NCBI GenBank assembly: GCA_025360015.1
Contig: JANYCZ010000001.1
Coordinates: 62,001-126,000 of the forward strand
From: Verrucomicrobiota bacterium
Lineage (GTDB): Bacteria > Verrucomicrobiota > Verrucomicrobiia > Verrucomicrobiales > Verrucomicrobiaceae
Direction of reading: 5' to 3'
DNA: 64,000 nucleotides
Shown: in pieces, positions 1 through 64,000 of the stretch
Position numbering within the stretch: the first letter of the stretch is position 1
Layout: every line of letters begins with the position of its first letter
Notes under the pieces: generated by a model
What the model saw: only the letters and a program-made list of their open reading frames with translations
What the model was told of the DNA's origin: nothing
The model's database searches: none
Program-made: the position numbers and the translations under genes

Positions 1-657
1 CGCGATCAACCCAGCCCGGACGGCATCGCGCAAGCCTTGCTGATCGCCGCATCCTTCATCGGCCAGGATCCCGTGACCCTCATCCTTGGCGATAACATCT
101 TCTTTGGCGGCGATGCCTTTCCTCGCGCCTTTGCCGAATTCAAATCCGGTGCCACCATCTTTGCCTACCACGTCAATGACCCTGAACGCTACGGCGTGGT
201 GGAGTTTGACGCCGCAGGCCACGCCATCTCTCTGGAGGAAAAGCCCGCCCAGCCGCGCAGCAACTACGCCGTGCCCGGCGTCTATCTCTACGACAACGAC
301 GCCGTCGCCATCGCGCGGGAGGTGCAGCCTTCCTCCCGTGGCGAACTCGAGATCACCGACGTGAACAACGAGTACCTACGACGCGGCACCCTGCGCGTCC
401 AGCGCCTCAGCCGCGGCACCGCATGGCTGGATGCCGGCACCAGCAGCAGCCTGCACGAAGCCTCCGCCTACGTGCAGACCATCGAAAAACGCCAGGGCAT
501 GAAACTCGGCTGCCCCGAAGAAGCCGCCCTTTATCGCGGCTTCCTATCACTCGATCAATTCGACATCCTCATCTCCCGCATGCCGCGCTGCGAATACTGC
601 GACTACCTCGCTGAAGTCGGCACGGAAGTCCGTCGCGTCGGCATCAAAAGCGCCTGA
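1..657 (+). CDS. rfbA: Glucose-1-phosphate thymidylyltransferase, 5' truncated by window edge
   Basis: The reading frame is already open at base 1 with QPSPDGIAQALLIAA, the substrate-site region of RfbA/RmlA, which makes dTDP-glucose from glucose-1-phosphate and dTTP. Further family marks follow: LILGDNIFFGGD, the YGVVEFD segment, EEKPAQPRSNYAVPGVYLYDND, and the C-terminal ELEITDVNNEYL and GTAWLDAGTSSSL. About 75 N-terminal residues, including the nucleotide-binding GGxGTRL loop, must lie before the window. It ends 7 bases before a methyltransferase gene, with rfbB next, so it supplies the first step of dTDP-sugar synthesis for this locus. The function call is firm; only the N-terminus is missing. 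Confidence 0.95.
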   Translation, partial: RDQPSPDGIAQALLIAASFIGQDPVTLILGDNIFFGGDAFPRAFAEFKSGATIFAYHVNDPERYGVVEFDAAGHAISLEEKPAQPRSNYAVPGVYLYDNDAVAIAREVQPSSRGELEITDVNNEYLRRGTLRVQRLSRGTAWLDAGTSSSLHEASAYVQTIEKRQGMKLGCPEEAALYRGFLSLDQFDILISRMPRCEYCDYLAEVGTEVRRVGIKSA

Positions 658-664
658 GCCTCTC

Positions 665-1399
665 ATGATTCCCCATCCCGTACTCGCCCATCGCTACGCC
701 CAGCCCGAAGAACGGCAGGGCTACGTCAAAGAACTCTTCGATCAAGGTGCCGCGCACTACGATCCCATCGTCGGCTGGGGATTCTTCGGCACCGGCAATC
801 TCTACCGCAGGACCGCGCAGTACCGCCACGGCCTGCGCCCTGGCATGCAGCACCTCGATGTCGCCTGCGGCACCGGGCTTGTCGCCGTCGCTGCCAGCCA
901 GGTGCTCGGGGGTGACAGCACCATCACCTGCGTGGAACCCAGCGACGGGATGCTCGCCGTCGCCAAAGCGAAACTGCCCAACGCACGCTTCGTCCAGAGC
1001 CGGGCCGAGAGCATGCCGCTCGAAGACAACGCCTACGACTTCCTCACCGTCGGCTACGCGCTGCGCCACTTCGCCGATCTCGAAGCCACCTTCCGCGAAT
1101 TTCACCGCGTGCTCAAGCCCGGCGGTCGCGTCCTCATCATGGAGGCCACTCGTCCCGCCGGCAAGATCGGCTCCGCGCTCTTCAAGCTTTACTTCGGCAT
1201 CGTGTATCCCTTCTTTGCAAAGCTGCTCACCCGCAGCTCAAAGGCCGAGGAAATGATGGTGTACTTTTGGGAGACCATGGACGCCTGCGTGCGCCCGGAA
1301 GCCGTCGTCTCCGCCCTCAAGGCCGCCGGTTTTCAAGACGCCCGGCGCATCGCCTGCATGAGTGTCTTCAGCGAGTACGCTGCCGTCAAAGCAGGATGA
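665..1399 (+). CDS. UbiE/COQ5-like SAM-dependent methyltransferase
   Basis: A 244-aa class I methyltransferase. The SAM-binding motif LDVACGTG is at residues 64-71, and the post-motif sequence YDFLTVGYALRHFADLE followed by the RVLKPGGRVLIMEATRP block is typical of the UbiE/MenG family. The N-terminus (VKELFDQGAAHYD) also fits that family, which methylates quinone rings. Here it lies between rfbA and rfbB, 7 bases after the first and overlapping the second by ATGA, so it is translated with sugar-nucleotide genes. Whether it acts on a quinone or on a sugar or lipid intermediate cannot be told from sequence. The fold is secure, the substrate is not. Confidence 0.85.
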   Translation: MIPHPVLAHRYAQPEERQGYVKELFDQGAAHYDPIVGWGFFGTGNLYRRTAQYRHGLRPGMQHLDVACGTGLVAVAASQVLGGDSTITCVEPSDGMLAVAKAKLPNARFVQSRAESMPLEDNAYDFLTVGYALRHFADLEATFREFHRVLKPGGRVLIMEATRPAGKIGSALFKLYFGIVYPFFAKLLTRSSKAEEMMVYFWETMDACVRPEAVVSALKAAGFQDARRIACMSVFSEYAAVKAG

Positions 1400-2454
1400 A
1401 TCTTCTCATTACCGGCGGAGCAGGCTTCATCGGCTCCCATCTCATCTGGCAGGTCATCGACCAGCCGGAAGTCACCAAGATCGTTAATCTCGACTGCCTC
1501 ACCTACGCCGGCCATCTTGAAAATCTCGAAGGCATCCACGGCACCCACCCGCGCTACCTCTTTGAGCAGGTCGATCTCCGCGACAAAGACGCCGTCCTCC
1601 GCGTCATCCGCCAGCACGACATCACCCACGTCATGCACCTCGCCGCCGAGTCCCACGTAGACCGCAGCATCACCGGCCCCGCCGACTTCATCACCACCAA
1701 CATCAACGGCACCTTCCACCTCCTCGAAGCCTGCCGCACCCATTGGTCAGATCCCGCATCGAGCATCCAGCATCGAGCATCCAGATTCCTCCACGTCTCC
1801 ACCGACGAAGTTTACGGCTCCCTCGCTCCCACCGCCCCCGCCTTCACCGAGACCACCCCCTACGCGCCAAACTCGCCCTACTCCGCCAGCAAAGCCGCCA
1901 GCGACATGCTCGTGCGCAGCTACCACCACACCTACGGCCTGCCCACGCTCATCACCCACTGCTCCAACAACTACGGTCCACGCCAGCACCCGGAGAAATT
2001 CATTCCCGTCATTATTCAAAGTGTCCTTCAGCGTCAGCCCATACCCGTCTATGGCGACGGCATGAACGTCCGCGACTGGCTCTACGTCAGCGACCACTGC
2101 CAGGCCCTCTGGACCCTCCTCACCACCGGCAAAACCGGCGAGACCTACAACATCGGCGGCCAGAACGAGCAGACCAACCTCCACCTCGTCCAGCAGATCT
2201 GCGATCTCATCGACGAACTTGATCCCTCTCTCGGCGGCAACTCCCGCAGCCTCATCACCTTCGTCCCCGACCGCCCCGGGCATGACCGGCGCTACGCCAT
2301 GGACACCGCCAAGATCAGCTCCGAGCTCCGCTGGCAGCCCGTGCACACCTTTGAAGTCGGCCTACGTGAGACGGTCTCCTGGTATCTAGAGCATCAACAT
2401 GGAGCGCGGGCAGTTACTCATGGATTCTTGGCCGAAGTCTCCCGACATTATTAA
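1396..2454 (+). CDS. rfbB: dTDP-glucose 4,6-dehydratase
   Basis: A 352-aa extended short-chain dehydrogenase that converts dTDP-glucose to dTDP-4-keto-6-deoxyglucose. The NAD-binding GGAGFIG lies at residues 7-13, the catalytic TDE at 136-138 within HVSTDEVYGSL, and YxxxK at 162-166 (YSASK). HCSNNYGPRQHPEKFIP and the NVRDWLYVSDHC segment are family signatures. The ATG at 1396 overlaps the previous stop (ATGA), and translation from it gives the canonical N-terminus; a longer open frame upstream is not needed. The loop before the catalytic strand (residues about 118-130) is encoded by two tandem 14-bp units, an odd local feature that keeps the frame open. Function is secure. Confidence 0.97.
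   Translation: MNLLITGGAGFIGSHLIWQVIDQPEVTKIVNLDCLTYAGHLENLEGIHGTHPRYLFEQVDLRDKDAVLRVIRQHDITHVMHLAAESHVDRSITGPADFITTNINGTFHLLEACRTHWSDPASSIQHRASRFLHVSTDEVYGSLAPTAPAFTETTPYAPNSPYSASKAASDMLVRSYHHTYGLPTLITHCSNNYGPRQHPEKFIPVIIQSVLQRQPIPVYGDGMNVRDWLYVSDHCQALWTLLTTGKTGETYNIGGQNEQTNLHLVQQICDLIDELDPSLGGNSRSLITFVPDRPGHDRRYAMDTAKISSELRWQPVHTFEVGLRETVSWYLEHQHGARAVTHGFLAEVSRHY
1757..1784 (+). repeat. Tandem 2 x 14-bp repeat inside rfbB
   Basis: The unit CATCGAGCATCCAG occurs twice head to tail (1757-1770 and 1771-1784) within the coding sequence. It encodes a short Ser/Ile/Gln/His/Arg/Ala-rich loop in RfbB at a position that is variable in the family, between the helix after motif HLLEAC and the TDE-bearing strand. 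The unit is itself made of two similar halves (CATCGAG and CATCCAG). Confidence 0.85.
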
Positions 2455-2462
2455 GTATTTGT

Positions 2463-3278
2463 ATGCGTAATCCAACTCTTATTCTCAAAGACTTGCTGCG
2501 CGAATGTTATGGCGCTGCGCGTCTCGCGGACGGACTTCCCTCCGCCTTCAGATTGTGCACAGATTACATCTGGCTGCGTTGCTGTCGTCTTGGTGGGTGT
2601 TCGCTCTCCAATCGCATTCGTCAGGTTTATCTCAAAGGCGGCACAGTTCTACAATATCGTCTGAATGAAGGAGACTTGCAGGGCATACGTGAAGTATGGG
2701 TGGACGAGTGCTATCAATTGCCATCACAAGTCAAACCTGAAACGCTTGTGGATCTCGGTGGTAATATCGGCCTCACTAGTATTTGGCTGGCTCGAAAGTA
2801 TGCGTTAAAACAACACATTATTGTGGAGGCGGATTTTGAAAATGCCGCCTTGCTCCGTCGTAATCTGACGGCAAACAGAGTTAACGCCATTGTCATCGAG
2901 GCCGCAGTCGGGCCGCATGATGGTGAGGCTCAGTTTGCCAGCAACAACCGTTCAAATATTGGGCAGGTGGTTGGACCGGACGCAGGCAGGAATACTGTGA
3001 CAGTTCCGATGGTGTCGATGAGCACAGTCCTGCTCAGGCTTTCGCCTGGCCAGACGGTGGATTTGCTGAAACTGGACATTGAAGGCGGAGAGGAGCCTTT
3101 GATGCGGGGTTCTCTCGAATGGCTGAGCCTCGTGCGCTTTATCATTGCCGAACTTCATCCACCCGATGTGGATTGTGCGTTTGTGGTCGCTGCCATTGAA
3201 TCCACAGAAATGGTCCACCATCCCAGCGATTCTTTGTTTCATGGCAGCATGACATGCTTTGAGAGAGTGGGGAGCTGA
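2463..3278 (+). CDS. FkbM family methyltransferase (FkbM-1)
   Basis: A 271-aa SAM-dependent methyltransferase of the FkbM type, a family that usually O-methylates sugars or polyketides. Motif I DLGGNIG is at residues 97-103 and the signature LKLDIEGGE at 202-210. The preceding region (RQVYLKGG, YRLNEGDLQGIREVWVDECY) closely resembles the FkbM protein starting at 22001, so the two are paralogues at the two ends of the FkbM-containing stretch. The start ATG is 8 bases after rfbB. The gene is visibly A+T-richer than rfbB before it, suggesting separate acquisition. It probably methylates a residue of the surface polysaccharide (inference from context). Confidence 0.9.
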   Translation: MRNPTLILKDLLRECYGAARLADGLPSAFRLCTDYIWLRCCRLGGCSLSNRIRQVYLKGGTVLQYRLNEGDLQGIREVWVDECYQLPSQVKPETLVDLGGNIGLTSIWLARKYALKQHIIVEADFENAALLRRNLTANRVNAIVIEAAVGPHDGEAQFASNNRSNIGQVVGPDAGRNTVTVPMVSMSTVLLRLSPGQTVDLLKLDIEGGEEPLMRGSLEWLSLVRFIIAELHPPDVDCAFVVAAIESTEMVHHPSDSLFHGSMTCFERVGS

Positions 3279-3314
3279 AACGATGGCTCTGCCCTGTGCA
3301 AAATGTGAAATTCA

Positions 3315-4673
3315 ATGCTTTGTAAGTTCGATTCATCGCGTCACTTGCATCGGAATCAAAGGCTTCAACGATTCACCTTTATCGAAAGCAACCTGCTGAT
3401 CAAAAGCGCCAGAATTGCCAATCTCAAACGGTGGGCATTTGTGTCCGGGGAGATTGCTATGATGCAGATCGTGGTGCAAGGTTTGGGCGCTATTACGGGG
3501 CTGTTCCTGGTGAGGTTCTTGCCAAAAGATCAATATGCTTGGTTCACCATCGCCGGATCCTTGATGGCAACGATGTCGGTGCTTTCGGATGGAGGTTTGA
3601 CCACTGGATTGACTTCCATTGGCGGCAGCATCCATGCAGAGCCGCGAAAGTTCTCCCAGTTGATAGCTGATGTGTTCTGGTGGCGGAGAAGGATTGCTTC
3701 AGTCATCTTACTGGTTGTCCCAATTCTCTACATCCCCATTCTGAAGAGTGGGGGGCAGGGATGGGGGGCTACTTGCGGCATTTTGGTGGTTGCTGCACTG
3801 GCAAACTGGCCTACTAGCGCCACGGCGATTCTAAATACTGCCATCCGCCTGAAGGCGCATATTGGAGCAATCAAGGTCTCGGAAATAGTCGGTGCCTGTT
3901 TACGGTTCGTGCTCGTTGGCATCACGCTGATTGCCGGTTTCCGCACCGCTTTTGCGTTTGTGATTGCGGGGAGCCTCACTGCACTTGCCCAGCTATTTGT
4001 AGTCAAGAAACTCGCGCGTCCCTTGTTGCTAGGAGTTTCGACGGACTATTCATATCGAAAAGAACTGGGATCGTCTGTTCGTTCTCTCTATGCCAATCAT
4101 GTGTTCGCTTGCATTCAGGGACAGATCGCCATGTGGATCATCGCCTTCTTGGCTGGCAGCAATGAAATTGCGGATTTGGGTGCCTTGTCTCGGTTGGCTG
4201 TGCTGTTTTCGGTGATCGGAGCTCCACTGACATATTTGGTCTTGCCGTCTTTTGCCAAAATTGAATGCCCCCAAGAACTCCGTTACAGGTTCTTTCTTGC
4301 GACGATCTCAATGACGGCATTGTCAGCCTTGTTCATTCTCGTCGCAGGGTGTTGGCCGGAACCCTTTCTCCTAATTTTGGGTGCGAAATACAAACACCTC
4401 AATAGCGAGCTGCCGCTGGCTCTCATCGGTCAGGCCCTGGGGCTGCTGAACACGATTTCATGGGGGTTGCTGATCATTCGTGGCTGGTTGAAACGGTCCT
4501 GGCTGGGCATTCCCCTGACTATGGTGGGATTCGTCTTGGGTGCCTGCTTCTGCCGGTTGGAAAGTGTCGCAGGAATACTTCAATTTACGATTTGGTCTTT
4601 AATTCCGACTTTCCTGGTCGGACTGGTTTGTGTTGTCCAGAAATTGCGAGACCCGGGTTTGCGAGTCAGATGA
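3315..4673 (+). CDS. Wzx-like polysaccharide flippase (MATE/MVF-type membrane protein)
   Basis: A 452-aa strongly hydrophobic protein with about twelve predicted membrane segments by eye. It has a typical Wzx-like start to the membrane domain (SGEIAMMQIVVQGLGAITGLFLVRFLPKDQYAWF), where the first helix is followed by the YA.F sequence common to polysaccharide exporters. It would flip lipid-linked repeat units across the inner membrane. The first 35-50 residues (Arg/His-rich, non-membrane) are unusual, and a later start such as the ATG near 3462 is possible. It overlaps the next gene by ATGA. Function within the oligosaccharide-flippase superfamily is likely; substrate unknown. Confidence 0.8.
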   Translation: MLCKFDSSRHLHRNQRLQRFTFIESNLLIKSARIANLKRWAFVSGEIAMMQIVVQGLGAITGLFLVRFLPKDQYAWFTIAGSLMATMSVLSDGGLTTGLTSIGGSIHAEPRKFSQLIADVFWWRRRIASVILLVVPILYIPILKSGGQGWGATCGILVVAALANWPTSATAILNTAIRLKAHIGAIKVSEIVGACLRFVLVGITLIAGFRTAFAFVIAGSLTALAQLFVVKKLARPLLLGVSTDYSYRKELGSSVRSLYANHVFACIQGQIAMWIIAFLAGSNEIADLGALSRLAVLFSVIGAPLTYLVLPSFAKIECPQELRYRFFLATISMTALSALFILVAGCWPEPFLLILGAKYKHLNSELPLALIGQALGLLNTISWGLLIIRGWLKRSWLGIPLTMVGFVLGACFCRLESVAGILQFTIWSLIPTFLVGLVCVVQKLRDPGLRVR

Positions 4674-5794
4674 TGTGTAAACAATCGCTGATGAACTCAT
4701 GTTTTGCACAAACTGGCTTGGGGAAAATCCCAAGCGGTCGCGTGCCTTATCTCGATGGTTTGCGTGCTTTGGCCATTGGTTTGGTCATGGGTTTTCATGC
4801 CTTCGGAAGCCTAGGAATGCCCGGATGGCTGAAACTCTTGGAACGTTCTTATTCGATTTGTGATCTGGGAGCTCTCGGGGTTCACATCTTTTTCGTCATC
4901 AGTGGTTTTATCATCACCCACCTGTTATTGAGGGAGGAAAAAGTTCAGGGGCCTCCATCTTTAAAGGACTTTTGGATTCGTCGCGCTTTTCGCATCTTGC
5001 CTGCACTGTGCGTGTTTTTGATCGGGTTGTGGCTCTTGTCGTCTATGGATAACGGCATCCATACGAAGCCAGTCGAGTACCTGATGGCACTCACGTTTAC
5101 ACAGCACCTGATTTCGGATCAAAGTTCATGGTGGATCGGGCACACATGGTCCTTGTCGATTGAGGAGCAATTCTATCTTTTGTGGCCCGTTCTTTTTGTG
5201 GTGATGTCTAAGTCGCGAGTCAAAATGTTATTGATTTGGACTCTCGTGATCATGCCTGTGACGGCTGTCATTGTGTCCTTGTGGTTGCCGTTAAAGGCGC
5301 CTTGGATCATGCCTGCTCATCAGGGCTTCATCGCATGCGGCTGCTTGATGGCCCTGCTTCGGGAGCCTTTTACAAAAATACTCAAACCTATCCCTGTCTG
5401 GCTAATCATAATGGGGGCCAGCCTTTTCATTATCCTGCCAAGGCAAATGGAACGCGCCCCGCATTTACGTGAACTCGTCGACGCCTTGGGATCAATCATC
5501 GGAGGGATTGGCATCACTGCCTTGTTAGTGACTTTGTTGGACAACCGCCTGCCACTGATGGGCCGCCTTTTGGAAAACCGTGGGATCAAATGGATCGGGC
5601 GCTTGTCCTACAGTCTCTACCTGTGGCAGCAGATTTTTTTGGGACCTTTTGGGACGCAGCCATGGCAGCGATTTCCGTCAAACATTTTTTTGGCAGTGCT
5701 TGCTGCGGCCTTTTCGTATTATGTCATTGAGATGCCATTTCTACGACTGCGTGAGCGCATTCTCACGCCAGCTGGTGATAGACGGATGTCATGA
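4670..5794 (+). CDS. Acyltransferase family 3 membrane protein (OafA-like)
   Basis: A 374-aa integral membrane acyltransferase of the type that O-acetylates sugars. The family hallmarks are YLDGLRALAIGLVMGFHAF near the N-terminus with the conserved His, then GVHIFFVISGFIITHLLL, FWIRRAFRILPAL with the Arg pair, and GHTWSLSIEEQFYLLWPV. About ten hydrophobic segments follow. The ATG at 4670 overlaps the flippase stop (ATGA); 4673 and 4691 are alternative ATGs. The SGNH domain of some relatives is absent. It probably decorates the polysaccharide or its lipid-linked precursor (inference). Confidence 0.9.
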   Translation: MMCKQSLMNSCFAQTGLGKIPSGRVPYLDGLRALAIGLVMGFHAFGSLGMPGWLKLLERSYSICDLGALGVHIFFVISGFIITHLLLREEKVQGPPSLKDFWIRRAFRILPALCVFLIGLWLLSSMDNGIHTKPVEYLMALTFTQHLISDQSSWWIGHTWSLSIEEQFYLLWPVLFVVMSKSRVKMLLIWTLVIMPVTAVIVSLWLPLKAPWIMPAHQGFIACGCLMALLREPFTKILKPIPVWLIIMGASLFIILPRQMERAPHLRELVDALGSIIGGIGITALLVTLLDNRLPLMGRLLENRGIKWIGRLSYSLYLWQQIFLGPFGTQPWQRFPSNIFLAVLAAAFSYYVIEMPFLRLRERILTPAGDRRMS

Positions 5795-5914
5795 TTTTTA
5801 GTAGCTCGTTCATGCTCATAACTTTTAGGGGGCAGGCTAGGGCTCCGAGAAAGAAATTAAAGAGAGCATGGAAGATAAAAGACAACAAACCCGCACCAAC
5901 ACTATGACACCGAG

Positions 5915-6643
5915 ATGAAAATCATAAGCCCCCTACTGAAGACTCTTCTAAAGCGTCGAAATCGGCTTTTGGTTGCTGTCGATCCCTGCCGACCGACTGG
6001 CATTGACATCGAAGAAGACCTTGGAATTCTAATCAATCGATCCAATCCCGTGATCTTTGATGTGGGTGCCAATGTCGGCCAGAGTTTGAATATGTTTCAG
6101 CGTGTTTTCAAGACGCCTACTATTCATGCATTTGAGCCCGCAGGGGAATGTTTCCAAAAACTTGAGGAACAAAATTGGGGGGGGCACGTGACATTGCACC
6201 CTTGTGCACTTGGTGATTGCTGTGAAGAACGCGTTTTTCATCATTACGAACTGTCGGTCTTAAATTCCTTTTTACCGTTGGCGCGTGTGATGGAAAATGA
6301 ATTCAGAGATGTGGAAGAAACCCGGAGGTCTTCCGTTCAGACCCGGACGGTGGATCAAGTCACCGAAAGCTTGGGCATTACGCAGCTCGATCTGCTCAAA
6401 ATCGACACTCAGGGATACGATCTGCCTGTGTTAAAAGGAGCTCAAGGTTTGTTTCAACGAAAGGCTATAGGTCACGTGATGGTTGAGATGAATTTTGTGA
6501 ATCTCTATGAAGGGCAGAGTGGTGCACAGGCAGTCTGGGCTGAGATGACGCATCACGGGTTCGCGCTGGTGGACATGTACGAGAAGTTTCGTCACAACAA
6601 TCAACTGGCATGGTGCACGGCAGTCTTTGTTCTTAAGTCATGA
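5915..6643 (+). CDS. FkbM family methyltransferase (FkbM-2)
   Basis: A 242-aa FkbM methyltransferase. The SAM motif DVGANVG is at residues 49-55, the acidic FEP motif near 73-75 and LKIDTQGYD at 161-169, the variant of the LKxDxEG signature found in one FkbM subgroup. The C-terminal VEMNFVNLYEGQ block is also family-typical. A 120-base gap precedes it and an 82-base A+T-rich gap follows. A run of eight G (6177-6184) lies inside the gene. It is lower in GC than the flanking dTDP-sugar genes. Probable sugar O-methyltransferase of the locus. Confidence 0.9.
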   Translation: MKIISPLLKTLLKRRNRLLVAVDPCRPTGIDIEEDLGILINRSNPVIFDVGANVGQSLNMFQRVFKTPTIHAFEPAGECFQKLEEQNWGGHVTLHPCALGDCCEERVFHHYELSVLNSFLPLARVMENEFRDVEETRRSSVQTRTVDQVTESLGITQLDLLKIDTQGYDLPVLKGAQGLFQRKAIGHVMVEMNFVNLYEGQSGAQAVWAEMTHHGFALVDMYEKFRHNNQLAWCTAVFVLKS

Positions 6644-6725
6644 GTACCAAAACGCAATCTATTGAATAAAAAAATTTATTACGCCATTCTACGCCGCCTT
6701 ATATGTTATATCGTCTCCTTAACAA

Positions 6726-7835
6726 ATGAAGCCCGTAGTTGTCGCCGATTCGAGTGCCCTGTGGATTCGTCTTCCTTTTGAGCAGTTGGGGGCGCATTTC
6801 CCAGTCATTGGACTCAAGACCGTCGCTTCTTGGCGGATTTTGAGATGCAACAAAATACGGCATCAATGTCCAGGTTACCATGAGGCGGAACTGCCCTTGC
6901 CCCCACGGGCTTTCGGGCGACTGGCTGAATTATTCGCACCTTTTGCTGCGCTTCAGATCCGGCGTATCTGCGGACAACCCAGAGCCATGGTGTATACATT
7001 TCCTGTTCACTGCATCTATCCCCGCTGGTTTCCTCGCACGCCCTCGTTTTACTATGCAACTGACGATTACTCGCAGGATTATGGGTTTGATCCTCGTCGT
7101 GTATTGTGCGGGGAGCGCAACTTGGTTCACCAGGTGAGAAGTGTATTCGCGGTATCGGAGGCACTGGCTGACCTTCTGGCGGAGCGTCATGGTGTGTGTC
7201 GGACTAAATTCACAATCGTGCCTAATGGACTGCCAGATGAGCAGATTTTCGAAAGTGGTCCCCAACGGTCGGCATTGGCACCCGTTCCCATTCCTGCGCA
7301 CTTCCGGCCACTGATCGGCGTTCTGGGAGGAATCAACAAGCGCCTGCGACTGGGCTGGCTTCTACAAGCAGTCAAGGCGCTGCCCTGGTCGCACTGGGCA
7401 TTCGTCGGTCCTATTGGAGAACTAGATGACGCAGCTGAAACGGCACTGCGGGAGCTACAAGTTCATCCGAGATGCTGCTTCACCGGTGCCCAGTCTTACG
7501 AGCGACTTTTTGAGCATGCGGCGTCGTTTGACGCGGCCGTGATTCCATTGAACGCAGAAGGCATCAATTCCACTTGCAGCCCCGTTCGTTTTTTTACCCA
7601 GTTGCCCTATGGCCAGCCCATTCTAGTGACGCCTGGCTGTCGTCAGATGCAAAAATATTCTCAGTGCGTGATCGAATGTGAAACTGCCGCCTCTTTAGTC
7701 TCCAATCTACAAAGCCTCACATCCATAAAGTTTGATGATGGAAAGGCGGCTGCCCGTTGGATGCTGGCTAAACAATCTACTTGGCAGTGTCGTGCTGCGC
7801 TCTTGAAACAAGTGATCGAATCGAACGTGAACTGA
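6726..7835 (+). CDS. Glycosyltransferase, GT-B fold (TuaH/GT1-4-like)
   Basis: A 369-aa protein with a GT-B arrangement. The N-terminal half contains FYYATDDYSQDYGFD, where a D-D pair follows an aromatic strand, and FAVSEALADLL, the linker common to TuaH-type transferases, followed by IVPNGLP. The C-terminal half has LIGVLGGINKRLRLGWL, the AFVGPIG strand and a donor-site-like VIPLNAEGINSTCSPVRFF. These point to a retaining sugar transferase using a nucleotide sugar. It is preceded by an 82-base A+T-rich spacer with no confident promoter. Donor and acceptor are unknown. Confidence 0.8.
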   Translation: MKPVVVADSSALWIRLPFEQLGAHFPVIGLKTVASWRILRCNKIRHQCPGYHEAELPLPPRAFGRLAELFAPFAALQIRRICGQPRAMVYTFPVHCIYPRWFPRTPSFYYATDDYSQDYGFDPRRVLCGERNLVHQVRSVFAVSEALADLLAERHGVCRTKFTIVPNGLPDEQIFESGPQRSALAPVPIPAHFRPLIGVLGGINKRLRLGWLLQAVKALPWSHWAFVGPIGELDDAAETALRELQVHPRCCFTGAQSYERLFEHAASFDAAVIPLNAEGINSTCSPVRFFTQLPYGQPILVTPGCRQMQKYSQCVIECETAASLVSNLQSLTSIKFDDGKAAARWMLAKQSTWQCRAALLKQVIESNVN

Positions 7836-7906
7836 ATTCAAGGCGGTATGAAACAGGCAAGGCGAGGGCAATACGGACCCCTCTTCAGAACCAGGTATTT
7901 GATCCT

Positions 7907-8764
7907 ATGAGAGATTTTTTGCGACGCTTGGTTGAACGGTGGCCCTTCCTGCGAGGGCAAACTCGGCTGACGCTCTTGTTGCGTCCTCTGCTTCTTGTTC
8001 AAACCGAAACTATTGCGCCAATTGGACAAATTCTGTTTCCCTTTCAGCCTTATCAATGGAATTTTTTCTTCGGAGTCTATGAATCTGAAACAAAGCTGTT
8101 GCTGACCGCTTTGCTGGAAGCTGGTGAGACGTTTCTCGATATCGGAGCGAACGTTGGATATTTTTCGGCCATTGCCGCGAATTTAGTGGGACAGACTGGA
8201 CAGGTCATCGCATTAGAACCCGAACCCGTCCACTTTGGACGTTTGAAGCGCCTGGCCGAAATCAACAGGTCTTTTCAGATCAATGTATTGCAGGCGGCTG
8301 TCTCTGATCAGTGCGGGCGGATGTCTTTTTGTATCTGTGAGCACCCAGGATGGCATAGCCTGATTGCAGATTTCCCGCAGGCCCCCATCAAAGAAGTTAT
8401 CGAAGTCAATACTTGGTCATTAGACGAACTGCTCATGAATCGAGGTCTCAATCATGCGGGAGCTGTGAAATTGGCTAAAGTAGATGTGGAAGGTGCTGAG
8501 CATCTCGTTTTTTTTGGAGCTTCGAGGGCCATTTCACAGCACTGGGTTCAGGCATTTTACGTGGAGATAACTCCATCTGAATTGAGCTTCGAAATCTTTG
8601 CAAAGCTCCTGGCGGCCGGTTACGAAGGGTTTTATTGGCATTCAAACGCCAGAACCTGGGTCCCGCATCATGCAAACGAGATGTTGTCGTCCCAAGAGAA
8701 CATCCTATGGCTGTCGAACCGTAATCCTCAGTTAAAGGTGCTGCTGTCATTGGGTGGTAAATAA
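7907..8764 (+). CDS. FkbM family methyltransferase (FkbM-3)
   Basis: A 285-aa FkbM methyltransferase starting at the ATG at 7907; the frame extends upstream into the preceding gene but that part has no family similarity. DIGANVG is at residues 78-84, ALEPEP at about 102-107 and KVDVEGAE at 191-198. A conserved HSLI sequence follows the second SAM-contact region. It lies 71 bases after a glycosyltransferase gene. About 400 bases with only the remains of another FkbM-like gene follow. Substrate unknown; a polysaccharide sugar is most likely from context. Confidence 0.9.
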   Translation: MRDFLRRLVERWPFLRGQTRLTLLLRPLLLVQTETIAPIGQILFPFQPYQWNFFFGVYESETKLLLTALLEAGETFLDIGANVGYFSAIAANLVGQTGQVIALEPEPVHFGRLKRLAEINRSFQINVLQAAVSDQCGRMSFCICEHPGWHSLIADFPQAPIKEVIEVNTWSLDELLMNRGLNHAGAVKLAKVDVEGAEHLVFFGASRAISQHWVQAFYVEITPSELSFEIFAKLLAAGYEGFYWHSNARTWVPHHANEMLSSQENILWLSNRNPQLKVLLSLGGK

Positions 8765-8856
8765 CATCGCATTTCGTGAGGATGTGGGCCGAGGCCTTAA
8801 ATTATGTCATACGCTGTTAAATCCCACTTATGTGCAGTCTTGCTCGACGCCAACCT

Positions 8857-9179
8857 ATGCGGCGTTTGTCTCTCAGGGAGTTGTTGCGACCGGGTCGTCC
8901 CATTAGGCTGGTGCTTGCGCACCTGGAACGCAATTTTGCCTTGAATCCCTCTATAGAGTGCATCCGGGTGGGTGTTCGCGGCGCTTTCTCATAACAGCAT
9001 TTTGTTCGGGTTGAGATCCCCCGGTAGGTGCTGGCGACGAATGGCAGCAGGAAAATCTTGGCTCACGGGCTTCCTGCCATTCAGATTTATCCGAGGCGAA
9101 GAGCGGTCCCGTGCGGTTGTTGAAGATCGATATTGAGTCACCACACGACTTGATAAAAGAGTGCAAAAGAAAGCTGTGA
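8857..9179 (+). pseudogene. Remnant of an FkbM-like methyltransferase gene
   Basis: The 396-base gap between two genes holds two short open stretches in different frames that look like consecutive parts of an FkbM protein. Bases 8857-8994 read as a short peptide containing HLERNFALNPSIECIRVGV, like the helix-strand region after motif I. Bases 9015-9179 in another frame end with VRLLKIDIESPHDL, matching the LLKIDIEG signature. Motif I and the C-terminal part are missing and a stop and frame change separate the two pieces. The last 19 bases overlap the GTG start of the next gene. No other feature is seen in this gap. The similarity is by eye only, so moderate confidence. Confidence 0.5.
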
Positions 9180-10360
9180 ATAAGTCCAACTCAACTGCAT
9201 GCCCTGCCGTGGGAACCTGTGTCATGGTAATCGATGGTTTGAATTCGCCACACGGGACGGAAATGCTGGCCGTTCTTCTTGCGATCACCCTGCGACAAAG
9301 GGGGTGGAGGATCGTGATCCACACGGGGCATTACGAACGGCACCGGTCAGCCTGGGCGGCCTTGTTGAAGGATAATCAGATCAAAGTTTTTCACCCCGGA
9401 TTTTGGCGGCTGACACGGTTCGAATTGCCCAAACGAGTGGCAGCGTGGCGTTTTTGGAGATGGTGTCGGCGGTTTCGACCTGATGTAATCTGGTCGCCTA
9501 CCAATGATGTGCTAACCTGTTTAGTGCTGAAGCAGAGGCCCGTGGACTCGGCTCCATTTTTCGTACATGATCCCAGCGAGGCTTCAGCATGTCCGCATTA
9601 TCCGAAACTCTGGTTTGAGGTTTGTCAGCGGGTGGATGCTCTGTCAGTCCATGGGGAAAGGCAGCTGGCCGGAGCATTGCAGCATTACAAGATTACAAAG
9701 CCAGTGGAGGTTGTTTACCCCTCCAGCATGACGCCGAAGAAGAACGTTCCTTTGGGTAGTGTGGAAAAAATGATCAGGTTCGGTCAATTTGGCCGCATGT
9801 TCAGCATGAAGGGAACTCTCTTTGCCGTTGCTGCTTTTGCGCAGGCGATGGGACAGGGAATGCAGGGAGAACTTCATTTCTTTGGCGATGGTCCTTTGCG
9901 CGGAGTCACCGAGGAACTGGCCAGGAGTCTGGGAATACAGGCCAGTGTCTTTTTTCATGGTTCTTATTTGTTCACGGATCTAGACCGGTTGGTGGGCATG
10001 ATTGATGTGGGCCTAATGCCTTCGATCTACGAGGGGTTTGGTTTGGTAATGTTGGAACTGATGTCACGTGGTCGTCCTGTCATCGCTACCGATGTGGGGA
10101 GTTGCCGTGAAGTGCTGGAGAGGTTCGATGCAGGCATCGTGGTGCCTAGGGCCGACACCTCAGTTCTCGCCGCCGCCATGGTAAATTTGGGCTCGAAACC
10201 TGCACGTTTGAGGGAGATGGCAAACAACGCTCGTACCACGTGGGAGGCTCATTTTACTCCAGAAGCGATGACGGTTCGCTATTTGGACTTTTGGAGACGG
10301 CATGGAATGACCATAGGTGGGTCAGACCCGATGACAGGTCCGTCCAAAACTCTCACCTGA
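9161..10360 (+). CDS. Glycosyltransferase family 4
   Basis: A 399-aa GT-B transferase with a GTG start at 9161. The N-terminal domain has the glycine-containing GLNSPHGTEMLAVLLAI loop and DVIWSPTNDVL. The C-terminal Rossmann domain has IRFGQFGRMFSMKGT, HFFGDGPLR and the E-x7-E donor site in SIYEGFGLVMLELMSRGRP followed by VIATDVGSCREVL. It would transfer a sugar from a nucleotide donor to a lipid-linked intermediate on the cytoplasmic face of the membrane. It overlaps the FkbM-like debris upstream. Donor sugar cannot be predicted. Confidence 0.88.
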   Translation: MQKKAVNKSNSTACPAVGTCVMVIDGLNSPHGTEMLAVLLAITLRQRGWRIVIHTGHYERHRSAWAALLKDNQIKVFHPGFWRLTRFELPKRVAAWRFWRWCRRFRPDVIWSPTNDVLTCLVLKQRPVDSAPFFVHDPSEASACPHYPKLWFEVCQRVDALSVHGERQLAGALQHYKITKPVEVVYPSSMTPKKNVPLGSVEKMIRFGQFGRMFSMKGTLFAVAAFAQAMGQGMQGELHFFGDGPLRGVTEELARSLGIQASVFFHGSYLFTDLDRLVGMIDVGLMPSIYEGFGLVMLELMSRGRPVIATDVGSCREVLERFDAGIVVPRADTSVLAAAMVNLGSKPARLREMANNARTTWEAHFTPEAMTVRYLDFWRRHGMTIGGSDPMTGPSKTLT

Positions 10361-10468
10361 CAGCCCAATGATCCGTTTTTTTCTTGCCCCATTGCCACAG
10401 AGTGGACATTCCATTCGATGAAAGTGGTCGATCAGGATTGAACTCGGCTGCTGAGTTTTTCCGGTTTT

Positions 10469-11410
10469 ATGTCTGACGAATCCAAAGCGGCGTTTTGCAC
10501 CCTTTGCGAAGGGGACTACCACCTGGGTGCTGCCGCCCTGTTGAATTCTCTGGTGAGCTGCGGCTTTTCCGGCGTGTTCGTGATCGGCTGGCGCGGTGCG
10601 CCTCCGCCCTGGATTGAAACGCTCGCGCAGGACGGCCAGGGTAACCGGATCGTCGGAGGTGTTCGGGTAAAACTGGAAGAGATGCGCACGCCCTGGTCGC
10701 TGGCCCATGTGAAGCCGCATTTGATGCTGAACATTCTGGAACGCGTGGTGCCGGAGGCCGAATCGGTATGCTACGCTGATCCTGATATCGTGATTGAAGC
10801 TCCCTGGTGGTTCTTCGAAAAATGGCTGAATCGTGGGGTTGCATTGTGTGAGGACTGCTGCTTTCCCAACCTGTCCCGTCATCATTACCTGAGACTCTGC
10901 TGGCAGGAGCTAGCACGCGGCCCACTGGGGATTGTCATTGATGAGTCTGTCGAGCGATATTACAATTCGGGCTTTGCCGGGGTGCGGCGCAAGGATGTCG
11001 CGTTTCTGGAAGGCTGGCGTGACGCTCTCCAGGCCATGGAAAAAGCGGGAGTGCCGATGAGCTGCCTGAAACCAGGCACGCGCCTCGATCCTTTTTTCGG
11101 CACGGATCAGGACGCGATGAACATCGCCGCCATGGCCTGCGGAGAAAGGCTGGCCACTCTGGGGCCGGAGGGCATGGGTTTCACCAGTGGGATGACAGCC
11201 ATGTGGCATGCGGTGGACGGCACGAAACCTTGGCGGCGTTTCTATCTCTGGGAGTTGTTGCGCCTCGGTCGTTCCATTCCGCAAGCGCATCGTAAGTTTT
11301 GGCAGCACGCGCTAAGTCCGGTCAAATCCTGGAAACGTGTGAAATATCTTCTCAAGCGCCTAGATCTCCACGCGGCGATCGTGCTGCGCCGGATTTGTCA
11401 TTTAGCCTGA
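10469..11410 (+). CDS. GT-A fold glycosyltransferase-like protein (GT8-like)
   Basis: A 313-aa protein whose N-terminus (AFCTLCEGDYHLGAAALLNSL) resembles the start of GT8-like nucleotide-diphospho-sugar transferases. It carries the metal-binding DxD in YADPDIVIEAPW near residues 99-101 and a YYNSGFAGVRR segment matching the FNSGVxxx motif of that fold. A later FFGTDQDAMNIAAM fits the DQD acceptor loop. Such enzymes transfer a hexose from a UDP- or GDP-sugar. It is separated from its neighbours by 108 bases upstream and 10 bases downstream. Exact family assignment is moderate; the fold is likely. Confidence 0.75.
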   Translation: MSDESKAAFCTLCEGDYHLGAAALLNSLVSCGFSGVFVIGWRGAPPPWIETLAQDGQGNRIVGGVRVKLEEMRTPWSLAHVKPHLMLNILERVVPEAESVCYADPDIVIEAPWWFFEKWLNRGVALCEDCCFPNLSRHHYLRLCWQELARGPLGIVIDESVERYYNSGFAGVRRKDVAFLEGWRDALQAMEKAGVPMSCLKPGTRLDPFFGTDQDAMNIAAMACGERLATLGPEGMGFTSGMTAMWHAVDGTKPWRRFYLWELLRLGRSIPQAHRKFWQHALSPVKSWKRVKYLLKRLDLHAAIVLRRICHLA

Positions 11411-11420
11411 ATGCTTTTGT

Positions 11421-12239
11421 ATGTTTGAATTCTTCCTGAGGTGTCTCCGCTTCCTGCCAGGCCGTGTACAGCGGTCGCTCTATCATCGCTTCTTCATTTA
11501 CCGAGCGAATCGATATGCGGGACGCTTTGAAGCGGCCCCCTTGAAACTGGCACCCTGTATGGTGATGAAACTTTCACCTCTGGACGGGTTTCATGGAGAG
11601 ATCGCACTTTTTGGCATGTATGAAGAGACCACGAGTCAGCTCATCTATGCCATTGCCGGAGAGAAGGGTGGGATGCTCGTCGATGTCGGGGCGAATTACG
11701 GTTATTATTCGCTGCTTTGGTGTGCGGCTCGTGCGGAAAATTGTGTGATGGCGGTTGAGGCTTCTCCTGCCAATATCGGGCCGCTTTACCACAATGTGGT
11801 TCTTAACCATCTGGAAGATCGTATTACGGTTCATGAGTGGGCGGCGACACGAAAAGAAGCGGACGAAACTTTTAGTCTTGGTAGTACGGTGCAGACGGGC
11901 TGGGGGGGGATTGCTACATCAGCATCCATCAGTCCAACCTTCGCGGGCCACATGAAAGTTAGCGTTCATGGCCATCGGCTGGATGTCATTTTCTCCGGGC
12001 AAGAGATTGCTGTGCTAAAAGTGGATTGTGAAGGGGCTGATGCATGGGTGATCGAAGGTTCTTCAGGTTTGCTGGTGGAAAAGCGCATCGCACATATATT
12101 CTTTGAAGAGAATCTTCATCGTCAGTCTGAACTGGGCATTGAACTTGGAACGGCATTGCGCACTCTGGAGGCTTTTGGCTATCAATGGGAGTGTCTGGGC
12201 GGCGCTCCATACACAAATAACTACCACGCATGGCGGTGA
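11421..12239 (+). CDS. FkbM family methyltransferase (FkbM-4)
   Basis: A 272-aa FkbM methyltransferase. DVGANYG is at residues 88-94, AVEASP at 111-116 and LKVDCEGAD at 199-207. It lies 10 bases after the GT-A transferase gene and before a GT4 gene, repeating the alternation of transferase and FkbM gene seen along the locus. A run of eight G (11902-11909) is inside the coding sequence, and an added or lost G there would frameshift the last 110 residues, which include the signature. Probable O-methyltransferase for a sugar or non-sugar substituent. Confidence 0.9.
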   Translation: MFEFFLRCLRFLPGRVQRSLYHRFFIYRANRYAGRFEAAPLKLAPCMVMKLSPLDGFHGEIALFGMYEETTSQLIYAIAGEKGGMLVDVGANYGYYSLLWCAARAENCVMAVEASPANIGPLYHNVVLNHLEDRITVHEWAATRKEADETFSLGSTVQTGWGGIATSASISPTFAGHMKVSVHGHRLDVIFSGQEIAVLKVDCEGADAWVIEGSSGLLVEKRIAHIFFEENLHRQSELGIELGTALRTLEAFGYQWECLGGAPYTNNYHAWR

Positions 12240-12400
12240 AACGCCTGTGTGTCTTTCGAGAAGTTACCTGTTGTCTCTTTCCCTTTATACAAGTCTGCTC
12301 CACTTAATCCATGTTTTGCGCAGGGCTGTAAGAATTGCTTTCTCGGCTTCTCGACAAGCTCGCAGCGTTGCCTTTCAGTAAGCCTGTCGCACGCTTTAAT

Positions 12401-13594
12401 ATGACGGTTGTCTATTTTTTAACCCACCCCATCCAGTACCAGTCGCCACTGATTCGGGTGTTGGCCGCCGCTGGTTTGAAGGTGCATGTGGTTTATGGCC
12501 CCATGGCGGCCGACTGGGCGGCCCATGATGCGGAACTTGGACGCCAGGTGCCTTGGGATCTGCCTCTACTCGAAGGTTACTCTCATGAGTTTGTCCAATC
12601 GCCGTTCATGTTCGGTCCGGTCGGGCTCCTGTGCTTGCGGCCGCGCATCAAGCGCCTGCTCCAGCGCCTGAAGCCGGATGCGGTCTGGATTCATGGATGG
12701 GGAGATGTCTATTCGGTGGCGGCGTGGAATGTGGCCTGGACGCTCGGCATTCCGGTGCTGCTGCGAGGAGAGTCGCATTTGCAGTGTCTGCGGGGTGGGC
12801 CGCTGCGCCGCTGGCTGCACCGCCAGATTCTCAGCCGCTGTTTTGGCACAGTGTCCCGCTTTCTGGCCATCGGTTCCGCCAATCGCGAGTTTTATCTCAG
12901 CTACCAGGTACCACTACGGAAGATTGTGAATGTCCCTTATGCCGTGGACAATGCCTGGTTCGCCCGCAAGGACGAGACAATCCACCAGGATGTCAACGAG
13001 TGGCGCGAGCGGCTGGGCATTGCGACGGGCGAAACGGTGATCGGATTTTTCGGCAAATTGAAAAGAGCGAAACGGCCTGATCTGGCCCTGCGGGGCGTCG
13101 CTCTTGCCGCCGCCGGACTTCCGCCAGACCAGCGGCCCTGGCTGCTATTTGTCGGAGATGGCCCCCTGCGTCATCAGTTGGAAAAGCTGGCGGCCAGCCT
13201 TTACCCAGGGCGCACCCTCTTCTTGGGCTTTCAGAATCAGACTCGGTTGCCCGCACTCTACCACCTTGTGGATCTGCTTCTGCTGCCTTCTGACTATGAG
13301 CCTTGGGGCTTGGTGGTGAATGAGGCTATGAACGCGGGCCTGCCCGTCATCGTCAGCGACTGCGTGGGGTGTGCGCAGGATTTAGTGCAGCCGCAGGTGA
13401 ATGGCGCAGTTTTCCGTGCTGGAGATGCTGATGGTCTTGCGACTGTGTTACGGCCGTTTCTCGTGGATGCTGTACTCAGGGAGCAGGCCGGACGGGAAAG
13501 TCTCGCCATCATCAATACGTGGAGTTTTAAAGAAGACTTGAACGGGTTGCAGCGGGCGGTTCAGTTACTGGAAGTAAAGCAGGCACCCAAATAA
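12401..13594 (+). CDS. Glycosyltransferase family 4
   Basis: A 397-aa GT-B transferase starting at ATG 12401, where the protein begins with a strand TVVYFLTHPIQYQSPLIRVL typical of GT4 enzymes of capsule loci. The middle has WIHGWGDVYSVAA and VNVPYAVDNAWF. The C-terminal domain shows IGFFGKLKRAKRPDLAL, LLFVGDGPLRHQLE and the E-x7-E donor site within SDYEPWGLVVNEAMNAGLP. It is followed 4 bases later by a methyltransferase gene. The 160 bases upstream contain an extended open frame without family similarity. Sugar specificity unknown. Confidence 0.9.
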   Translation: MTVVYFLTHPIQYQSPLIRVLAAAGLKVHVVYGPMAADWAAHDAELGRQVPWDLPLLEGYSHEFVQSPFMFGPVGLLCLRPRIKRLLQRLKPDAVWIHGWGDVYSVAAWNVAWTLGIPVLLRGESHLQCLRGGPLRRWLHRQILSRCFGTVSRFLAIGSANREFYLSYQVPLRKIVNVPYAVDNAWFARKDETIHQDVNEWRERLGIATGETVIGFFGKLKRAKRPDLALRGVALAAAGLPPDQRPWLLFVGDGPLRHQLEKLAASLYPGRTLFLGFQNQTRLPALYHLVDLLLLPSDYEPWGLVVNEAMNAGLPVIVSDCVGCAQDLVQPQVNGAVFRAGDADGLATVLRPFLVDAVLREQAGRESLAIINTWSFKEDLNGLQRAVQLLEVKQAPK

Positions 13595-13598
13595 TCCC

Positions 13599-14615
13599 AT
13601 GATGGAACTGGAAAACATTCTTGCGAGCCCGATTGACGGCACACCGTTGAGACGGGTTGGTGACACTTTAAAAAGTGACAGCGGACATGAGTTTCCTATT
13701 GTCCAGGGCATCCCCATCATGTTGCTGCCCGATACGAATGACACCATCGGTGCCATGGCCGCCAGCCGGGTGGTGGTTGCCGCAATGGGAGACTCAAACG
13801 CCCATGATCCCTACTATCTGGACACACTCGGCCTGACTCCGGAAGAGCGGACCAGGTTTAGAAAGGAAGCAGGCAGCCACGATCCGGAGATTGATCCGGT
13901 AGCCGCATTCATGATCGGGGCCACGAACGGAATTCTCTACAAAAACCTCGTCGGCAGGCTGCCGCGGTACCCCATTCCTCACTTCCGGCTCGCGGATGGG
14001 AAGGACAAGCTTTTGCTCGACCTTGGCTGCAATTGGGGGCGCTGGTGCGTGGCCGCTGCGAGAAGCGGATTTTTGCCCATCGGCCTGGACCCGCAATTTG
14101 GCGCCGTGCTGGCTGCCAAACGGGTGGCCGAACAGCTCGGCGTGAAGGCCTTTTTCGTTTGCGGCGACGCGCGTCATCTGCCATTCCGACACGATGTGTT
14201 CGATACTGTTTTCTCCTACAGCGTTCTCCAGCATCTGCCACCGGGAGACGTGTTGCGCATTGCGCACGAATCTCGCCGCGTGTTGAAGGCTGGCGGCGAA
14301 GCGTTCATCCAGATGCCCAACACTCTGGGCATCCGTTGTCTGCAACATCAGATCATGCGCCGCTTCCGCGAACCGCAGGGTTTTGAGGTGCGTTACTGGG
14401 GGCTCAGGCAGTTGCGCACGCTGTTTGAGCGGGAAATCGGGGCGACGACACTGGAAATCGACTGCTTCTTTGGCCTGGGACTTCAGGGCAGCGACGTGGA
14501 TCTAATGCGATTTCCCTTTTCATTCCTGGTGCGGGTGTCGGAATTGCTGCGGCGGCTGCCGGGATTACTTCCCGTTGCGGACAGTGTGTATGTGCGATCG
14601 CACAAAAGACCTTAG
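13599..14615 (+). CDS. Class I methyltransferase with Trm112-like N-terminus
   Basis: A 338-aa protein. The first 60 residues (LENILASPIDGTPLRRVGDTL, HEFPIVQGIPIML) resemble a Trm112/YcaR-type fold, often fused to SAM methyltransferases in sugar loci, but without the metal-binding Cys pairs. The catalytic domain has LLLDLGCNWGRWCVAAA as motif I near residue 130, then the segment ending in FRHDVFDTVFSYSVLQHLP and SRRVLKAGGEAFIQMPN. It is a different methyltransferase family from the FkbM enzymes around it. It starts 4 bases after a GT4 gene and ends 4 bases before the next. Substrate unknown. Confidence 0.82.
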   Translation: MMELENILASPIDGTPLRRVGDTLKSDSGHEFPIVQGIPIMLLPDTNDTIGAMAASRVVVAAMGDSNAHDPYYLDTLGLTPEERTRFRKEAGSHDPEIDPVAAFMIGATNGILYKNLVGRLPRYPIPHFRLADGKDKLLLDLGCNWGRWCVAAARSGFLPIGLDPQFGAVLAAKRVAEQLGVKAFFVCGDARHLPFRHDVFDTVFSYSVLQHLPPGDVLRIAHESRRVLKAGGEAFIQMPNTLGIRCLQHQIMRRFREPQGFEVRYWGLRQLRTLFEREIGATTLEIDCFFGLGLQGSDVDLMRFPFSFLVRVSELLRRLPGLLPVADSVYVRSHKRP

Positions 14616-14619
14616 GGCC

Positions 14620-15828
14620 ATGGATTCGATCGTTCTAGGTTATTCTGGCGTTCACCAGATTATTCAGCTTGCGCTGGCTGCGCAGGAAATGGGTGAACTG
14701 GAGTCTTTACACTGCTCGTTGCTGGATGCCCCTGGAAAGCTCGGCTGGTTGATCGCTAAAGTCATGAAATCTCCTTCAGCCAGCCCATTGGGGGGGGCGG
14801 AGCTTAACCCTCGGAAAGTGCATGAATTTTCGGCCCCGTTTTTGATGGGAAAAATTGCAGGTCGTTTGTCTCCCAGTCATTCGGGAGAGCAGCTTGGCGC
14901 CAACCGTTGGTTTGACGCGCATGTAGCCAGGGTTCTGCGCCGCAGCGCGGCCCGGTTGTTTGTAGGGGCTGAGTCTTGCGCATTGCTTTCCTTCAAGGAG
15001 GCCAAAAAACAGGGCATCCGTTGCATTTTGGATTGTCCCGGCATCTCCGCTGCTTTTTTGGATGAGCAGGCGCGGCAAGCCGCCAGGGAGTTTCATCTGA
15101 ACATTCCGCCTTCCTCGAACAGCGCCCAAATGCAGGAGCGCAAGCGCGATGAACTGGAGCTTGCGGACAGGATATTCTGCTGTTCGGAACTGCAAAAAAA
15201 CCATCTTGTCAGCGAGGGGGTGTCCGTCGAACGCATCCGGGTGAATCCGCTGTGGACCAATGTCGGCTTTTGGGGACAGCATGCGGATCCCCAAACGAGA
15301 CCCGCACGCTCAGGCCCCTTGCGGGTGCTTTATGCGGGCGGCATCAGTTTGCGGAAAGGGGTGCCGTATCTTTTGGAGGCCACGCAGAAACTCCACAGAG
15401 AAGTGACTGTCACGCTTGCTGGCAGCATTGCTCCGGACATGCAGACGCTTTTATCAAGATACCGGGTGGATCAAACCTATCCCTATTTGCCCAAGGAAAA
15501 GCTGCGTGAGCTCTTCCGGGCGCATGATGTTCTCGTCATGCCCACGCTGGGGGATTCCTTTGGTTTTGTGGTGCTCGAAGCCATGGCCGCCGGACTGCCG
15601 GTGATCGCGACTTCACACTGTGGTGCACCGCTGCCGGATGAATCCTGGCGTGTGCAGGCCGCCAGTGCGGAGGCCATTGCTGAGCGTCTGAGTTATTTTA
15701 TAGAACAGCCGGACAGGCTTGCGGCGGATGGTGCGCTTGGAGCTGGCTTTGCCGCCCGATTCACACCTTCACGCTTCCGTGAACGAGCCTGCGGCTTTTT
15801 TCGAGAGCTGCTTACGCCGCCGGGATGA
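14620..15828 (+). CDS. Glycosyltransferase family 4
   Basis: A 402-aa GT-B transferase starting at ATG 14620 with MDSIVLGYSGVHQIIQLALA. The linker has IFCCSELQKNHLVSEGV. The donor-binding domain has VLYAGGISLRKGVPYLLEA and the E-x7-E site in LGDSFGFVVLEAMAAGLPVI. A run of eight G (14790-14797) lies near codon 60, so one added or lost base would destroy the protein. The stop (15826-15828) overlaps the ATG at 15825 of a broken copy of another transferase start. Donor and acceptor unknown. Confidence 0.9.
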   Translation: MDSIVLGYSGVHQIIQLALAAQEMGELESLHCSLLDAPGKLGWLIAKVMKSPSASPLGGAELNPRKVHEFSAPFLMGKIAGRLSPSHSGEQLGANRWFDAHVARVLRRSAARLFVGAESCALLSFKEAKKQGIRCILDCPGISAAFLDEQARQAAREFHLNIPPSSNSAQMQERKRDELELADRIFCCSELQKNHLVSEGVSVERIRVNPLWTNVGFWGQHADPQTRPARSGPLRVLYAGGISLRKGVPYLLEATQKLHREVTVTLAGSIAPDMQTLLSRYRVDQTYPYLPKEKLRELFRAHDVLVMPTLGDSFGFVVLEAMAAGLPVIATSHCGAPLPDESWRVQAASAEAIAERLSYFIEQPDRLAADGALGAGFAARFTPSRFRERACGFFRELLTPPG

Positions 15829-16016
15829 AGATTCTGCAAATCACTCCCACAGTGCCACCAGCTGTCTGCGACGTTGGTGCCGATGCCTGGCACCAGAGGC
15901 AGGCCCTGCGGGATGGGCACGACATACATAGCAGTTTCCAGCAATGGTATTTTCGGTATTCAATGTCTGTGCGCGTAGCTGAGTATGCTCGCCAAGTTCT
16001 CTCTCCAACATCATGA
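15811..16016 (+). pseudogene. Broken duplicate of the start of the glycosyltransferase gene at 16870
   Basis: From ATG 15825 the translation begins MKILQITPTVPPAVC and stays parallel to the start of the intact gene at 16870 (MKILQITPRVPPAVC) for about 38 codons. About 94 of 113 aligned bases match without gaps by eye, and the similarity includes the CTTACGCC upstream of the start. After base 15938 the similarity stops and the frame runs on for 26 unrelated codons to a stop at 16016, overlapping the next gene by ATGA. The donor-binding domain is absent, so this is a remnant rather than a working enzyme. Short peptide expression cannot be excluded. Confidence 0.85.
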
Positions 16017-16843
16017 AGTCTTCTTTTTGGCACAATCTGTATGTTTACGCCCTTGATAAGTGGATTATCAAAAATCCAAGGCTTCGAAAAAAAATCACAT
16101 TGTGCCTCTATGGTGACAAAGAGACTGATATCCACTTGTTTGGGACGCATTTGACCATCAACAGTGTTAGGGAGAACGGCTATCTTCGTGCGTTCCGACG
16201 AGTGAAGGAATGCAGTCTGTGGAGAGACGAGATAGGTGGGCTTCTGGCGTTGTTTTCCATCGTCCAACGGGGCGATTTATTTGTTGATGTCGGTGCCAAC
16301 ATCGGGCTTTTTGCATGCACAATGGCCAGACTACCTGGCCTCGAAGTCGTAGCCTTCGAGGCTCATCCGGAAACTTATGAGCGTCTTGCAGTCAATAGCC
16401 GACGTGTTGGCGTGCGAGCAGTTCATATCGCAGTTTCTGATGTGCCTGGGGAAATTGATTTCGTGGACGGTGCCGTTTCGCATGTGTTTGCTGCCGCGGC
16501 TCACAGAAATGATTACCATTTTGGCATGCATGTTACGGTGAATGCCGAAAGACTGGACAATTTGATCGATGATAAAAAGCCGATAGTACTAAAAGTAGAT
16601 GTCGAAGACCACGAGTGTTCAGTCGTTCTGGGGGCTGCAAAACTTTTGGAGAAAGGCATGATCAAAGCCGTGCTGCTTGATGCGAGTACGGAAGCCGCCA
16701 AGGCGGCTGCCATGCTGCAAGACCGGGGATTTAGAATTTTGGACGCAAAAACGCTGGGGCCGGTGGAAAAATCTACAAGCTCTTACATCTTGCTTTCAAA
16801 AGATCGTAGTGAACTTCTTGGTTTTGAAAAGCACGGCTCTTGA
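16013..16843 (+). CDS. FkbM family methyltransferase (FkbM-5)
   Basis: A 276-aa FkbM methyltransferase. DVGANIG is at residues 92-98 and AFEAHPE at 114-120. The signature reads LKVDVEDHE at 193-201, with ED in place of the usual EG. It is A+T-richer than the transferase genes on both sides. It overlaps the end of the broken transferase fragment (ATGA) and is followed 26 bases later by the intact version of that transferase, so it sits exactly between two copies of the same gene start. This suggests it came in as a cassette. Substrate unknown. Confidence 0.88.
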   Translation: MKSSFWHNLYVYALDKWIIKNPRLRKKITLCLYGDKETDIHLFGTHLTINSVRENGYLRAFRRVKECSLWRDEIGGLLALFSIVQRGDLFVDVGANIGLFACTMARLPGLEVVAFEAHPETYERLAVNSRRVGVRAVHIAVSDVPGEIDFVDGAVSHVFAAAAHRNDYHFGMHVTVNAERLDNLIDDKKPIVLKVDVEDHECSVVLGAAKLLEKGMIKAVLLDASTEAAKAAAMLQDRGFRILDAKTLGPVEKSTSSYILLSKDRSELLGFEKHGS

Positions 16844-16854
16844 GCGATCTTGTT

Positions 16855-16984
16855 CTTACGCCACAGACAATGAAGATTCTACAAATCACTCCCCGAGTGC
16901 CGCCGGCTGTCTGTGGCGTTGGCGACTATGCTTGGCTGCTGGCGCAGGCCCTGCGGGACGAGCACGACATTCATAGCAGTTTTC
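16855..16984 (+). repeat. Intact copy of the 128-130-bp direct repeat (partner of 15811-15938)
   Basis: This stretch covers the last 15 bases before the glycosyltransferase start at 16870 and its first 115 bases. It matches 15811-15938 in the same orientation, with the FkbM-5 gene in between; the distance between copies is 1044-1045 bases. The roughly 17 percent mismatch says the duplication is not very recent or that the two copies came from related but different strains. Confidence 0.85.
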
Positions 16985-17958
16985 TCTCCGCAGGCACGAT
17001 TTGGACAAAGCCAGTGGGAGGGACCGAATTTCCGGTGTTTCGCCTGCCAGAACTCACGGCCACTGCGCTGCTGGATTTCATTGCTTTCAGAACGGGGGAA
17101 TTTGAGGCGATTGTGCTACACATGTCCCCTTACGGTTATCAGAAGCGCGGAGTGCCGTTCTGGCTGGCAGCGGCCTGGCGCCAATTGTCTCGAATGGAGG
17201 CGGCGCCGCGTCTCATAACGATGTTTCACGAACTGTATGCCTCGGGCCCTTTGAGTAGTTCCGCCTTCTGGTTGCAACCCATGCAAAAATGGGTCCTCCG
17301 TATCGTGGCGCAGGTATCCGATGGAATACGTACCAATCGGGAGTCCTATGCGGAATGGTTGAGATATTTGCCGGGATTGAAGCATGCGGACGTCACAATA
17401 ATGCCGGTTTTTTCTAATTTTGGCGAGCCTGCTAAGGTCTTGCCAGCTCAATCACGTGAGCCTCGCATAGTGATGTTTGCATCGGGAATGCATGGAGGGG
17501 CTGATGCCGAAAAAAACATCCGAATGGTGGCAGAGCTGGCAAAACGGTTGGGCATGCATGAATTGCATGTCATCGGCGGAAAAGCCTTGGAACACACGGA
17601 TAATAATCTCAAGGTGCTGTCACATTCTTATATGCCAGCGGCTGACATTTCTAAGCTTCTGATTTCTGCCCGAATGGCTTTTACAGATTATCATCCTCAG
17701 TTCATGGCCAAGTCCGGTGTTCTAGCTGGATATGCCGCGCATAGTCTGTCGGTGATAACGCCTGCCCCTGCGGGAGAACTCCCTGATGGACTGGCTGCGG
17801 GCAGGGAATTAGTGTGTTTGAGTGACTGCATGGCACATTCACCCTTGGATAAAATCGACATTGAATCCACAGGTGCTTGTCTCCATCGCTGGTACGAAGG
17901 ACACTCTTTGGCCGCGACTGCGGCAAGTTACGCTCAGCAGCTCCATCTTTCACTATGA
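16870..17958 (+). CDS. Glycosyltransferase, GT-B/GT4-like
   Basis: A 362-aa protein starting MKILQITPRVPPAVCGVGDYAW, the typical glycine loop of the acceptor domain in GT4 enzymes. HMSPYGYQKRG and MFHELYASGP match GT-B strands. The C-terminal half has FASGMHGGADAEKNIRMVAELA and HVIGGKALE; the canonical E-x7-E is not obvious, so the family is less certain than for the neighbouring GT4 proteins. ATG 16870 is preferred because it matches the duplicated start upstream; a TTG at 16840 would add ten residues. It overlaps the acetyltransferase gene by ATGA. Confidence 0.8.
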   Translation: MKILQITPRVPPAVCGVGDYAWLLAQALRDEHDIHSSFLSAGTIWTKPVGGTEFPVFRLPELTATALLDFIAFRTGEFEAIVLHMSPYGYQKRGVPFWLAAAWRQLSRMEAAPRLITMFHELYASGPLSSSAFWLQPMQKWVLRIVAQVSDGIRTNRESYAEWLRYLPGLKHADVTIMPVFSNFGEPAKVLPAQSREPRIVMFASGMHGGADAEKNIRMVAELAKRLGMHELHVIGGKALEHTDNNLKVLSHSYMPAADISKLLISARMAFTDYHPQFMAKSGVLAGYAAHSLSVITPAPAGELPDGLAAGRELVCLSDCMAHSPLDKIDIESTGACLHRWYEGHSLAATAASYAQQLHLSL

Positions 17959-18554
17959 CTAGTTCCCTCTGGCGACAACGCGGGCGTCCAGCCATGTGCA
18001 GCGGGGCTTGGTTTAAGACGTGGGCCAAACGTGTTCAACAATTGCCAAGTATGCTCAAGCAAGGCTGGTTTCACGCTCGGTTGCGACAACAAGGGGCACA
18101 GGTGGATGGCATGACTTTTTTATCCGATGCCGGGCTGATCTCAGGGCGGCTGGAGTTGTTCGCTGCGGGCGCGCATAGCTTTATTGGCCGGGCCGAACTT
18201 GCTGTGCATGCGCCTTTAACGATTGGCAATTGTGTATGCATCAATGACGGCGTCAAAATCCTTACCGCCAGTCATGACGTTGGTGATCCTGCGTGGGCTG
18301 GAATCGCCAAGCCTATTGTTATCGAAGATTATGTCTGGATCGCAACCAATGCGTTGATTCTCCCCGGCGTGATACTGGGCCGAGGGGCGGTAGTAGCGGC
18401 TGGGGCGGTGGTGACGAAAGATGTGCCGCCCTGTGGAATTGTGGCTGGCAATCCTGCGCGTTTACTGGAGAAATGCCGGGTGGAAACCTTAAACTATCAA
18501 CCTACTGATTCCCTGGCCTTGTTTCGTGCTTGGCTCTCGCAGCCGTTACCGTGA
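17955..18554 (+). CDS. Hexapeptide-repeat O-acetyltransferase (WcaF/Vat-like)
   Basis: A 199-aa left-handed beta-helix acyltransferase. Imperfect hexapeptide repeats begin around residue 50. The active-site region reads TIGNCVCINDGVKILTASHDV with the catalytic His in SHD, and the last coils are VIEDYVWIATNALILPGVILGRGAVVAAGAVVTKDV then VAGNPARLL, characteristic of sugar O-acetyltransferases that use acetyl-CoA. ATG 17955 overlaps the preceding stop (ATGA). It probably acetylates a sugar of the polysaccharide. A 244-base gap follows, in which no confident promoter or terminator was seen. Confidence 0.9.
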   Translation: MTSSLWRQRGRPAMCSGAWFKTWAKRVQQLPSMLKQGWFHARLRQQGAQVDGMTFLSDAGLISGRLELFAAGAHSFIGRAELAVHAPLTIGNCVCINDGVKILTASHDVGDPAWAGIAKPIVIEDYVWIATNALILPGVILGRGAVVAAGAVVTKDVPPCGIVAGNPARLLEKCRVETLNYQPTDSLALFRAWLSQPLP

Positions 18555-18798
18555 ATTGCCGCCCATGAACTGATTTTCGCCGCCATCAGACTGCCGCTCT
18601 CGGAGCTTTGATGATCATTGCTTGGAGCTACATTTATAGGTCGGCGGCGGCAAAGGCGGCCTTTGTGTGTGATGCCGCAAGGGTGTATTTTGGGGCTTTT
18701 AGTCTGGCCCATAAAATTAACCGATCAATTCATTTGTACTGCGGGAAAGCAACATTGCCGGTCCTGTAAAATTCTGCTTAACCCCAAAGTTTGCGCCC

Positions 18799-20268
18799 AT
18801 GAACCCGCTGCTGTCAATCGTTCTCGCCGCCAAACTACCCCTCTCCACTCTGCTTGCAGCGGGAGCCCTTGGAGCTTTGGTCATTATCGGCTGGGGCTAT
18901 GTCAACTGGCGCGCCGCGGTTAAGTTGGCGTTTTTCGCCGTGCTGGTGGAGGGGGCGATCCGCAAGTGGCTTCTTCCTTCGGGTGAGGAGTTGGTGTATT
19001 TCCTCAAGGACGTGTTCTTGATTGGGGCCTACCTCAAGTTTTATTTCGCGCCTGACCCAGAGCTGCGGGCGCTGCGTTTGCGAGTTCCAGGAACCCTTGT
19101 TTTTCTGCTCTGTGCCCTAGTGTCATTCAGTGCATTGAATCCTAACATCGGCTCTCCGCTGCTCGCGGCCTATGGGTTCAAGATCTACTTCATGTATGTG
19201 CCGCTGACTTTTATGATGCCTTACCTCTTCCGCACCCAGCAGGAGATGTTGCGTGAGATCACTTGGTATGTCCTTCTGGCGATTCCTATCTGCCTTCTGG
19301 GATTTTTGCAGTACAGTTCCGACCGATTCAGTGTGCTCAACACCTTTGCGTCAGGAATGAGCGAGAGTGGCGCGACTGGTTTCGGTGTGGGAGACCGTGC
19401 CCGCGTGACCGGCACCTTCTCCTACCTCAGCGGTCATACCACTTTTGTCATTGTATTTTTTGCTCTGGCGGTGGCGTTGCTGGCCCTGCGGGAGACACGC
19501 TGGAAATGGTTGTTTATCTTCGTCTTGATTCCTATGCTGGCAGGCAATGCCTTGATGGGTGGGTCGCGCGCAACGGTGGTCACCATGGCCTTTGTGACCG
19601 TCGGATTTACCCTTGTCTCAATGAGTGGGCGTCTAGGTACCTCCCGCAATTTTGTCATGATTTTGGTGTTCGGCAGCGCAGTGGGGATCGGGGGGGCGGT
19701 TTACTTTTTTACAGATGCACTGGCGCACTGGGAAACACGCGCTCTTACCTCTGGAGACAGCCTGCATAGTCGTACCATCGATCATCCTGTGGCAGCACTC
19801 AATGCGGCGTTTAAGGAGGGCGGTGCCTTCGGTTTCGGTATCGGGACCGAACACCCTGCCACCGCTGCCATCCGGAATAAACTAGGCATTCCGCCCCCCA
19901 AGGCACGGCCACCATTCCTGGACAACGAACTGGGTCAGGTGCTGGCGGAACTCGGGCTTATGGGTTTTGTAAGCTGGTATGCCCTGCGCTTTCTGCTCCT
20001 TTGGCTGACCTGGCAGTCGTATAAGCGGTCTCCAGCCGGCATCGTGCGAGTGCTGTGCCTCGCAGTCATCCTGATCGTGGGACCTTTCCTGCTGATGTCT
20101 GTGGTTTACAATCATACGGCTAGCTTTTACATATTTGCGCTCTCGGGATTTGGCCTGATCCCTCTGCTTGAACCCACTATTCAGCGTCGCGCCGCGCCGC
20201 GCCTCGGCGCAGCCCCTGCAGCGACGCCTGCCCCGACCATCTCTCGCCATCGCGGCAGTCGAATGTGA
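18799..20268 (+). CDS. Wzy/O-antigen-ligase-like polymerase
   Basis: A 489-aa membrane protein with roughly ten to twelve hydrophobic segments. Its start includes the GAIRKWLLP segment shared by many polymerase-like proteins of exopolysaccharide loci. It has a large periplasmic-type loop (about residues 305-380) containing DSLHSRTIDHPVAALN, which ends in FLDNELGQVLAELGLMGF, the pattern seen in Wzy/WaaL family proteins. It would polymerise repeat units in the periplasm after Wzx export. The Pro/Ala-rich C-terminus (APRLGAAPAATPAP) is low complexity. A 244-base gap upstream probably holds a promoter that cannot be identified. Confidence 0.8.
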   Translation: MNPLLSIVLAAKLPLSTLLAAGALGALVIIGWGYVNWRAAVKLAFFAVLVEGAIRKWLLPSGEELVYFLKDVFLIGAYLKFYFAPDPELRALRLRVPGTLVFLLCALVSFSALNPNIGSPLLAAYGFKIYFMYVPLTFMMPYLFRTQQEMLREITWYVLLAIPICLLGFLQYSSDRFSVLNTFASGMSESGATGFGVGDRARVTGTFSYLSGHTTFVIVFFALAVALLALRETRWKWLFIFVLIPMLAGNALMGGSRATVVTMAFVTVGFTLVSMSGRLGTSRNFVMILVFGSAVGIGGAVYFFTDALAHWETRALTSGDSLHSRTIDHPVAALNAAFKEGGAFGFGIGTEHPATAAIRNKLGIPPPKARPPFLDNELGQVLAELGLMGFVSWYALRFLLLWLTWQSYKRSPAGIVRVLCLAVILIVGPFLLMSVVYNHTASFYIFALSGFGLIPLLEPTIQRRAAPRLGAAPAATPAPTISRHRGSRM

Positions 20269-20316
20269 CGAAATACTTGCCTGCAAGAAAGTTCTCCGGT
20301 CAATTCCTGCATACTC

Positions 20317-21240
20317 TTGTCAGATACTGTGCTCCATCCCACCTCTTGCGCCGTCACGGCTATTGTACCCGCTTGCAGGCGTCTGGAGCCGCTGCTGACT
20401 ACCCTGCGGCGCATTCAGGATTGCGATCCGGTTCCCAATGAAATCGTCGTGCATGTGGATGGTGACGATGAGAAAATTGTGGCCGCGGTGCGTGGGTTCA
20501 ATGCAGGTATCCGCATTTTGACCTCCGGTGCTTTATTGGGGCCTGGAGGCTCCAGAAATCGCCTTGTCGAAGCTGCCAAACATGAACTCGTGGCGAACTT
20601 TGACGATGATTCGTTTCCTGAACAGCCGGATTATTTCGCCCGGGTGCAGATGCTGGCAGAACGTTTCCCAGAGGCGGCGATGTTCAGTGCTGCCAGCCAT
20701 GCAAAGGAATGGGAGTCACTGCAGTTCCAACAGATCGCCCTGCCTTCCGGCTGCGGCAGTGTGTTCCGCAAAAGCTGGTTTCAACGCATCCGTGGTTTTG
20801 TACCGCTGCCCATCGCTTACAACATGGAGGAGGTGGACATCGGGCTGCAACTGCACGCAGTGAACGGGATGATCGTGCATGATCCGCTGCTGCGTGTCGT
20901 GCATGACCGTGTCCCAGATACTGAAATCAATGCGGACATGAATGCTCAAATTTTGGCCAACACCGCCCTGTTTCCGTTCCTGCGGTTTCCCATCTGGTTC
21001 TGGCCGCTGGGCGTGTGGAGTGTTTGTCGCCGTCTGCAGTGGATGATTGCGCAAGGATGGACCAAGGGATTGAGACATGGGCTGCAGATGATTCCCGGAC
21101 GCATGCAGCAATACAAAACTTACCGTCGAGCCGTGAGCAGCCGCACGCTGCTTTCCTGGCTGAAATTGAAGCGCCGGCCAAAAGATCTGGGGGCAGCCAC
21201 GCCGAGGCCAGCAGGAGGAGGTGAGCCGCGCAGACGATGA
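20317..21240 (+). CDS. Glycosyltransferase family 2
   Basis: A 307-aa GT-A transferase. It has CAVTAIVPACRRLEPLLTTL, VVHVDGDDE and GGSRNRLVEAAKHELVANFDDDSF, which supplies the metal-binding DDD. An EEVDIGLQLHA segment corresponds to the ED catalytic-base region of GT2. The start is TTG at 20317; no in-frame ATG lies at a sensible place. The C-terminus is basic and Pro/Gly-rich. It overlaps the next FkbM gene by ATGA, so the two are probably cotranslated. Confidence 0.85.
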   Translation: MSDTVLHPTSCAVTAIVPACRRLEPLLTTLRRIQDCDPVPNEIVVHVDGDDEKIVAAVRGFNAGIRILTSGALLGPGGSRNRLVEAAKHELVANFDDDSFPEQPDYFARVQMLAERFPEAAMFSAASHAKEWESLQFQQIALPSGCGSVFRKSWFQRIRGFVPLPIAYNMEEVDIGLQLHAVNGMIVHDPLLRVVHDRVPDTEINADMNAQILANTALFPFLRFPIWFWPLGVWSVCRRLQWMIAQGWTKGLRHGLQMIPGRMQQYKTYRRAVSSRTLLSWLKLKRRPKDLGAATPRPAGGGEPRRR

Positions 21241-22004
21241 AATGGATGCGAGCTCTGGTACGGCAGATGTATCCGTATGGTCAAGAGCGAATGGTTCTAT
21301 GGGGACCCCTACGAGGTATGCGCTTCGTGGTCGTTCCAGGTATGGGAGCGACTTATGCCCTCGGAATGGACAGCATGCACTGGCAGTTTCTGAAGGGAAA
21401 GGTGAATGAGGGAGAGGTGGTCTATGATGTCGGGGCCAATTGCGGGCAGATGGCAATGTTTTTTTCACGCCGCGTGGGAGCCCCAGGCCGTGTTTACAGT
21501 TTTGAGCCCGTTCCGCAGAATGTGAAGATCTTGCGCCAGAATCTCGCGGCGAACTGCTGCACCAATGTCGAGGTCATTGAAGCAGCGGTGGCTGTAGATT
21601 CGATGCCGAGACGATTTTGTTTCGACGCCGCCCACCATACGATGGGCACGCTGGAAGGGGACATGGTCAAACTGAATCGCTGGCAGACGACGCTGGATGT
21701 GTCTTGTGTGACCCTGGATGATATTTTGGCGCAGGGGGCGCGTCCTCCCGACGTGATCAAGATCGATGTGGAAGGGGCTGGCCTTGGCGTGGTCGAGGGG
21801 GCCTGCCGTTTGATCGAGACGCATCGTCCGCGCATTTACTTTGAACTGCATGCCTGTGCCGAGGATGCTCCGGAGTTGCAAGCGGTGCAGATGTTACGAG
21901 ATCGATGGGAGTATCGCATTCACGACCTAAACAATAATCTAGCTGGAGGATTCGGTCCCGTGTGGGGCGGTGCGGTCTGGTGCGAGCCTCCCTTTTCAAA
22001 ATGA
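21237..22004 (+). CDS. FkbM family methyltransferase (FkbM-6)
   Basis: A 255-aa FkbM methyltransferase. DVGANCG is at residues 64-70, SFEPVP at 88-93 and IKIDVEGAG at 174-182. HHTMGTL is a common FkbM segment, and IYFELHACAEDAPEL ends the domain. The start overlaps the GT2 stop and its own stop overlaps the next FkbM start (ATGA both times), giving two FkbM genes in tandem with translational coupling. The two proteins are not close to each other, which argues for different substrates. Confidence 0.92.
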   Translation: MKWMRALVRQMYPYGQERMVLWGPLRGMRFVVVPGMGATYALGMDSMHWQFLKGKVNEGEVVYDVGANCGQMAMFFSRRVGAPGRVYSFEPVPQNVKILRQNLAANCCTNVEVIEAAVAVDSMPRRFCFDAAHHTMGTLEGDMVKLNRWQTTLDVSCVTLDDILAQGARPPDVIKIDVEGAGLGVVEGACRLIETHRPRIYFELHACAEDAPELQAVQMLRDRWEYRIHDLNNNLAGGFGPVWGGAVWCEPPFSK

Positions 22005-22870
22005 TCCAGGCCTTCCAACATGGATGGCGGGAGGGGCTACAGGCGGCGGGGCTCGCCGATGAACCGTCCTCCCGGTCGCAATTGCGGCGGGACTTCCTGC
22101 TTAGCCGACTGCTGCGGCTAGGCCGTCTGTCCGGCTATAACAAGCTGCGTCAGGTGAGTCTCAGAGGTCTGAAGGTGAGCTACCGCTTCAACAGGGGAGA
22201 TCTCCAGAGTCTGCGTGAAGTGTTGATCGATCAGGTCTACATCAGTGATATGCCATTCATTCCGCAAACGATCCTTGATCTGGGGGCCAACATCGGTCTT
22301 GCGTCACTCTGGTTCTCCAAGCGGATCAAACCCTGCCAGGCTCACTTAAACCAATGTCCTTTTCTGCTGGGCGTGGAACCCGTTCCTGAGAATGCGGCGG
22401 TGGCGGAAATCAACTTCCTTGACAACGATGTTCCCGGGGAAGTTGTCAGGGCGGCGGTGGGCCAGATGTCCGGAGAAGCATGGTTTGAGTCACGGGCGGA
22501 GTCAAACCTTGGGCGTCTTTCCAGCGAAGCCTCCACCGGCACACAAATCCGCGTCCCGGTGGTGGGCATTCGAGACCTCCTGGATCGCTTTCCGACGGGG
22601 CAGGTCGATCTGGTGAAGATGGACATCGAAGGCGGGGAAGAGGAACTGCTGGGTCATGACACGGACTGGCTCGCGAAAGTGAAGGCGCTTCTCATCGAAT
22701 GGCATGATGATCTGACTGATTCGCGCCCGCTGATCCGGAATATTGAAGCCGCCGGTTTCCGGCATCAGCAGATAAATTTTGAACGTCAGGACAATTTGAG
22801 CTTTTTTTTCAAGCCAGAGATAGACGATTTGCATCGCAAAGGTTGCAGCAGTGAGAAATCGACAAACTGA
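22001..22870 (+). CDS. FkbM family methyltransferase (FkbM-7)
   Basis: A 289-aa FkbM methyltransferase starting at ATG 22001 (ATGA overlap). DLGANIG is at residues 93-99, GVEPVP at 124-129 and VKMDIEGGEE at 205-214. Its N-terminal part (KLRQVSLRG, YRFNRGDLQSLREVLIDQVY) is a clear paralogue of the protein starting at 2463, though this gene is more GC-rich. One base separates its stop from the next gene. Substrate unknown; a polysaccharide sugar is inferred. Confidence 0.92.
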   Translation: MIQAFQHGWREGLQAAGLADEPSSRSQLRRDFLLSRLLRLGRLSGYNKLRQVSLRGLKVSYRFNRGDLQSLREVLIDQVYISDMPFIPQTILDLGANIGLASLWFSKRIKPCQAHLNQCPFLLGVEPVPENAAVAEINFLDNDVPGEVVRAAVGQMSGEAWFESRAESNLGRLSSEASTGTQIRVPVVGIRDLLDRFPTGQVDLVKMDIEGGEEELLGHDTDWLAKVKALLIEWHDDLTDSRPLIRNIEAAGFRHQQINFERQDNLSFFFKPEIDDLHRKGCSSEKSTN

Positions 22871-22871
22871 A

Positions 22872-25181
22872 ATGAAACCTGACTGCATTCACATCTGGAC
22901 GCCCGGTATCCGCGAAGGGGCGGGGGGGATTCAGGCATTTTCACGCGTTTATGTGATGGCGATACGGGAGGCCTTTCCTCGGGCGTTGATCCGGGTGTTC
23001 GTCAAAAATGACGAGCCTGATCCAGATGATCCGCTCCTCAGTATGGGCGTGGTGTTCCATTCAGTGGCCCGACGGCCTGCCTGCTTGCGTACGACGTTGC
23101 TGGTGCTTTTGGGGATCGGCCTGGGTTTATGGAAAAAGCCCGTGGTGGCCGTGACGACTCATCTGCATTTCCTGCCGGCCTTGCGGATGCTGCATTGGTT
23201 GCGCTCCGTACCGGTGATGAGCGTGTTGCATGGGATTGAGGCCTGGAACCTTCGTGGAGGTCCGCGGGTTTGGGCGATGCATGCGGCGGATCATTTGATG
23301 GCTGTGAGCCACTACACCCGCCAAGTGGTGATCAATTCTTATGGCATTCATCCGGATAAGATCAGCGTGGTGCCGAACACTTTTGACACGGAGCGTTTCA
23401 CCCCTGGACCGAAACCGGAGTACTTGTTGAAACGGTATGGTTTGAAACCTGATCAACCTGTGTTGCTTACGGTGAGCAGGCTGCAACTATCCGAACGTTA
23501 CAAAGGCCACCGTCAGGTGCTCGTAGCCTTGCAGACTATTCGACGGCAGTTTCCGAAAGTGTGCCTGGTCGTGGTAGGGACGGGAAATGACCTCGCCAGT
23601 CTGCGTGAGGCAGTCGTCGCCCGCGGGTTGGCGGATTGTGTCATTCTGGCGGGGCATGTGTCAGGGGAGGAACTTCCGGATCATTACCGCCTTTGTGATG
23701 CGTTTGTCATGCCCAGCAGCAAGGAGGGGTTTGGGATTGTGTTTTTAGAGGCGATGGCCACTGGCAAACCGGTGGTGGCAGGCCGAATAGACGGCTCCGT
23801 GGATGCTTTGGATGGCGGGCGGCTGGGGCTGCTGGTAGATCCCAATGATCCGGGGTCGATTACCGAGGCGTTGCAGCAGGTGCTGTCACGCACCCCGTCA
23901 CAGGCCCTATGGCATGATCCTGTGGCATTGCGTGCTGCGGTGGTGGAGCAGTTTGGGTATCCTCGGGTCAGTCGGCTGCTGGCAGAAGATATGGGCGCGC
24001 TGCTGGGACAGGCAAAACTGACCGGGAACATGCAGATGGCTGCCCCCTCGCTTGTGCCGGCAGTAGCGGCAGCCCCGCGCATCGTCGTGCTGACGCAGCT
24101 TACCTCCCCTTATCAGGTGGAGTTTTTCAATGCATTGTCCGCAGTTTCTGACTGTCATATCGAGGTGATTTATCTCACCAGCCGTGATCGCAGCCGTCAG
24201 TGGGAGATGACGCACATCGGGCATATTCATCTCATTCTCTCCGAAACACCGCACATGCGTGAAGACGCCATGCGGGCGATCCGGAACGCGGATCTCGTGA
24301 TCTTTAACTATTATACGGACTGGTTCACACTCAGGGCGATTCGGGAGCGTGCACGGCAGGGCAAGCCGTGGGTGTTCTGGGGAGAGCGACCGGGATTTTT
24401 CCAGACGGGCATGACGGGCGTGATGGCGCGCTGGTTTCTACTTTGGCCCCTCCATCGCAGTGCCGTGCCGATCTGGGCGGTGGGAGGTTTTGGCGTGGCA
24501 GGTTATCAACGTGAGTTTGGCCATTACCGTGCTTACCAAAACATTCCGTACTTTTCCGAGTTGAAGGGCTTTCTAAAGATTGAACGCCCACCCGATGCTG
24601 CGCGTGTGTTCTTTTACTCAGGCTCTTTCACTGCGCGCAAAGGTTCTGACTTGCTGGCCGAGTGCTTCAAGCGCATCGCCAGCCGGCATCCGGAGGCTCG
24701 GCTGGTCCTCGTAGGGGCAGGGGAGATGGAGCGCCAGATGCGCAACACACTTCAGCCCTGCGCGGCCCGGGTGACTTGGATGGGGTTTCAGCCTTGGCAC
24801 CAAGTGTCTGAATGCTATCAGCTCGGCACGATTTTTTGTTTTCCATCTCGGTATGATGGCTGGGGACTCGCCCTCGTCGAAGCGTTGGCCTCGGGCATGC
24901 CTGCCATCGGCACGGACCGCACGGGTGCGGCGTTGGAATTCCTGGCCGATCACAAAGCCGGATGGCTTGTGGAGGCAGGCAACAGACTGGCTCTGGAGAA
25001 GGCCATGGAGAAGGCGCTTCTGCTCCCGGCACCGGAGTTTCAGGCCATGCAGGCCGCTGCGCGGAGGGCTGTCTCTCAGAGCAGCCTTGAAGCAGGAGTA
25101 CGCCGATTCAAGGTGGCGGTGCAGGACGCGCTGTCAGGCCTGCCTGCCTTTTCTCCTGCCCCCCCCCCGCATTCCAACTAA
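22872..25181 (+). CDS. Two glycosyltransferase family 4 units fused in one protein
   Basis: A 769-aa protein with two complete GT4 units. The first (about residues 1-385) has a glycine-rich acceptor loop REGAGGIQAFSRVY, VVPNTFDTERF, LTVSRLQLSERYKGH and the E-x7-E site in SSKEGFGIVFLEAMATGKP. The second (about 400-760) has VVLTQLTSPYQVEFFNAL, FYSGSFTARKGSDLLAECF and PSRYDGWGLALVEALASGMPAIG. ATG 22872 is one base after the previous stop; a GTG at 22851 is the alternative. It may add two sugars in succession. A run of ten C (25159-25168) sits just before the stop, encoding a Pro tail, so slippage would change only the last few residues. Confidence 0.9.
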   Translation: MKPDCIHIWTPGIREGAGGIQAFSRVYVMAIREAFPRALIRVFVKNDEPDPDDPLLSMGVVFHSVARRPACLRTTLLVLLGIGLGLWKKPVVAVTTHLHFLPALRMLHWLRSVPVMSVLHGIEAWNLRGGPRVWAMHAADHLMAVSHYTRQVVINSYGIHPDKISVVPNTFDTERFTPGPKPEYLLKRYGLKPDQPVLLTVSRLQLSERYKGHRQVLVALQTIRRQFPKVCLVVVGTGNDLASLREAVVARGLADCVILAGHVSGEELPDHYRLCDAFVMPSSKEGFGIVFLEAMATGKPVVAGRIDGSVDALDGGRLGLLVDPNDPGSITEALQQVLSRTPSQALWHDPVALRAAVVEQFGYPRVSRLLAEDMGALLGQAKLTGNMQMAAPSLVPAVAAAPRIVVLTQLTSPYQVEFFNALSAVSDCHIEVIYLTSRDRSRQWEMTHIGHIHLILSETPHMREDAMRAIRNADLVIFNYYTDWFTLRAIRERARQGKPWVFWGERPGFFQTGMTGVMARWFLLWPLHRSAVPIWAVGGFGVAGYQREFGHYRAYQNIPYFSELKGFLKIERPPDAARVFFYSGSFTARKGSDLLAECFKRIASRHPEARLVLVGAGEMERQMRNTLQPCAARVTWMGFQPWHQVSECYQLGTIFCFPSRYDGWGLALVEALASGMPAIGTDRTGAALEFLADHKAGWLVEAGNRLALEKAMEKALLLPAPEFQAMQAAARRAVSQSSLEAGVRRFKVAVQDALSGLPAFSPAPPPHSN
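22922..22928 (+). repeat. Homopolymer G7 near the start of the fused glycosyltransferase gene
   Basis: Seven consecutive G directly encode part of the glycine-rich acceptor loop around codon 18-20 of the gene starting at 22872. An indel here would truncate both transferase units. The run is short and may be simply a consequence of the Gly-Gly codons. Confidence 0.6.
25159..25168 (+). repeat. Homopolymer C10 at the end of the fused glycosyltransferase gene
   Basis: Ten consecutive C, the longest homopolymer noticed in the window, within the last eight codons of the gene ending at 25181 and 18 bases before the asparagine synthase start at 25186. A length change would alter the C-terminal tail and could shift the upstream stop into or past the next start, changing translational coupling. 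Confidence 0.9.
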
Positions 25182-25185
25182 ATTT

Positions 25186-26988
25186 ATGTGCGGCATCGCA
25201 GGCATTTTCAATTCAAGTGGGGCGGAACGTGAGGGGGTGGTTTCCGAACTGCAGGCTCTAGCTGCCGCGCTGAAGCACCGCGGACCGGATGATCGTGGTA
25301 CCTGGGCTTCTCCCGATGGCATTGCTGGACTGGCGCATGTGCGTCTGTCGATTCTCGATCTCTCCCCGGCAGGGCATCAGCCCATGGCTTTCTGCGAGGG
25401 GCGCTACACCATCAGCTTCAACGGAGAGATCTACAATTTTCGCGAGCTGCGGGCCGAATTGGAACAGCAGGGTGTGCAGTTCAAAACAGGAACAGACACC
25501 GAGGTGCTGCTGGCGATGTATCAGCGGGACGGCGTGCACTGTGTGCAGCATTTGCGCGGCATGTTTGCCTTCTGCATCTGGGACCAGCAGGAACAGCGGG
25601 CGTTTCTGGCCCGTGATCCGCTGGGCATCAAGCCGCTGTACTATTCCATGAAAGGGGATGGCAGCCTGGTCTTCGCTTCTGAACTGAAAGCCTTGCGGCG
25701 TTCCGGGTTGGTCGGCACGGAAATCGATGCAACGGCGGTCATGGCTTATTTTGAAACCGGCAGCGTGCCTGAACCGTTGACCTTGCTGAAAGGGACGTTC
25801 TGCCTGAGGGCTGGCCACTGGCTGCAGTGGTCCCAGGGCACCCTGCAGGAGCACTGCTACTGGCAGATTCAATTTGATGAGCGCGGAGAGTCACCCATGG
25901 ATCATCAGCAGGCCGTGCCGCTGGTCCGTGAGGCTTTGATGGACTCCATCCGACATCATTTTGTGAGCGATGTGCCGGTTGGGATTTTTCTCAGCGGTGG
26001 CATTGACTCCACCGCCCTTGTCGCAATGGCGGTGGAGGCCGGCTATCGGGGCTTTCGCACCTTTTCCATCGGCGTGGACGACGCTGAATTGGATGAATCC
26101 TCCGTCGCTCGGGAGACCGCGGCGCATTTTAAAACCGAGCATCACGAGCTGCTGCTTTCCGGCCACACCGCCGAGGAGAGTTTCGCCGAATATCTTCAGT
26201 GCGGGGATCAGCCCAGCATTGATGGCTTCAATACGTACACCGTCTCCCGTTTCGCCAGAAATGCAGGAATGAAAGTCGTACTCTCGGGACTCGGCGGAGA
26301 TGAATTGTTCGGGGGCTATCCCAGCTTTTCCGCCGTTCCCAGGCTGGCACGCTGGCACCGCAGGTTTCATCTCGCCGCTCCATTGGATGCCATGGTGGGC
26401 GGGGCCATGGAAAAATGGGGCATGACGACCCGGGTCAGGCGACTGGGCAGCATGCTGCGCCGTCCACCTGGCATTCTTTCCGCCTACCGTTCTTTTCGCG
26501 GTGTGTTTTCACCTCACACGGCGCGTCTGCTGACTAAAAATTATGTGCCTGATCTGCCTGCGGACTCCCAGGGATTTGGCGGCGATCCCTGCCGGGCGCA
26601 AAACGAACTGGACGAGGTGAGTGAACTGGAACTCAGCCGTTACATGCGCAATCAACTGCTCAAGGACAGCGATGTCATGAGCATGGCTCACGGTCTCGAG
26701 CTGCGTGTTCCCTTCGTGGACAGGACGTTGTTGGAATCAGTCGCCCGTGTGCCAGCCTCCCTGCGTCTGCGCAGCGGCAAAGCAATGCTTCTTGAGGCGG
26801 TTCCTGAGGTGCCAGGCCGCATTTCAAATGCTCGGAAGCGCGGGTTCTCGTTTCCTTTTGAAAAATGGCTGCAGGCCTCCTGGGGACGGGAGTTTGCAGC
26901 AGTGCGGCAGCATATGCCTTTCCCCAATCCCAGTTGGTATCAGCTCTGGAGCGTGTTTATGCTCGAGCGCTGGCTTAAAGGAGATTGA
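25186..26988 (+). CDS. asnB: Asparagine synthase-type glutamine amidotransferase
   Basis: A 600-aa AsnB-type enzyme. Cys2 after the start Met is the class II glutaminase nucleophile (MCGIAGIF), RLSILDLSPAGHQPM and FNGEIYNF complete that domain, and the ATP pyrophosphatase loop SGGIDST lies at residues 270-276. LSGLGGDELFGGYP and the DSDVMSMAHGLELRVPFVD motif are also present. ATG 25186 is chosen because Cys2 must be exposed. In surface-polysaccharide loci such proteins often amidate sugar acids rather than make free asparagine, so the real substrate may be a uronic acid; sequence cannot decide. It lies 4 bases after the double glycosyltransferase gene. Confidence 0.92.
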   Translation: MCGIAGIFNSSGAEREGVVSELQALAAALKHRGPDDRGTWASPDGIAGLAHVRLSILDLSPAGHQPMAFCEGRYTISFNGEIYNFRELRAELEQQGVQFKTGTDTEVLLAMYQRDGVHCVQHLRGMFAFCIWDQQEQRAFLARDPLGIKPLYYSMKGDGSLVFASELKALRRSGLVGTEIDATAVMAYFETGSVPEPLTLLKGTFCLRAGHWLQWSQGTLQEHCYWQIQFDERGESPMDHQQAVPLVREALMDSIRHHFVSDVPVGIFLSGGIDSTALVAMAVEAGYRGFRTFSIGVDDAELDESSVARETAAHFKTEHHELLLSGHTAEESFAEYLQCGDQPSIDGFNTYTVSRFARNAGMKVVLSGLGGDELFGGYPSFSAVPRLARWHRRFHLAAPLDAMVGGAMEKWGMTTRVRRLGSMLRRPPGILSAYRSFRGVFSPHTARLLTKNYVPDLPADSQGFGGDPCRAQNELDEVSELELSRYMRNQLLKDSDVMSMAHGLELRVPFVDRTLLESVARVPASLRLRSGKAMLLEAVPEVPGRISNARKRGFSFPFEKWLQASWGREFAAVRQHMPFPNPSWYQLWSVFMLERWLKGD

Positions 26989-27043
26989 TTTGTGAGCGAT
27001 CAAAGCCGGCGGAGGCGCTGTCAATGGTCTTTCCTTTGATTTG

Positions 27044-28222
27044 ATGCGCATACTGCATGTGATTCCATCGCTCTCCCCGAGCTCCGGCGGGCCCAGCGTG
27101 GCACTGCCCGCGATGGCATGGTCACTGGCCGTCCTGGGGGTGAACGTCACCGTGCTCACCACGGACGATGACGGACCTGGACGACGGCTGGCTGATGTGA
27201 AGCATGGCGTGGCGATGGATCAAGGCGGTTGGACGTTGATCCGCTTTCCGAAGCAGACGGAGTTCTACAAAGTTTCTTTGCCCATGCACCGATGGCTGCG
27301 CGCTCATGTGCGTGAGTTTGATCTCGTGCACATTCATGCGGTGTTCTCTTTTGTCAGCCTGGCGGCGGGCCGCGCAGCCGCTGCAGCAGGGGTTCCTTTC
27401 ATTGTGCGCCCGCTCGGGGTGCTGAACTGCTGGGGTATGGAAAACCGGCGGCGGCGGGTGAAAGCTCTCTCGTTTCGCTGTTTGGAGCTGCCGTTGCTCC
27501 GTCGCGCAGCCGCCGTGCATTACACCAGTCATCTGGAACGACAGGAAGCAGCACGCTTCGGCCTCACCAATCTCCAGTGTGTGATTCCCATTGGCATTGA
27601 TCCTGTCCCTTTCACTTCCTTGCCGCCCGCTGCAATCTTTGCCTCAAAACACCCGGAGGCAGCCAAAACACGCAACCTCCTCTTTCTCTCCCGCATTGAT
27701 GTGAAAAAGGGCCTGGACCTGCTGATCACCGCGTTTGCACGCATCGCTCCACAGCAGTCGGACGTGCGGCTGGTCATTTGCGGTGCGGGCGATCCTGCGT
27801 TCATCGGGTCCTTAAAAAATCTCGCTGCGAGTTTGGGCGTCTCCGCACGAATCACTTGGGCGGGCCAGTTGGCTGGAGAGATGCGCCTTGCCGCTTTTGC
27901 TGCCGCGCAGATGTTTGTGCTGCCTTCGCATTCGGAAAATTTTGGCATTGCTCTGCTAGAGGCGATGGCTGCCGGTCTGCCCTGCATCTCGACAGATCAA
28001 GTGGCGCTGGCGGCAGATGCCGCACGTGATGGCGGGGTGAAGCTCGCTGCACGTGAGCCGTCGGCGCTGGCAGAGGCGATGAATGATCTCCTCGACTCCA
28101 AACAGCAGCGCGAGGCGCTTTCCCACGCTGCGCAGAAACTGGTGCGCGAGCGTTACTCGCTGAGCGCCATGGGGCAGGGATTGCATCAACTTTATCAGGA
28201 CATCCTTCACCCCTCAGTCTAA
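27044..28222 (+). CDS. Glycosyltransferase family 4
   Basis: A 392-aa GT-B transferase. The N-terminal loop reads RILHVIPSLSPSSGGPSVAL, the LVHIHAVFSFVSLAAG strand follows, and the domain continues with RPLGVLNCWGMENRRRRVK, typical of the WcaI/PssF-like branch. The donor domain has LLFLSRIDVKKGLDLLITAF, LVICGAGDPAF and the E-x7-E site in SHSENFGIALLEAMAAGLP. ATG 27044 is preferred over the TTG one codon earlier. The stop is 3 bases before the next gene. Confidence 0.92.
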   Translation: MRILHVIPSLSPSSGGPSVALPAMAWSLAVLGVNVTVLTTDDDGPGRRLADVKHGVAMDQGGWTLIRFPKQTEFYKVSLPMHRWLRAHVREFDLVHIHAVFSFVSLAAGRAAAAAGVPFIVRPLGVLNCWGMENRRRRVKALSFRCLELPLLRRAAAVHYTSHLERQEAARFGLTNLQCVIPIGIDPVPFTSLPPAAIFASKHPEAAKTRNLLFLSRIDVKKGLDLLITAFARIAPQQSDVRLVICGAGDPAFIGSLKNLAASLGVSARITWAGQLAGEMRLAAFAAAQMFVLPSHSENFGIALLEAMAAGLPCISTDQVALAADAARDGGVKLAAREPSALAEAMNDLLDSKQQREALSHAAQKLVRERYSLSAMGQGLHQLYQDILHPSV

Positions 28223-28225
28223 TCG

Positions 28226-28990
28226 GTGAAATCTGCGAACATCACCCCTCTGATCCTCACCTGGAATGAGGAGCCCAATCTGCGGCGTTGTCTGGAACGT
28301 TTGCACTGGGCACGGGACATTGTCATCATCGACAGCGGCAGCACGGACGCGACGGCGCAGATTGCCGCCGAATACCCGAATGCACGTCTCATCACGCGTC
28401 CCTTCGACGATCATACTTCGCAGTGGAACTTTGGCATCGATGCGGTGCGCACACCGTGGGTGCTCGCTTTGGATGCGGATTATGGACTTGGCGACGGCTG
28501 GGTGCAGGAGCTCGCCGCACTGCCCGAGGTTCCGGACTGTGATGCCTTCTTTGCCTCCTTCCGCTATTTGATTCAAGGCAAACCCTTGCGGTCCTGCTTG
28601 TATCCTCCACGCGCGGTGCTGTTCCGCCAAGACCGCTGCCGCTACCGGCAGGACGGGCATACGCAACTGCTGCACATTTCCGGCAAGACCGGCGTGCTGA
28701 ACTCGAAGATCGACCACGATGACCGCAAGCCTCTTTCACACTGGCTTGCCTCGCAAGACAAGTACGCCAGGCTCGAAGCGGAGAAACTGCTCACTCTTGC
28801 TTCTGCGGATCTGAGTTTGCAGGACCGCATCCGCCGCACGATGATCCTCGCCCCCATGATTGTGTTCGCCTACACGCTGCTGGTTCGTGGTGCCATTTTA
28901 GACGGCTGGCACGGCTGGTATTACACCTTCCAGCGCACCCTCGCGGAGCTGCTGTTGTCTCTCCGTCTGGTTGAAAAACGTTTTAGTTAA
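28226..28990 (+). CDS. Glycosyltransferase family 2 (WaaE/LgtF-like)
   Basis: A 254-aa GT-A transferase starting with GTG at 28226. TPLILTWNEEPNLRRCLERL and IVIIDSGSTDATAQIA are strong GT2 WaaE-type signatures, ALDADYGLG gives the DxD, and KIDHDDRKPLSHWLASQDKY is the characteristic block before the C-terminal amphipathic helices that associate with the membrane. WaaE-like enzymes add a glucose or similar sugar to lipid-linked glycans. It starts 3 bases after the previous gene and ends 12 bases before gmd. Confidence 0.9.
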   Translation: MKSANITPLILTWNEEPNLRRCLERLHWARDIVIIDSGSTDATAQIAAEYPNARLITRPFDDHTSQWNFGIDAVRTPWVLALDADYGLGDGWVQELAALPEVPDCDAFFASFRYLIQGKPLRSCLYPPRAVLFRQDRCRYRQDGHTQLLHISGKTGVLNSKIDHDDRKPLSHWLASQDKYARLEAEKLLTLASADLSLQDRIRRTMILAPMIVFAYTLLVRGAILDGWHGWYYTFQRTLAELLLSLRLVEKRFS

Positions 28991-29002
28991 GCCACCCACG
29001 AT

Positions 29003-30010
29003 ATGAAAAAAGCACTCATCACCGGCATCACCGGCCAAGACGGTTCTTACCTGGCGGAGCTTCTGCTGAGGAAGGGCTATGAGGTGCATGGCGTCATCCG
29101 GCGCTCCTCCAGTTTCAACACCGGGCGGATCGATCACATCTACCAGGACCCGCATGTGGATGATGCCCGACTGCGGCTTCACTACGGCGATCTGGCGGAT
29201 GCGGTGCAGATGGTGAAGCTGCTCTACGCACTGCAGCCGGATGAGATCTACAACCTCGGGGCGCAGTCGCATGTGAAGGTGTCGTTCGACATCCCGGAGT
29301 ACACCGGGGATGTGGATGGGCTGGGCACGCTGCGCATTCTGGAGGCAATCCGCGAATCGGGGTTGATGAAAAAGACGCGCTTCTACCAAGCCTCGTCCTC
29401 GGAGATGTTTGGCAAGGTGCAGGAGGTGCCGCAGACGGAGCAGACGCCGTTCTGGCCGCGCTCGCCCTATGGCTGCGCGAAGGTCTTCGCCCACTGGCTG
29501 ACGGTGAACTACCGCGAGAGCTACGGCCTGCACGCGAGCAGCGGTATTCTTTTCAACCATGAGTCGCCACGCCGAGGGGAGACCTTTGTCACCCGCAAGA
29601 TCACCCGCGCAGCCACACGCATCAAGCTGGGCCTGCAGGACAAGCTCTTTCTCGGCAATCTGGATGCGAAGCGCGACTGGGGCTTTGCCGGTGAGTATGT
29701 GGAAATGATGTGGCTCATGCTGCAGCAGGCGCAGCCGGATGATTACGTCATCGCCACGAATGAAACCCACAGCGTGCGCGAGTTTTGCCAGGAGACCTTT
29801 GCCCTTCTCGGTCTCGACTGGGAGCAACACGTGGTGCATGACGCCCGCTATGAGCGCCCCGCCGAGGTGGAGCTGCTCATTGGCGATCCAGCCAAGGCGC
29901 GCAAGCAGCTCGGCTGGGAGCCGAAGGTGAAGTTCAAGGAACTGGTGAAAATAATGGTGGATGCCGATCTCAAGCTCGCTGAACACGAGTCCAGGATGAA
30001 AAATCTCTGA
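29003..30010 (+). CDS. gmd: GDP-mannose 4,6-dehydratase
   Basis: A 335-aa extended short-chain dehydrogenase that converts GDP-mannose to GDP-4-keto-6-deoxymannose. [15 protein letters not shown] sits at the N-terminus, [17 protein letters not shown] is the GMD cofactor loop, [17 protein letters not shown] gives the catalytic Ser/Glu region, [10 protein letters not shown] the YxxxK, and [20 protein letters not shown] the substrate block. Together with fcl, 3 bases later, it forms the GDP-L-fucose route. It has much stronger GC bias than the FkbM genes. No doubt about function. Confidence 0.97.
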
Positions 30011-30013
30011 AGC

Positions 30014-30952
30014 ATGATGAAGCTGTTTATTTCCGGGCATACCGGCATGGTGGGAGGTGCGCTGGTACGGCGGTTCCAGAAGGTGCCGGACGTCACCCTC
30101 ATCACGCGCACACGCCAGGAGCTCAATCTGGCGGATCAGGCGGCGGTGGCGGCGTTCTACGAGGCGGAAAGGCCGGACGCTGCGATCATCGCTGCAGGCA
30201 AGGTGGGCGGCATTCATGCCAACAGCACCTATCCCGCCGAGTTCATTTACGAAAACCTCGCCATTGCAAGTCATTGCATCCACAGCGCCTGGACCTCCGG
30301 CGTGCAGCGGCTGCTCTTCCTCGGCAGCTCCTGCATCTATCCCAAGCTGGCACCCCAGCCCATCACGGAGGACAGCCTGCTCTCTTCCGCGCTGGAGCCG
30401 ACCAATGAGGCCTACGCCATCGCCAAAATCGCGGGCGTGAAAATGGCTGAGTACTACCGCAAGCAGTACGGCGTGGTCTATCATTCCGCCATGCCGACCA
30501 ATCTCTTCGGCCCTGGTGACAACTACCACCCGCAAAATTCCCACGTCATGCCCGCGCTCATCCGGCGCTTTCATGCGGCCAAGGAGGCAGGGCACAGCGA
30601 AGTGCCCGCCTGGGGCACCGGCAGCCCGCGCCGCGAGTTCCTGCATGTGGATGATCTCGCAGACGCCTGCGCCTTTCTGCTCCAGTTGGAAGATCCGCCG
30701 GACCTCGTCAATGTCGGCTTCGGCACGGACATCACCATTCGCGCGCTCGTGGAGCTCGTGGCCGAGATCGTGGGCTACACCGGGCAGATCGTGTGGGATG
30801 AATCCAAGCCCGATGGCACCCCGCGCAAGCTGCTCGACACTTCGCGCATCCATCAGCTTGGCTGGCAGCCGGCCATCCCGCTCAGAGAGGGGCTGGAGCA
30901 CACCTATCAGGCCTTCTTGGAAGAGCTGCATTCGCACCGGCTGCGTAGTTAA
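30014..30952 (+). CDS. fcl: GDP-L-fucose synthase
   Basis: A 312-aa epimerase/reductase that converts the product of Gmd into GDP-L-fucose. [10 protein letters not shown] lies at residues 8-17, [17 protein letters not shown] carries the catalytic Ser/Cys, [20 protein letters not shown] the YxxxK, and [25 protein letters not shown] is the fucose-synthase block. A fucose-type sugar is therefore probably a component of the glycan made by this locus. It sits between gmd and a WbuB-like transferase with 3-base spacings, so all three are one transcription unit. Confidence 0.97.
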
Positions 30953-30955
30953 GAC

Positions 30956-32173
30956 ATGAAAGTTCTCCTGCTCAATCAGTGCTTCTACCCGGATCACGTG
31001 GCCACCGCGCAGCATCTCACGGATCTCGCGCATGAGCTGGTCAAATGCGGCCATCAGGTGACGGTCGTCGCCGCATCGCGTGGTTACGACAATCCTGCCA
31101 TCCGCTACCCCGTGCGCGAGACCTGGCGGGGCATGGACATCCGCCGCATCTGGACACCGGGCCTCGGCAAGCGTGCCAAGTGGCGGCGGCTGGTGGACTT
31201 CGCCATCTTCTGGGGCAATGCCACACGCATCCTGCTCTTCATGCCACGCCAGGACGTCACCGTCTGCCTCACCTCGCCGCCGCTCATCTCCACGCTTGGC
31301 ACCCTCATGGCCAGGCTCAAAGGCGGCGCGGTCGTGCCGTGGGTGATGGATTTAAATCCCGATGAAGCCGTCGCCGCAGGCTGGCTCAAGGCCGGCGGCT
31401 TCGTCGAGCGCACGCTCACCTTCATCCAAAACTGGAGCTTCCGCCGCGCCTCCCGCATCATCGCGCTGGACCGCTTCATGGCCGAGCGCTTGATGGCCAA
31501 AGGCGTGCGCGCCGAGGTCATCCATACCGATGCCCCATGGTCGCACGATCAGGCCATCCAGTATGATGTGACGGCGCGCGAGGCCTTCCGCTCCGAGCAC
31601 GGACTCACGGACAAATTCGTCGTCATGTACTCTGGCAATCACAGCCCCTGTCATCCGCTGGATGCCGTGCTGGCGGCGGCGCAGGAGATGCAGGGAGACG
31701 AGCGCCTGCACTTCCTCTTTGTCGGCGGTGGCAGCGAGTTCAAAAAAGTGCAGGCATTCGAAAAAGCGCACGCGCTCAAAAACATCACCTGCCTGCCGTA
31801 TCAGCCCATGGAAAAATTGTCCGGCTCGCTCTCAGCGGCGGATCTGCATCTCGTCGTCATGGGAGATCCCTTTGTGGGCATCGTCCATCCCTGCAAGATC
31901 TACAACATCCTCACCCTCGGCATACCCTTCCTCTTCATCGGCCCGGATCGCAGCCACGGCTCCGACCTCGCGCGGCGGTTGAATGTCCCCGCGCACGGCC
32001 GCGTCGCGCACAATGGTGATGTTCCTGCCATCGTGCAGCAGATCCGTGAAGCGATGGCCCTGGGCCCGCAGCCGGTCAATGCCGCCGCCAAAGCCCTCGG
32101 CGCGGAGTTCTCCCACTCGGTGCTCTGCCCGCAGCTGGTGCAGGTCATTGAGCTGGCTGCAGCACGCGCTTGA
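30956..32173 (+). CDS. WbuB-like glycosyltransferase family 4
   Basis: A 405-aa GT-B transferase of the WbuB/WcaI type. MKVLLLNQCFYPDHVATAQHLTDLA is the characteristic start of that group, followed by VTVVAASRGYDNPAIRYP, LTSPPLISTLG, and PWVMDLNPDEAVAAGWLK. The donor domain has VVMYSGNHSPCHPLDAVL, LHFLFVGGGSEFKKVQAF and ADLHLVVMGDPFVGIVHPCKIYNILTLG. Members often transfer L-fucose or N-acetylfucosamine, which agrees with gmd and fcl directly upstream; that specificity is inference. This is the last gene of the locus. Confidence 0.92.
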   Translation: MKVLLLNQCFYPDHVATAQHLTDLAHELVKCGHQVTVVAASRGYDNPAIRYPVRETWRGMDIRRIWTPGLGKRAKWRRLVDFAIFWGNATRILLFMPRQDVTVCLTSPPLISTLGTLMARLKGGAVVPWVMDLNPDEAVAAGWLKAGGFVERTLTFIQNWSFRRASRIIALDRFMAERLMAKGVRAEVIHTDAPWSHDQAIQYDVTAREAFRSEHGLTDKFVVMYSGNHSPCHPLDAVLAAAQEMQGDERLHFLFVGGGSEFKKVQAFEKAHALKNITCLPYQPMEKLSGSLSAADLHLVVMGDPFVGIVHPCKIYNILTLGIPFLFIGPDRSHGSDLARRLNVPAHGRVAHNGDVPAIVQQIREAMALGPQPVNAAAKALGAEFSHSVLCPQLVQVIELAAARA

Positions 32174-32363
32174 TCAGCTCGTAGCTGGAGAAGCGCCCAG
32201 CAGCCGAGAAATCGTGGTCCGCATCGGGGTGGACTACTTGCAGGTGTGACTGAGCACAACGCAGCTTAAACAAGGGTGGAGCTGTGCCAGCGACGTTTAC
32301 GATGCCAACAAAATTACCGGGCGCTTGGCGTGACGCCTACGCTTGTTCAGCCGGTTTTGATAA

Positions 32364-32843
32364 CTATCGCCCCCCGGCTCTTTCTTGATGGTTCATTTTC
32401 TGATACGATTCAATATATGGACGCGATAAATCCTTGGGTATTCCAAGCGTAACCCATCCATGTAATGGTCCGCTAGCATCCACGATGATAAAATCATAGT
32501 TATAAACACTGCCTTCATGGAGATCGACAGAATAAAATTGTCTACCCCGTCGAAACTCCGCAATTCCTATTTCCATTCCATGAATTCGCTCTTCCCATAG
32601 TCTCGCCTCAGTAATCAACTTGATGAATTGAGTTTTTTGTTCTGCTGAATTGAAAACAAATTGAAAAAAATCTTTGGATCTTACCACTGTAAGATCCTGA
32701 CTCAGAAGATCCGTAACAAATTGGTCCCTTATTAACTTTGGTTCCGTATCAGGTTTTATGAGGTAAGAACCTAATAATATAATTAATGCCACAACCATTG
32801 GTGGCATTAATTTCAGTGAGATCTTTTTAAGGCCGGCATGCAT
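32364..32843 (-). CDS. Hypothetical protein with N-terminal membrane anchor, A+T-rich
   Basis: A 159-aa protein not assigned to a family. A hydrophobic stretch (about residues 12-30, LMPPMVVALIILLGSYLI) is followed by a charged soluble part with no Cys pairs or known motif. The coding sequence is far richer in A and T than everything around it, which suggests recent acquisition. It begins immediately beyond the broken end of a hydrolase pseudogene on the same strand and lies opposite in direction to the polysaccharide locus. Codon usage without internal stops and the sensible membrane segment favour a real gene. No ribosome-binding site is obvious. Confidence 0.6.
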   Translation of the reverse strand: MHAGLKKISLKLMPPMVVALIILLGSYLIKPDTEPKLIRDQFVTDLLSQDLTVVRSKDFFQFVFNSAEQKTQFIKLITEARLWEERIHGMEIGIAEFRRGRQFYSVDLHEGSVYNYDFIIVDASGPLHGWVTLGIPKDLSRPYIESYQKMNHQERAGGR

Positions 32844-32914
32844 AAAGTTGTGGGGGGCAAAAGGATGGGTCTCTGCGCATGCACACTTGTCAATTTCAAA
32901 TGGTATCTCCTTAT

Positions 32915-33434
32915 CGCCGCCAGCAGTGGATAGCTGGGCGAGAGCGTGACGAAGCCCTGCTCCGCAAGCTCCTGCTCATACTGCCGGTGCGCCTTGCCAC
33001 CGAGTCCTACCACCACCTGGAAGCCGATCTTGTTCTCCGTCGGGTGCAGGCACAGCACCGCAGGCGTCCTCTTTCCGTCGAGCCGCTTTGGGAATGCACA
33101 GATAGGCTGGCACCTGGCCGCCGGGCTGGGAGGTGTAGTGATCAGCCGCCGCACGTAGCTGCCGCAGTCCGTTTCCTTCAGCACCTGCGGCGGCAGGGCG
33201 CAGCGCAGGTCTGGGCCGGGCCGGGCAGGGACCTGCGACGCGCTGAAACCCCGCCAGCGCCTCCACACGGCGCGGCTCCCACTCAGCCGCGCTGGTGGCG
33301 GTCTTCTTCGTCCCGTCCTGCGCACGATATTCCAGGAGGTTTGTGCGGCTTAGGCCCCGAATCGGTGGCATCTCCGCCGAGAAAGCAAAGCAGGGCAGGG
33401 AGAGGAAAAACAAAACGCGGCGGATGGGAGCCAT
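32915..33434 (-). pseudogene. Frameshifted, 3'-truncated alpha/beta hydrolase (dienelactone-hydrolase/acetyl-xylan-esterase-like)
   Basis: Reading leftward from 33434 a secretory start MAPIRRVLFFLSLPCFAFSA is followed by a hydrolase N-terminus (EWEPRRVEALAGFQRV). The similarity then jumps to another frame (VLKETDCGSYVRRLI), back to the first (TSQPGGQVPAYLCIPK) and again to the second (KRTPAVLCLHPTENKIGFQ, LGGKAHRQYEQELAEQGFV, SPSYPLLA). At least three frame changes are thus needed, and the nucleophile-bearing C-terminal half is absent. The A+T-rich gene at 32364-32843 starts just beyond the break. The intact ancestor would have been an exported esterase-like enzyme. Confidence 0.78.
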
Positions 33435-33472
33435 ACGCCGCGTGGTCGGGAATGTTTAAGCTCGCGTCTGGA

Positions 33473-34165
33473 TTAGTCGTCCCTGCGCCCACCCAGCAGC
33501 ATCATGGCGTAGTAGAGGAAGGTCCCCAGCGCGCTGATAAAAGCCGCCACATACGTCAGAGCCGCCGCATCCAGCACCCGGCTCATCGCCACGGTTTCCT
33601 CCCCGGGGGCGATCGCTCCCGTGCTGGCCAGCACGCGCTTGGCGCGGGCCGTGGCGTCAAACTCCACCGGCAGCGTGATGAGTTGAAACAGCATCACCAC
33701 GCCAAAGCACAGGGCAAGGATGGGCAGGGCGATCCGGGGCGCGAGATAGAACAAGCCAAACCCGACAAACGGAATGACCTGCCCGGCCAGAGTGGTGATG
33801 CCCACGGCCGCCATGCGCCACTGCAGCGGGGCGTAAAGCTGCTGGTGCTGGAGGGCGTGCCCGCACTCATGCGCCGCCACCCCCAGCGCGGCCACGTTCG
33901 TGCCATAGTAGTTTTCTTCGCTCAGCATGAGCTGCTTGTTCGTCGGGTCGTAGTGGTCGCTGAGCTGCCCGCGGATCGGGCTGATGCTGACATCGCGGAT
34001 GCCATTGAGGTCCAGGATGCGCTGCGCGATCTGCGCCCCAGAAAGGCCCGAGCGCGCAGGTACCTGTGAGTAGCGGGCATAGGCGCTCTTCACGCGCCAG
34101 GAGGCCAGCATGGACAGCGCCATGGTGCCAAACAACAGCAGGAGATAGAATGGATCAAAGTGCAT
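33473..34165 (-). CDS. YugP-like membrane zinc metallopeptidase
   Basis: A 230-aa protein of the Zn_peptidase_2/YugP family. An N-terminal membrane segment (FYLLLLFGTMALSMLASW) is followed by SGAQIAQRILDLNGI, the block containing NKQLMLSEENYYG and the metal-binding AAHECGHALQH (HExxH). Further membrane helices and the FDATARAKRVL segment, containing the third-ligand region of the family, follow. The start ATG at 34165 is used because the protein then begins MHFDPFYLLL; a longer frame upstream lacks similarity. It is divergent with the gene at 34310. Physiological substrate unknown. Confidence 0.9.
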   Translation of the reverse strand: MHFDPFYLLLLFGTMALSMLASWRVKSAYARYSQVPARSGLSGAQIAQRILDLNGIRDVSISPIRGQLSDHYDPTNKQLMLSEENYYGTNVAALGVAAHECGHALQHQQLYAPLQWRMAAVGITTLAGQVIPFVGFGLFYLAPRIALPILALCFGVVMLFQLITLPVEFDATARAKRVLASTGAIAPGEETVAMSRVLDAAALTYVAAFISALGTFLYYAMMLLGGRRDD

Positions 34166-34309
34166 GAGTTTTGTGAATGGAATGGGTTCACCATTGAATA
34201 CGCACCGCCGCCGCCCTGGGAAGCGCAGGCGCATTGCAAAACGGCGCGCAGATTGTCACACGAAATCCCGTGTTGCTTCCACACGAGGCTGCGATTGAAT
34301 CAGCCGATC

Positions 34310-35047
34310 ATGGAAACCGCCCCCACTTCTTCCGCTCTCCCGGCTTCGGAGCCCATCCTCTGCCACGTCACACCCTGGTATTACCGCCGCATGGGCATGC
34401 TGGCCGGGCTGTGCCTCATCTTCGGCCTGGTGTTTCTCTACGACGGCCTGTGGGGCTATCCCAAGGTGGTGGCGCTCGCACAGAAGAAGGAGTGGTTCAT
34501 GAAGGAGTTCCTGCCCTCGTTTGAAGCCGCCAAAAAAGAAGGACGCATGGCGCAGTGGATGGCGGATGCCGAAGCCAAGGGCCTGCCCACCGGCGTGGAT
34601 GGCGATGTGCCGCGCTGGAAAAGCTACGCCGCGAAGAACGGCTGGGAGGAGGACCCCAAGCTCTTCAGCGACCGCGAGATCGCCGAGCAGTTTTATTTTG
34701 CTTACGGCTGCTTTGCCGGCGCGCTCATCACGGTCATCCTGATCCTGCTCAATCGCGGCAAGGTGCTGCGCGGAGAGGCAGACCACTGGGTGACACCTGA
34801 GCGCGTGCAAATCCGCTACGCCGATGTCTTCCGCGTGGACAAGCGCAAGTGGGAGCACAAGGGGCTCGCCTACGCCTCGTATCGCACCAGCAGCGGCGCA
34901 GAGAAAAGCGCCGTGATCGACGATCTCAAATACGGCGGCGCAGACCAAATTTTGGAACGTTTGCTCGCCAGTTTCAGCGGAGAATTGATCGAAAAAGTCA
35001 GCGAACCTGAGAGCGCCGAATCCGCGCCTGCCACGTTGGAAAAATAA
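34310..35047 (+). CDS. Hypothetical protein with two membrane segments
   Basis: A 245-aa protein starting METAPTSSALPASEP at 34310, which follows a clean upstream region divergent from the zinc peptidase gene. Two hydrophobic helices are visible, about residues 28-46 (GMLAGLCLIFGLVFLYDGLW) and 133-152, flanking a soluble region with many Lys/Glu residues. The C-terminal 95 residues (ADVFRVDKRKWEHKGLAYASY) look like a compact soluble domain. I do not recognise the family. It sits 96 bases before acpP and could be a Verrucomicrobiota-specific protein. Confidence 0.75.
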   Translation: METAPTSSALPASEPILCHVTPWYYRRMGMLAGLCLIFGLVFLYDGLWGYPKVVALAQKKEWFMKEFLPSFEAAKKEGRMAQWMADAEAKGLPTGVDGDVPRWKSYAAKNGWEEDPKLFSDREIAEQFYFAYGCFAGALITVILILLNRGKVLRGEADHWVTPERVQIRYADVFRVDKRKWEHKGLAYASYRTSSGAEKSAVIDDLKYGGADQILERLLASFSGELIEKVSEPESAESAPATLEK

Positions 35048-35143
35048 CGTCACTTCATTGAGTTTGAAAATGGCGGGAATTTCCCCTTGCCAAAGTAAAC
35101 ACAGCCGCTAAAGCTCCGCCCCATCCCAACACCCCCCCAATCT

Positions 35144-35383
35144 ATGGCAGAGAACATCACAGAAAAAGTTAGAGACATCATCGTTGAACAGCTTGGTGTG
35201 AATCCCGAGCAGGTCACCCAAGAAGCTAAGTTCATCGAAGATCTCGGTGCCGACTCCCTCGACACCGTCGAGCTGGTGATGGCCTTCGAGGAAGAATTCG
35301 GCATCGACGTCCCTGACGAAGAGGCTGAAAAGCTTCAGTCCGTGGGCGACGTCGTCCGCTACGTCGAAGAAAACGCCGAGTAA
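35144..35383 (+). CDS. acpP: Acyl carrier protein
   Basis: A 79-aa acidic protein that carries fatty acyl chains on 4'-phosphopantetheine. The attachment Ser is residue 38 in [19 protein letters not shown]. The N-terminal [11 protein letters not shown] and C-terminal [10 protein letters not shown] are standard. It is a single-gene unit: a strong intrinsic terminator follows 29 bases after the stop. A run of seven C lies just before the ATG. No neighbouring fab genes are in the window. Confidence 0.97.
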
Positions 35384-35411
35384 TACCGGTCTTTTTTAGA
35401 ACATTCGAAAC

Positions 35412-35442
35412 AGCCAGGCGGTTCACTCCGCTTGGCTTTTTT
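35412..35442 (+). terminator. Intrinsic terminator after acpP
   Basis: AGCCAGGCGG (35412-35421) pairs with CCGCTTGGCT (35428-35437), nine Watson-Crick pairs and one G-T, across a six-base loop, followed immediately by a T tract through 35442. It lies 29 bases after the acpP stop and is in the correct orientation to end that transcript. Confidence 0.9.
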
Positions 35443-35444
35443 CT

Positions 35445-35835
35445 TGGTCTTTTTGCAGGCGCGAAGAACCAGCGTGAAGTGATCCGCACACGCCGTGTGC
35501 GGTTCTGGAAGCGTGCGAGGCAGAGGCGCGTGGAATGCTCAAGATTGAACCCAGAGAATGATCTCCCTGCTTTTTCGGACCTCTGCGTTCTCCAAGTTTC
35601 GCTTCGCGGCTACGCAGCTTGCAGTGCAGTTCTGTTTCCCTCTTTCCAAGCCGTTGCACCGCGGAGTCCGGAGAAAAGAGACTCACGAACTTTAGTTCGC
35701 GGGAGCTTTCCACGGCGAGCTGAAGCTCAACCGTACTTTGCTTCGCAGCTGCGGCGGGGCAGGGACGAGAAGAAGCCTGCTTCAGGGCACGCCTCGACAA
35801 GTCCCTGATCTCATCTTTGACCAAACACTCGCCTT
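35445..35835. other. Intergenic region with palindromic repeat, no gene recognised
   Basis: This 390-base gap between acpP and ftsB (convergent) contains a palindrome CCGCACAC-GCC-GTGTGCGG (35484-35502), a small palindrome CGAAC-TTTA-GTTCG (35696-35709), and a run of GAGCT/AAGCTC words nearby. Open frames on both strands have no recognisable similarity and look like translations of repeat sequence. The two palindromes resemble elements at 55972-56038 and 50287-50360. Confidence 0.6.
35484..35502. repeat. Short palindromic element
   Basis: Eight-base perfect arms (35484-35491 and 35495-35502) around a three-base loop. The flanks AGTG(A)T and TTCTGG match the flanks of the element at 55972 (AGTGGT and TGTCTGG), so this is a member of a dispersed family rather than a chance palindrome. 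Confidence 0.7.
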
Positions 35836-36159
35836 TCAAAACCTCAGCACAAACTCACCCTCTTTCTGCAAATGCAGACGGTCACGGGCGGCCATTTCGA
35901 GGTAGGCGTTGTCGTTTTTGATCCACTCCATGCGGCGCAGGAGTTTGTCGCGGTCGGTTTGCAGCACATCGCGCTGCTCTTTGAGCTGCTCGAGTTTCGA
36001 GCGCATCGTGTTCTGCGTGTCGATGGGGTTGTCGCACCACACATACACGACGGGTACAATCAGCAGCAGCAGCACAAAGCGGCCGAGCTTGAGGAATGCG
36101 CGCACCCAGCCGACCCAGGGTGACTGGGGTTCGGATGCGCGCACTTCTCGGTAGTTCAT
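35836..36159 (-). CDS. ftsB: FtsB/DivIC-like septum formation protein
   Basis: A 107-aa membrane-anchored coiled-coil protein. One hydrophobic segment (about residues 28-42, LGRFVLLLLIVPVVYVW) is followed by a heptad-rich helix (TMRSKLEQLKEQRDVLQTDRDKLL) and the C-terminal NDNAYLEMAARDRLHLQKEGE, in which the conserved ARDxL block of FtsB/DivIC is visible. It acts in the divisome with FtsL and FtsQ. It lies 12 bases after eno on the same strand, the common bacterial linkage of enolase with this gene, so the pair is probably one operon. Confidence 0.88.
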   Translation of the reverse strand: MNYREVRASEPQSPWVGWVRAFLKLGRFVLLLLIVPVVYVWCDNPIDTQNTMRSKLEQLKEQRDVLQTDRDKLLRRMEWIKNDNAYLEMAARDRLHLQKEGEFVLRF

Positions 36160-36171
36160 AGGTCTGAGGTC

Positions 36172-37467
<1,296 letters not shown>

Positions 37468-37705
37468 TTATTTAAGTTTTGCTAATTAATTGGGATTTTT
37501 CAAGGAAGGTTTCCAGAAATTTCCGGGGGAGGGCTTCATACACGGCTGCGGCGACCGCTCAAATGGTAGTTTTTGACGATGCAGCAAGAGACGCGCCATG
37601 ATAGGCGCCGAAGGGCAGGGAGATCGTGATTCAGGATAGAGGTCATGCCCGCCACGGATTTTAAAGGACATGTAGCAAATCCATTGCGCTTGGGATGTTT
37701 GTGCC

Positions 37706-38950
37706 TTGATTGGACTAATCAAAATGATCGGATTCATGGATTCACACCTGGCTCGTTGTCTTTCCAAATGTCTCTTTGTGCTGCTTCTGGTGAGCACTGC
37801 CAGAGGTGAAAGCGTTTCCTCTTTCGTCGAGACGCTGGCTCAAAAAGCGGAAACCTGGAAGATCACTCCTCTCCCCGGTGATTGGAAACCCCTGGCAGGA
37901 CCTCCCCGCCCGTCCCGCAGGGAGGCCCTCACCACCGAGCCCTTGTTCGGCACTCCAGCGCAGCGGATTGTCGCCACCGAAGACGCCGGAAAACTCACCC
38001 GCCTGGATGTGTTGTTCATGGAGCGCGGCACCGCTGCTGCCGATGACGCTTTTCTGCAAGCCATGCGCCAGGCGGCATCCAAGGCATCCGCCGGGGTGCA
38101 GTCCAAAATGGGCAAACCCGGGCGCATAGTGAAGCCGGCCGCCGGAGCCGCCCCTGGCACCGTGGTTCAAGAATGGTCCGGTGACGCTGCCACCGTCCGC
38201 CTCACCCTGGAGCCCGGCTCACGGCTCTATATGTCCCTGAGTCCACCTCAGACTCCGGTGGCCAGCAGCGTCACCCCCAACGCCTCCTCAGCCAAGGCCA
38301 AACCGGCTTCGTTAAAGTCACGGCTGGAAGAAAAGGCGAATGGAGACGTGATCCTCACCGGATTTCCAGAACTCCCGCCGGTGGATGAGAATTCGGACTT
38401 CGTCCTGCGCACAGCTCAATGCCTGGCCGGTTACTATGGCTGGACCATGGATGTCGAAGCTGTTGCGACGGCCGCTGGCTGGAAGGTAAACGCCACCCTG
38501 GACACCACCTATGAGGTCATGGAGGCTCTGGCCAAGGTCGCCAAGGTCGAGTGGACCCAGAACAACATCACTCGGTTGCGAAAAAACGAACAACAACTCG
38601 ACCTGATGGAGGCCAGGCGTTGGATCGACCGAGGCCGGCCTGTGGTTTACAGACACATGTACTCCGAAATTAGAGAGGCCTTTCTCATTGATTTCGCCAA
38701 ACAGTTCGCGCAAAACCCAAAACTCGAACTTCCCAGCCCCAAAGATCCTGCGGAAAAAAGCAAATGGCTGCGCTGGGACGAGAAGTCGGATTTCTACGGC
38801 ATTTCCACCATCATCATCGGCTACAACAAAAAGCGCGGAGAGTTCATCCTCAAGTACTCCGGCTACGAGCCGGGGAGCCAGATCATTCGCATGCGAGAGG
38901 AGGAACTAGCTGCCTCACTGCTCCAGATCTACTACGTCAATCCAGATTAG
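37706..38950 (+). CDS. Exported protein, possible inactive C39-like peptidase
   Basis: A 414-aa protein (386-404 aa from later starts) with a signal peptide (about residues 12-34, RCLSKCLFVLLLVSTARGESV). The C-terminal half, from about residue 229, parallels a C39-type cysteine peptidase: DFVLRTAQCLAGYYGW corresponds to the Cys-helix region and YGISTIIIGYNKKRGEFIL to the His-strand region. But the expected Cys position is Phe232 and the expected His position is Ser/Thr, so it looks catalytically dead. The N-terminal half is unassigned. The start at 37706, 37724 or 37736 is undecided; the last best fits the signal peptide. The family call is by eye and uncertain. Confidence 0.6.
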   Translation: MIGLIKMIGFMDSHLARCLSKCLFVLLLVSTARGESVSSFVETLAQKAETWKITPLPGDWKPLAGPPRPSRREALTTEPLFGTPAQRIVATEDAGKLTRLDVLFMERGTAAADDAFLQAMRQAASKASAGVQSKMGKPGRIVKPAAGAAPGTVVQEWSGDAATVRLTLEPGSRLYMSLSPPQTPVASSVTPNASSAKAKPASLKSRLEEKANGDVILTGFPELPPVDENSDFVLRTAQCLAGYYGWTMDVEAVATAAGWKVNATLDTTYEVMEALAKVAKVEWTQNNITRLRKNEQQLDLMEARRWIDRGRPVVYRHMYSEIREAFLIDFAKQFAQNPKLELPSPKDPAEKSKWLRWDEKSDFYGISTIIIGYNKKRGEFILKYSGYEPGSQIIRMREEELAASLLQIYYVNPD

Positions 38951-38974
38951 ACTTGATCGCAAAGGTGGGATGGT

Positions 38975-39382
38975 TCAGAGCCAGTCGGACGCCTCCATGA
39001 GGGATGCCATGTCGAGCGGATGATTTGTTTGCAGAAGAAACTCAGATTCTGCGGGCAGACCGGGAAGGGTAAAAACCAAAGAAGGATCGGCGCAGCCCGC
39101 TTCCTGGCGAAGGGTGTAGGAATGAAAGCCGACCAGCGAAGACGCAGGGAATTGGCTGCCGGGACCGATCAGGTCCTGGTAGCTGTTCTGGATGTGAAGG
39201 ATGCGAAAAGTGTTTGCCTCAGGGCACGCATGCCACCGGAAGGTGTCGAAGCGGTACAGCCACCAGCCGTTGTAAACGAACCGCCCACCGCCGCCCGGTA
39301 AGAAGATGAACCAAAAATCATGCGAACCTCCGCCATGACCGTTGGCATGACCATTGACCCAGGCACCGATGATTTCATTCAT
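38975..39382 (-). CDS. Hypothetical protein, Gly/Trp-rich N-terminus
   Basis: A 135-aa protein from the ATG at 39382 (MNEIIGAWVNGHANGHGGG), convergent with the secreted protein gene upstream. It has no membrane segment or known motif. The Gly/His-rich first third, the YNGWWLYRFDTFRWHACPE segment and the PGLPAESEFLLQTNH C-terminus look like a folded globular protein rather than random frame. No ribosome-binding site is visible and the family is unknown. Could be a false call. Confidence 0.45.
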   Translation of the reverse strand: MNEIIGAWVNGHANGHGGGSHDFWFIFLPGGGGRFVYNGWWLYRFDTFRWHACPEANTFRILHIQNSYQDLIGPGSQFPASSLVGFHSYTLRQEAGCADPSLVFTLPGLPAESEFLLQTNHPLDMASLMEASDWL

Positions 39383-39470
39383 GAGGAGGTTTGCAGCAGC
39401 TCCGAAGATATGACTGCAGCACCCAGAGTGCAATCAGAAGGAGGGGGCTTGATCATCTCCTCGGCTGCCC

Positions 39471-40766
39471 TCAACCAAACAACTGCGTGATCGGCCGCCC
39501 CTTGTCCGCCACCGTAAACGGCCGCTTGCTCGGACTATACAGCACCTGATCCAGCGGAATGCCGAGCCCGTAGGCGATGGTGGCGTTGAAATCAGGAATC
39601 GTCACCGGATTGACGTTGGCGATAGTGCCAGTCGCATCCGTCGCACCATAGACCTGGCCACCGCGCACGCCGCCGCCTGCGAGGAGGCAGGAGAAGCCCC
39701 GCGCGTGATGGTCGCGCCCGTCATTCGCATTGATCTCCGGCGTCCGGCCAAATTCCGTGGCCAGCACGACCATCGTCTCCTGCAGCATACCGTGAGATTC
39801 CAGATCCTGCAGCAGGGTGCTGAGCGCGGAGTCCAGCTCATCGCACAGTTCCGGCACGCGGGTGAAATTCGCATTGTGCGTGTCCCAGTTGCCGAATGAC
39901 ACTTCCACAAAGCGCACGCCGTGTTCCACCAGACGGCGCGCCAGCAGGCAGCCCTGGCCAAAGCGGTCGCCGCCGTACTTGTTGCGCAGGGCGTCAGGCT
40001 CGGCGCTGAGGTCAAAGGCGGCCAGTTCCTCGCTCTTCATCATCTTCAGCGCATCGTCATACATGTCGGCGTAGGCGCGCACGTTTTTGACGTTGTAGGT
40101 CTCGGCAAACTGGCGGTCCAGTTGTTTGGCGACGCTGAGGCGGCTGTTGAAGCGCTCTTCGGTAAACCACTGGTTGGTCTTCACGTTGTTGATGCCGCTT
40201 TCCGGATCATTGATCATCAGCGGCGCGAAGCGGCTCTCAAAGAACCCTGCGCCCGGGTGGCGGCTGTCATTGCCGATCATGATGCTGCCCGGCAGCGTGG
40301 GATTGCCCCGGTCCTGAAACTTTTGCAACCACGCGCCCATGGACGGATGCCGGATGCTGCTGCGCTGCGTGTAGCTGGTGTGCTGGTAGTAGTTGCCCTG
40401 CTCATGCGCGCCCTGCGTGGTCACCATGCTGCGCACCACCGCCAGCTTGTCCATCTGCCGCGCCAGCAGCGGGATGTTGTTGGACACGCGGATGCCATCC
40501 ACATTTGTGTTCATCACCTTCGTCAGGCCCATGACGTCCGGCTTTTCCGGCTTCGGGTCAAAGGTGTCCAGGTGGCTCATGCCGCCGCTCATGTACAAAT
40601 AGATCACATTGCGCGCCGTCGCCGCCTGCTTCAGCGGCGAAGTTCCCAGCCCAGGCGCAGCCAGAATGCGGGAGCCGAAGTGCGAAGCGGTGCTGACACC
40701 GAGAAAAGTCTTGGCGGCACCAGAGACAAAAGCACGGCGGCTGAGATCATTGCGAAGGGGATTCAT
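39471..40766 (-). CDS. DUF1501 protein, Tat-exported
   Basis: A 431-aa protein with a twin-arginine signal (LSRRAFVSGAAKTFLGVSTASHFG) followed by the DUF1501/sulfatase-like alkaline-phosphatase-fold core: VIYLYMSGGMSHLDTFDPKP, RSMVTTQGAHEQGNYYQHT, FVEVSFGNWDTHNANF, LATEFGRTPEINANDGRDH and the C-terminal PFTVADKGRPITQLFG. In Planctomycetota and Verrucomicrobiota these genes are usually paired with a PSD1/PSCyt1 (DUF1549/DUF1553) cytochrome gene; none is nearby here. Function unproven. The minus-strand gene ends 38 bases before the gene at 38975-39382 begins on the same strand side. Confidence 0.92.
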   Translation of the reverse strand: MNPLRNDLSRRAFVSGAAKTFLGVSTASHFGSRILAAPGLGTSPLKQAATARNVIYLYMSGGMSHLDTFDPKPEKPDVMGLTKVMNTNVDGIRVSNNIPLLARQMDKLAVVRSMVTTQGAHEQGNYYQHTSYTQRSSIRHPSMGAWLQKFQDRGNPTLPGSIMIGNDSRHPGAGFFESRFAPLMINDPESGINNVKTNQWFTEERFNSRLSVAKQLDRQFAETYNVKNVRAYADMYDDALKMMKSEELAAFDLSAEPDALRNKYGGDRFGQGCLLARRLVEHGVRFVEVSFGNWDTHNANFTRVPELCDELDSALSTLLQDLESHGMLQETMVVLATEFGRTPEINANDGRDHHARGFSCLLAGGGVRGGQVYGATDATGTIANVNPVTIPDFNATIAYGLGIPLDQVLYSPSKRPFTVADKGRPITQLFG

Positions 40767-40853
40767 GGACAGAGGCAGGGGTGGGGGGATGGCCCTTTAA
40801 CGCCGGTTCATTTCGTACTTATCACAAGATTTGCACACTAAGGCGCACGAGCA

Positions 40854-40913
40854 TCAACCCGGCGCTCTCCGCCCAAACTTCCGCTCCAGCTCCGCCGTGG
40901 AAATCTGCACCAG
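40854..40913. repeat. 60-bp direct repeat: displaced copy of the mutL 3' end
   Basis: These 60 bases are identical to 41844-41903, which encode the last 20 codons of mutL including its stop. The copy starts exactly at the complement of the mutL stop codon. It lies upstream of the UPF0175/PIN gene pair, with the second copy downstream, in the same orientation. No mutL sequence follows beyond base 40913, so it is a fragment. Confidence 0.95.
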
Positions 40914-41051
40914 GGTGGCCGCCGCCTTCGTCCACCGTGCGCATGCAATGGCGGCAACTCCTTGTCAGCCCAAAATTTGCCCGCACTTGCTCCCATCATC
41001 GCCTTTTTCTCCAGCTTGAAAGGTGCTGGTGATCGCGTAGCCTTGCCAGTC

Positions 41052-41318
41052 ATGACGCTCCAAGTTCCAGACGACCTCGCAGCCCAGGCTGGCTGCACGA
41101 CCCCTGAGTTGATCTTCGGCCTGGTCATTGGCTTGTTTTTCCAGGGCCGCCTGAGCCTCGGGCAAGCCGGGGAAGCACTCGGGCTTTCAAAGCCCGGCTT
41201 TATGGAGCGGCTCCACGACCTGGGTCTCCCCATGCCCTACAGCACGGAGGACGCCCGCCATGATCTCGACGCGGTCAACCGCGTCTGGCCCGGCCCCCAG
41301 GCATCCGCTCACTCATGA
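41052..41318 (+). CDS. UPF0175 family antitoxin-like protein
   Basis: An 88-aa protein matching UPF0175: TLQVPDDLAAQAG, then a helical block ending GRLSLGQAGEALGLSKPGFMERLHDLG, a DNA-binding-like helix-turn-helix, and the acidic tail. These proteins pair with DUF3368 PIN-domain toxins, and here the PIN gene overlaps its stop by ATGA. ATG 41052 is chosen because UPF0175 proteins begin M-T-x-x-V/I-P; a longer frame upstream has no similarity. The expected role is to neutralise the toxin and regulate the operon (family knowledge). Confidence 0.88.
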   Translation: MTLQVPDDLAAQAGCTTPELIFGLVIGLFFQGRLSLGQAGEALGLSKPGFMERLHDLGLPMPYSTEDARHDLDAVNRVWPGPQASAHS

Positions 41319-41779
41319 TCGTCGTCAGCGACACCACGGCGCTGACCACCCTCATCAAGTCAAGGCTGGAACACGTCCTTCCGGGACTCTTTGGCGAAGT
41401 CCGTATCTCGCAAGCCGTCGCCCAGGAACTCCGCCAATTCCATCCCGCGCTTCCGACTTGGTGCCTGATTGAATTTGCCAAGGAAAGTCCATTGCTCGAC
41501 GTCCTGCGCATCGCCCTCGATGCCGGTGAAGCCGAAGCTATCGCTCTCGCACTGGATTTGCAGGCCGACTTCGTCCTGCTGGATGACAAAAAAGGCCGCC
41601 GCCAGGCAGAGGCATTGGGCCTGACCTGCCTCGCCCTGCCCGCCGTGATGGTCGCCGCGAAACGCCAGGGACTCATCTCTTCAGTCGCCGAAGCCTTCGC
41701 CATCTTAGCAGCCAAAGGCCGCTATGGAGTGGCTGCAAGCACCGCTATAGAGTTGCTACGTTCTGTCGGTGAGGAGTGA
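41315..41779 (+). CDS. DUF3368 PIN-domain toxin-like protein
   Basis: A 154-aa PIN-domain protein of the DUF3368 group. The acidic metal-binding residues appear in MIVVSDTTALTTLIK (Asp6), the GEAEAIALALD block and DFVLLDDKKGRRQAEALGL, which supply the typical D/E set. The C-terminus has the short helical tail of this family. These are putative RNA-cleaving toxins partnered with the overlapping UPF0175 gene. The pair lies between two 60-bp mutL-tail repeats, suggesting it was inserted as a unit next to mutL. RNase activity is inferred. Confidence 0.88.
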   Translation: MIVVSDTTALTTLIKSRLEHVLPGLFGEVRISQAVAQELRQFHPALPTWCLIEFAKESPLLDVLRIALDAGEAEAIALALDLQADFVLLDDKKGRRQAEALGLTCLALPAVMVAAKRQGLISSVAEAFAILAAKGRYGVAASTAIELLRSVGEE

Positions 41780-41843
41780 GCAGCAACTGCCTCGCCGCAC
41801 CGCCTTTCCCTCCAAAGGGGTTTTGGCACCATCGCCAAACCCC

Positions 41844-41903
41844 TCAACCCGGCGCTCTCCGCCCAAACTTCCGCTCCAGCTCCGCCGTGGAAATCTGCAC
41901 CAG
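41844..41903. repeat. 60-bp direct repeat: genuine 3' end of mutL
   Basis: The original copy of the sequence repeated at 40854-40913, within the coding sequence of mutL (last 20 codons and stop on the minus strand). The 931 bases between the copies carry the toxin-antitoxin pair and leader. Recombination between the copies would excise the pair and restore one mutL end. Confidence 0.95.
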
Positions 41904-43769
41904 CGTCGGCCGCCCATGCGGGCAGCAGTAGGGCATCTCGCAGGCAAAGAGGTCCTTCAGCAGCGCCTGCATCTCGGGAATCGAAAGCACGTCGTTGCTT
42001 TTGACCGAGGCGCGGCAGGCGATGGTGGCGATGGCATCTTCGCTCAGGCGCAGGCTGGAGGATTTTGTGCTCAGGCTGCTGAGTTCTTCGATCACCTGGT
42101 CCAGCCATGCGGCGGGATCATCCGTCTTCAAAAAGGCGGGCAGCGTTTCCACCTTGAAAATGTTCGGGCCAAAGGGCTCGATCTCGATGCCCAGACGGTT
42201 CAGCGCGGCCAGATTCTGCCGCAGCAGATCGGCATCCCGTGGCGTGGTTTGCAGCGTCACCGGCAGCAGCAGCCGCTGGCAGGGCACGCCGCCGGATTCA
42301 ATCGCACGGCGGAATTTCTCAAAGTTCACCCGCTCATGCGCGGCGTGCTGGTCCATGAGCACCAGCCCTTCCTTGCCCTCCATCAACACGTACAGCTTCT
42401 GCAGCACGCCGATGATGCGGTATTCAGGCGGGGCAGGGGGCTCGCTTTTAGCCGGGGCTTTGGGCTCCTGCGGCTCTTCTTGTTCCTGGGCTGCTTTGGG
42501 TGACGTTGCTTCTGGGGTCTGAGGCTGAATGGCGGGAGTGCTGCGTCCGGTGGCAATTCTCTCCAGCACGTCCGCCACGCGATGGGAGACGGCAGGTGCC
42601 GAAGGCTGCGGTTGCGGGGTGAGCATCGGTGCGGGCGCGATGTTGCGCAGCGGTGCTGACGAAGCCGCCACCGGCATGGCAAACTGCTCCTGCCGGTTGT
42701 CCGGCACCGGCGGCGTATGCGCCGCTGCGGGGGCTGTTTGCATCGCCCGCGCGGGTGCATGGCCCGTGGGCAGCTTGACTGCATTTTCCAGCGTGTGGCT
42801 CACACTGCGGGAGATGGCATCACGCACACTGTTTCCATCATGAAAGCGCACCTCCTTCTTGGCGGGATGGACGTTCACATCAAACGCATGCGCATCCATC
42901 TGGATGAACAGGAACGTCACCGGATGCTGCCCCTTCATCAAAGCGGTGTGGTAGCCCTCCCGCAGCCCATACGAAATGCTCGCGCTCTCGATGGGGCGTC
43001 CGTTCAGATACGTCGTCTGCATCTGCCGGCTGGACCGGCTCATGCCGGGCCCGCCGATGTAACCGGAAACGGTCACGCCTTGCACCGTGGTTTCTTCAAT
43101 CTTGAGCAGGCGGGAGGCCAGCTCATCCCCCACCAGGCCGCGGATGCGTTCCAGCATGTCGCGCGTGGCCGGCAGGTGCAGTACCAGCTCGCCATTGTGC
43201 GTCAGCGTAAAGGCCACCTGCGGATTGGCGATGGCATGCAGCCGGAGCTGCTGCTCCACGTGGGCAAATTCCGTGTTTTCCGTGCGCAGAAATTTGCGCC
43301 GCGCGGGCACATTGTAGAACAGTGAGCGCGCCTCGATCACCGTGCCCGGAGCGCCCCCGCTGTCGCGCACCGCCACTAGCTTGCCGCCGTTCACCTCGAT
43401 CTCTGTGCCCACCAGCGCCTCCTTCTCCCGTGTGGCCAGCCGGAAACGCGACACGCTGGCAATGCTGGGCAGCGCCTCGCCACGAAATCCGAAGGTGTGA
43501 ATCGCGCCGAGATCCTCCTTGGTCCGTATCTTGCTAGTAGCATGTCTCTCCAGACTCAGCATGGCATCCTCCCGGTCCATTCCACTTCCATCATCCACAA
43601 TGCGGATCATCGCGATGCCGCCGCGCTGGGCGTGCACCTCGATGTGGCGCGCACCCGCGTCCAGGCTGTTCTCCACCAGTTCGCGCACCAGTGCCGCCGG
43701 GCGCTCCACGACCTCCCCTGCCGCCACCTGGCTGGCGAGTGCGTCTGGAAGAATGCGAATTTTAGACAT
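41844..43769 (-). CDS. mutL: DNA mismatch repair protein MutL
   Basis: A 641-aa GHKL ATPase. IRILPDALASQVAAGEVVERP and LVRELVENSLDAGA (residues 28-40), DDGSGM, HATSKI and GFRGEALPSIASVSRF form the ATP-binding site. A long Pro/Ala-rich linker separates the C-terminal dimer domain, which contains DQHAAHERVNFE, exactly the DQHA(x)2E(x)4E endonuclease motif, and CPHGRP, so this MutL is expected to nick DNA itself. It directs mismatch repair after MutS. No mutS gene is in the window. Its 3' end is adjacent to the toxin-antitoxin cassette. Confidence 0.97.
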   Translation of the reverse strand: MSKIRILPDALASQVAAGEVVERPAALVRELVENSLDAGARHIEVHAQRGGIAMIRIVDDGSGMDREDAMLSLERHATSKIRTKEDLGAIHTFGFRGEALPSIASVSRFRLATREKEALVGTEIEVNGGKLVAVRDSGGAPGTVIEARSLFYNVPARRKFLRTENTEFAHVEQQLRLHAIANPQVAFTLTHNGELVLHLPATRDMLERIRGLVGDELASRLLKIEETTVQGVTVSGYIGGPGMSRSSRQMQTTYLNGRPIESASISYGLREGYHTALMKGQHPVTFLFIQMDAHAFDVNVHPAKKEVRFHDGNSVRDAISRSVSHTLENAVKLPTGHAPARAMQTAPAAAHTPPVPDNRQEQFAMPVAASSAPLRNIAPAPMLTPQPQPSAPAVSHRVADVLERIATGRSTPAIQPQTPEATSPKAAQEQEEPQEPKAPAKSEPPAPPEYRIIGVLQKLYVLMEGKEGLVLMDQHAAHERVNFEKFRRAIESGGVPCQRLLLPVTLQTTPRDADLLRQNLAALNRLGIEIEPFGPNIFKVETLPAFLKTDDPAAWLDQVIEELSSLSTKSSSLRLSEDAIATIACRASVKSNDVLSIPEMQALLKDLFACEMPYCCPHGRPTLVQISTAELERKFGRRAPG

Positions 43770-43905
43770 GAATTTCGATAAAGTACCGGGCGGGAGGCGT
43801 AGCCTCTATGCTCGCCCAGAAATGTTACCTTGGATGCCGGATGCGGATTTGCAATCTCCGTGCTTCTCGGCCATCGGAAGCATTCTCTCCAGTGCCCTCT
43901 TTCAC

Positions 43906-44238
43906 ATGATTTCCCTCACCGCCAGCGCCGTCGAACACCTCAGATCCCTCATCGCAGAAAAGAATGCGGATGCGGGCACCGGGCTGCGCCTGCGCGTGGA
44001 GAAGGGCGGCTGCGCCGGCATGCAGTATGTCATGGCTCTGGACCAGTCCCAGGCCGATGACACCGTGCAGTCGCAGGATGGCGTCTCAATCATCATTGAT
44101 CAGGAGAGCCTCGGCTACCTGCGCGGCTGCCAGATTGATTACGTCGATTCCCTGGCCGACACCGGATTTAAGCTCACAAACCCAAATGCGGCTCGCAGTT
44201 GCGGCTGTGGCACCTCCTTTGAACCTCAGACTACCTAA
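43906..44238 (+). CDS. A-type iron-sulfur carrier (ErpA/SufA/HesB family)
   Basis: A 110-aa protein starting at ATG 43906. ISLTASAVEHLRSLIAEKN, LRLRVEKGGCAGMQYVMAL with the first Cys, the DQESLGYLRGCQIDYVDS loop and the final NPNAARSCGCGTSF with two Cys complete the three Fe-S-ligand cysteines of the A-type carrier family. It receives or passes on [Fe-S] clusters to apoproteins. Divergent from mutL with 136 bases between. Choice among ErpA, IscA and SufA is not possible from sequence. Confidence 0.93.
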   Translation: MISLTASAVEHLRSLIAEKNADAGTGLRLRVEKGGCAGMQYVMALDQSQADDTVQSQDGVSIIIDQESLGYLRGCQIDYVDSLADTGFKLTNPNAARSCGCGTSFEPQTT

Positions 44239-44264
44239 ATTTAAGCCTCAGACATCTTGACTTC

Positions 44265-44295
44265 TTGGCAGCATTTGAAGCACACTTGCTGCCAA
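44265..44295. repeat. Perfect 9-bp inverted repeat between two genes
   Basis: TTGGCAGCA (44265-44273) is the exact reverse complement of TGCTGCCAA (44287-44295) with a 13-base loop. It lies 27 bases after the iron-sulfur carrier stop and 93 bases before the next gene in an A+T-rich leader. No T tract follows it, so an operator or processing hairpin is as likely as a terminator. Confidence 0.6.
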
Positions 44296-44387
44296 CTTAT
44301 TCACAAAATTTCCTTTTCAAATTCCGTCAATATTGTAGAATTTGAACATTCTTAATTTATAAAAACTAAAATTTTCGCAAAACTGTC

Positions 44388-45182
44388 ATGCAAATCCGAT
44401 TTTTGAGCGACGGCAACGAGTACCGTTCCTACGGCGGTGGTAGCTTCTCCAAGAAGAAGGACTCCGGGGGCATCTTCTGGTGGACCATCCTCATCACCTT
44501 GCTGATGGGTTTCGCCACTTTCTGCTGGTTCTTCAGCATCATGATGTTCGCGCATCCTGAAAAACCGTTCAACTACCGCGTGCTCGCACGCTTCGACAAG
44601 CTCGATCCGCTGCGCAGGTTCACCAACTACACCGTGCCGCAGGGCAAGTTTCTTCCTGCACGTGATCTCCTTGCCGAGTTCTATGCCTTCAACGGCGAAC
44701 AGCTCGCCGTGAAGAATGATCTCCTCAAGCGTTCCTACATCCGCAACTACAAGCAGGAGCAGCCCCTCTATGTGAAGGGCACCTTCCAGGTCATCAATGC
44801 CCGCCCGCTCACCGCGAGCGATGTCATCACCGAAGGCTGGGTGGTGCGCGCACGTTCCTCGGACATCGAAGACGTGGACATTGAAATCGTGCTTCCAGGC
44901 AACAAGGACAAGGCTGATCCTTATCAGGTGGGCGACACCTTGGTGCTCGATCAGAAGAGCACCTTCGCCGCCGCGCTGCACGTGCAAAAGTTTGATCAGG
45001 AGCGCGTCTGCGTCACCCTCATGCCGCTCGCCTACCAGGGCTTTGCCACCAAGGCGGGCGAGCAGTTCAAGATGACTCCTCCTGCCAAGCTCAACATGGA
45101 CGCCTACTGGCCCCTCACCCGCGATCCCGGCGCCGCCGTTCTCGAAGGCAGCGCCGACAAAGTGGTGTCCAAGCTGAACTGA
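44388..45182 (+). CDS. Conserved-looking hypothetical with N-terminal membrane segment
   Basis: A 264-aa protein. One strong membrane segment (about residues 29-53, IFWWTILITLLMGFATFCWFF) follows a short Gly/Ser/Lys N-terminus, and the rest is soluble and well-organised (DPLRRFTNYTVPQGKFLPARDLLAEF). Codon usage is that of a highly expressed GC-rich gene. It is a monocistronic unit: a long A+T-rich leader of 149 bases precedes it and a perfect intrinsic terminator follows 20 bases after the stop. No family recognised. Confidence 0.8.
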   Translation: MQIRFLSDGNEYRSYGGGSFSKKKDSGGIFWWTILITLLMGFATFCWFFSIMMFAHPEKPFNYRVLARFDKLDPLRRFTNYTVPQGKFLPARDLLAEFYAFNGEQLAVKNDLLKRSYIRNYKQEQPLYVKGTFQVINARPLTASDVITEGWVVRARSSDIEDVDIEIVLPGNKDKADPYQVGDTLVLDQKSTFAAALHVQKFDQERVCVTLMPLAYQGFATKAGEQFKMTPPAKLNMDAYWPLTRDPGAAVLEGSADKVVSKLN

Positions 45183-45202
45183 GCCACATCTCATAGACTT
45201 CG

Positions 45203-45234
45203 AAAAGCGGAAGGCATTGCCTTCCGCTTTTTTT
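45203..45234 (+). terminator. Intrinsic terminator after the gene at 44388
   Basis: AAAAGCGGAAGGC (45203-45215) pairs perfectly with GCCTTCCGCTTTT (45219-45231) across a three-base loop, with the T tract continuing to 45234. Thirteen-base stem, ideal form. Confidence 0.95.
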
Positions 45235-45503
45235 CTGCCCTGCGGAAAGGATGATGAACCATAACAAGCCGCATAGGAATATAAAAGGATATTTTGTGGT
45301 ATGAGAATTGGTCGAAGGCTTCTTTCGCGTGTCCTGAAGGACGGCTGGCGGAGCGCGCGCCGCATCGCCTGCGAAGGCAGGGGAGGGGACGGACGACGAA
45401 GTTTATTGGGCGGTTGCTTGACTCTTTGATCTCTTGACATCCGGCTTTGAATTTCCGACGGCTCGAGCCTTGCATCCGTCATTCTTCACGCCATTAACAA
45501 CGC

Positions 45504-46616
45504 ATGCCTGATGACTACACACCCGCCACCATCGCCGCTGTCCGGCGGCTGCGTGACACCCTGGATCAAGAGGGAAAAAAACTCGTGTTCACCAACGGCT
45601 GCTTCGATCTCCTGCACGCCGGCCATGTGCGCTACCTGGAGCAGGCGCGGGCGCTCGGAGACGCGATGGTGGTCGCCTTGAATTCAGACGAGTCCGTGCG
45701 CGCGCTGAAAGGCCCGGATCGCCCGCTCAACACCGAATGCGATCGCGCGGAAGTGATGTCCGCTCTGCGCGCCGTGGATGCCGTCGTCGTGTTCGATGAT
45801 GAACGCGCCACCTCGCTCATCGAGGCCATCCGCCCGCATGTGTATGCCAAAGGGGGCGACTACACCGTGGAGTCGCTCAATCGCGAAGAACGCACAGCCT
45901 TGGAAGTCGCAGGCACGCAGATCTCCATCCTGCCACTCGTCCCAGGTCGCTCCACCACACGCACGATCAACAAGATGCAAGGCGGTGGCGAAAGCACACC
46001 CGCCAGCAGCGGCCTGCTGCGCCTCGCCGTGCTCGGCTCGGGCGCAGGCTCCAATCTCCGCGCCATCATCGCTGCCATCGCGGACAACAAGCTGAAGGCA
46101 GAGATCGCCGTCACGCTGACCGATCAGGCAAACTCCAGTTTTCGTGAGATCGCCCGCGCGGCAGGACTGCCCGCGCTGTTTGTCGATGGCGGCGAAAACC
46201 CGCGCAAGCTGAGCGATGCCGCGCAAAAGGAAGTCTTTGAGCATCTGGAGCGCGCACGGGTGGATGTCGTCGTGCTCGCCGGATTCATGCGCATTCTCAA
46301 GGAGCCTGTCATCAGCGCATATGCGGGCCGCATTGTGAATGTGCATCCGTCTTTGCTGCCGAAATTCAAAGGGGCCAATGCGCCGCAGCTGGCCATTGAG
46401 GACGGCGAACTGGAAAGCGGCTGCACCGTGCATCTCGTCACTGCGGAGATTGATGGCGGCCGCATTCTGGCGCAGGCCAAAGTGCGGGTGAACATTGGCG
46501 ACACCGCTGAGAAACTGCATGCGCGCATCAAGGTGGAGGAGCACAAGCTCCTGTCGCAGGTGCTGAACGAATGGCGTGAACGTGGTCTTCCCGTGCGAGG
46601 TGCGGGTGCGTCATGA
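45504..46616 (+). CDS. purN: Fused RfaE2-like nucleotidyltransferase and PurN (GAR formyltransferase)
   Basis: A 370-aa two-domain protein. Residues about 1-160 are an RfaE2/HldE-type cytidylyltransferase-fold domain: TNGCFDLLHAGHVRYLEQA with the HxGH-type nucleotide site (His38 and His41) and YAKGGDY (114-120). Residues about 170-365 are PurN: GSGAGSNL at 178-185, NVHPSLLPKFKG with Asn279 and His281 at the formyl-transfer site, and Asp317 in AEIDGG. The first would activate a heptose-phosphate-like substrate, the second formylates glycinamide ribonucleotide in purine synthesis. The fusion joins two unrelated pathways. It overlaps the helicase gene by ATGA. Confidence 0.92.
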   Translation: MPDDYTPATIAAVRRLRDTLDQEGKKLVFTNGCFDLLHAGHVRYLEQARALGDAMVVALNSDESVRALKGPDRPLNTECDRAEVMSALRAVDAVVVFDDERATSLIEAIRPHVYAKGGDYTVESLNREERTALEVAGTQISILPLVPGRSTTRTINKMQGGGESTPASSGLLRLAVLGSGAGSNLRAIIAAIADNKLKAEIAVTLTDQANSSFREIARAAGLPALFVDGGENPRKLSDAAQKEVFEHLERARVDVVVLAGFMRILKEPVISAYAGRIVNVHPSLLPKFKGANAPQLAIEDGELESGCTVHLVTAEIDGGRILAQAKVRVNIGDTAEKLHARIKVEEHKLLSQVLNEWRERGLPVRGAGAS

Positions 46617-48619
46617 GCGCCTTCACCGGAACACTCAATGCCCAGCAACGCGAGGCCGCCACGACCATCAACGGCCCTCTGCTTATTCTTGCGGGCGCAG
46701 GCACGGGCAAGACGCGTGTGCTCACCGCGCGCATCAGTTTCATGGTGAATGAAGGCATCAATCCGAAGAACATTCTTTCCGTGACATTCACCAACAAGGC
46801 GGCCAATGAAATGCGCGAGCGTGTCAAAGGCATGGTGCGCGACGGCCTTGGCAAGAAGGTCGTCGTCGGCACCTTCCACGCGTTCTGCGTGCGCCTGCTG
46901 CGCGAGTTTGCCGAGCATGTCGGCTACAAGAACAACTTCGCCATCTACAGCCAAGGCGAGCAGGAAAGCCTGATCAAACGCGTGCTGCAAACGCTGCTGG
47001 TGAAGGATGAGACGCTGGATTCCAGCATGGCGCTCTCACGCATCAGCAAGGCCAAGAATGCCGGCGAGACTTTGGGAGATCCCAAGGAAAGCCTCGATGC
47101 TGCAGTCATGGAAAAGTACATGGACGAGATGCGCGGGCTGAACGTCATGGACTTCGACGACCTCATCATTCTTGGTGTGCGTCTTCTCGAAGATCATGCC
47201 GATGTGCGTGCCACGGTGCAGAGCCGCCATCACTACGTCATGGTGGATGAGTTTCAGGACACCAACTCCCTCCAGATGCGCCTGCTGCGTGCGCTGGTAC
47301 CTGCGCCGTACAATGTCTGCGTGGTGGGAGATGATGACCAGTCCATCTACGGCTGGCGCGGTGCGGAGATCACCAACATCACCGAGTTCGAAAACTTCTT
47401 CCCCAATCCCCATGTGGTGAAGCTGGAGGAAAACTACCGCAGCACCACGCCCATCCTGCACACGGCCAACAGCCTCATCAAAAACAACGTGGGCCGGCGG
47501 CCCAAGACCCTGTGGAGCCGCAATCATGGCAGCGATCTCGTCCGCCTCATTGCAAACGAGGATGACAAGGAGGAGGCGGACATGATTGCGAAGGACGTGG
47601 AGACCGCCCACTTTGCGAACAAGCAGCCCCTGGAAGATTTTGCCGTGCTGTTCCGCACCAACGATCAATCACGCGTGCTGGAGCAGGCTTTCCGCCAGCG
47701 CAAGATCGCCTACCGCGTGGTGGGTGCGCGCAGCTTCTTTGACCGCCGTGAAGTGAAGGACATCCTCAGCTACCTCAGTGTCCTTCACAATCCTCACGAC
47801 GACATGTCGCTGCTGCGTGTGCTGAACACACCCACGCGTGGCATCGGCAGCGCCACCGCCGAGCTCGCACGGGAGCGCAGCATGGAAAAGCACCACAGCA
47901 TCTGGGTGGCGCTGTGCGATGATGATTTCCTCCGCCAGATTCCCGAGAAGGCGCGCACTGCCATCCGCACCTTCACCAGCCTCATCGTCAAATATTCCGG
48001 CCCCGCCAATACCCCTGGCACGCAGCTCATCGACATGACGCAGGCCCTGATTCTGGAAATCGGCTACATGGAGCATCTCAAAAAAGCCGCCAAGGAACCG
48101 GAAGATTTTGCCGGCTGGGAGAACGGTCTCAATGAACTGTTCAAAAGCATGACGGCGCATGCGGAGCGCGACCGCGCCAGCGGCCTCGCCGGTTTCCTCG
48201 ATGAAGTCAGCCTCAATGATGAGCGCGAAGAAAAAGACGACATCGAAAAGAAAAAGGGCGTGTGCCTCATCACCATGCACGCCTCCAAGGGGCTCGAATT
48301 TCCCGTCGTGTTTCTGCCTGGAATGGAGCAGGGGATACTGCCCCACAAACGCAGCTTTGACGAAGGCCGTGTGGATGAAGAGCGCCGCCTCTTCTACGTC
48401 GGCATCACCCGTGCCAAGCAGAAGCTCACGCTCAGCCACACGCGCACGCGCATGAAGTGGGGCAAGAAGCAGAGCAACATGCCCAGCACCTTTCTCAAGG
48501 AGCTCGACCGCAAGTACGTTGAAGAACTCGACTACACCAAGCACATGAACGAAACTGTGACGCAGGAGGAAAATACCAATTTCTTCTCCGGGCTGCGGGC
48601 CATGATGACGGAGAAGTAA
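46613..48619 (+). CDS. UvrD/PcrA/Rep-type DNA helicase
   Basis: A 668-aa superfamily 1 helicase. Walker A AGAGTGKT is at residues 27-34, followed by SVTFTNKAANEMRER (motif Ia), VDEFQDTN (Walker B), VGDDDQSIYGWRGAE (motif III), ENYRSTTPIL (motif IV), LITMHASKGLEFPVVFLPG (motif V) and RRLFYVGITRAKQKL (motif VI). It unwinds DNA in repair or replication restart. The start overlaps the purN-fusion stop. UvrD, PcrA or Rep cannot be distinguished here, though PcrA/UvrD is more likely than Rep. Confidence 0.95.
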   Translation: MSAFTGTLNAQQREAATTINGPLLILAGAGTGKTRVLTARISFMVNEGINPKNILSVTFTNKAANEMRERVKGMVRDGLGKKVVVGTFHAFCVRLLREFAEHVGYKNNFAIYSQGEQESLIKRVLQTLLVKDETLDSSMALSRISKAKNAGETLGDPKESLDAAVMEKYMDEMRGLNVMDFDDLIILGVRLLEDHADVRATVQSRHHYVMVDEFQDTNSLQMRLLRALVPAPYNVCVVGDDDQSIYGWRGAEITNITEFENFFPNPHVVKLEENYRSTTPILHTANSLIKNNVGRRPKTLWSRNHGSDLVRLIANEDDKEEADMIAKDVETAHFANKQPLEDFAVLFRTNDQSRVLEQAFRQRKIAYRVVGARSFFDRREVKDILSYLSVLHNPHDDMSLLRVLNTPTRGIGSATAELARERSMEKHHSIWVALCDDDFLRQIPEKARTAIRTFTSLIVKYSGPANTPGTQLIDMTQALILEIGYMEHLKKAAKEPEDFAGWENGLNELFKSMTAHAERDRASGLAGFLDEVSLNDEREEKDDIEKKKGVCLITMHASKGLEFPVVFLPGMEQGILPHKRSFDEGRVDEERRLFYVGITRAKQKLTLSHTRTRMKWGKKQSNMPSTFLKELDRKYVEELDYTKHMNETVTQEENTNFFSGLRAMMTEK

Positions 48620-48638
48620 TCGCGTCCCGCAGCGCTCC

Positions 48639-50306
48639 ATGTCTCCCTCCCGTCTCCAGTTTCAGCTCGATGCCCAGGCCAGCGACTCCCGCGCCCGTGC
48701 CACCACGTTTCATACGCTGCACGGCACCATCCAGTCGCCGCTCTTCATGCCCGTGGGTACGCAGGCCACGGTGAAGGCGCAGACGCAGGAGTCCCTGTAC
48801 GCCTCAGGCTCGCAGATCCTGCTGGCCAACACCTACCATCTGCTGCTACGTCCTGGTCCTGATGTCTTCACCAAGCTCGGCGGCATTCACCGCTTCATGC
48901 ACTGGCCCGGCTCCGTGCTCACCGACTCCGGCGGCTACCAGATTTTCTCGCTGCCGCACTCACGCTCCATGACGGAGAAAGGCGCGGTGTTTCAGAGCTA
49001 CGTCGATGGCCAGCGCATCCTCCTCAGCCCGGAGCTCAGCATTCAAACCCAGCGCGCCATCGGCAGCGACATCATGATGGTGCTGGACCAGTGCATCCCC
49101 TCCACGGCCGATGAAGCCACAGCCCGCGCAGCTTTGCAAGTGACCCAGCGCTGGGCCGTCCGCAGCCTCGCCGCGCGTGAGGACTCGCCGCAGTCCATGT
49201 TCGGCATCGTGCAGGGCGCGCTGTATCCGCAGCTCCGCCGCGAGAGCGCCGCAGGTCTCATGCAGCTCGACTTCGACGGCTTCGCCATCGGTGGCCTCGC
49301 CGTGGGCGAGGAAAAAAACGAGCGCGAAGACGTCTGCGAGCTCACCGCCGCCCTGCTCCCCGCAGACCGCCCCCGCTACCTCATGGGCGTCGGCACCCCT
49401 GTGGATGTGCTGGAGGCCGTGCATCGCGGCGTGGACATGTTTGACTGCATCATCCCCACGCAGGTGGCCAAGCGCGGCACCGCCTTTACCTCAAAGGGCA
49501 TCGTCGAACTCCGCCGCTCCGTGTACAAATTCAGCGAGGACCGGCTCGATCCCACCTGCACCTGCCCCGTCTGCGCCACGCACAGCCGCGCCTACCTGCA
49601 CCACCTCACCAAGACGCAGGAGCCGCTCGGCTGGACGCTCGTAGGCCAGCACAACATCCACTTCTACCACCAGCTCATGCGCGAGATCCGCCAGAGCATT
49701 TTAGAAGACCGCTTCATGCCGCTCTACCGCGAGCGCCGCGAGATCCTGCAGATCGAAGACATCGACCACCCCGTCACCCACCCCAAGCGCACCTCCACCA
49801 AGCCGCAGAGCGAAGGCGACTACGAGCTCCACGGCGAGCCTCCCGCCATCCGCCACATCCCCAGCGGCCACACGCTTTCCACCACGCCGCAGCTCGACAC
49901 CGCCATCGAGTCCCAGCTCATCCAGCAGCTCCGCCAGCCCGCCGATGCCCCGCCGCTGATCGTGTGGGACACCCACCTCGCCATTGCAGCCACAGCGCTC
50001 GCCGTCATCCTCCTTTACGAAGCCGAAGCCGCCAAAGGCCCCCTCCGCCCGCTGCATCTCGTCAGCTTCAGCGCAGACCTCGCCCCGCTGCGCCTCGCCC
50101 TCCACCACAAGCGCCACTTCCCCTGCCTCCGCCACGGCGCCGCCGACACCCTCATCCGCCGCGACGCCTGGGAATCCCGCTACTGCCCCGGCTTGAAGTG
50201 GAATCTCATCCACGGCACTCACGCAGACATGCAAACGCAGGCCCCGGCAGCAGACGTCGTCATTGAGCACCGGCCCACCCAGCGCCAAAGTACTCCAGAG
50301 CTTTAG
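48639..50306 (+). CDS. tgt: tRNA-guanine transglycosylase fused to a degraded methyltransferase-like domain
   Basis: A 555-aa protein; bacterial Tgt is about 375 aa. Residues 1-380 are a complete Tgt: TDSGGYQIFSLPH with Asp96, GGLAVGEEKNEREDV, nucleophile Asp269 in DMFDC, and zinc ligands Cys307, Cys309, Cys312 and His338. The guanine-to-preQ1 exchange in GUN-anticodon tRNAs is expected. The usual PTR after the nucleophile loop is PTQ. Residues about 400-545 (IVWDTHLAIAATALAVIL, PLHLVSFSADLAPLRLALHH) resemble an MnmC/DUF752-type Rossmann methyltransferase but lack a clear GxG and the C-terminal part. The final QSTPEL and stop come from a palindromic element. Confidence 0.9.
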   Translation: MSPSRLQFQLDAQASDSRARATTFHTLHGTIQSPLFMPVGTQATVKAQTQESLYASGSQILLANTYHLLLRPGPDVFTKLGGIHRFMHWPGSVLTDSGGYQIFSLPHSRSMTEKGAVFQSYVDGQRILLSPELSIQTQRAIGSDIMMVLDQCIPSTADEATARAALQVTQRWAVRSLAAREDSPQSMFGIVQGALYPQLRRESAAGLMQLDFDGFAIGGLAVGEEKNEREDVCELTAALLPADRPRYLMGVGTPVDVLEAVHRGVDMFDCIIPTQVAKRGTAFTSKGIVELRRSVYKFSEDRLDPTCTCPVCATHSRAYLHHLTKTQEPLGWTLVGQHNIHFYHQLMREIRQSILEDRFMPLYRERREILQIEDIDHPVTHPKRTSTKPQSEGDYELHGEPPAIRHIPSGHTLSTTPQLDTAIESQLIQQLRQPADAPPLIVWDTHLAIAATALAVILLYEAEAAKGPLRPLHLVSFSADLAPLRLALHHKRHFPCLRHGAADTLIRRDAWESRYCPGLKWNLIHGTHADMQTQAPAADVVIEHRPTQRQSTPEL

Positions 50307-50360
50307 CTCGTTCCGGAAGCGCCGCCCCTCCCAGAGCGAGCTAAAGCTCCTGAGTACTTT
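50287..50360. repeat. Large inverted repeat at the 3' end of the tgt fusion gene
   Basis: Arms 50287-50310 and 50337-50360 pair at 22 of 24 positions (two internal mismatches) around a 26-base loop. The arms contain the motif GAGCTTTAGCTC and AGTACT, both short palindromes. The left arm overlaps the last 20 bases of the tgt-fusion gene and provides its stop codon; no T tract adjoins, so it resembles a REP/BIME-type element more than a classic terminator. Confidence 0.9.
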
Positions 50361-50388
50361 TCACTTCTTGCCGCAGAGGCGTATGTCC

Positions 50389-50646
50389 TCATTTGCGCAC
50401 ATCAATGTCATGCGTCTTCGGCGTGGTCTTTGACTCCTCGCCCTTGCGCCGCAAAAAGTGCCCGATGTCCACGCCGAAGTACGCCAAGCAGTTGATCAGC
50501 AGGGCCGTCGCCGCCGCTTCATCCAGATTGCCGATGATGGGGATGTTGTCTGGAATGATCTCAGCCACGCCAAAGCCAATGTTCAGCAGATAAATAGCCG
50601 ACACAATGCCCGAGCAGAGCACCAAAAGATCGCGGATTAGTTTCAT
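50389..50646 (-). CDS. DUF1232-like small membrane protein
   Basis: An 85-aa protein from ATG 50646 (MKLIRDLLVL). The central PDNIPIIGNLDEAAATALLINCLAYFG matches the DUF1232 core (PDxIPxxGxLDD), and a hydrophobic segment precedes it. Function unknown in the family. A longer frame to 50817 has no similarity. It is convergent with the tgt fusion gene and divergent from the next gene. Confidence 0.75.
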   Translation of the reverse strand: MKLIRDLLVLCSGIVSAIYLLNIGFGVAEIIPDNIPIIGNLDEAAATALLINCLAYFGVDIGHFLRRKGEESKTTPKTHDIDVRK

Positions 50647-50856
50647 AAGGAATGGGGGAGTATCCACCACACGGTGCCTTCTTTTGTCCCCCTGCGCCAA
50701 AACATCCTTGGATGAATTTTGGAATGACCGGACAGCTGCATGCTCCGATTGACGGATCCACACACCACCCCACTTTGTGAGCCATGAATCTGGAGCAGAT
50801 CGAAGATGCCCAGGCACAGCATCAGCCCTGACTCGCTTTCACGCACTCCCCCCCCC

Positions 50857-51276
50857 ATGACCTCTGAGGAGCCCCTCTCAAACTTGCAGTCTGGCGTGCT
50901 GACCTCCCCGGCTGACCCCATGCTCGCGCAGGCGATTGCATCCACACTCCAGGCTGCTCCACAGGAGCGCTGCACTCTCTTCGAGCGCCTCGTCATCGCG
51001 ATTCAGTCCTACATGGCGGAGCGCCCGCATGAGCGTCCCTGGTCCTGCACCTTCTTCACCGGTACAGACGGCTCCCGCATCTTTCGCGGTGGCATCGGCC
51101 ACTCCCTGGTCATCGACCCCGCAGGCCGCCTGTGGCGGGCGCGGAGCTACGAAGATTTCGACACCACCTACACCCTGACCGCGACCACCTGCGAAATCGC
51201 CACCCTCACTCCGCTTTACGCTCAGATGCGCGAATACCACCATCGTGAAGCCACGGCGGGTTTGCCAAATAGCTGA
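50857..51276 (+). CDS. Hypothetical protein
   Basis: A 139-aa protein from the ATG at 50857 (MTSEEPLSNLQSGVL); a longer version from 50806 would include a low-complexity Pro run encoded by nine C (50848-50856). The best conserved-looking block is FFTGTDGSRIFRGGIGHSLVIDPAGRLWRARSYED, with beta-strand character. No family recognised and no ribosome-binding site obvious, but codon use is coding-like. Convergent with glnS 47 bases downstream. Confidence 0.65.
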   Translation: MTSEEPLSNLQSGVLTSPADPMLAQAIASTLQAAPQERCTLFERLVIAIQSYMAERPHERPWSCTFFTGTDGSRIFRGGIGHSLVIDPAGRLWRARSYEDFDTTYTLTATTCEIATLTPLYAQMREYHHREATAGLPNS

Positions 51277-51323
51277 AGGAAAGGTGATCAGCCCCTGCTT
51301 GACCTCTTGCCTCCGTTTCCGCC

Positions 51324-53024
51324 CTACTTCTTCACCCACCCATCCTTCAGCGTCACCGTGCGGTTAAACACAGGCGCACCAGGCTTGGAATCCATCGGGT
51401 CAGCATAAAAATACGCCACACGCTCAAACTGCCAGTGCGAGCCCGGCGCAGCCTCCTTCAATGACGGCTCCAGCTTTGCATTCGTGACCACTTCACACGA
51501 AGCCGGATTCAGGAACTTCGCGAAGTCCCCGTCCTCACCTGCATCAGCATCCGGTGTCTCCACCGTGAAGAGCCGGTCATACAGGCGCACCGTCGCATCT
51601 AGGGCATGCCGCGCGCTGACCCAGTGAATGATGCCCTTAGGCTTGGTGCGGCCTTCCGGCTTCTTGCCGTGGCGCGTGGTCTCGTCATACGTACAGCGCA
51701 GTTCCACAATGTTTCCTGCGTCATCCTTGATGATCTCCTGGCAGATGATGCAAAACGCAAATTTCAACCGCACCTCACCGCCCGGCTTGAGACGGTGAAA
51801 GCCATCGGAAGGGAACTCCATGAAGTCGTCAGACTCAATGTAGATCTCACGGCACAGGGGCACCTGCCGCGTGCCCGCAGCAGCATCTTCCGGATGGTTC
51901 GGCGCATCGAAAAACTCCACCTGATCCTCCGGGTAGTTCGTGATCACCACTTTGATCGGGCGCAGTACGCCGTAGGCGCGGTGGGAAATCTTGTTCAAAT
52001 CCTCGCGGATCGAATGCTCCAGCAGGGCGATCTCCGTGAGCGAATTGAACTTGGTCAGGCCGATCGTTTTGCAGAAGCTGCGAATGGCAGCAGCGGTGAT
52101 GCCACGGCGGCGCATGCCGCTGATGGTGGGCATGCGCGGATCGTCCCAGCCGTTGACGAGATCGTCTTTCACGAGGCGGAGCAGTTTGCGCTTGCTCATC
52201 ACCGTGTAGGTCAGGTTCAGCCGCGCAAACTCGCGCTGATAGGGCGCACCAGGCAGGCCATCCACATTCGCAATCAGCCACTCATACAGCGGGCGGTGGT
52301 GCTCAAACTCCAGCGTGCACAGGCTGTGGGTGATGCTCTCCAGCGCATCGCTCAGCGGATGCGCGTAGTCATACATCGGGTAGATGCACCACGCATCGCC
52401 CGTGCGGTGATGGTGCGCATGCAGAATGCGGTAGAGCGCCGGATCGCGCAGGTTCATGTTCGGCGAGGCCATGTCAATCTTCGCGCGCAGCACTTTCTCG
52501 CCTTCCTTGAATTCGCCCTTCCGCATCCGGCGGAAGAGATCGAGATTTTCCTCCACACTGCGGTCTGCACCCGCGCTGCGTGTGCCGGGGGAGGTCAGCG
52601 TGCCACGGCTGGCGCGCATCTCCTCATGCGTCTGATCATCCACATAGGCCAAGCCTTTGGTGATGAGCTGCTCAGCAAAGCCGTAGAGCTTTTCAAAGTA
52701 GTCGCTGGCGTAGAAGAGGTGCTCGCCCCAGTCAAAGCCCAGCCATTTCACATCGGCCATGATGCTGTCCACATACTCGACCTCTTCCTTGGTCGGATTC
52801 GTGTCGTCAAACCGCAGGTGGCAGCGCGCATTCGGCGCATGTTCCTGGGCGAGGCCAAAGTTCAGGCAGATGCTCTTCGCGTGGCCGATGTGCAGGTAGC
52901 CATTCGGCTCCGGCGGGAAGCGGGTGACGACCTGGCCGCCGTTGCGACCTGCGGCGAGATCGGCAGCGATCATTTCACGGATGAAATCGAGGGAGGCGGG
53001 AGGTGTGGCGGCGGCTTCTGGCAT
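51324..53024 (-). CDS. glnS: Glutaminyl-tRNA synthetase
   Basis: A 566-aa class I aminoacyl-tRNA synthetase. TRFPPEPNGYLHIGHAKSICLNF contains the HIGH motif, RFDDTNPTKEEVEYVDSI and GDAWCIYPMYDYAHPLSDALE the Gln/Glu recognition region, and VMSKRKL is the KMSKS-type loop. The C-terminal beta-barrel anticodon domain is complete. ATG 53024 is preferred to the TTG at 53060, which adds twelve residues without support. Having GlnS implies direct glutaminylation of tRNA-Gln in this organism. The opposing purC gene starts 111 bases away. Confidence 0.97.
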   Translation of the reverse strand: MPEAAATPPASLDFIREMIAADLAAGRNGGQVVTRFPPEPNGYLHIGHAKSICLNFGLAQEHAPNARCHLRFDDTNPTKEEVEYVDSIMADVKWLGFDWGEHLFYASDYFEKLYGFAEQLITKGLAYVDDQTHEEMRASRGTLTSPGTRSAGADRSVEENLDLFRRMRKGEFKEGEKVLRAKIDMASPNMNLRDPALYRILHAHHHRTGDAWCIYPMYDYAHPLSDALESITHSLCTLEFEHHRPLYEWLIANVDGLPGAPYQREFARLNLTYTVMSKRKLLRLVKDDLVNGWDDPRMPTISGMRRRGITAAAIRSFCKTIGLTKFNSLTEIALLEHSIREDLNKISHRAYGVLRPIKVVITNYPEDQVEFFDAPNHPEDAAAGTRQVPLCREIYIESDDFMEFPSDGFHRLKPGGEVRLKFAFCIICQEIIKDDAGNIVELRCTYDETTRHGKKPEGRTKPKGIIHWVSARHALDATVRLYDRLFTVETPDADAGEDGDFAKFLNPASCEVVTNAKLEPSLKEAAPGSHWQFERVAYFYADPMDSKPGAPVFNRTVTLKDGWVKK

Positions 53025-53135
53025 GGAGGTCGGAGTTTGGGCCGAAAGTGTAAACTTCAAAGAACAAAGTTCACCTCAACCTGAACTCTGTTCGCAGTTG
53101 CACAGGCGCAGAATCCGTTGTTTTTCACCGGAACC

Positions 53136-54446
53136 ATGTCCCATCCTGCCCCAGCGCCCACGCACCTCGATCTCTCAAAGCTCGGCGAGCCCGTCTATCG
53201 CGGCTCCGTGCAGAATCTCTACGCCGTGCCAGGCCATCCGGGCTACGTCGTCTGCGAGACCACGCCTGCGGGCTCCGTCTTTGACGTCGGCTCGATTTTC
53301 AACATCGAAGGCAACGATCTGAACCGCGCCATCTTCCGCCACGCCATGTACTCCCGCCTCGCCCAGCCGGAGACCTGGCAGCGCGTCAAGAAGGCCATTG
53401 AAAACACGCCGATGGATGCTTCCTGGCGCAAGGAACTGCTCACCGGCCCCATGGAAACCATGCTGGAGCGCGGCGCAGCCACGCACCATGTTGGCATGGT
53501 GGACGCCGTCACTGGCGAGATCGTCCGCACCGGCCTCCCCAAGCATCCGAGCTGCTACAATGTCGTGCGCCGTTTCCCGGTCATGCACCCGCCGCAGCGC
53601 CACCTCCTCGGCACGCACGTCTTTGACTACGCCCAGTTTCATCAGAGCTCCACCTACGTGGTGCCGCTGGAGTACATCGTGCGCTTCGGCGTCACCAGCG
53701 GCTCGTCCATCCTGAAAAAATACCAAGGTCTCAGCGAAGCCGCCAAGCGCAGCTACGAGCAGGAGCTCGGCCTCTCCAAGCCCATGGCCGTGTGGGACAT
53801 GCTGGAGCGCCCCATCTATGATCTCACCAGCAAGTACGAGCCCGAAGACCGCGCCGTGAGCAAGCAGGAGGCCCTCATGATGTCCGGCCTCAGCAGCGAT
53901 GACTTCCTGCACACGGTGAAGCTCGCCATCCTCGGCGGCTGGGCCGTGCGCGAGCTCCTGGAAAGCGCCGGTCTCCTGCTGTGGGACCTCAAATGGGAGT
54001 TCGCCGTGGATCGCGAGGAACTCCTCTTCGTGGACACCATCGACGCCGACTCCTTCCGTGGCACCACCTTCCTCGATGTCGAAGGCCGCAAGCTCGTCAT
54101 CCATTACAACAAGCAGGCCATGCGCGACTACTACCGCCTCGTACATCCGGATTGGTATGCCGGCATCAATGAGGCCAAGCTCCAGGCGCAAAAGGTCGGC
54201 AAGCCCTTCAAACAAGTGCTCAAGGCCGGGCAGGGCGAGGGCAAATGGCCGCAGACCCCCGTGGTGGACATCGAATTCCTCGATCTGCAGGCCCGCAAGA
54301 CCGCCCTCATCCGTCAGCACGTCGCCTCAGAGCGCGATGCCGCCGCCATCCGCGCCGATCTGGAAGCCACCGGCGCAGCCGAAGTCGAGTTCTACCGCCA
54401 GCGCGGTTTGCTGGCGGATCTGCTCAACGCAAACGCCGTTGGTTGA
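53136..54446 (+). CDS. purC: Phosphoribosylaminoimidazole-succinocarboxamide synthase, elongated
   Basis: A 436-aa SAICAR synthetase, well above the 230-300 aa usual for PurC. The start (LGEPVYRGSVQNLYAVPGHPGYV) and the block TSGSSILKKYQG fit family positions. The conserved KWEFAVDREELLFVDTIDADSFRG and the SKYEPEDRAVSKQEAL block are characteristic. The extra length is spread through the middle and C-terminus (a region with a PETWQRVKKAIENTP segment) and looks like a lineage-specific insertion rather than a fusion. It adds aspartate to CAIR in purine synthesis. Together with the PurN fusion, two purine enzymes of the window have unusual architecture. Confidence 0.85.
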   Translation: MSHPAPAPTHLDLSKLGEPVYRGSVQNLYAVPGHPGYVVCETTPAGSVFDVGSIFNIEGNDLNRAIFRHAMYSRLAQPETWQRVKKAIENTPMDASWRKELLTGPMETMLERGAATHHVGMVDAVTGEIVRTGLPKHPSCYNVVRRFPVMHPPQRHLLGTHVFDYAQFHQSSTYVVPLEYIVRFGVTSGSSILKKYQGLSEAAKRSYEQELGLSKPMAVWDMLERPIYDLTSKYEPEDRAVSKQEALMMSGLSSDDFLHTVKLAILGGWAVRELLESAGLLLWDLKWEFAVDREELLFVDTIDADSFRGTTFLDVEGRKLVIHYNKQAMRDYYRLVHPDWYAGINEAKLQAQKVGKPFKQVLKAGQGEGKWPQTPVVDIEFLDLQARKTALIRQHVASERDAAAIRADLEATGAAEVEFYRQRGLLADLLNANAVG

Positions 54447-54475
54447 AAACTATTCACTTTCCGTGCCAAAAAAGC

Positions 54476-54503
54476 TTGCGTGATGGATGAGAACGTTTAT
54501 CCA
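54476..54503 (+). promoter_or_regulatory. Possible sigma-70-type promoter before the tRNA pair
   Basis: TTGCGT (54476-54481) and TATCCA (54498-54503) are spaced by 16 bases, 34 bases before the tRNA-Asn gene. Each hexamer matches the consensus at four of six positions. Such matches are common by chance. Confidence 0.3.
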
Positions 54504-54537
54504 TCTCGCCCCCTTCCTCGGAAGCGGGAAAAGTGAT

Positions 54538-54612
54538 TCCTGAGTAGCTCAGCGGTAGAGCGGGTGGCTGTTAACCACTAGGTCGTAGGTTCGAACCCTA
54601 CCTCAGGAGCCA
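54538..54612 (+). tRNA. tRNA-Asn (anticodon GTT)
   Basis: A 75-nt gene with encoded CCA. The acceptor stem TCCTGAG (54538-54544) pairs with CTCAGGA (54602-54608), discriminator G, CCA at 54610-54612. The D arm GCTCAGCGGTAGAGC, anticodon loop CTGTTAA and T arm GTAGGTTCGAACCCTAC are canonical. GTT reads AAC and AAU. Confidence 0.97.
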
Positions 54613-54619
54613 TTGCAAT

Positions 54620-54694
<75 letters not shown>

Positions 54695-54902
54695 CGATGA
54701 CCCCCAACGCGTGGTTGGCTTTTCACACGGGACGGATCTCGAAAAATCGTCCTCGTCCTCCATCATGGCGCGTCGTTGCAAATCGAAGGTTTCAAGCGAC
54801 TGAGCCGTAGTCCGGAAACGCCTTGATGCCCGCACGTTTTGCCCGTGCTGACGTCATTCGCCATTTGCCCATTGCCCGGCTTTCCGCGTATATTCACGGC
54901 AG

Positions 54903-55877
54903 ATGAACCTTCCGATCCGTCCACGTCGCAACCGCCAGTCTCCCGCCATTCGCGATCTCGTTCGCGAGACGGAGCTCACCCCGGGCCATCTCATCTATCC
55001 GCTCTTCCTCCAGGAAGGCAGCGAAAACACCCCCATCGCATCCATGCCCGGCTGCACCCGCTGGAGCATTGGGGGCCTGGTGAAAGAAGCCGGGGAAGCA
55101 CATGCCCTCGGCGTTTCCGCCGTCGTGCTCTTCCCGCGCATTCCGGATGAACTCAAAACCCGGGGTGCCGAAGCCTGCCACGCTGACGATGGCCTCGTGC
55201 CCCGCGCCATCCGCGCCCTCAAAAGCGCGCACCCCACGCTGACGGTGATCACCGATGTCGCGCTCGATCCCTACAACAGCGACGGCCACGACGGCCTCGT
55301 CACCGATGACGGCCGCATCTTGAACGACGAAACCGTCGCCGTCCTCTGTCAGCAGGCTCTCTGCCACGCACGCGCCGGTGCAGACATCGTCTCTCCCAGC
55401 GACATGATGGACGGCCGCGTTGCCGCACTCCGCACCGCGCTGGATAATGCCGGATTCCAGGCCGTCTCCATCATGAGCTACACCGCCAAGTACGCCAGCG
55501 CCTACTACGGCCCCTTTCGCGGTGCCTTGGACTCCGCGCCGAAGGCCGGAGACAAAAAGACCTACCAGATGGATCCCGCCAATGCCCGCGAGGCCCTGCG
55601 TGAAGCCGCTATCGATGAAGCCGAAGGCGCCGACATCCTCATGGTCAAGCCCGCAGGCCCGTATCTCGACATCATCGCCAAGCTCCGCGCTGCCACCACG
55701 CTGCCCATCGCTGCGTATCAGGTCAGCGGCGAGTATTTGATGATCAAAGCCGGTGCAGCCGGTGGCTGGATTGACGAAACCAAGATCGTCAACGAATCCC
55801 TCATCGGCATCCGCCGTGCTGGCGCGGACATGATTCTTACCTACTTCGCCAAGCAGTGGTCCGCAGCGTGGCGGTGA
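54903..55877 (+). CDS. hemB: Delta-aminolevulinic acid dehydratase
   Basis: A 324-aa enzyme that condenses two aminolevulinate molecules to porphobilinogen. The active-site lysines are Lys196 in SYTAKYAS and Lys249 in ILMVKPAG. The metal-site segment reads VALDPYNSDGHDG (residues 119-131), with Asp and His rather than the Cys set, which is the magnesium-dependent rather than the zinc-binding type. The start gives the usual PIRPRRNRQ N-terminus. It supplies heme that the cbb3 oxidase downstream needs. Confidence 0.96.
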   Translation: MNLPIRPRRNRQSPAIRDLVRETELTPGHLIYPLFLQEGSENTPIASMPGCTRWSIGGLVKEAGEAHALGVSAVVLFPRIPDELKTRGAEACHADDGLVPRAIRALKSAHPTLTVITDVALDPYNSDGHDGLVTDDGRILNDETVAVLCQQALCHARAGADIVSPSDMMDGRVAALRTALDNAGFQAVSIMSYTAKYASAYYGPFRGALDSAPKAGDKKTYQMDPANAREALREAAIDEAEGADILMVKPAGPYLDIIAKLRAATTLPIAAYQVSGEYLMIKAGAAGGWIDETKIVNESLIGIRRAGADMILTYFAKQWSAAWR

Positions 55878-55971
55878 TGACTGCCGTTTGTATAGGATGT
55901 TAAAAAATAGCATGGGCAGTCCAACGCTGAAAAATTTCCAAAGGTTGTCGCGAGGACGCCTGTAAAGTGGT

Positions 55972-55991
55972 CCGCACAGTCCTCTGTGCGG
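55972..55991. repeat. Short palindromic element, copy 1
   Basis: Eight-base arms CCGCACAG (55972-55979) and CTGTGCGG (55984-55991) flank the loop TCCT. The flanking AGTGGT and TGTCTGG resemble those of the element at 35484. Confidence 0.8.
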
Positions 55992-56018
55992 TGTCTGGGT
56001 CGTCGTGCACGCTGGGAA

Positions 56019-56038
56019 CCGCACTGAGGACATTGCGG
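56019..56038. repeat. Short palindromic element, copy 2 in inverted orientation
   Basis: Arms CCGCACTG (56019-56026) and CATTGCGG (56031-56038) with one mismatch, loop AGGA. Its reverse complement closely resembles copy 1, and the two loops (TCCT and AGGA) are complementary, so copies 1 and 2 form a head-to-head pair like a BIME. Confidence 0.75.
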
Positions 56039-56260
56039 CCCCCCTGGGTGCGCCAGCCTTTGGCTTGCGAATCCCGCGACCCCCGCAAGACGATAGAATC
56101 ATTTTTTGAGACTTGTTCAAAAGCGACAAGGCTGTCGTCCACCCACACCTGTCCCGGCATGGCACCATGATCTTCGCGTCATTCCTGTCTTGAGGGCCAA
56201 CGGCCTTCCGTAATTGAGCCCTGGGTCGCCTCTCTTCATGCAGTGGGGCAGGAATGACAT

Positions 56261-58600
56261 TCAACACGCCACCACACAATCCGCCACCACACTTGATTCT
56301 GGGTTCTTAAGCTCAGCGCCCTTGCGCCGAAACAACACCGCCACAATCGACAGCGTAGCCACCGAACTCAGCGGCATCAAAATCGCCGCCAGCAGCGGAC
56401 TGAGATGTCCCATCAGGCCGACGATCACGGTGACAATATTATAGGTCACCGAAAAGCCAAACACCGCATGCACCGCAAGCCGATGCGTGGCTGCAATATC
56501 AAGCAGGCTGCTCATGAAGCGCATGCTGTGCCCCAGAAAATAAAAGTCCGCCTTGTGCTCCAGAAAGCTCCTCCCCGTCACCGGACTGCCAGCACACGCC
56601 GCAGCGTCAAAGGCCAGGCTGTCATTCGCACCGTCCCCAATATACAGCGTGCTTTCCGGTTCATGCCCGGAGATCCACGCCGCTTTTTCTTCAGGCGTCA
56701 GACTGTGCTGCCACTGCTCCCGGTGGAGATGCAACTGCTCCGCGATGGCGGTCACCTTCGCCTCACGGTCACCGCTTAGGATACAGACGCGCAGCCCACG
56801 CGCTTGCAGCGCCTCCACTTGCGCTAGAGATTCTGCGCGCAGCGCATCACGGAAGCGGAAAGCACACAGCGTCTGCCCATCGCGGGTGAAGACCGCATCT
56901 GCCGCCGAGTCCTGCGGCCGTGAGATGGCCCACACCGCCCCCGCGTGCTCGCAGCGCAGCCCTTGGCCGGGTTCTTCGCAGACTTCGGCGTCGAGGCTTG
57001 CGTCGTACCTGCCACCCAGCGCATCAAACAAGCTGCGGCTCACCGGGTGCAGGTTGCCGCTGGTCAGATGGCGCAGCATCTGGCGTGCGGTGTCATCCAG
57101 ATCATCCAGCGCAGCAGGATTGAGCAGCAGCGGATTTTCCAGCGTGAGCGTCCCAGTTTTATCGAACACTACCATAGTCAGACGCGTGAGCTTCTTCCAC
57201 AGCCCCAGCGTCCTCACAAAGACACCCTGATCCGCCGCACGCGCTGCCGCGATGTCATCTGCCAGCGGTGCCGCCACGCCGAGCGCGCAGGGGCAGGACA
57301 CCACAAACACTGAGATCATGACTTGCAGCGCCCTCGCCCATTCGCCCGTGTGCCACCACCACCACAGGCCGCCCACCACTCCAGCGCTGACAACAACGAC
57401 CAAATAGCCCCGCAGCAGTTTTTCCAGCCGCAAATCGCGGTGCTCACCTCCACGACGGGCCTCCAGCAGTTTGTGCAGCGTGGAGTCTTTCCAAGCCTCC
57501 AGCGCCACCGCATTCAGCGCACGCGTACCTGCGTTCAATGCACCCGAGGGCAGAAGCTGCCCGCTGCTGCGCGTGCAGGAGTCGCTTTCACCACTGATCC
57601 ATTCCAGGCTGATGCTCGCATGCACATCGCTGAGCTTCGCGGCCACCGGCACGGCCTGCCCAGGTTTCACGCTGAAGGCCGCTCCGGCTTGCAGCGCTTC
57701 CAGCATCTCCGCCTCAGGAATGGACGGATCACGCAGCAGGCGGCGGCGGTTTCTCGCCACGGCCATCTGCTGCACCAGCCTGCCGCCCAGCATCAGAAAG
57801 ATAAACATCGCCACAAAGTCGAAGTACTTCAGCCCCGGCTCTCCGCTCATCCAGCCAATGAGCGAACCCGCATAAGCCGCAAGGATGCCCAGCGTGATCG
57901 GAGTATCAATGTGCAGCACTCCGGCGCTCAGCGCATGCCACGCCCGCTGCGCGAAGTAGCTGCCGCCCACCAGCAACGCCAGGGTAGCCGAGGCCGCCGC
58001 CACCAGATCAAACGCCCGCGCAAAGGGAAAGTCCGCTGGCATGCCAAAATACGCAGGCAGGGAGAACGCCATCGCATTCATCGCAAAGGCGCCGCACACC
58101 CCGGTGCGCCGCTCCAGACCATTATCCTCGTTTTGTCCCCCATCCGCACGCTGCATGCCGAGCAGATAACCAAAGCGCTGCAGCTCACGCGCAAACTCCA
58201 CCGGCTGAAATTTCCCCGGCTGCCACGCCATGCGCAGCTCACCGCTGGAGATGTCCACCTGGATTTGCGTGCCGCCCAGTTTGGCAAACACCCGCTCGAT
58301 AAGCCAGATGCACGCCATGCACGAAAGCCCCTGCACGGAGACGCTCAGCTCAGCGGCCACGTCTTCACTCACCCGCGTGCCTTCGGCGGCCAGCGTGGCC
58401 GTTTCCAGCCAGCCATAGTCCTGCTGCCGCATGGCCTGCGGCGGCACCGGCGGTAGATTCAGCCCGGATTTCAGATCATAGAAATGTTCCAAGCCCTGCT
58501 GCTGTAGCAGGTCATGCACGGAGCGGCAGCCAGCGCAGCAGAAGCCGTCGCTTCGGGTGGTTGGGACCGGCGTCCCGCAGTGCTGGCAGATCGTGTTCAT
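56261..58600 (-). CDS. ccoI: Copper-transporting P-type ATPase of the cbb3 assembly type
   Basis: A 779-aa P1B ATPase. An N-terminal zinc-ribbon-like region (CQHCGTPV, CCAGCRSVHDLL), a metal-binding domain with LSCMACIWLIE, the CPC transmembrane motif in SCPCALGVAAPLAD, the phosphorylation site DKTGTLT, HPVSR and GDGANDSLAF are all present. Eight membrane segments are expected. Its place in an oxidase operon and the N-terminal cysteine region identify CcoI/FixI, which delivers copper for oxidase assembly. The last codons overlap nothing; the TauE-like gene is 1 base upstream. Confidence 0.96.
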   Translation of the reverse strand: MNTICQHCGTPVPTTRSDGFCCAGCRSVHDLLQQQGLEHFYDLKSGLNLPPVPPQAMRQQDYGWLETATLAAEGTRVSEDVAAELSVSVQGLSCMACIWLIERVFAKLGGTQIQVDISSGELRMAWQPGKFQPVEFARELQRFGYLLGMQRADGGQNEDNGLERRTGVCGAFAMNAMAFSLPAYFGMPADFPFARAFDLVAAASATLALLVGGSYFAQRAWHALSAGVLHIDTPITLGILAAYAGSLIGWMSGEPGLKYFDFVAMFIFLMLGGRLVQQMAVARNRRRLLRDPSIPEAEMLEALQAGAAFSVKPGQAVPVAAKLSDVHASISLEWISGESDSCTRSSGQLLPSGALNAGTRALNAVALEAWKDSTLHKLLEARRGGEHRDLRLEKLLRGYLVVVVSAGVVGGLWWWWHTGEWARALQVMISVFVVSCPCALGVAAPLADDIAAARAADQGVFVRTLGLWKKLTRLTMVVFDKTGTLTLENPLLLNPAALDDLDDTARQMLRHLTSGNLHPVSRSLFDALGGRYDASLDAEVCEEPGQGLRCEHAGAVWAISRPQDSAADAVFTRDGQTLCAFRFRDALRAESLAQVEALQARGLRVCILSGDREAKVTAIAEQLHLHREQWQHSLTPEEKAAWISGHEPESTLYIGDGANDSLAFDAAACAGSPVTGRSFLEHKADFYFLGHSMRFMSSLLDIAATHRLAVHAVFGFSVTYNIVTVIVGLMGHLSPLLAAILMPLSSVATLSIVAVLFRRKGAELKNPESSVVADCVVAC

Positions 58601-58601
58601 A

Positions 58602-59294
58602 TCAGTTCATGGCATGGCAGCAACTGGCTGCAGCAGAGCTGCCGAAGTCCAGGGTGTCCCGCAGCCGCCAGGCGAGAATGACCGCCGTCACCAGCGCCAG
58701 TCCACGCTGCACCTTCCGCATCGTGGCTGGCTGCAACCGCCCACCCAGCCAGTGGAGCTGCGTCTGCGCCAGAAACAGCAGGGGCAGCGTGCCGAGACCA
58801 AAGGCCACCGCAAAGCCCGCGCCCTTCACGGCACTGCCATTCGCCGTGGCGAGCGCGAGCATCATGTACAGCGGCCCGCAGGGCAGCAGCGGTGTAGCCA
58901 GCCCGAGGATCGCCGCGCGCAGCGTGTTCTTCATTTTAAAGGCGGCGGTTTGCACCCGGCGCAGTCCGGCAGAGAGAAAGCGCGGCTTCGGCAGCCACTT
59001 GTCCAGCCCCAGTCCCACGCACGCAAAGGCCACCACCAGCAGCCACGGCAGCACCATGCCCGCCCCATGCTGAAAAAACGCCAGCGGCACCGCGCCTATC
59101 GCCCCGGCGATCGCACCCGCAGCGCCATAGGAAATCATACGCCCGGCATGGTATAGCGCTGTGCTGCGCATGAACCCTGTGCCTTTCGGCCCGATGGCCC
59201 ACGAACACGACAGCGGCCCGCACATGCCCACACAGTGGACACTCGTGACAATGCCAGCCACGAAAGCTGCGGCGCTGGTGTCGATCTGCATCAT
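58602..59294 (-). CDS. Sulfite exporter TauE/SafE-like membrane protein
   Basis: A 230-aa membrane protein with about six hydrophobic segments. It begins TSAAAFVAGIVTSVHCVGMCGPLSCSWAI, the DsbD_2/TauE-like sequence seen in the cytochrome-biogenesis-associated proteins found beside ccoI, and has LGLATPLLPCGPLYMMLALA with the second Cys. The two cysteines (Cys in VGMCGP and in LLPCGP) are on the first and central helices, as in thiol- or copper-transport relatives. The start at 59294 overlaps the stop of the small upstream gene by ATGA. Likely role is copper or electron supply in oxidase assembly (inference). Confidence 0.85.
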   Translation of the reverse strand: MMQIDTSAAAFVAGIVTSVHCVGMCGPLSCSWAIGPKGTGFMRSTALYHAGRMISYGAAGAIAGAIGAVPLAFFQHGAGMVLPWLLVVAFACVGLGLDKWLPKPRFLSAGLRRVQTAAFKMKNTLRAAILGLATPLLPCGPLYMMLALATANGSAVKGAGFAVAFGLGTLPLLFLAQTQLHWLGGRLQPATMRKVQRGLALVTAVILAWRLRDTLDFGSSAAASCCHAMN

Positions 59295-59473
59295 GGGATT
59301 GTTAGATGCTTCAGCGGCACGATCTCCGGTTGATTGTTGAGCGCGATGTAAAACAGCACGCTCCAGGCACTGAGCAGCATGACAAAGGCGAGAACCACCC
59401 ACAACCAGGGACGGCGTGCGAAGTAGCCGAGCGACTCACTTTTGGAGGTATTGGCGTGCATCGAGGTAGTCAT
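59291..59473 (-). CDS. Small single-membrane-segment protein in the cbb3 operon
   Basis: A 60-aa protein (56 aa from ATG 59461). It has one membrane helix (RPWLWVVLAFVMLLSAWSVLFYIALNN) after a short polar N-terminus, then a tail ending KHLTIP. It overlaps ccoG by 38 bases and TauE by ATGA. The position corresponds to FixH/CcoH, which is about 160 aa, so this may be a reduced version that keeps only the anchor, or an unrelated small oxidase-associated protein. Confidence 0.75.
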   Translation of the reverse strand: MTTSMHANTSKSESLGYFARRPWLWVVLAFVMLLSAWSVLFYIALNNQPEIVPLKHLTIP

Positions 59474-60869
59474 TGGATTTGAGGGTGGGGTCAGGGCCGG
59501 TGAACTCGAAAGGCTTGGTGTGGTAGGTCTTGCCATCCTTCGTGTCGGTGATGCGGATGCTGAGCTTGAAGGGGGCTTGGTAGGAACCCTCCGGCAGCGT
59601 GATCATCAGCGGCTTCAGCTCCTCATCCTGCGCGGCAATGGTGACCGGCGCATCCGCACCTGCGGCGCTCAGTCCGGTCGGCACCTCGCCTTCCAGCGCC
59701 AGCGTAAACGTCCGCGTTTCATTGCGCTTGTTGATAAGGCGCACCAGGAACTGGTTCCGCACGATGCTGTTCGTTACATAATATGGCGAGCCCTGCACGC
59801 GCAGCACATTGGCGCGCAGCGGCTCGATCCGGCTCGCGGCGAAACCGAACACGCCAAGCCCAAGCAGCAGCAGCCCGGTATAAAGCAGAATGCGCGGGCG
59901 CACGAGGCGCGTTTTGCCTCCTTCGAAAGCTGCCTGGGAGTCATAACGCACGAGGCCCGTCTTCCGCCCCAGCTTGAGCATGATGCTGTCACACGCATCC
60001 ACGCAGGCCGCGCAGCCGATGCACTCAAGCTGCAGACCGTTGCGGATGTCGATGCCCGTGGGGCACACCTGCACGCAGCGTGTGCAGTTTACGCAGTCGC
60101 CTGCTCCCGTGGTGCCCGCCTTGCCGCGTGGCTCGCCGCGCTTTTTGTCGTAGCCGACATTGATCGTGTGATCATCCACCATCGCGGACTGCATGCGGCC
60201 ATACGGGCACATGATCACGCAAAACTGCTCACGGAACCAGCTAAATGCACCATACAAACCGGCGGTGAGAAACGCCATCACTCCAAAGGCGATGGCGTGC
60301 GCCTGCGGCGATTGGTTCATCATACCATAGAGCTGCTTCAGCGAGACAAAGTAGCTCAGAAACACGTGCGCGATGATGAGCGATGACAGGATGTAGAGCG
60401 CATGCTTGAGCACGCGTTTGGCAATCTTTCCCGCCGTCCACGCTGCCGCATCCAGCTTGCGCCGTGCCGTGGCATCCCCGTCGATCAATCTCTCAATGCG
60501 GCGGTACACATGCTCCAGAAACACCGTGTAGGGGCAGGTCCACCCACACCACACGCGCCCAAACAGCGCCGTGACATAGAACAGCCCGAAGCCCAGTCCC
60601 GTGACCAGAAAGAAGCCCACCCACAGATCCTGCACCGCCAGCGTCAGCCCCATGAAGTGGAAGCGCCGGTTCAGCACATCCAAAAACACCGCTGGAAAAC
60701 CGTTCACCGGGATCCACGGCAGCGCCACATAGATGACGATAAGCAGCAGCGCCACCATGCGCCGGCTCCGCGTGAACTTCCCCGCCACATCGGCCGGATG
60801 CAGCGTCTTCTTGCTGCCATCTTCATTGATGGATCCAAGCGAAACAAGGTTCAGGGGGGTAAGTGGCAT
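59436..60869 (-). CDS. ccoG: Cytochrome c oxidase accessory protein CcoG
   Basis: A 477-aa membrane ferredoxin-like protein. It has several N-terminal membrane helices, FGRVWCGWTCPYTVFLEHVYRRIERLI near the start, then two 4Fe-4S sites in CVNCTRCVQVCPTGIDIR and LECIGCAACVDACDSIM. A C-terminal periplasmic immunoglobulin-like part follows (EGEVPTGLSAAGADAPVTI). It is needed for copper handling during cbb3 assembly. The ccoP gene ends 15 bases upstream. Confidence 0.96.
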   Translation of the reverse strand: MPLTPLNLVSLGSINEDGSKKTLHPADVAGKFTRSRRMVALLLIVIYVALPWIPVNGFPAVFLDVLNRRFHFMGLTLAVQDLWVGFFLVTGLGFGLFYVTALFGRVWCGWTCPYTVFLEHVYRRIERLIDGDATARRKLDAAAWTAGKIAKRVLKHALYILSSLIIAHVFLSYFVSLKQLYGMMNQSPQAHAIAFGVMAFLTAGLYGAFSWFREQFCVIMCPYGRMQSAMVDDHTINVGYDKKRGEPRGKAGTTGAGDCVNCTRCVQVCPTGIDIRNGLQLECIGCAACVDACDSIMLKLGRKTGLVRYDSQAAFEGGKTRLVRPRILLYTGLLLLGLGVFGFAASRIEPLRANVLRVQGSPYYVTNSIVRNQFLVRLINKRNETRTFTLALEGEVPTGLSAAGADAPVTIAAQDEELKPLMITLPEGSYQAPFKLSIRITDTKDGKTYHTKPFEFTGPDPTLKSNDYLDARQYLQK

Positions 60870-60884
60870 CAGGGGGCCTTGCGG

Positions 60885-61496
60885 CTATTTGGCTGCTGCG
60901 AGTGGAGGTGAATCCGCAGCGCGGGTGACAGGCTCACCTTCCTTGTGATGGCTCAGTACAAAGGCCACCACTTCACTCACGCGCTTCATGCCGAGCACCA
61001 GCTCCCATGCGGCCATGCCCTTGGTGATGTCTGGCGAGCCCTTGCGCACGATCTTGAAAATCTCGGTCGGCTTGCCCCCATGTTTCCATTCCTGATCGTT
61101 CAAAGGCAGGCCGGGCAGCTTGGCACCGCTGAGCATGCCGCTGAGATCTGCCCCATGGCAGGTCACGCACATGCCCGGCGTCATGAAGGTGGCCTTGCCG
61201 GCCTCCACCGCAGCGGCATCACGCGAAAGCGCCCAGAGCTGCTCATCCGTGATGGATGCCATCTGCTTGTCGCGTGCGCTTTGCATTTCGGCCATGGCCT
61301 TGTCGATGACAAAGGTGTCGCTGCTGCCAAGCCCAAGCTGATAGTAGCATAGCCAGTGGATCACAAACCATGCGATGGCGAGATAAAGCGTGCAGAGCCA
61401 CCAGTTCGGCAGCTTCTGGTCATACTCCTGGATGCCGTCATAGACGTGATCACGCAGGGTGGGCTCGTTGTTGGGGGCTGGCTTCTTGGAGTCCAT
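60885..61496 (-). CDS. ccoP: Cbb3 oxidase subunit III (mono-heme CcoP)
   Basis: A 203-aa protein with an N-terminal membrane helix (LYLAIAWFVIHWLCYYQLGLG) and a single CxxCH heme site, CVTCHGADLSGM; family CcoP usually carries two hemes and about 300 aa, so this is a shorter, one-heme version, as in other Verrucomicrobiota and Bacteroidota. The N-terminus (RDHVYDGIQEYDQKLPNWW) matches CcoP well. It passes electrons toward the catalytic subunit. It begins 7 bases after the ccoQ-like gene. Confidence 0.93.
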   Translation of the reverse strand: MDSKKPAPNNEPTLRDHVYDGIQEYDQKLPNWWLCTLYLAIAWFVIHWLCYYQLGLGSSDTFVIDKAMAEMQSARDKQMASITDEQLWALSRDAAAVEAGKATFMTPGMCVTCHGADLSGMLSGAKLPGLPLNDQEWKHGGKPTEIFKIVRKGSPDITKGMAAWELVLGMKRVSEVVAFVLSHHKEGEPVTRAADSPPLAAAK

Positions 61497-61503
61497 GGTG
61501 GAG

Positions 61504-61656
61504 TTATTCGAGAGGCAGACGTGACATGTGCTCGGCCTTGTCCTTGCGCAGCAGCAGGCCGCGCAGGGTCATGATGCCGAAGACCAGCACGGTGGTGGCG
61601 AAGGAGACGACGGGCACGATGAGGTGCCAGTTTTCGTAGATGATGCGCTTGTACAT
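61504..61656 (-). CDS. ccoQ: CcoQ-like small membrane protein
   Basis: A 50-aa protein (ATG at 61656, stop TAA at 61504-61506), beginning MYKRIIYENWHLIVPVVSF, with one membrane helix (about residues 12-30) and a basic tail (RKDKAEHMSRLPLE). Its size, single helix and position between ccoNO and ccoP match CcoQ. CcoQ stabilises the oxidase complex in other bacteria. The gene is 20 bases from the ccoNO stop. Confidence 0.8.
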   Translation of the reverse strand: MYKRIIYENWHLIVPVVSFATTVLVFGIMTLRGLLLRKDKAEHMSRLPLE

Positions 61657-61676
61657 GAGCTTCAGATGGGCGTGGG

Positions 61677-64000
61677 TTATTGAGAGCCGTCAGCGCGGCG
61701 TGAGTTGTCTGGAATGACCGGGCCCAGCGGGAAGGGCACCCCTTGGCCCTTCTTCGTGAGGGATTCCTCCACCTGCGGCTGCTCAAACTGGCCAAGCTTT
61801 TGCAGGTAGGCGATGACCGCCACCATCTCGCTGTCCGGCCGCACCACGATGTTCGACTTCTTCAGCTCCGTGGCGATCTTCACACCCTGCTCCAGCGCCT
61901 TCATCTTGATCTCCGTCGCATCCATCGGCGGATACGGCACGCCCAGCTGGCGCAGCACGGCGATCTTCCTCGGCAGCGTTTTTTGATCAAACGCCTTCGT
62001 ATTCAGATGCGCATACGGCGGCATGTTGGACTGCGGAGACATCGAGCGCGGATCCATCAGATGCTCGTAGTGCCAGGAGTCAGGCCGCTGCCCGCCTTCA
62101 CGCGCGAGATCAGGCCCCGTGCGCTTGGAGCCCCACTGAAACGGGTGATCGTAAATGCTCTCGCCCAGTCGTGAGTAGTCACCATAGCGCATCACGTCCG
62201 GCACCAGCGTGCGGATCATCTGCGAGTGGCAGTTGTAGCAGCCCTCGCTCACATAGATGTCACGGCCCGCAAGCTCCAGCGGCTCATAGAGTTTCTGCAC
62301 GCGGTCCTCCACGTTCTTCGCGCTGTTCACGGTGATCGTGGGGATGATCTGAATCAGCCCGCCGATGACCACCGCCACAAACGTCAGCACCGTGAAGGGC
62401 AGGTAATTGACCAGCAGCCGGTCATACCAGTTTGCCCATGTGTGGCTCGTCTTCTGAAAACGGCGCACCGCCAGGTAGCCGAAGATGCACGCGCAGATCA
62501 GCGAGGCGATGTCAGCGCCCGGTGGTAGGAAGATCCAGCCAAAGATGAGCAGCATCGCGCCAAAGGTGCAGGCCGTGGGATCATTGAAGAAGGTCTCCTT
62601 CATGCCCATCGTGTCCGTCTTGCCATGCTGCAGCACGGCCACCTCACGCACTTCATTCACCGGCGTGCCGCTGCGGATGGTCTTCCACAGATTCACACAC
62701 ATCACCAGCCAGCCGACGAGGAACATGCCGCCGCCAATGATGCGCAGCCCCATCAGCGGGCGGATGGCCTGCAGCGTGTCGAGAAAGGTGTTCTTCAGCG
62801 CCAGCCCGTCTGCGGTGACTTGATTCAGCATCAGCCCCTGCATGATGCCGCTGATCCACATCGCCACCACGTAGAGCAGGATGCCCAGCGTGCCGATCCA
62901 GAAGTGGAAGTTGGCCATGCCGACCGAATACAGCTTCGTGTTCCACAGCCGGGGTGCCAGCCAGTAGAACATACCAGCCGCCATGAAACCATTCCAGCCA
63001 AGAGCCCCGCTGTGCACGTGTCCAATGGTCCAGTCCGAGTAATGCGAGAGCGAATTCACCGCGCGGATGGACAGCAGCGGACCTTCAAAAGTGCACATGC
63101 CATAGAAGGTCACCGCCGCGATGAAGAACTTGATCACCGGGTCCGTGCGCAGTTTATCCCAGGCACCGCGCAGCGTGAGCAGCCCGTTGAGCATCCCTCC
63201 CCAGCTCGGTGCCCACAGCATCAGGCTGAAAAACATGCCCAGCATCTGCAGCCACTTCGGCAGTGCCGTGTTCAGCAGATGATGCGGCCCCGCCCAGATG
63301 TAAAGAAACACCAGTGACCAGAAATGCACGATCGACAGCCGATAAGAGTACACCGGCCGCTCCGCCGCCTTCGGCAGGAAGTAGTACATGATGCCGAGGA
63401 TCGGCGTCGTCAGAAAGAAGGCCACGGCGTTGTGCCCATACCACCACTGCACCAGCCCATCCTGCACCCCGCCAAAGATCCCGTAGCTGTGCGTCCAGCT
63501 CGTGGGTATGGAGAGATGATTGACGATGTACAGCATCGCCACCGTCACAATCGTGGCGATGTAAAACCACAGCGCCACATACAGGCTCGGCTCGTTGCGC
63601 TTGTGCAGCGTGAGGAAGAAGTTCACCGCAAACACCACCCAGATCACTGCCACCGCGATGTTGATCGGCCAGATCAATTCGGCGTACTCCTTGCCGCGTG
63701 AAAGGCCCATCGGCAGCGTGATCGCCGCCGCCACGATGATGGCCTGCCACCCCCAGAAGTGAATCGCGCTCAGCGTGTCATTGCCCATGCGGCACTTGCA
63801 CAGCCGCTGCGTGGAGTAGTAGATGCCGGCAAACATCATGTTGCCCACGAACGCAAAGATCGCCGCATTCGTGTGCAGCGGGCGCAGGCGGCCAAAGGTC
63901 AGCCATTCGGCCAGATTGAGCTGGTGGTAGTTCAACTGGCTCGCGATAAACACGCCCGCCAGCATGGCGACGACGCCGAAGATGATCGAAGCCACCATGA
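61677..64000 (-). CDS. ccoNO: Fused cbb3 oxidase subunits I and II (CcoN-CcoO), cut by the window end
   Basis: At least 773 aa, the first codons missing beyond 64000. Residues to about 450 are CcoN: ASQLNYHQLNLAEWLTFGRLRPLHTNAA with a heme His, WWYGHNAVAFFLTTPILG, and the GPHHLLNTALPKWLQ pair of Cu-site His residues. The rest is CcoO: a membrane anchor, SEGCYNCHSQMIRTLVPDVMRYGDYSR with one c-type heme, and a C-terminal helix. The two subunits are normally separate; here no stop or start separates them. Catalyses oxygen reduction with proton pumping. About 30 N-terminal residues are probably missing. Confidence 0.95.
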   Translation of the reverse strand, partial: MVASIIFGVVAMLAGVFIASQLNYHQLNLAEWLTFGRLRPLHTNAAIFAFVGNMMFAGIYYSTQRLCKCRMGNDTLSAIHFWGWQAIIVAAAITLPMGLSRGKEYAELIWPINIAVAVIWVVFAVNFFLTLHKRNEPSLYVALWFYIATIVTVAMLYIVNHLSIPTSWTHSYGIFGGVQDGLVQWWYGHNAVAFFLTTPILGIMYYFLPKAAERPVYSYRLSIVHFWSLVFLYIWAGPHHLLNTALPKWLQMLGMFFSLMLWAPSWGGMLNGLLTLRGAWDKLRTDPVIKFFIAAVTFYGMCTFEGPLLSIRAVNSLSHYSDWTIGHVHSGALGWNGFMAAGMFYWLAPRLWNTKLYSVGMANFHFWIGTLGILLYVVAMWISGIMQGLMLNQVTADGLALKNTFLDTLQAIRPLMGLRIIGGGMFLVGWLVMCVNLWKTIRSGTPVNEVREVAVLQHGKTDTMGMKETFFNDPTACTFGAMLLIFGWIFLPPGADIASLICACIFGYLAVRRFQKTSHTWANWYDRLLVNYLPFTVLTFVAVVIGGLIQIIPTITVNSAKNVEDRVQKLYEPLELAGRDIYVSEGCYNCHSQMIRTLVPDVMRYGDYSRLGESIYDHPFQWGSKRTGPDLAREGGQRPDSWHYEHLMDPRSMSPQSNMPPYAHLNTKAFDQKTLPRKIAVLRQLGVPYPPMDATEIKMKALEQGVKIATELKKSNIVVRPDSEMVAVIAYLQKLGQFEQPQVEESLTKKGQGVPFPLGPVIPDNSRRADGSQ

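Follow-up and report, generated by a model that had tools for sequence, protein, structure and literature searches.

A tRNA-guanine transglycosylase joined to half of an MnmC2-type methyltransferase fold in a verrucomicrobial genus

A 64,000-nucleotide stretch of DNA from a Verrucomicrobiota bacterium of the family Verrucomicrobiaceae (contig JANYCZ010000001.1, positions 62,001 to 126,000; hereafter the window) contains a gene in which a tRNA-guanine transglycosylase (Tgt) is followed by a C-terminal region that a first-pass annotation, made from the sequence, read as a truncated and decaying methyltransferase of the MnmC/DUF752 type. What is this region, what did the joined protein look like before it was shortened, and is the remaining part in decay? 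We consider it likely that the gene, here called Tgt2, is a truncated, genus-wide form of a widespread Tgt-MnmC2 fusion that is found beside an ordinary Tgt, and that methyl transfer has been lost and the remaining half is constrained.

A complete Tgt followed by half of a methyltransferase fold

The ORF is a real gene (Table 1), and the Tgt domain that had been described as complete is indeed so: PF01702 covers it with 468 bits in a Pfam search of the ORF, and the match to TIGR00430 reaches 437.6 bits, above the cut-off of 306.75, as expected of a full-length bacterial TGT. The same Pfam search found no FAD-dependent oxidase domain in the ORF. In the window's genome there is a second, canonical Tgt (G000:C34) that is 45% identical to the window Tgt, and the QueA, QueF, MnmG and MnmM genes are all present.

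Table 1. Features of the Tgt2 locus, in window coordinates.
Feature	Position	Strand	Remarks
Whole gene Tgt2, with truncated MnmC2-like C-terminal domain	48639..50306	+	555 aa, ATG start
Tgt domain, residues 18-368	48690..49742	+	PF01702 E=1.9e-140; residue table
N-terminal half of MnmC2-type methyltransferase fold, residues 382-555	49782..50303	+	AlphaFold, PDB matches, purifying selection
SAM-binding glycine loop remains, residues 444-448, DTHLA (DVGLG in intact relatives)	49968..49982	+	
Ser478 replacing the SAM-ribose-binding Glu (E. coli MnmC Glu101; Glu in 75/75 intact relatives)	50070..50072	+	
UvrD/PcrA-type helicase gene, upstream	46613..48619	+	ends ~20 bp before Tgt2 start
Palindromic repeat, 33-bp arms	50287..50360	.	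supplies the ORF's last codons and stop

The C-terminal region is silent in family profiles: its last 178 residues (378-555) gave no Pfam or NCBIfam match of their own, and PF05430 did not match the ORF at E<=10. Structure search, in contrast, leads to the MnmC fold. The AlphaFold model of the ~174 residues has a pLDDT of 92.4 and a pTM of 0.87, its best PDB matches are 2qy6 (Z 10.7) and 3ps9 (Z 10.3), and all six top VIA-align matches (6/6) are MnmC or MnmC2. Residues 11-168 of the model align onto MnmC 28-203 only (Z 10.7), so both the assignment to a Rossmann methyltransferase of the MnmC/DUF752 type and the missing C-terminal half hold up. The region is conserved in more than 35 congeners and is therefore not a chance occurrence.

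The glycine motif is also changed, as had been noticed, and reads WDTHLA in the window as compared to WDVGLGA in intact relatives, with His and Ala at the two Gly positions. Glu101 of MnmC holds the ribose of SAM, and Asp178 probably acts as the base (PMC3648344); the window copy has Ser at the position of Glu101 and no equivalent of Asp178. The window protein has almost certainly lost methyl transfer and probably keeps base exchange.

Intact relatives and the history of the truncation

In a set of 143 relatives, most congeners' proteins have ~530-590 residues, and proteins of ~670-690 residues occur in two other genera of the family and in a further family (f4). The longer proteins match Methyltransf_30 (PF05430) with E values from 9e-13 to 3e-5, and strong matches to this profile among the 143 genomes came from fusions only; ORFs of 525-600 aa with a weak match (E ~1e-4) were regarded as unrelated methyltransferases. 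When we scanned contigs of one genome per species, covering 84,980 species, we found 358 relatives, and among the best 80 of these, 79 carry Tgt and an MnmC2-type methyltransferase in a single frame, which bears out the reading of the locus as a fusion. The fusions, at least 79 in number, span Verrucomicrobiota (including the isolate Chthoniobacter flavus Ellin428), Acidobacteriota, Myxococcota (Kofleriaceae) and Bdellovibrionota, and the hosts of relatives with a whole methyltransferase include many other soil and water bacteria. No neighbouring gene is conserved around 80 flanked fusion loci, and our literature search found no paper describing a Tgt-DUF752 fusion. The fusion family is a new architecture built of known parts. 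One genome with an intact fusion has a further, divergent copy (L255, G260:C5) whose methyltransferase motifs are altered (WDVTMGTAGNAM, LHDCFATQ).

A profile built from five intact domains, searched against PDB sequences, found Aquifex MnmC2 (3vyw) first (E=5e-10) and E. coli MnmC next, and the predicted fold of an intact domain (pLDDT 94) has 3vyw as its top structure match (E=9e-16). The intact relatives share with MnmC2 the GxG motif and the equivalents of Glu101 and Asp178 (each kept in 75/75 aligned intact fusions) as well as the C-terminal Lys (74/75); they differ from it by being fused behind a Tgt and by not conserving MnmC Pro182, a residue whose equivalent is kept in 15/17 stand-alone verrucomicrobial DUF752 proteins. 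These stand-alone proteins are close sisters of the fused domain, scoring ~150-200 bits against its profile. The homologues thus neither all end at the same place nor all carry the window's motif, and longer ones with an intact GxG and a C-terminal half, which the first-pass annotation had proposed to look for, exist; the window copy retains the N-terminal half only, without SAM-binding or catalytic residues. Among known systems, the bifunctional MnmC (MnmC2-MnmC1) likewise joins a methyltransferase of this family to a second wobble-modification domain, but there the partner is an FAD oxidase and here it is Tgt, with the Tgt first and the methyltransferase last. MnmM (YtqB, PF06962), encoded by an unrelated gene in the window's genome, is a possible functional replacement and not a relative.

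In the truncated proteins, equivalents of Glu101 and Asp178 are found in 0 of the 37 that we examined, and the two glycines are kept in 22/37 and 27/37 and lost in the window's sub-clade. In a tree of the Tgt domain, 36 of the 37 form a single clade (SH-aLRT 98) that lies within the intact proteins, indicating that the truncation in the window's genus is one old event. The sole outlier (L062 in G047) sits on a deep branch, keeps Glu157 and is apparently a second, independent truncation, which makes at least two in all.

We rejected several trivial causes of a short ORF. A frameshift or sequencing error is out because congeners end nearby and there is no downstream remnant of the missing half; downstream of the window gene we found no convincing trace of it. 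Nor is the palindromic repeat that supplies the stop codon the cause: congeners lacking it are truncated as well, and its effect is confined to the final codons of the ORF in the closest relatives. The repeat has 80 matches over both strands of the window's genome (about half as many places), and it forms the end of the Tgt2 ORF in several close relatives too. One further apparent truncation, in G333, is a contig edge, with the remainder on another contig.

Selection on the remaining half

To quantify constraint on each part of the protein, we calculated pairwise dN/dS within the window's clade. The Tgt part gives 0.054, the linker 0.29 and the truncated half 0.155, the last over 28 pairs with a range of 0.07-0.27 and with sub-clade medians of 0.07-0.16. 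For the intact methyltransferase domain in f4, omega is 0.175. The remaining half-domain is under purifying selection and is constrained rather than drifting, although a low omega reveals constraint and not which function is constrained. The dN/dS result disfavours the reading in which the C-terminal region of the window protein is a relic decaying neutrally. Such a relic might be expected from the changed glycine loop, the lost Glu and Asp and the variable tails; however, the half-domain is retained throughout the genus, its alignment contains invariant residues, and the model predicts with high confidence a compact fold that would stand on its own. We therefore regard a neutral relic as highly improbable. 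The description of the fusion as "decaying here" is wrong in tempo and in scope: the truncation is genus-wide and old.

In the explanation that we favour, the Tgt half of the intact relatives, with its catalytic residues in place, would exchange the wobble guanine, and the SAM-dependent domain, by its homology to MnmC2 and its conserved catalytic residues, would N-methylate an aminomethyl group on the wobble base. An ancestor of the window's genus lost the C-terminal part of the methyltransferase, with the last sheet strands and the catalytic Asp, and the SAM-binding Glu changed as well, as did the glycine loop in the window's sub-clade. The half-domain, predicted to fold alone and held by purifying selection, would most likely play a structural part or help to position the tRNA, attached to a Tgt that is still active. 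Loss of the methyltransferase was probably tolerated thanks to MnmM, the unrelated nm5U enzyme that these genomes carry: MnmM is present in all Verrucomicrobiales of a 32-genome set but one 76%-complete MAG. MnmM alone does not force the loss, since intact fusions coexist with it in some genomes (in family f4 and genus g93).

A second Tgt class and the substrate of the intact fusions

To compare the Tgt half with canonical Tgt, we tabulated residues (Z. mobilis numbering) in 125 members of the fused family and 31 canonical Tgt. In all 125 fused-family members, Asp102, Ser103, Asp156, Cys158, Gln203, Gly230, Val233, Glu235 and Asp280 are present, as is the zinc site CxCxxC...H (Cys3-His), so the catalytic, base-binding and zinc residues of a complete bacterial Tgt are shared. 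In contrast, Arg286 has been exchanged in every member (125/125), Glu157 in 124/125 and Arg289 in 122/125, and Asn290 is also replaced family-wide; the window Tgt, which further differs from canonical Tgt in being a second copy with an extra C-terminal domain, has Gln at 286 and Lys at 289, positions that are both Arg in 31/31 canonical Tgt. We take Arg286 and Arg289 to be anticodon-loop contacts in the Z. mobilis TGT-RNA structure, a feature of specificity rather than one that defines the family, and their replacement suggests that tRNA recognition by Tgt2 is altered. By match counts, 43 of the 44 intact-fusion genomes of our class sample have retained a further Tgt, which makes it unlikely that Tgt2 and the canonical Tgt are redundant. 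The metal site of the canonical Tgt in this set (including L069, the copy at G000:C34) looks unusual, with the first zinc Cys missing in 16/31 and the second replaced by His in 18/31, whereas Tgt2 keeps Cys3-His.

MnmM is a known nm5(s2)U34 methyltransferase, and mnmC and mnmM are mutually exclusive (PMC9976899). The pattern in our sample of 336 genomes of the class (78 with stand-alone DUF752, 91 with MnmM, 44 with an intact fusion) agrees, with stand-alone DUF752 and MnmM found together in 0 genomes as compared to ~21 expected. This exclusivity is in line with a reading that we hold only tentatively, in which the intact fusion is the organism's MnmC2 and converts nm5U34 to mnm5U34 with Tgt as its tRNA-binding partner, the window's genus having lost this step as MnmM does the same job. 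Among the 44 intact-fusion genomes, 32 have neither MnmM nor stand-alone DUF752, which speaks for this reading, but 7 have stand-alone DUF752 and 5 have MnmM. Another nm5U methyltransferase is depleted where the fusion is present (12/44 genomes, against 152/287 without a fusion; Fisher p=0.002, phylogeny ignored), yet 135 of the 336 genomes have none of fusion, DUF752 and MnmM, so absence is common. MnmG, found in nearly all genomes examined, and the conserved MnmC2 catalytic residues are consistent with nm5U34 as substrate; the variable Pro182 is not, nor is the choice of tRNA, since Tgt (GUN anticodons) and MnmC2 (nm5U34 tRNAs) act on non-overlapping sets.

The first-pass annotation proposed that the fusion would have coupled two wobble modifications; that the two tRNA sets differ suggests that the intact fusion may instead carry out two steps on one base. 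PreQ1 and nm5U both place a primary aminomethyl on the wobble base, and it is conceivable, if somewhat unlikely, that preQ1 put in place by the Tgt half is then N-methylated at this group by the methyltransferase half to give 7-(methylaminomethyl)-7-deazaguanosine, perhaps outside the GUN tRNAs. Fusion partners often act sequentially, and 29/31 genomes have QueF, the enzyme that makes preQ1; however, QueA is there too and targets the amine in question. The residue table fits this proposal, with the preQ1-binding residues kept and Arg286 and Arg289 changed, as do the retention of another Tgt and the 12 genomes in which the fusion coexists with MnmM or stand-alone DUF752, while the depletion of other nm5U methyltransferases in intact-fusion genomes does not. 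We know of no methyl-preQ1 nucleoside from tRNA, which counts against it; N-methylated preQ1 has reportedly been described from phage DNA. In G268 (L242), a separate DUF752 gene comes immediately after a canonical-type Tgt on the same strand, an unfused form of the pair that also fits this proposal.

The nm5U34 and preQ1 readings are mutually exclusive refinements of the truncated-fusion explanation, with the remaining probability going to some other substrate: co-occurrence mildly favours nm5U34, and fusion logic mildly favours the preQ1 aminomethyl. The more specific proposal that intact fusions make an undescribed wobble nucleoside, with preQ1 inserted (possibly outside the GUN set) and its amine methylated, and that the window's genus keeps insertion only, is in our estimate unlikely. 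The Tgt-MnmC2 fusion would imply either a hidden mnm5U34 route in bacteria where neither stand-alone MnmC2 nor MnmM occurs, or a 7-deazaguanine wobble modification that is new, and the truncated genus offers a natural separation of both activities. With a second bacterial Tgt class, changed in its anticodon-contact residues, found almost always beside the canonical one, the rule of "one Tgt, four GUN tRNAs" may fall short for these bacteria.

We do not count the uvrD neighbour as part of a Tgt2 system, as it adjoins the gene only in the closest relatives. Elsewhere in the window, the ORF at 45504-46616 (+) is an unusual fusion in which a cytidylyltransferase-like domain (RfaE/HldE C-terminal type, PF01467) and a formyltransferase (PurN type, PF00551) lie in one polypeptide, and the ORF at 53118-54446 (+) encodes a 442-residue protein with a partial match to SAICAR synthetase, above the usual length.
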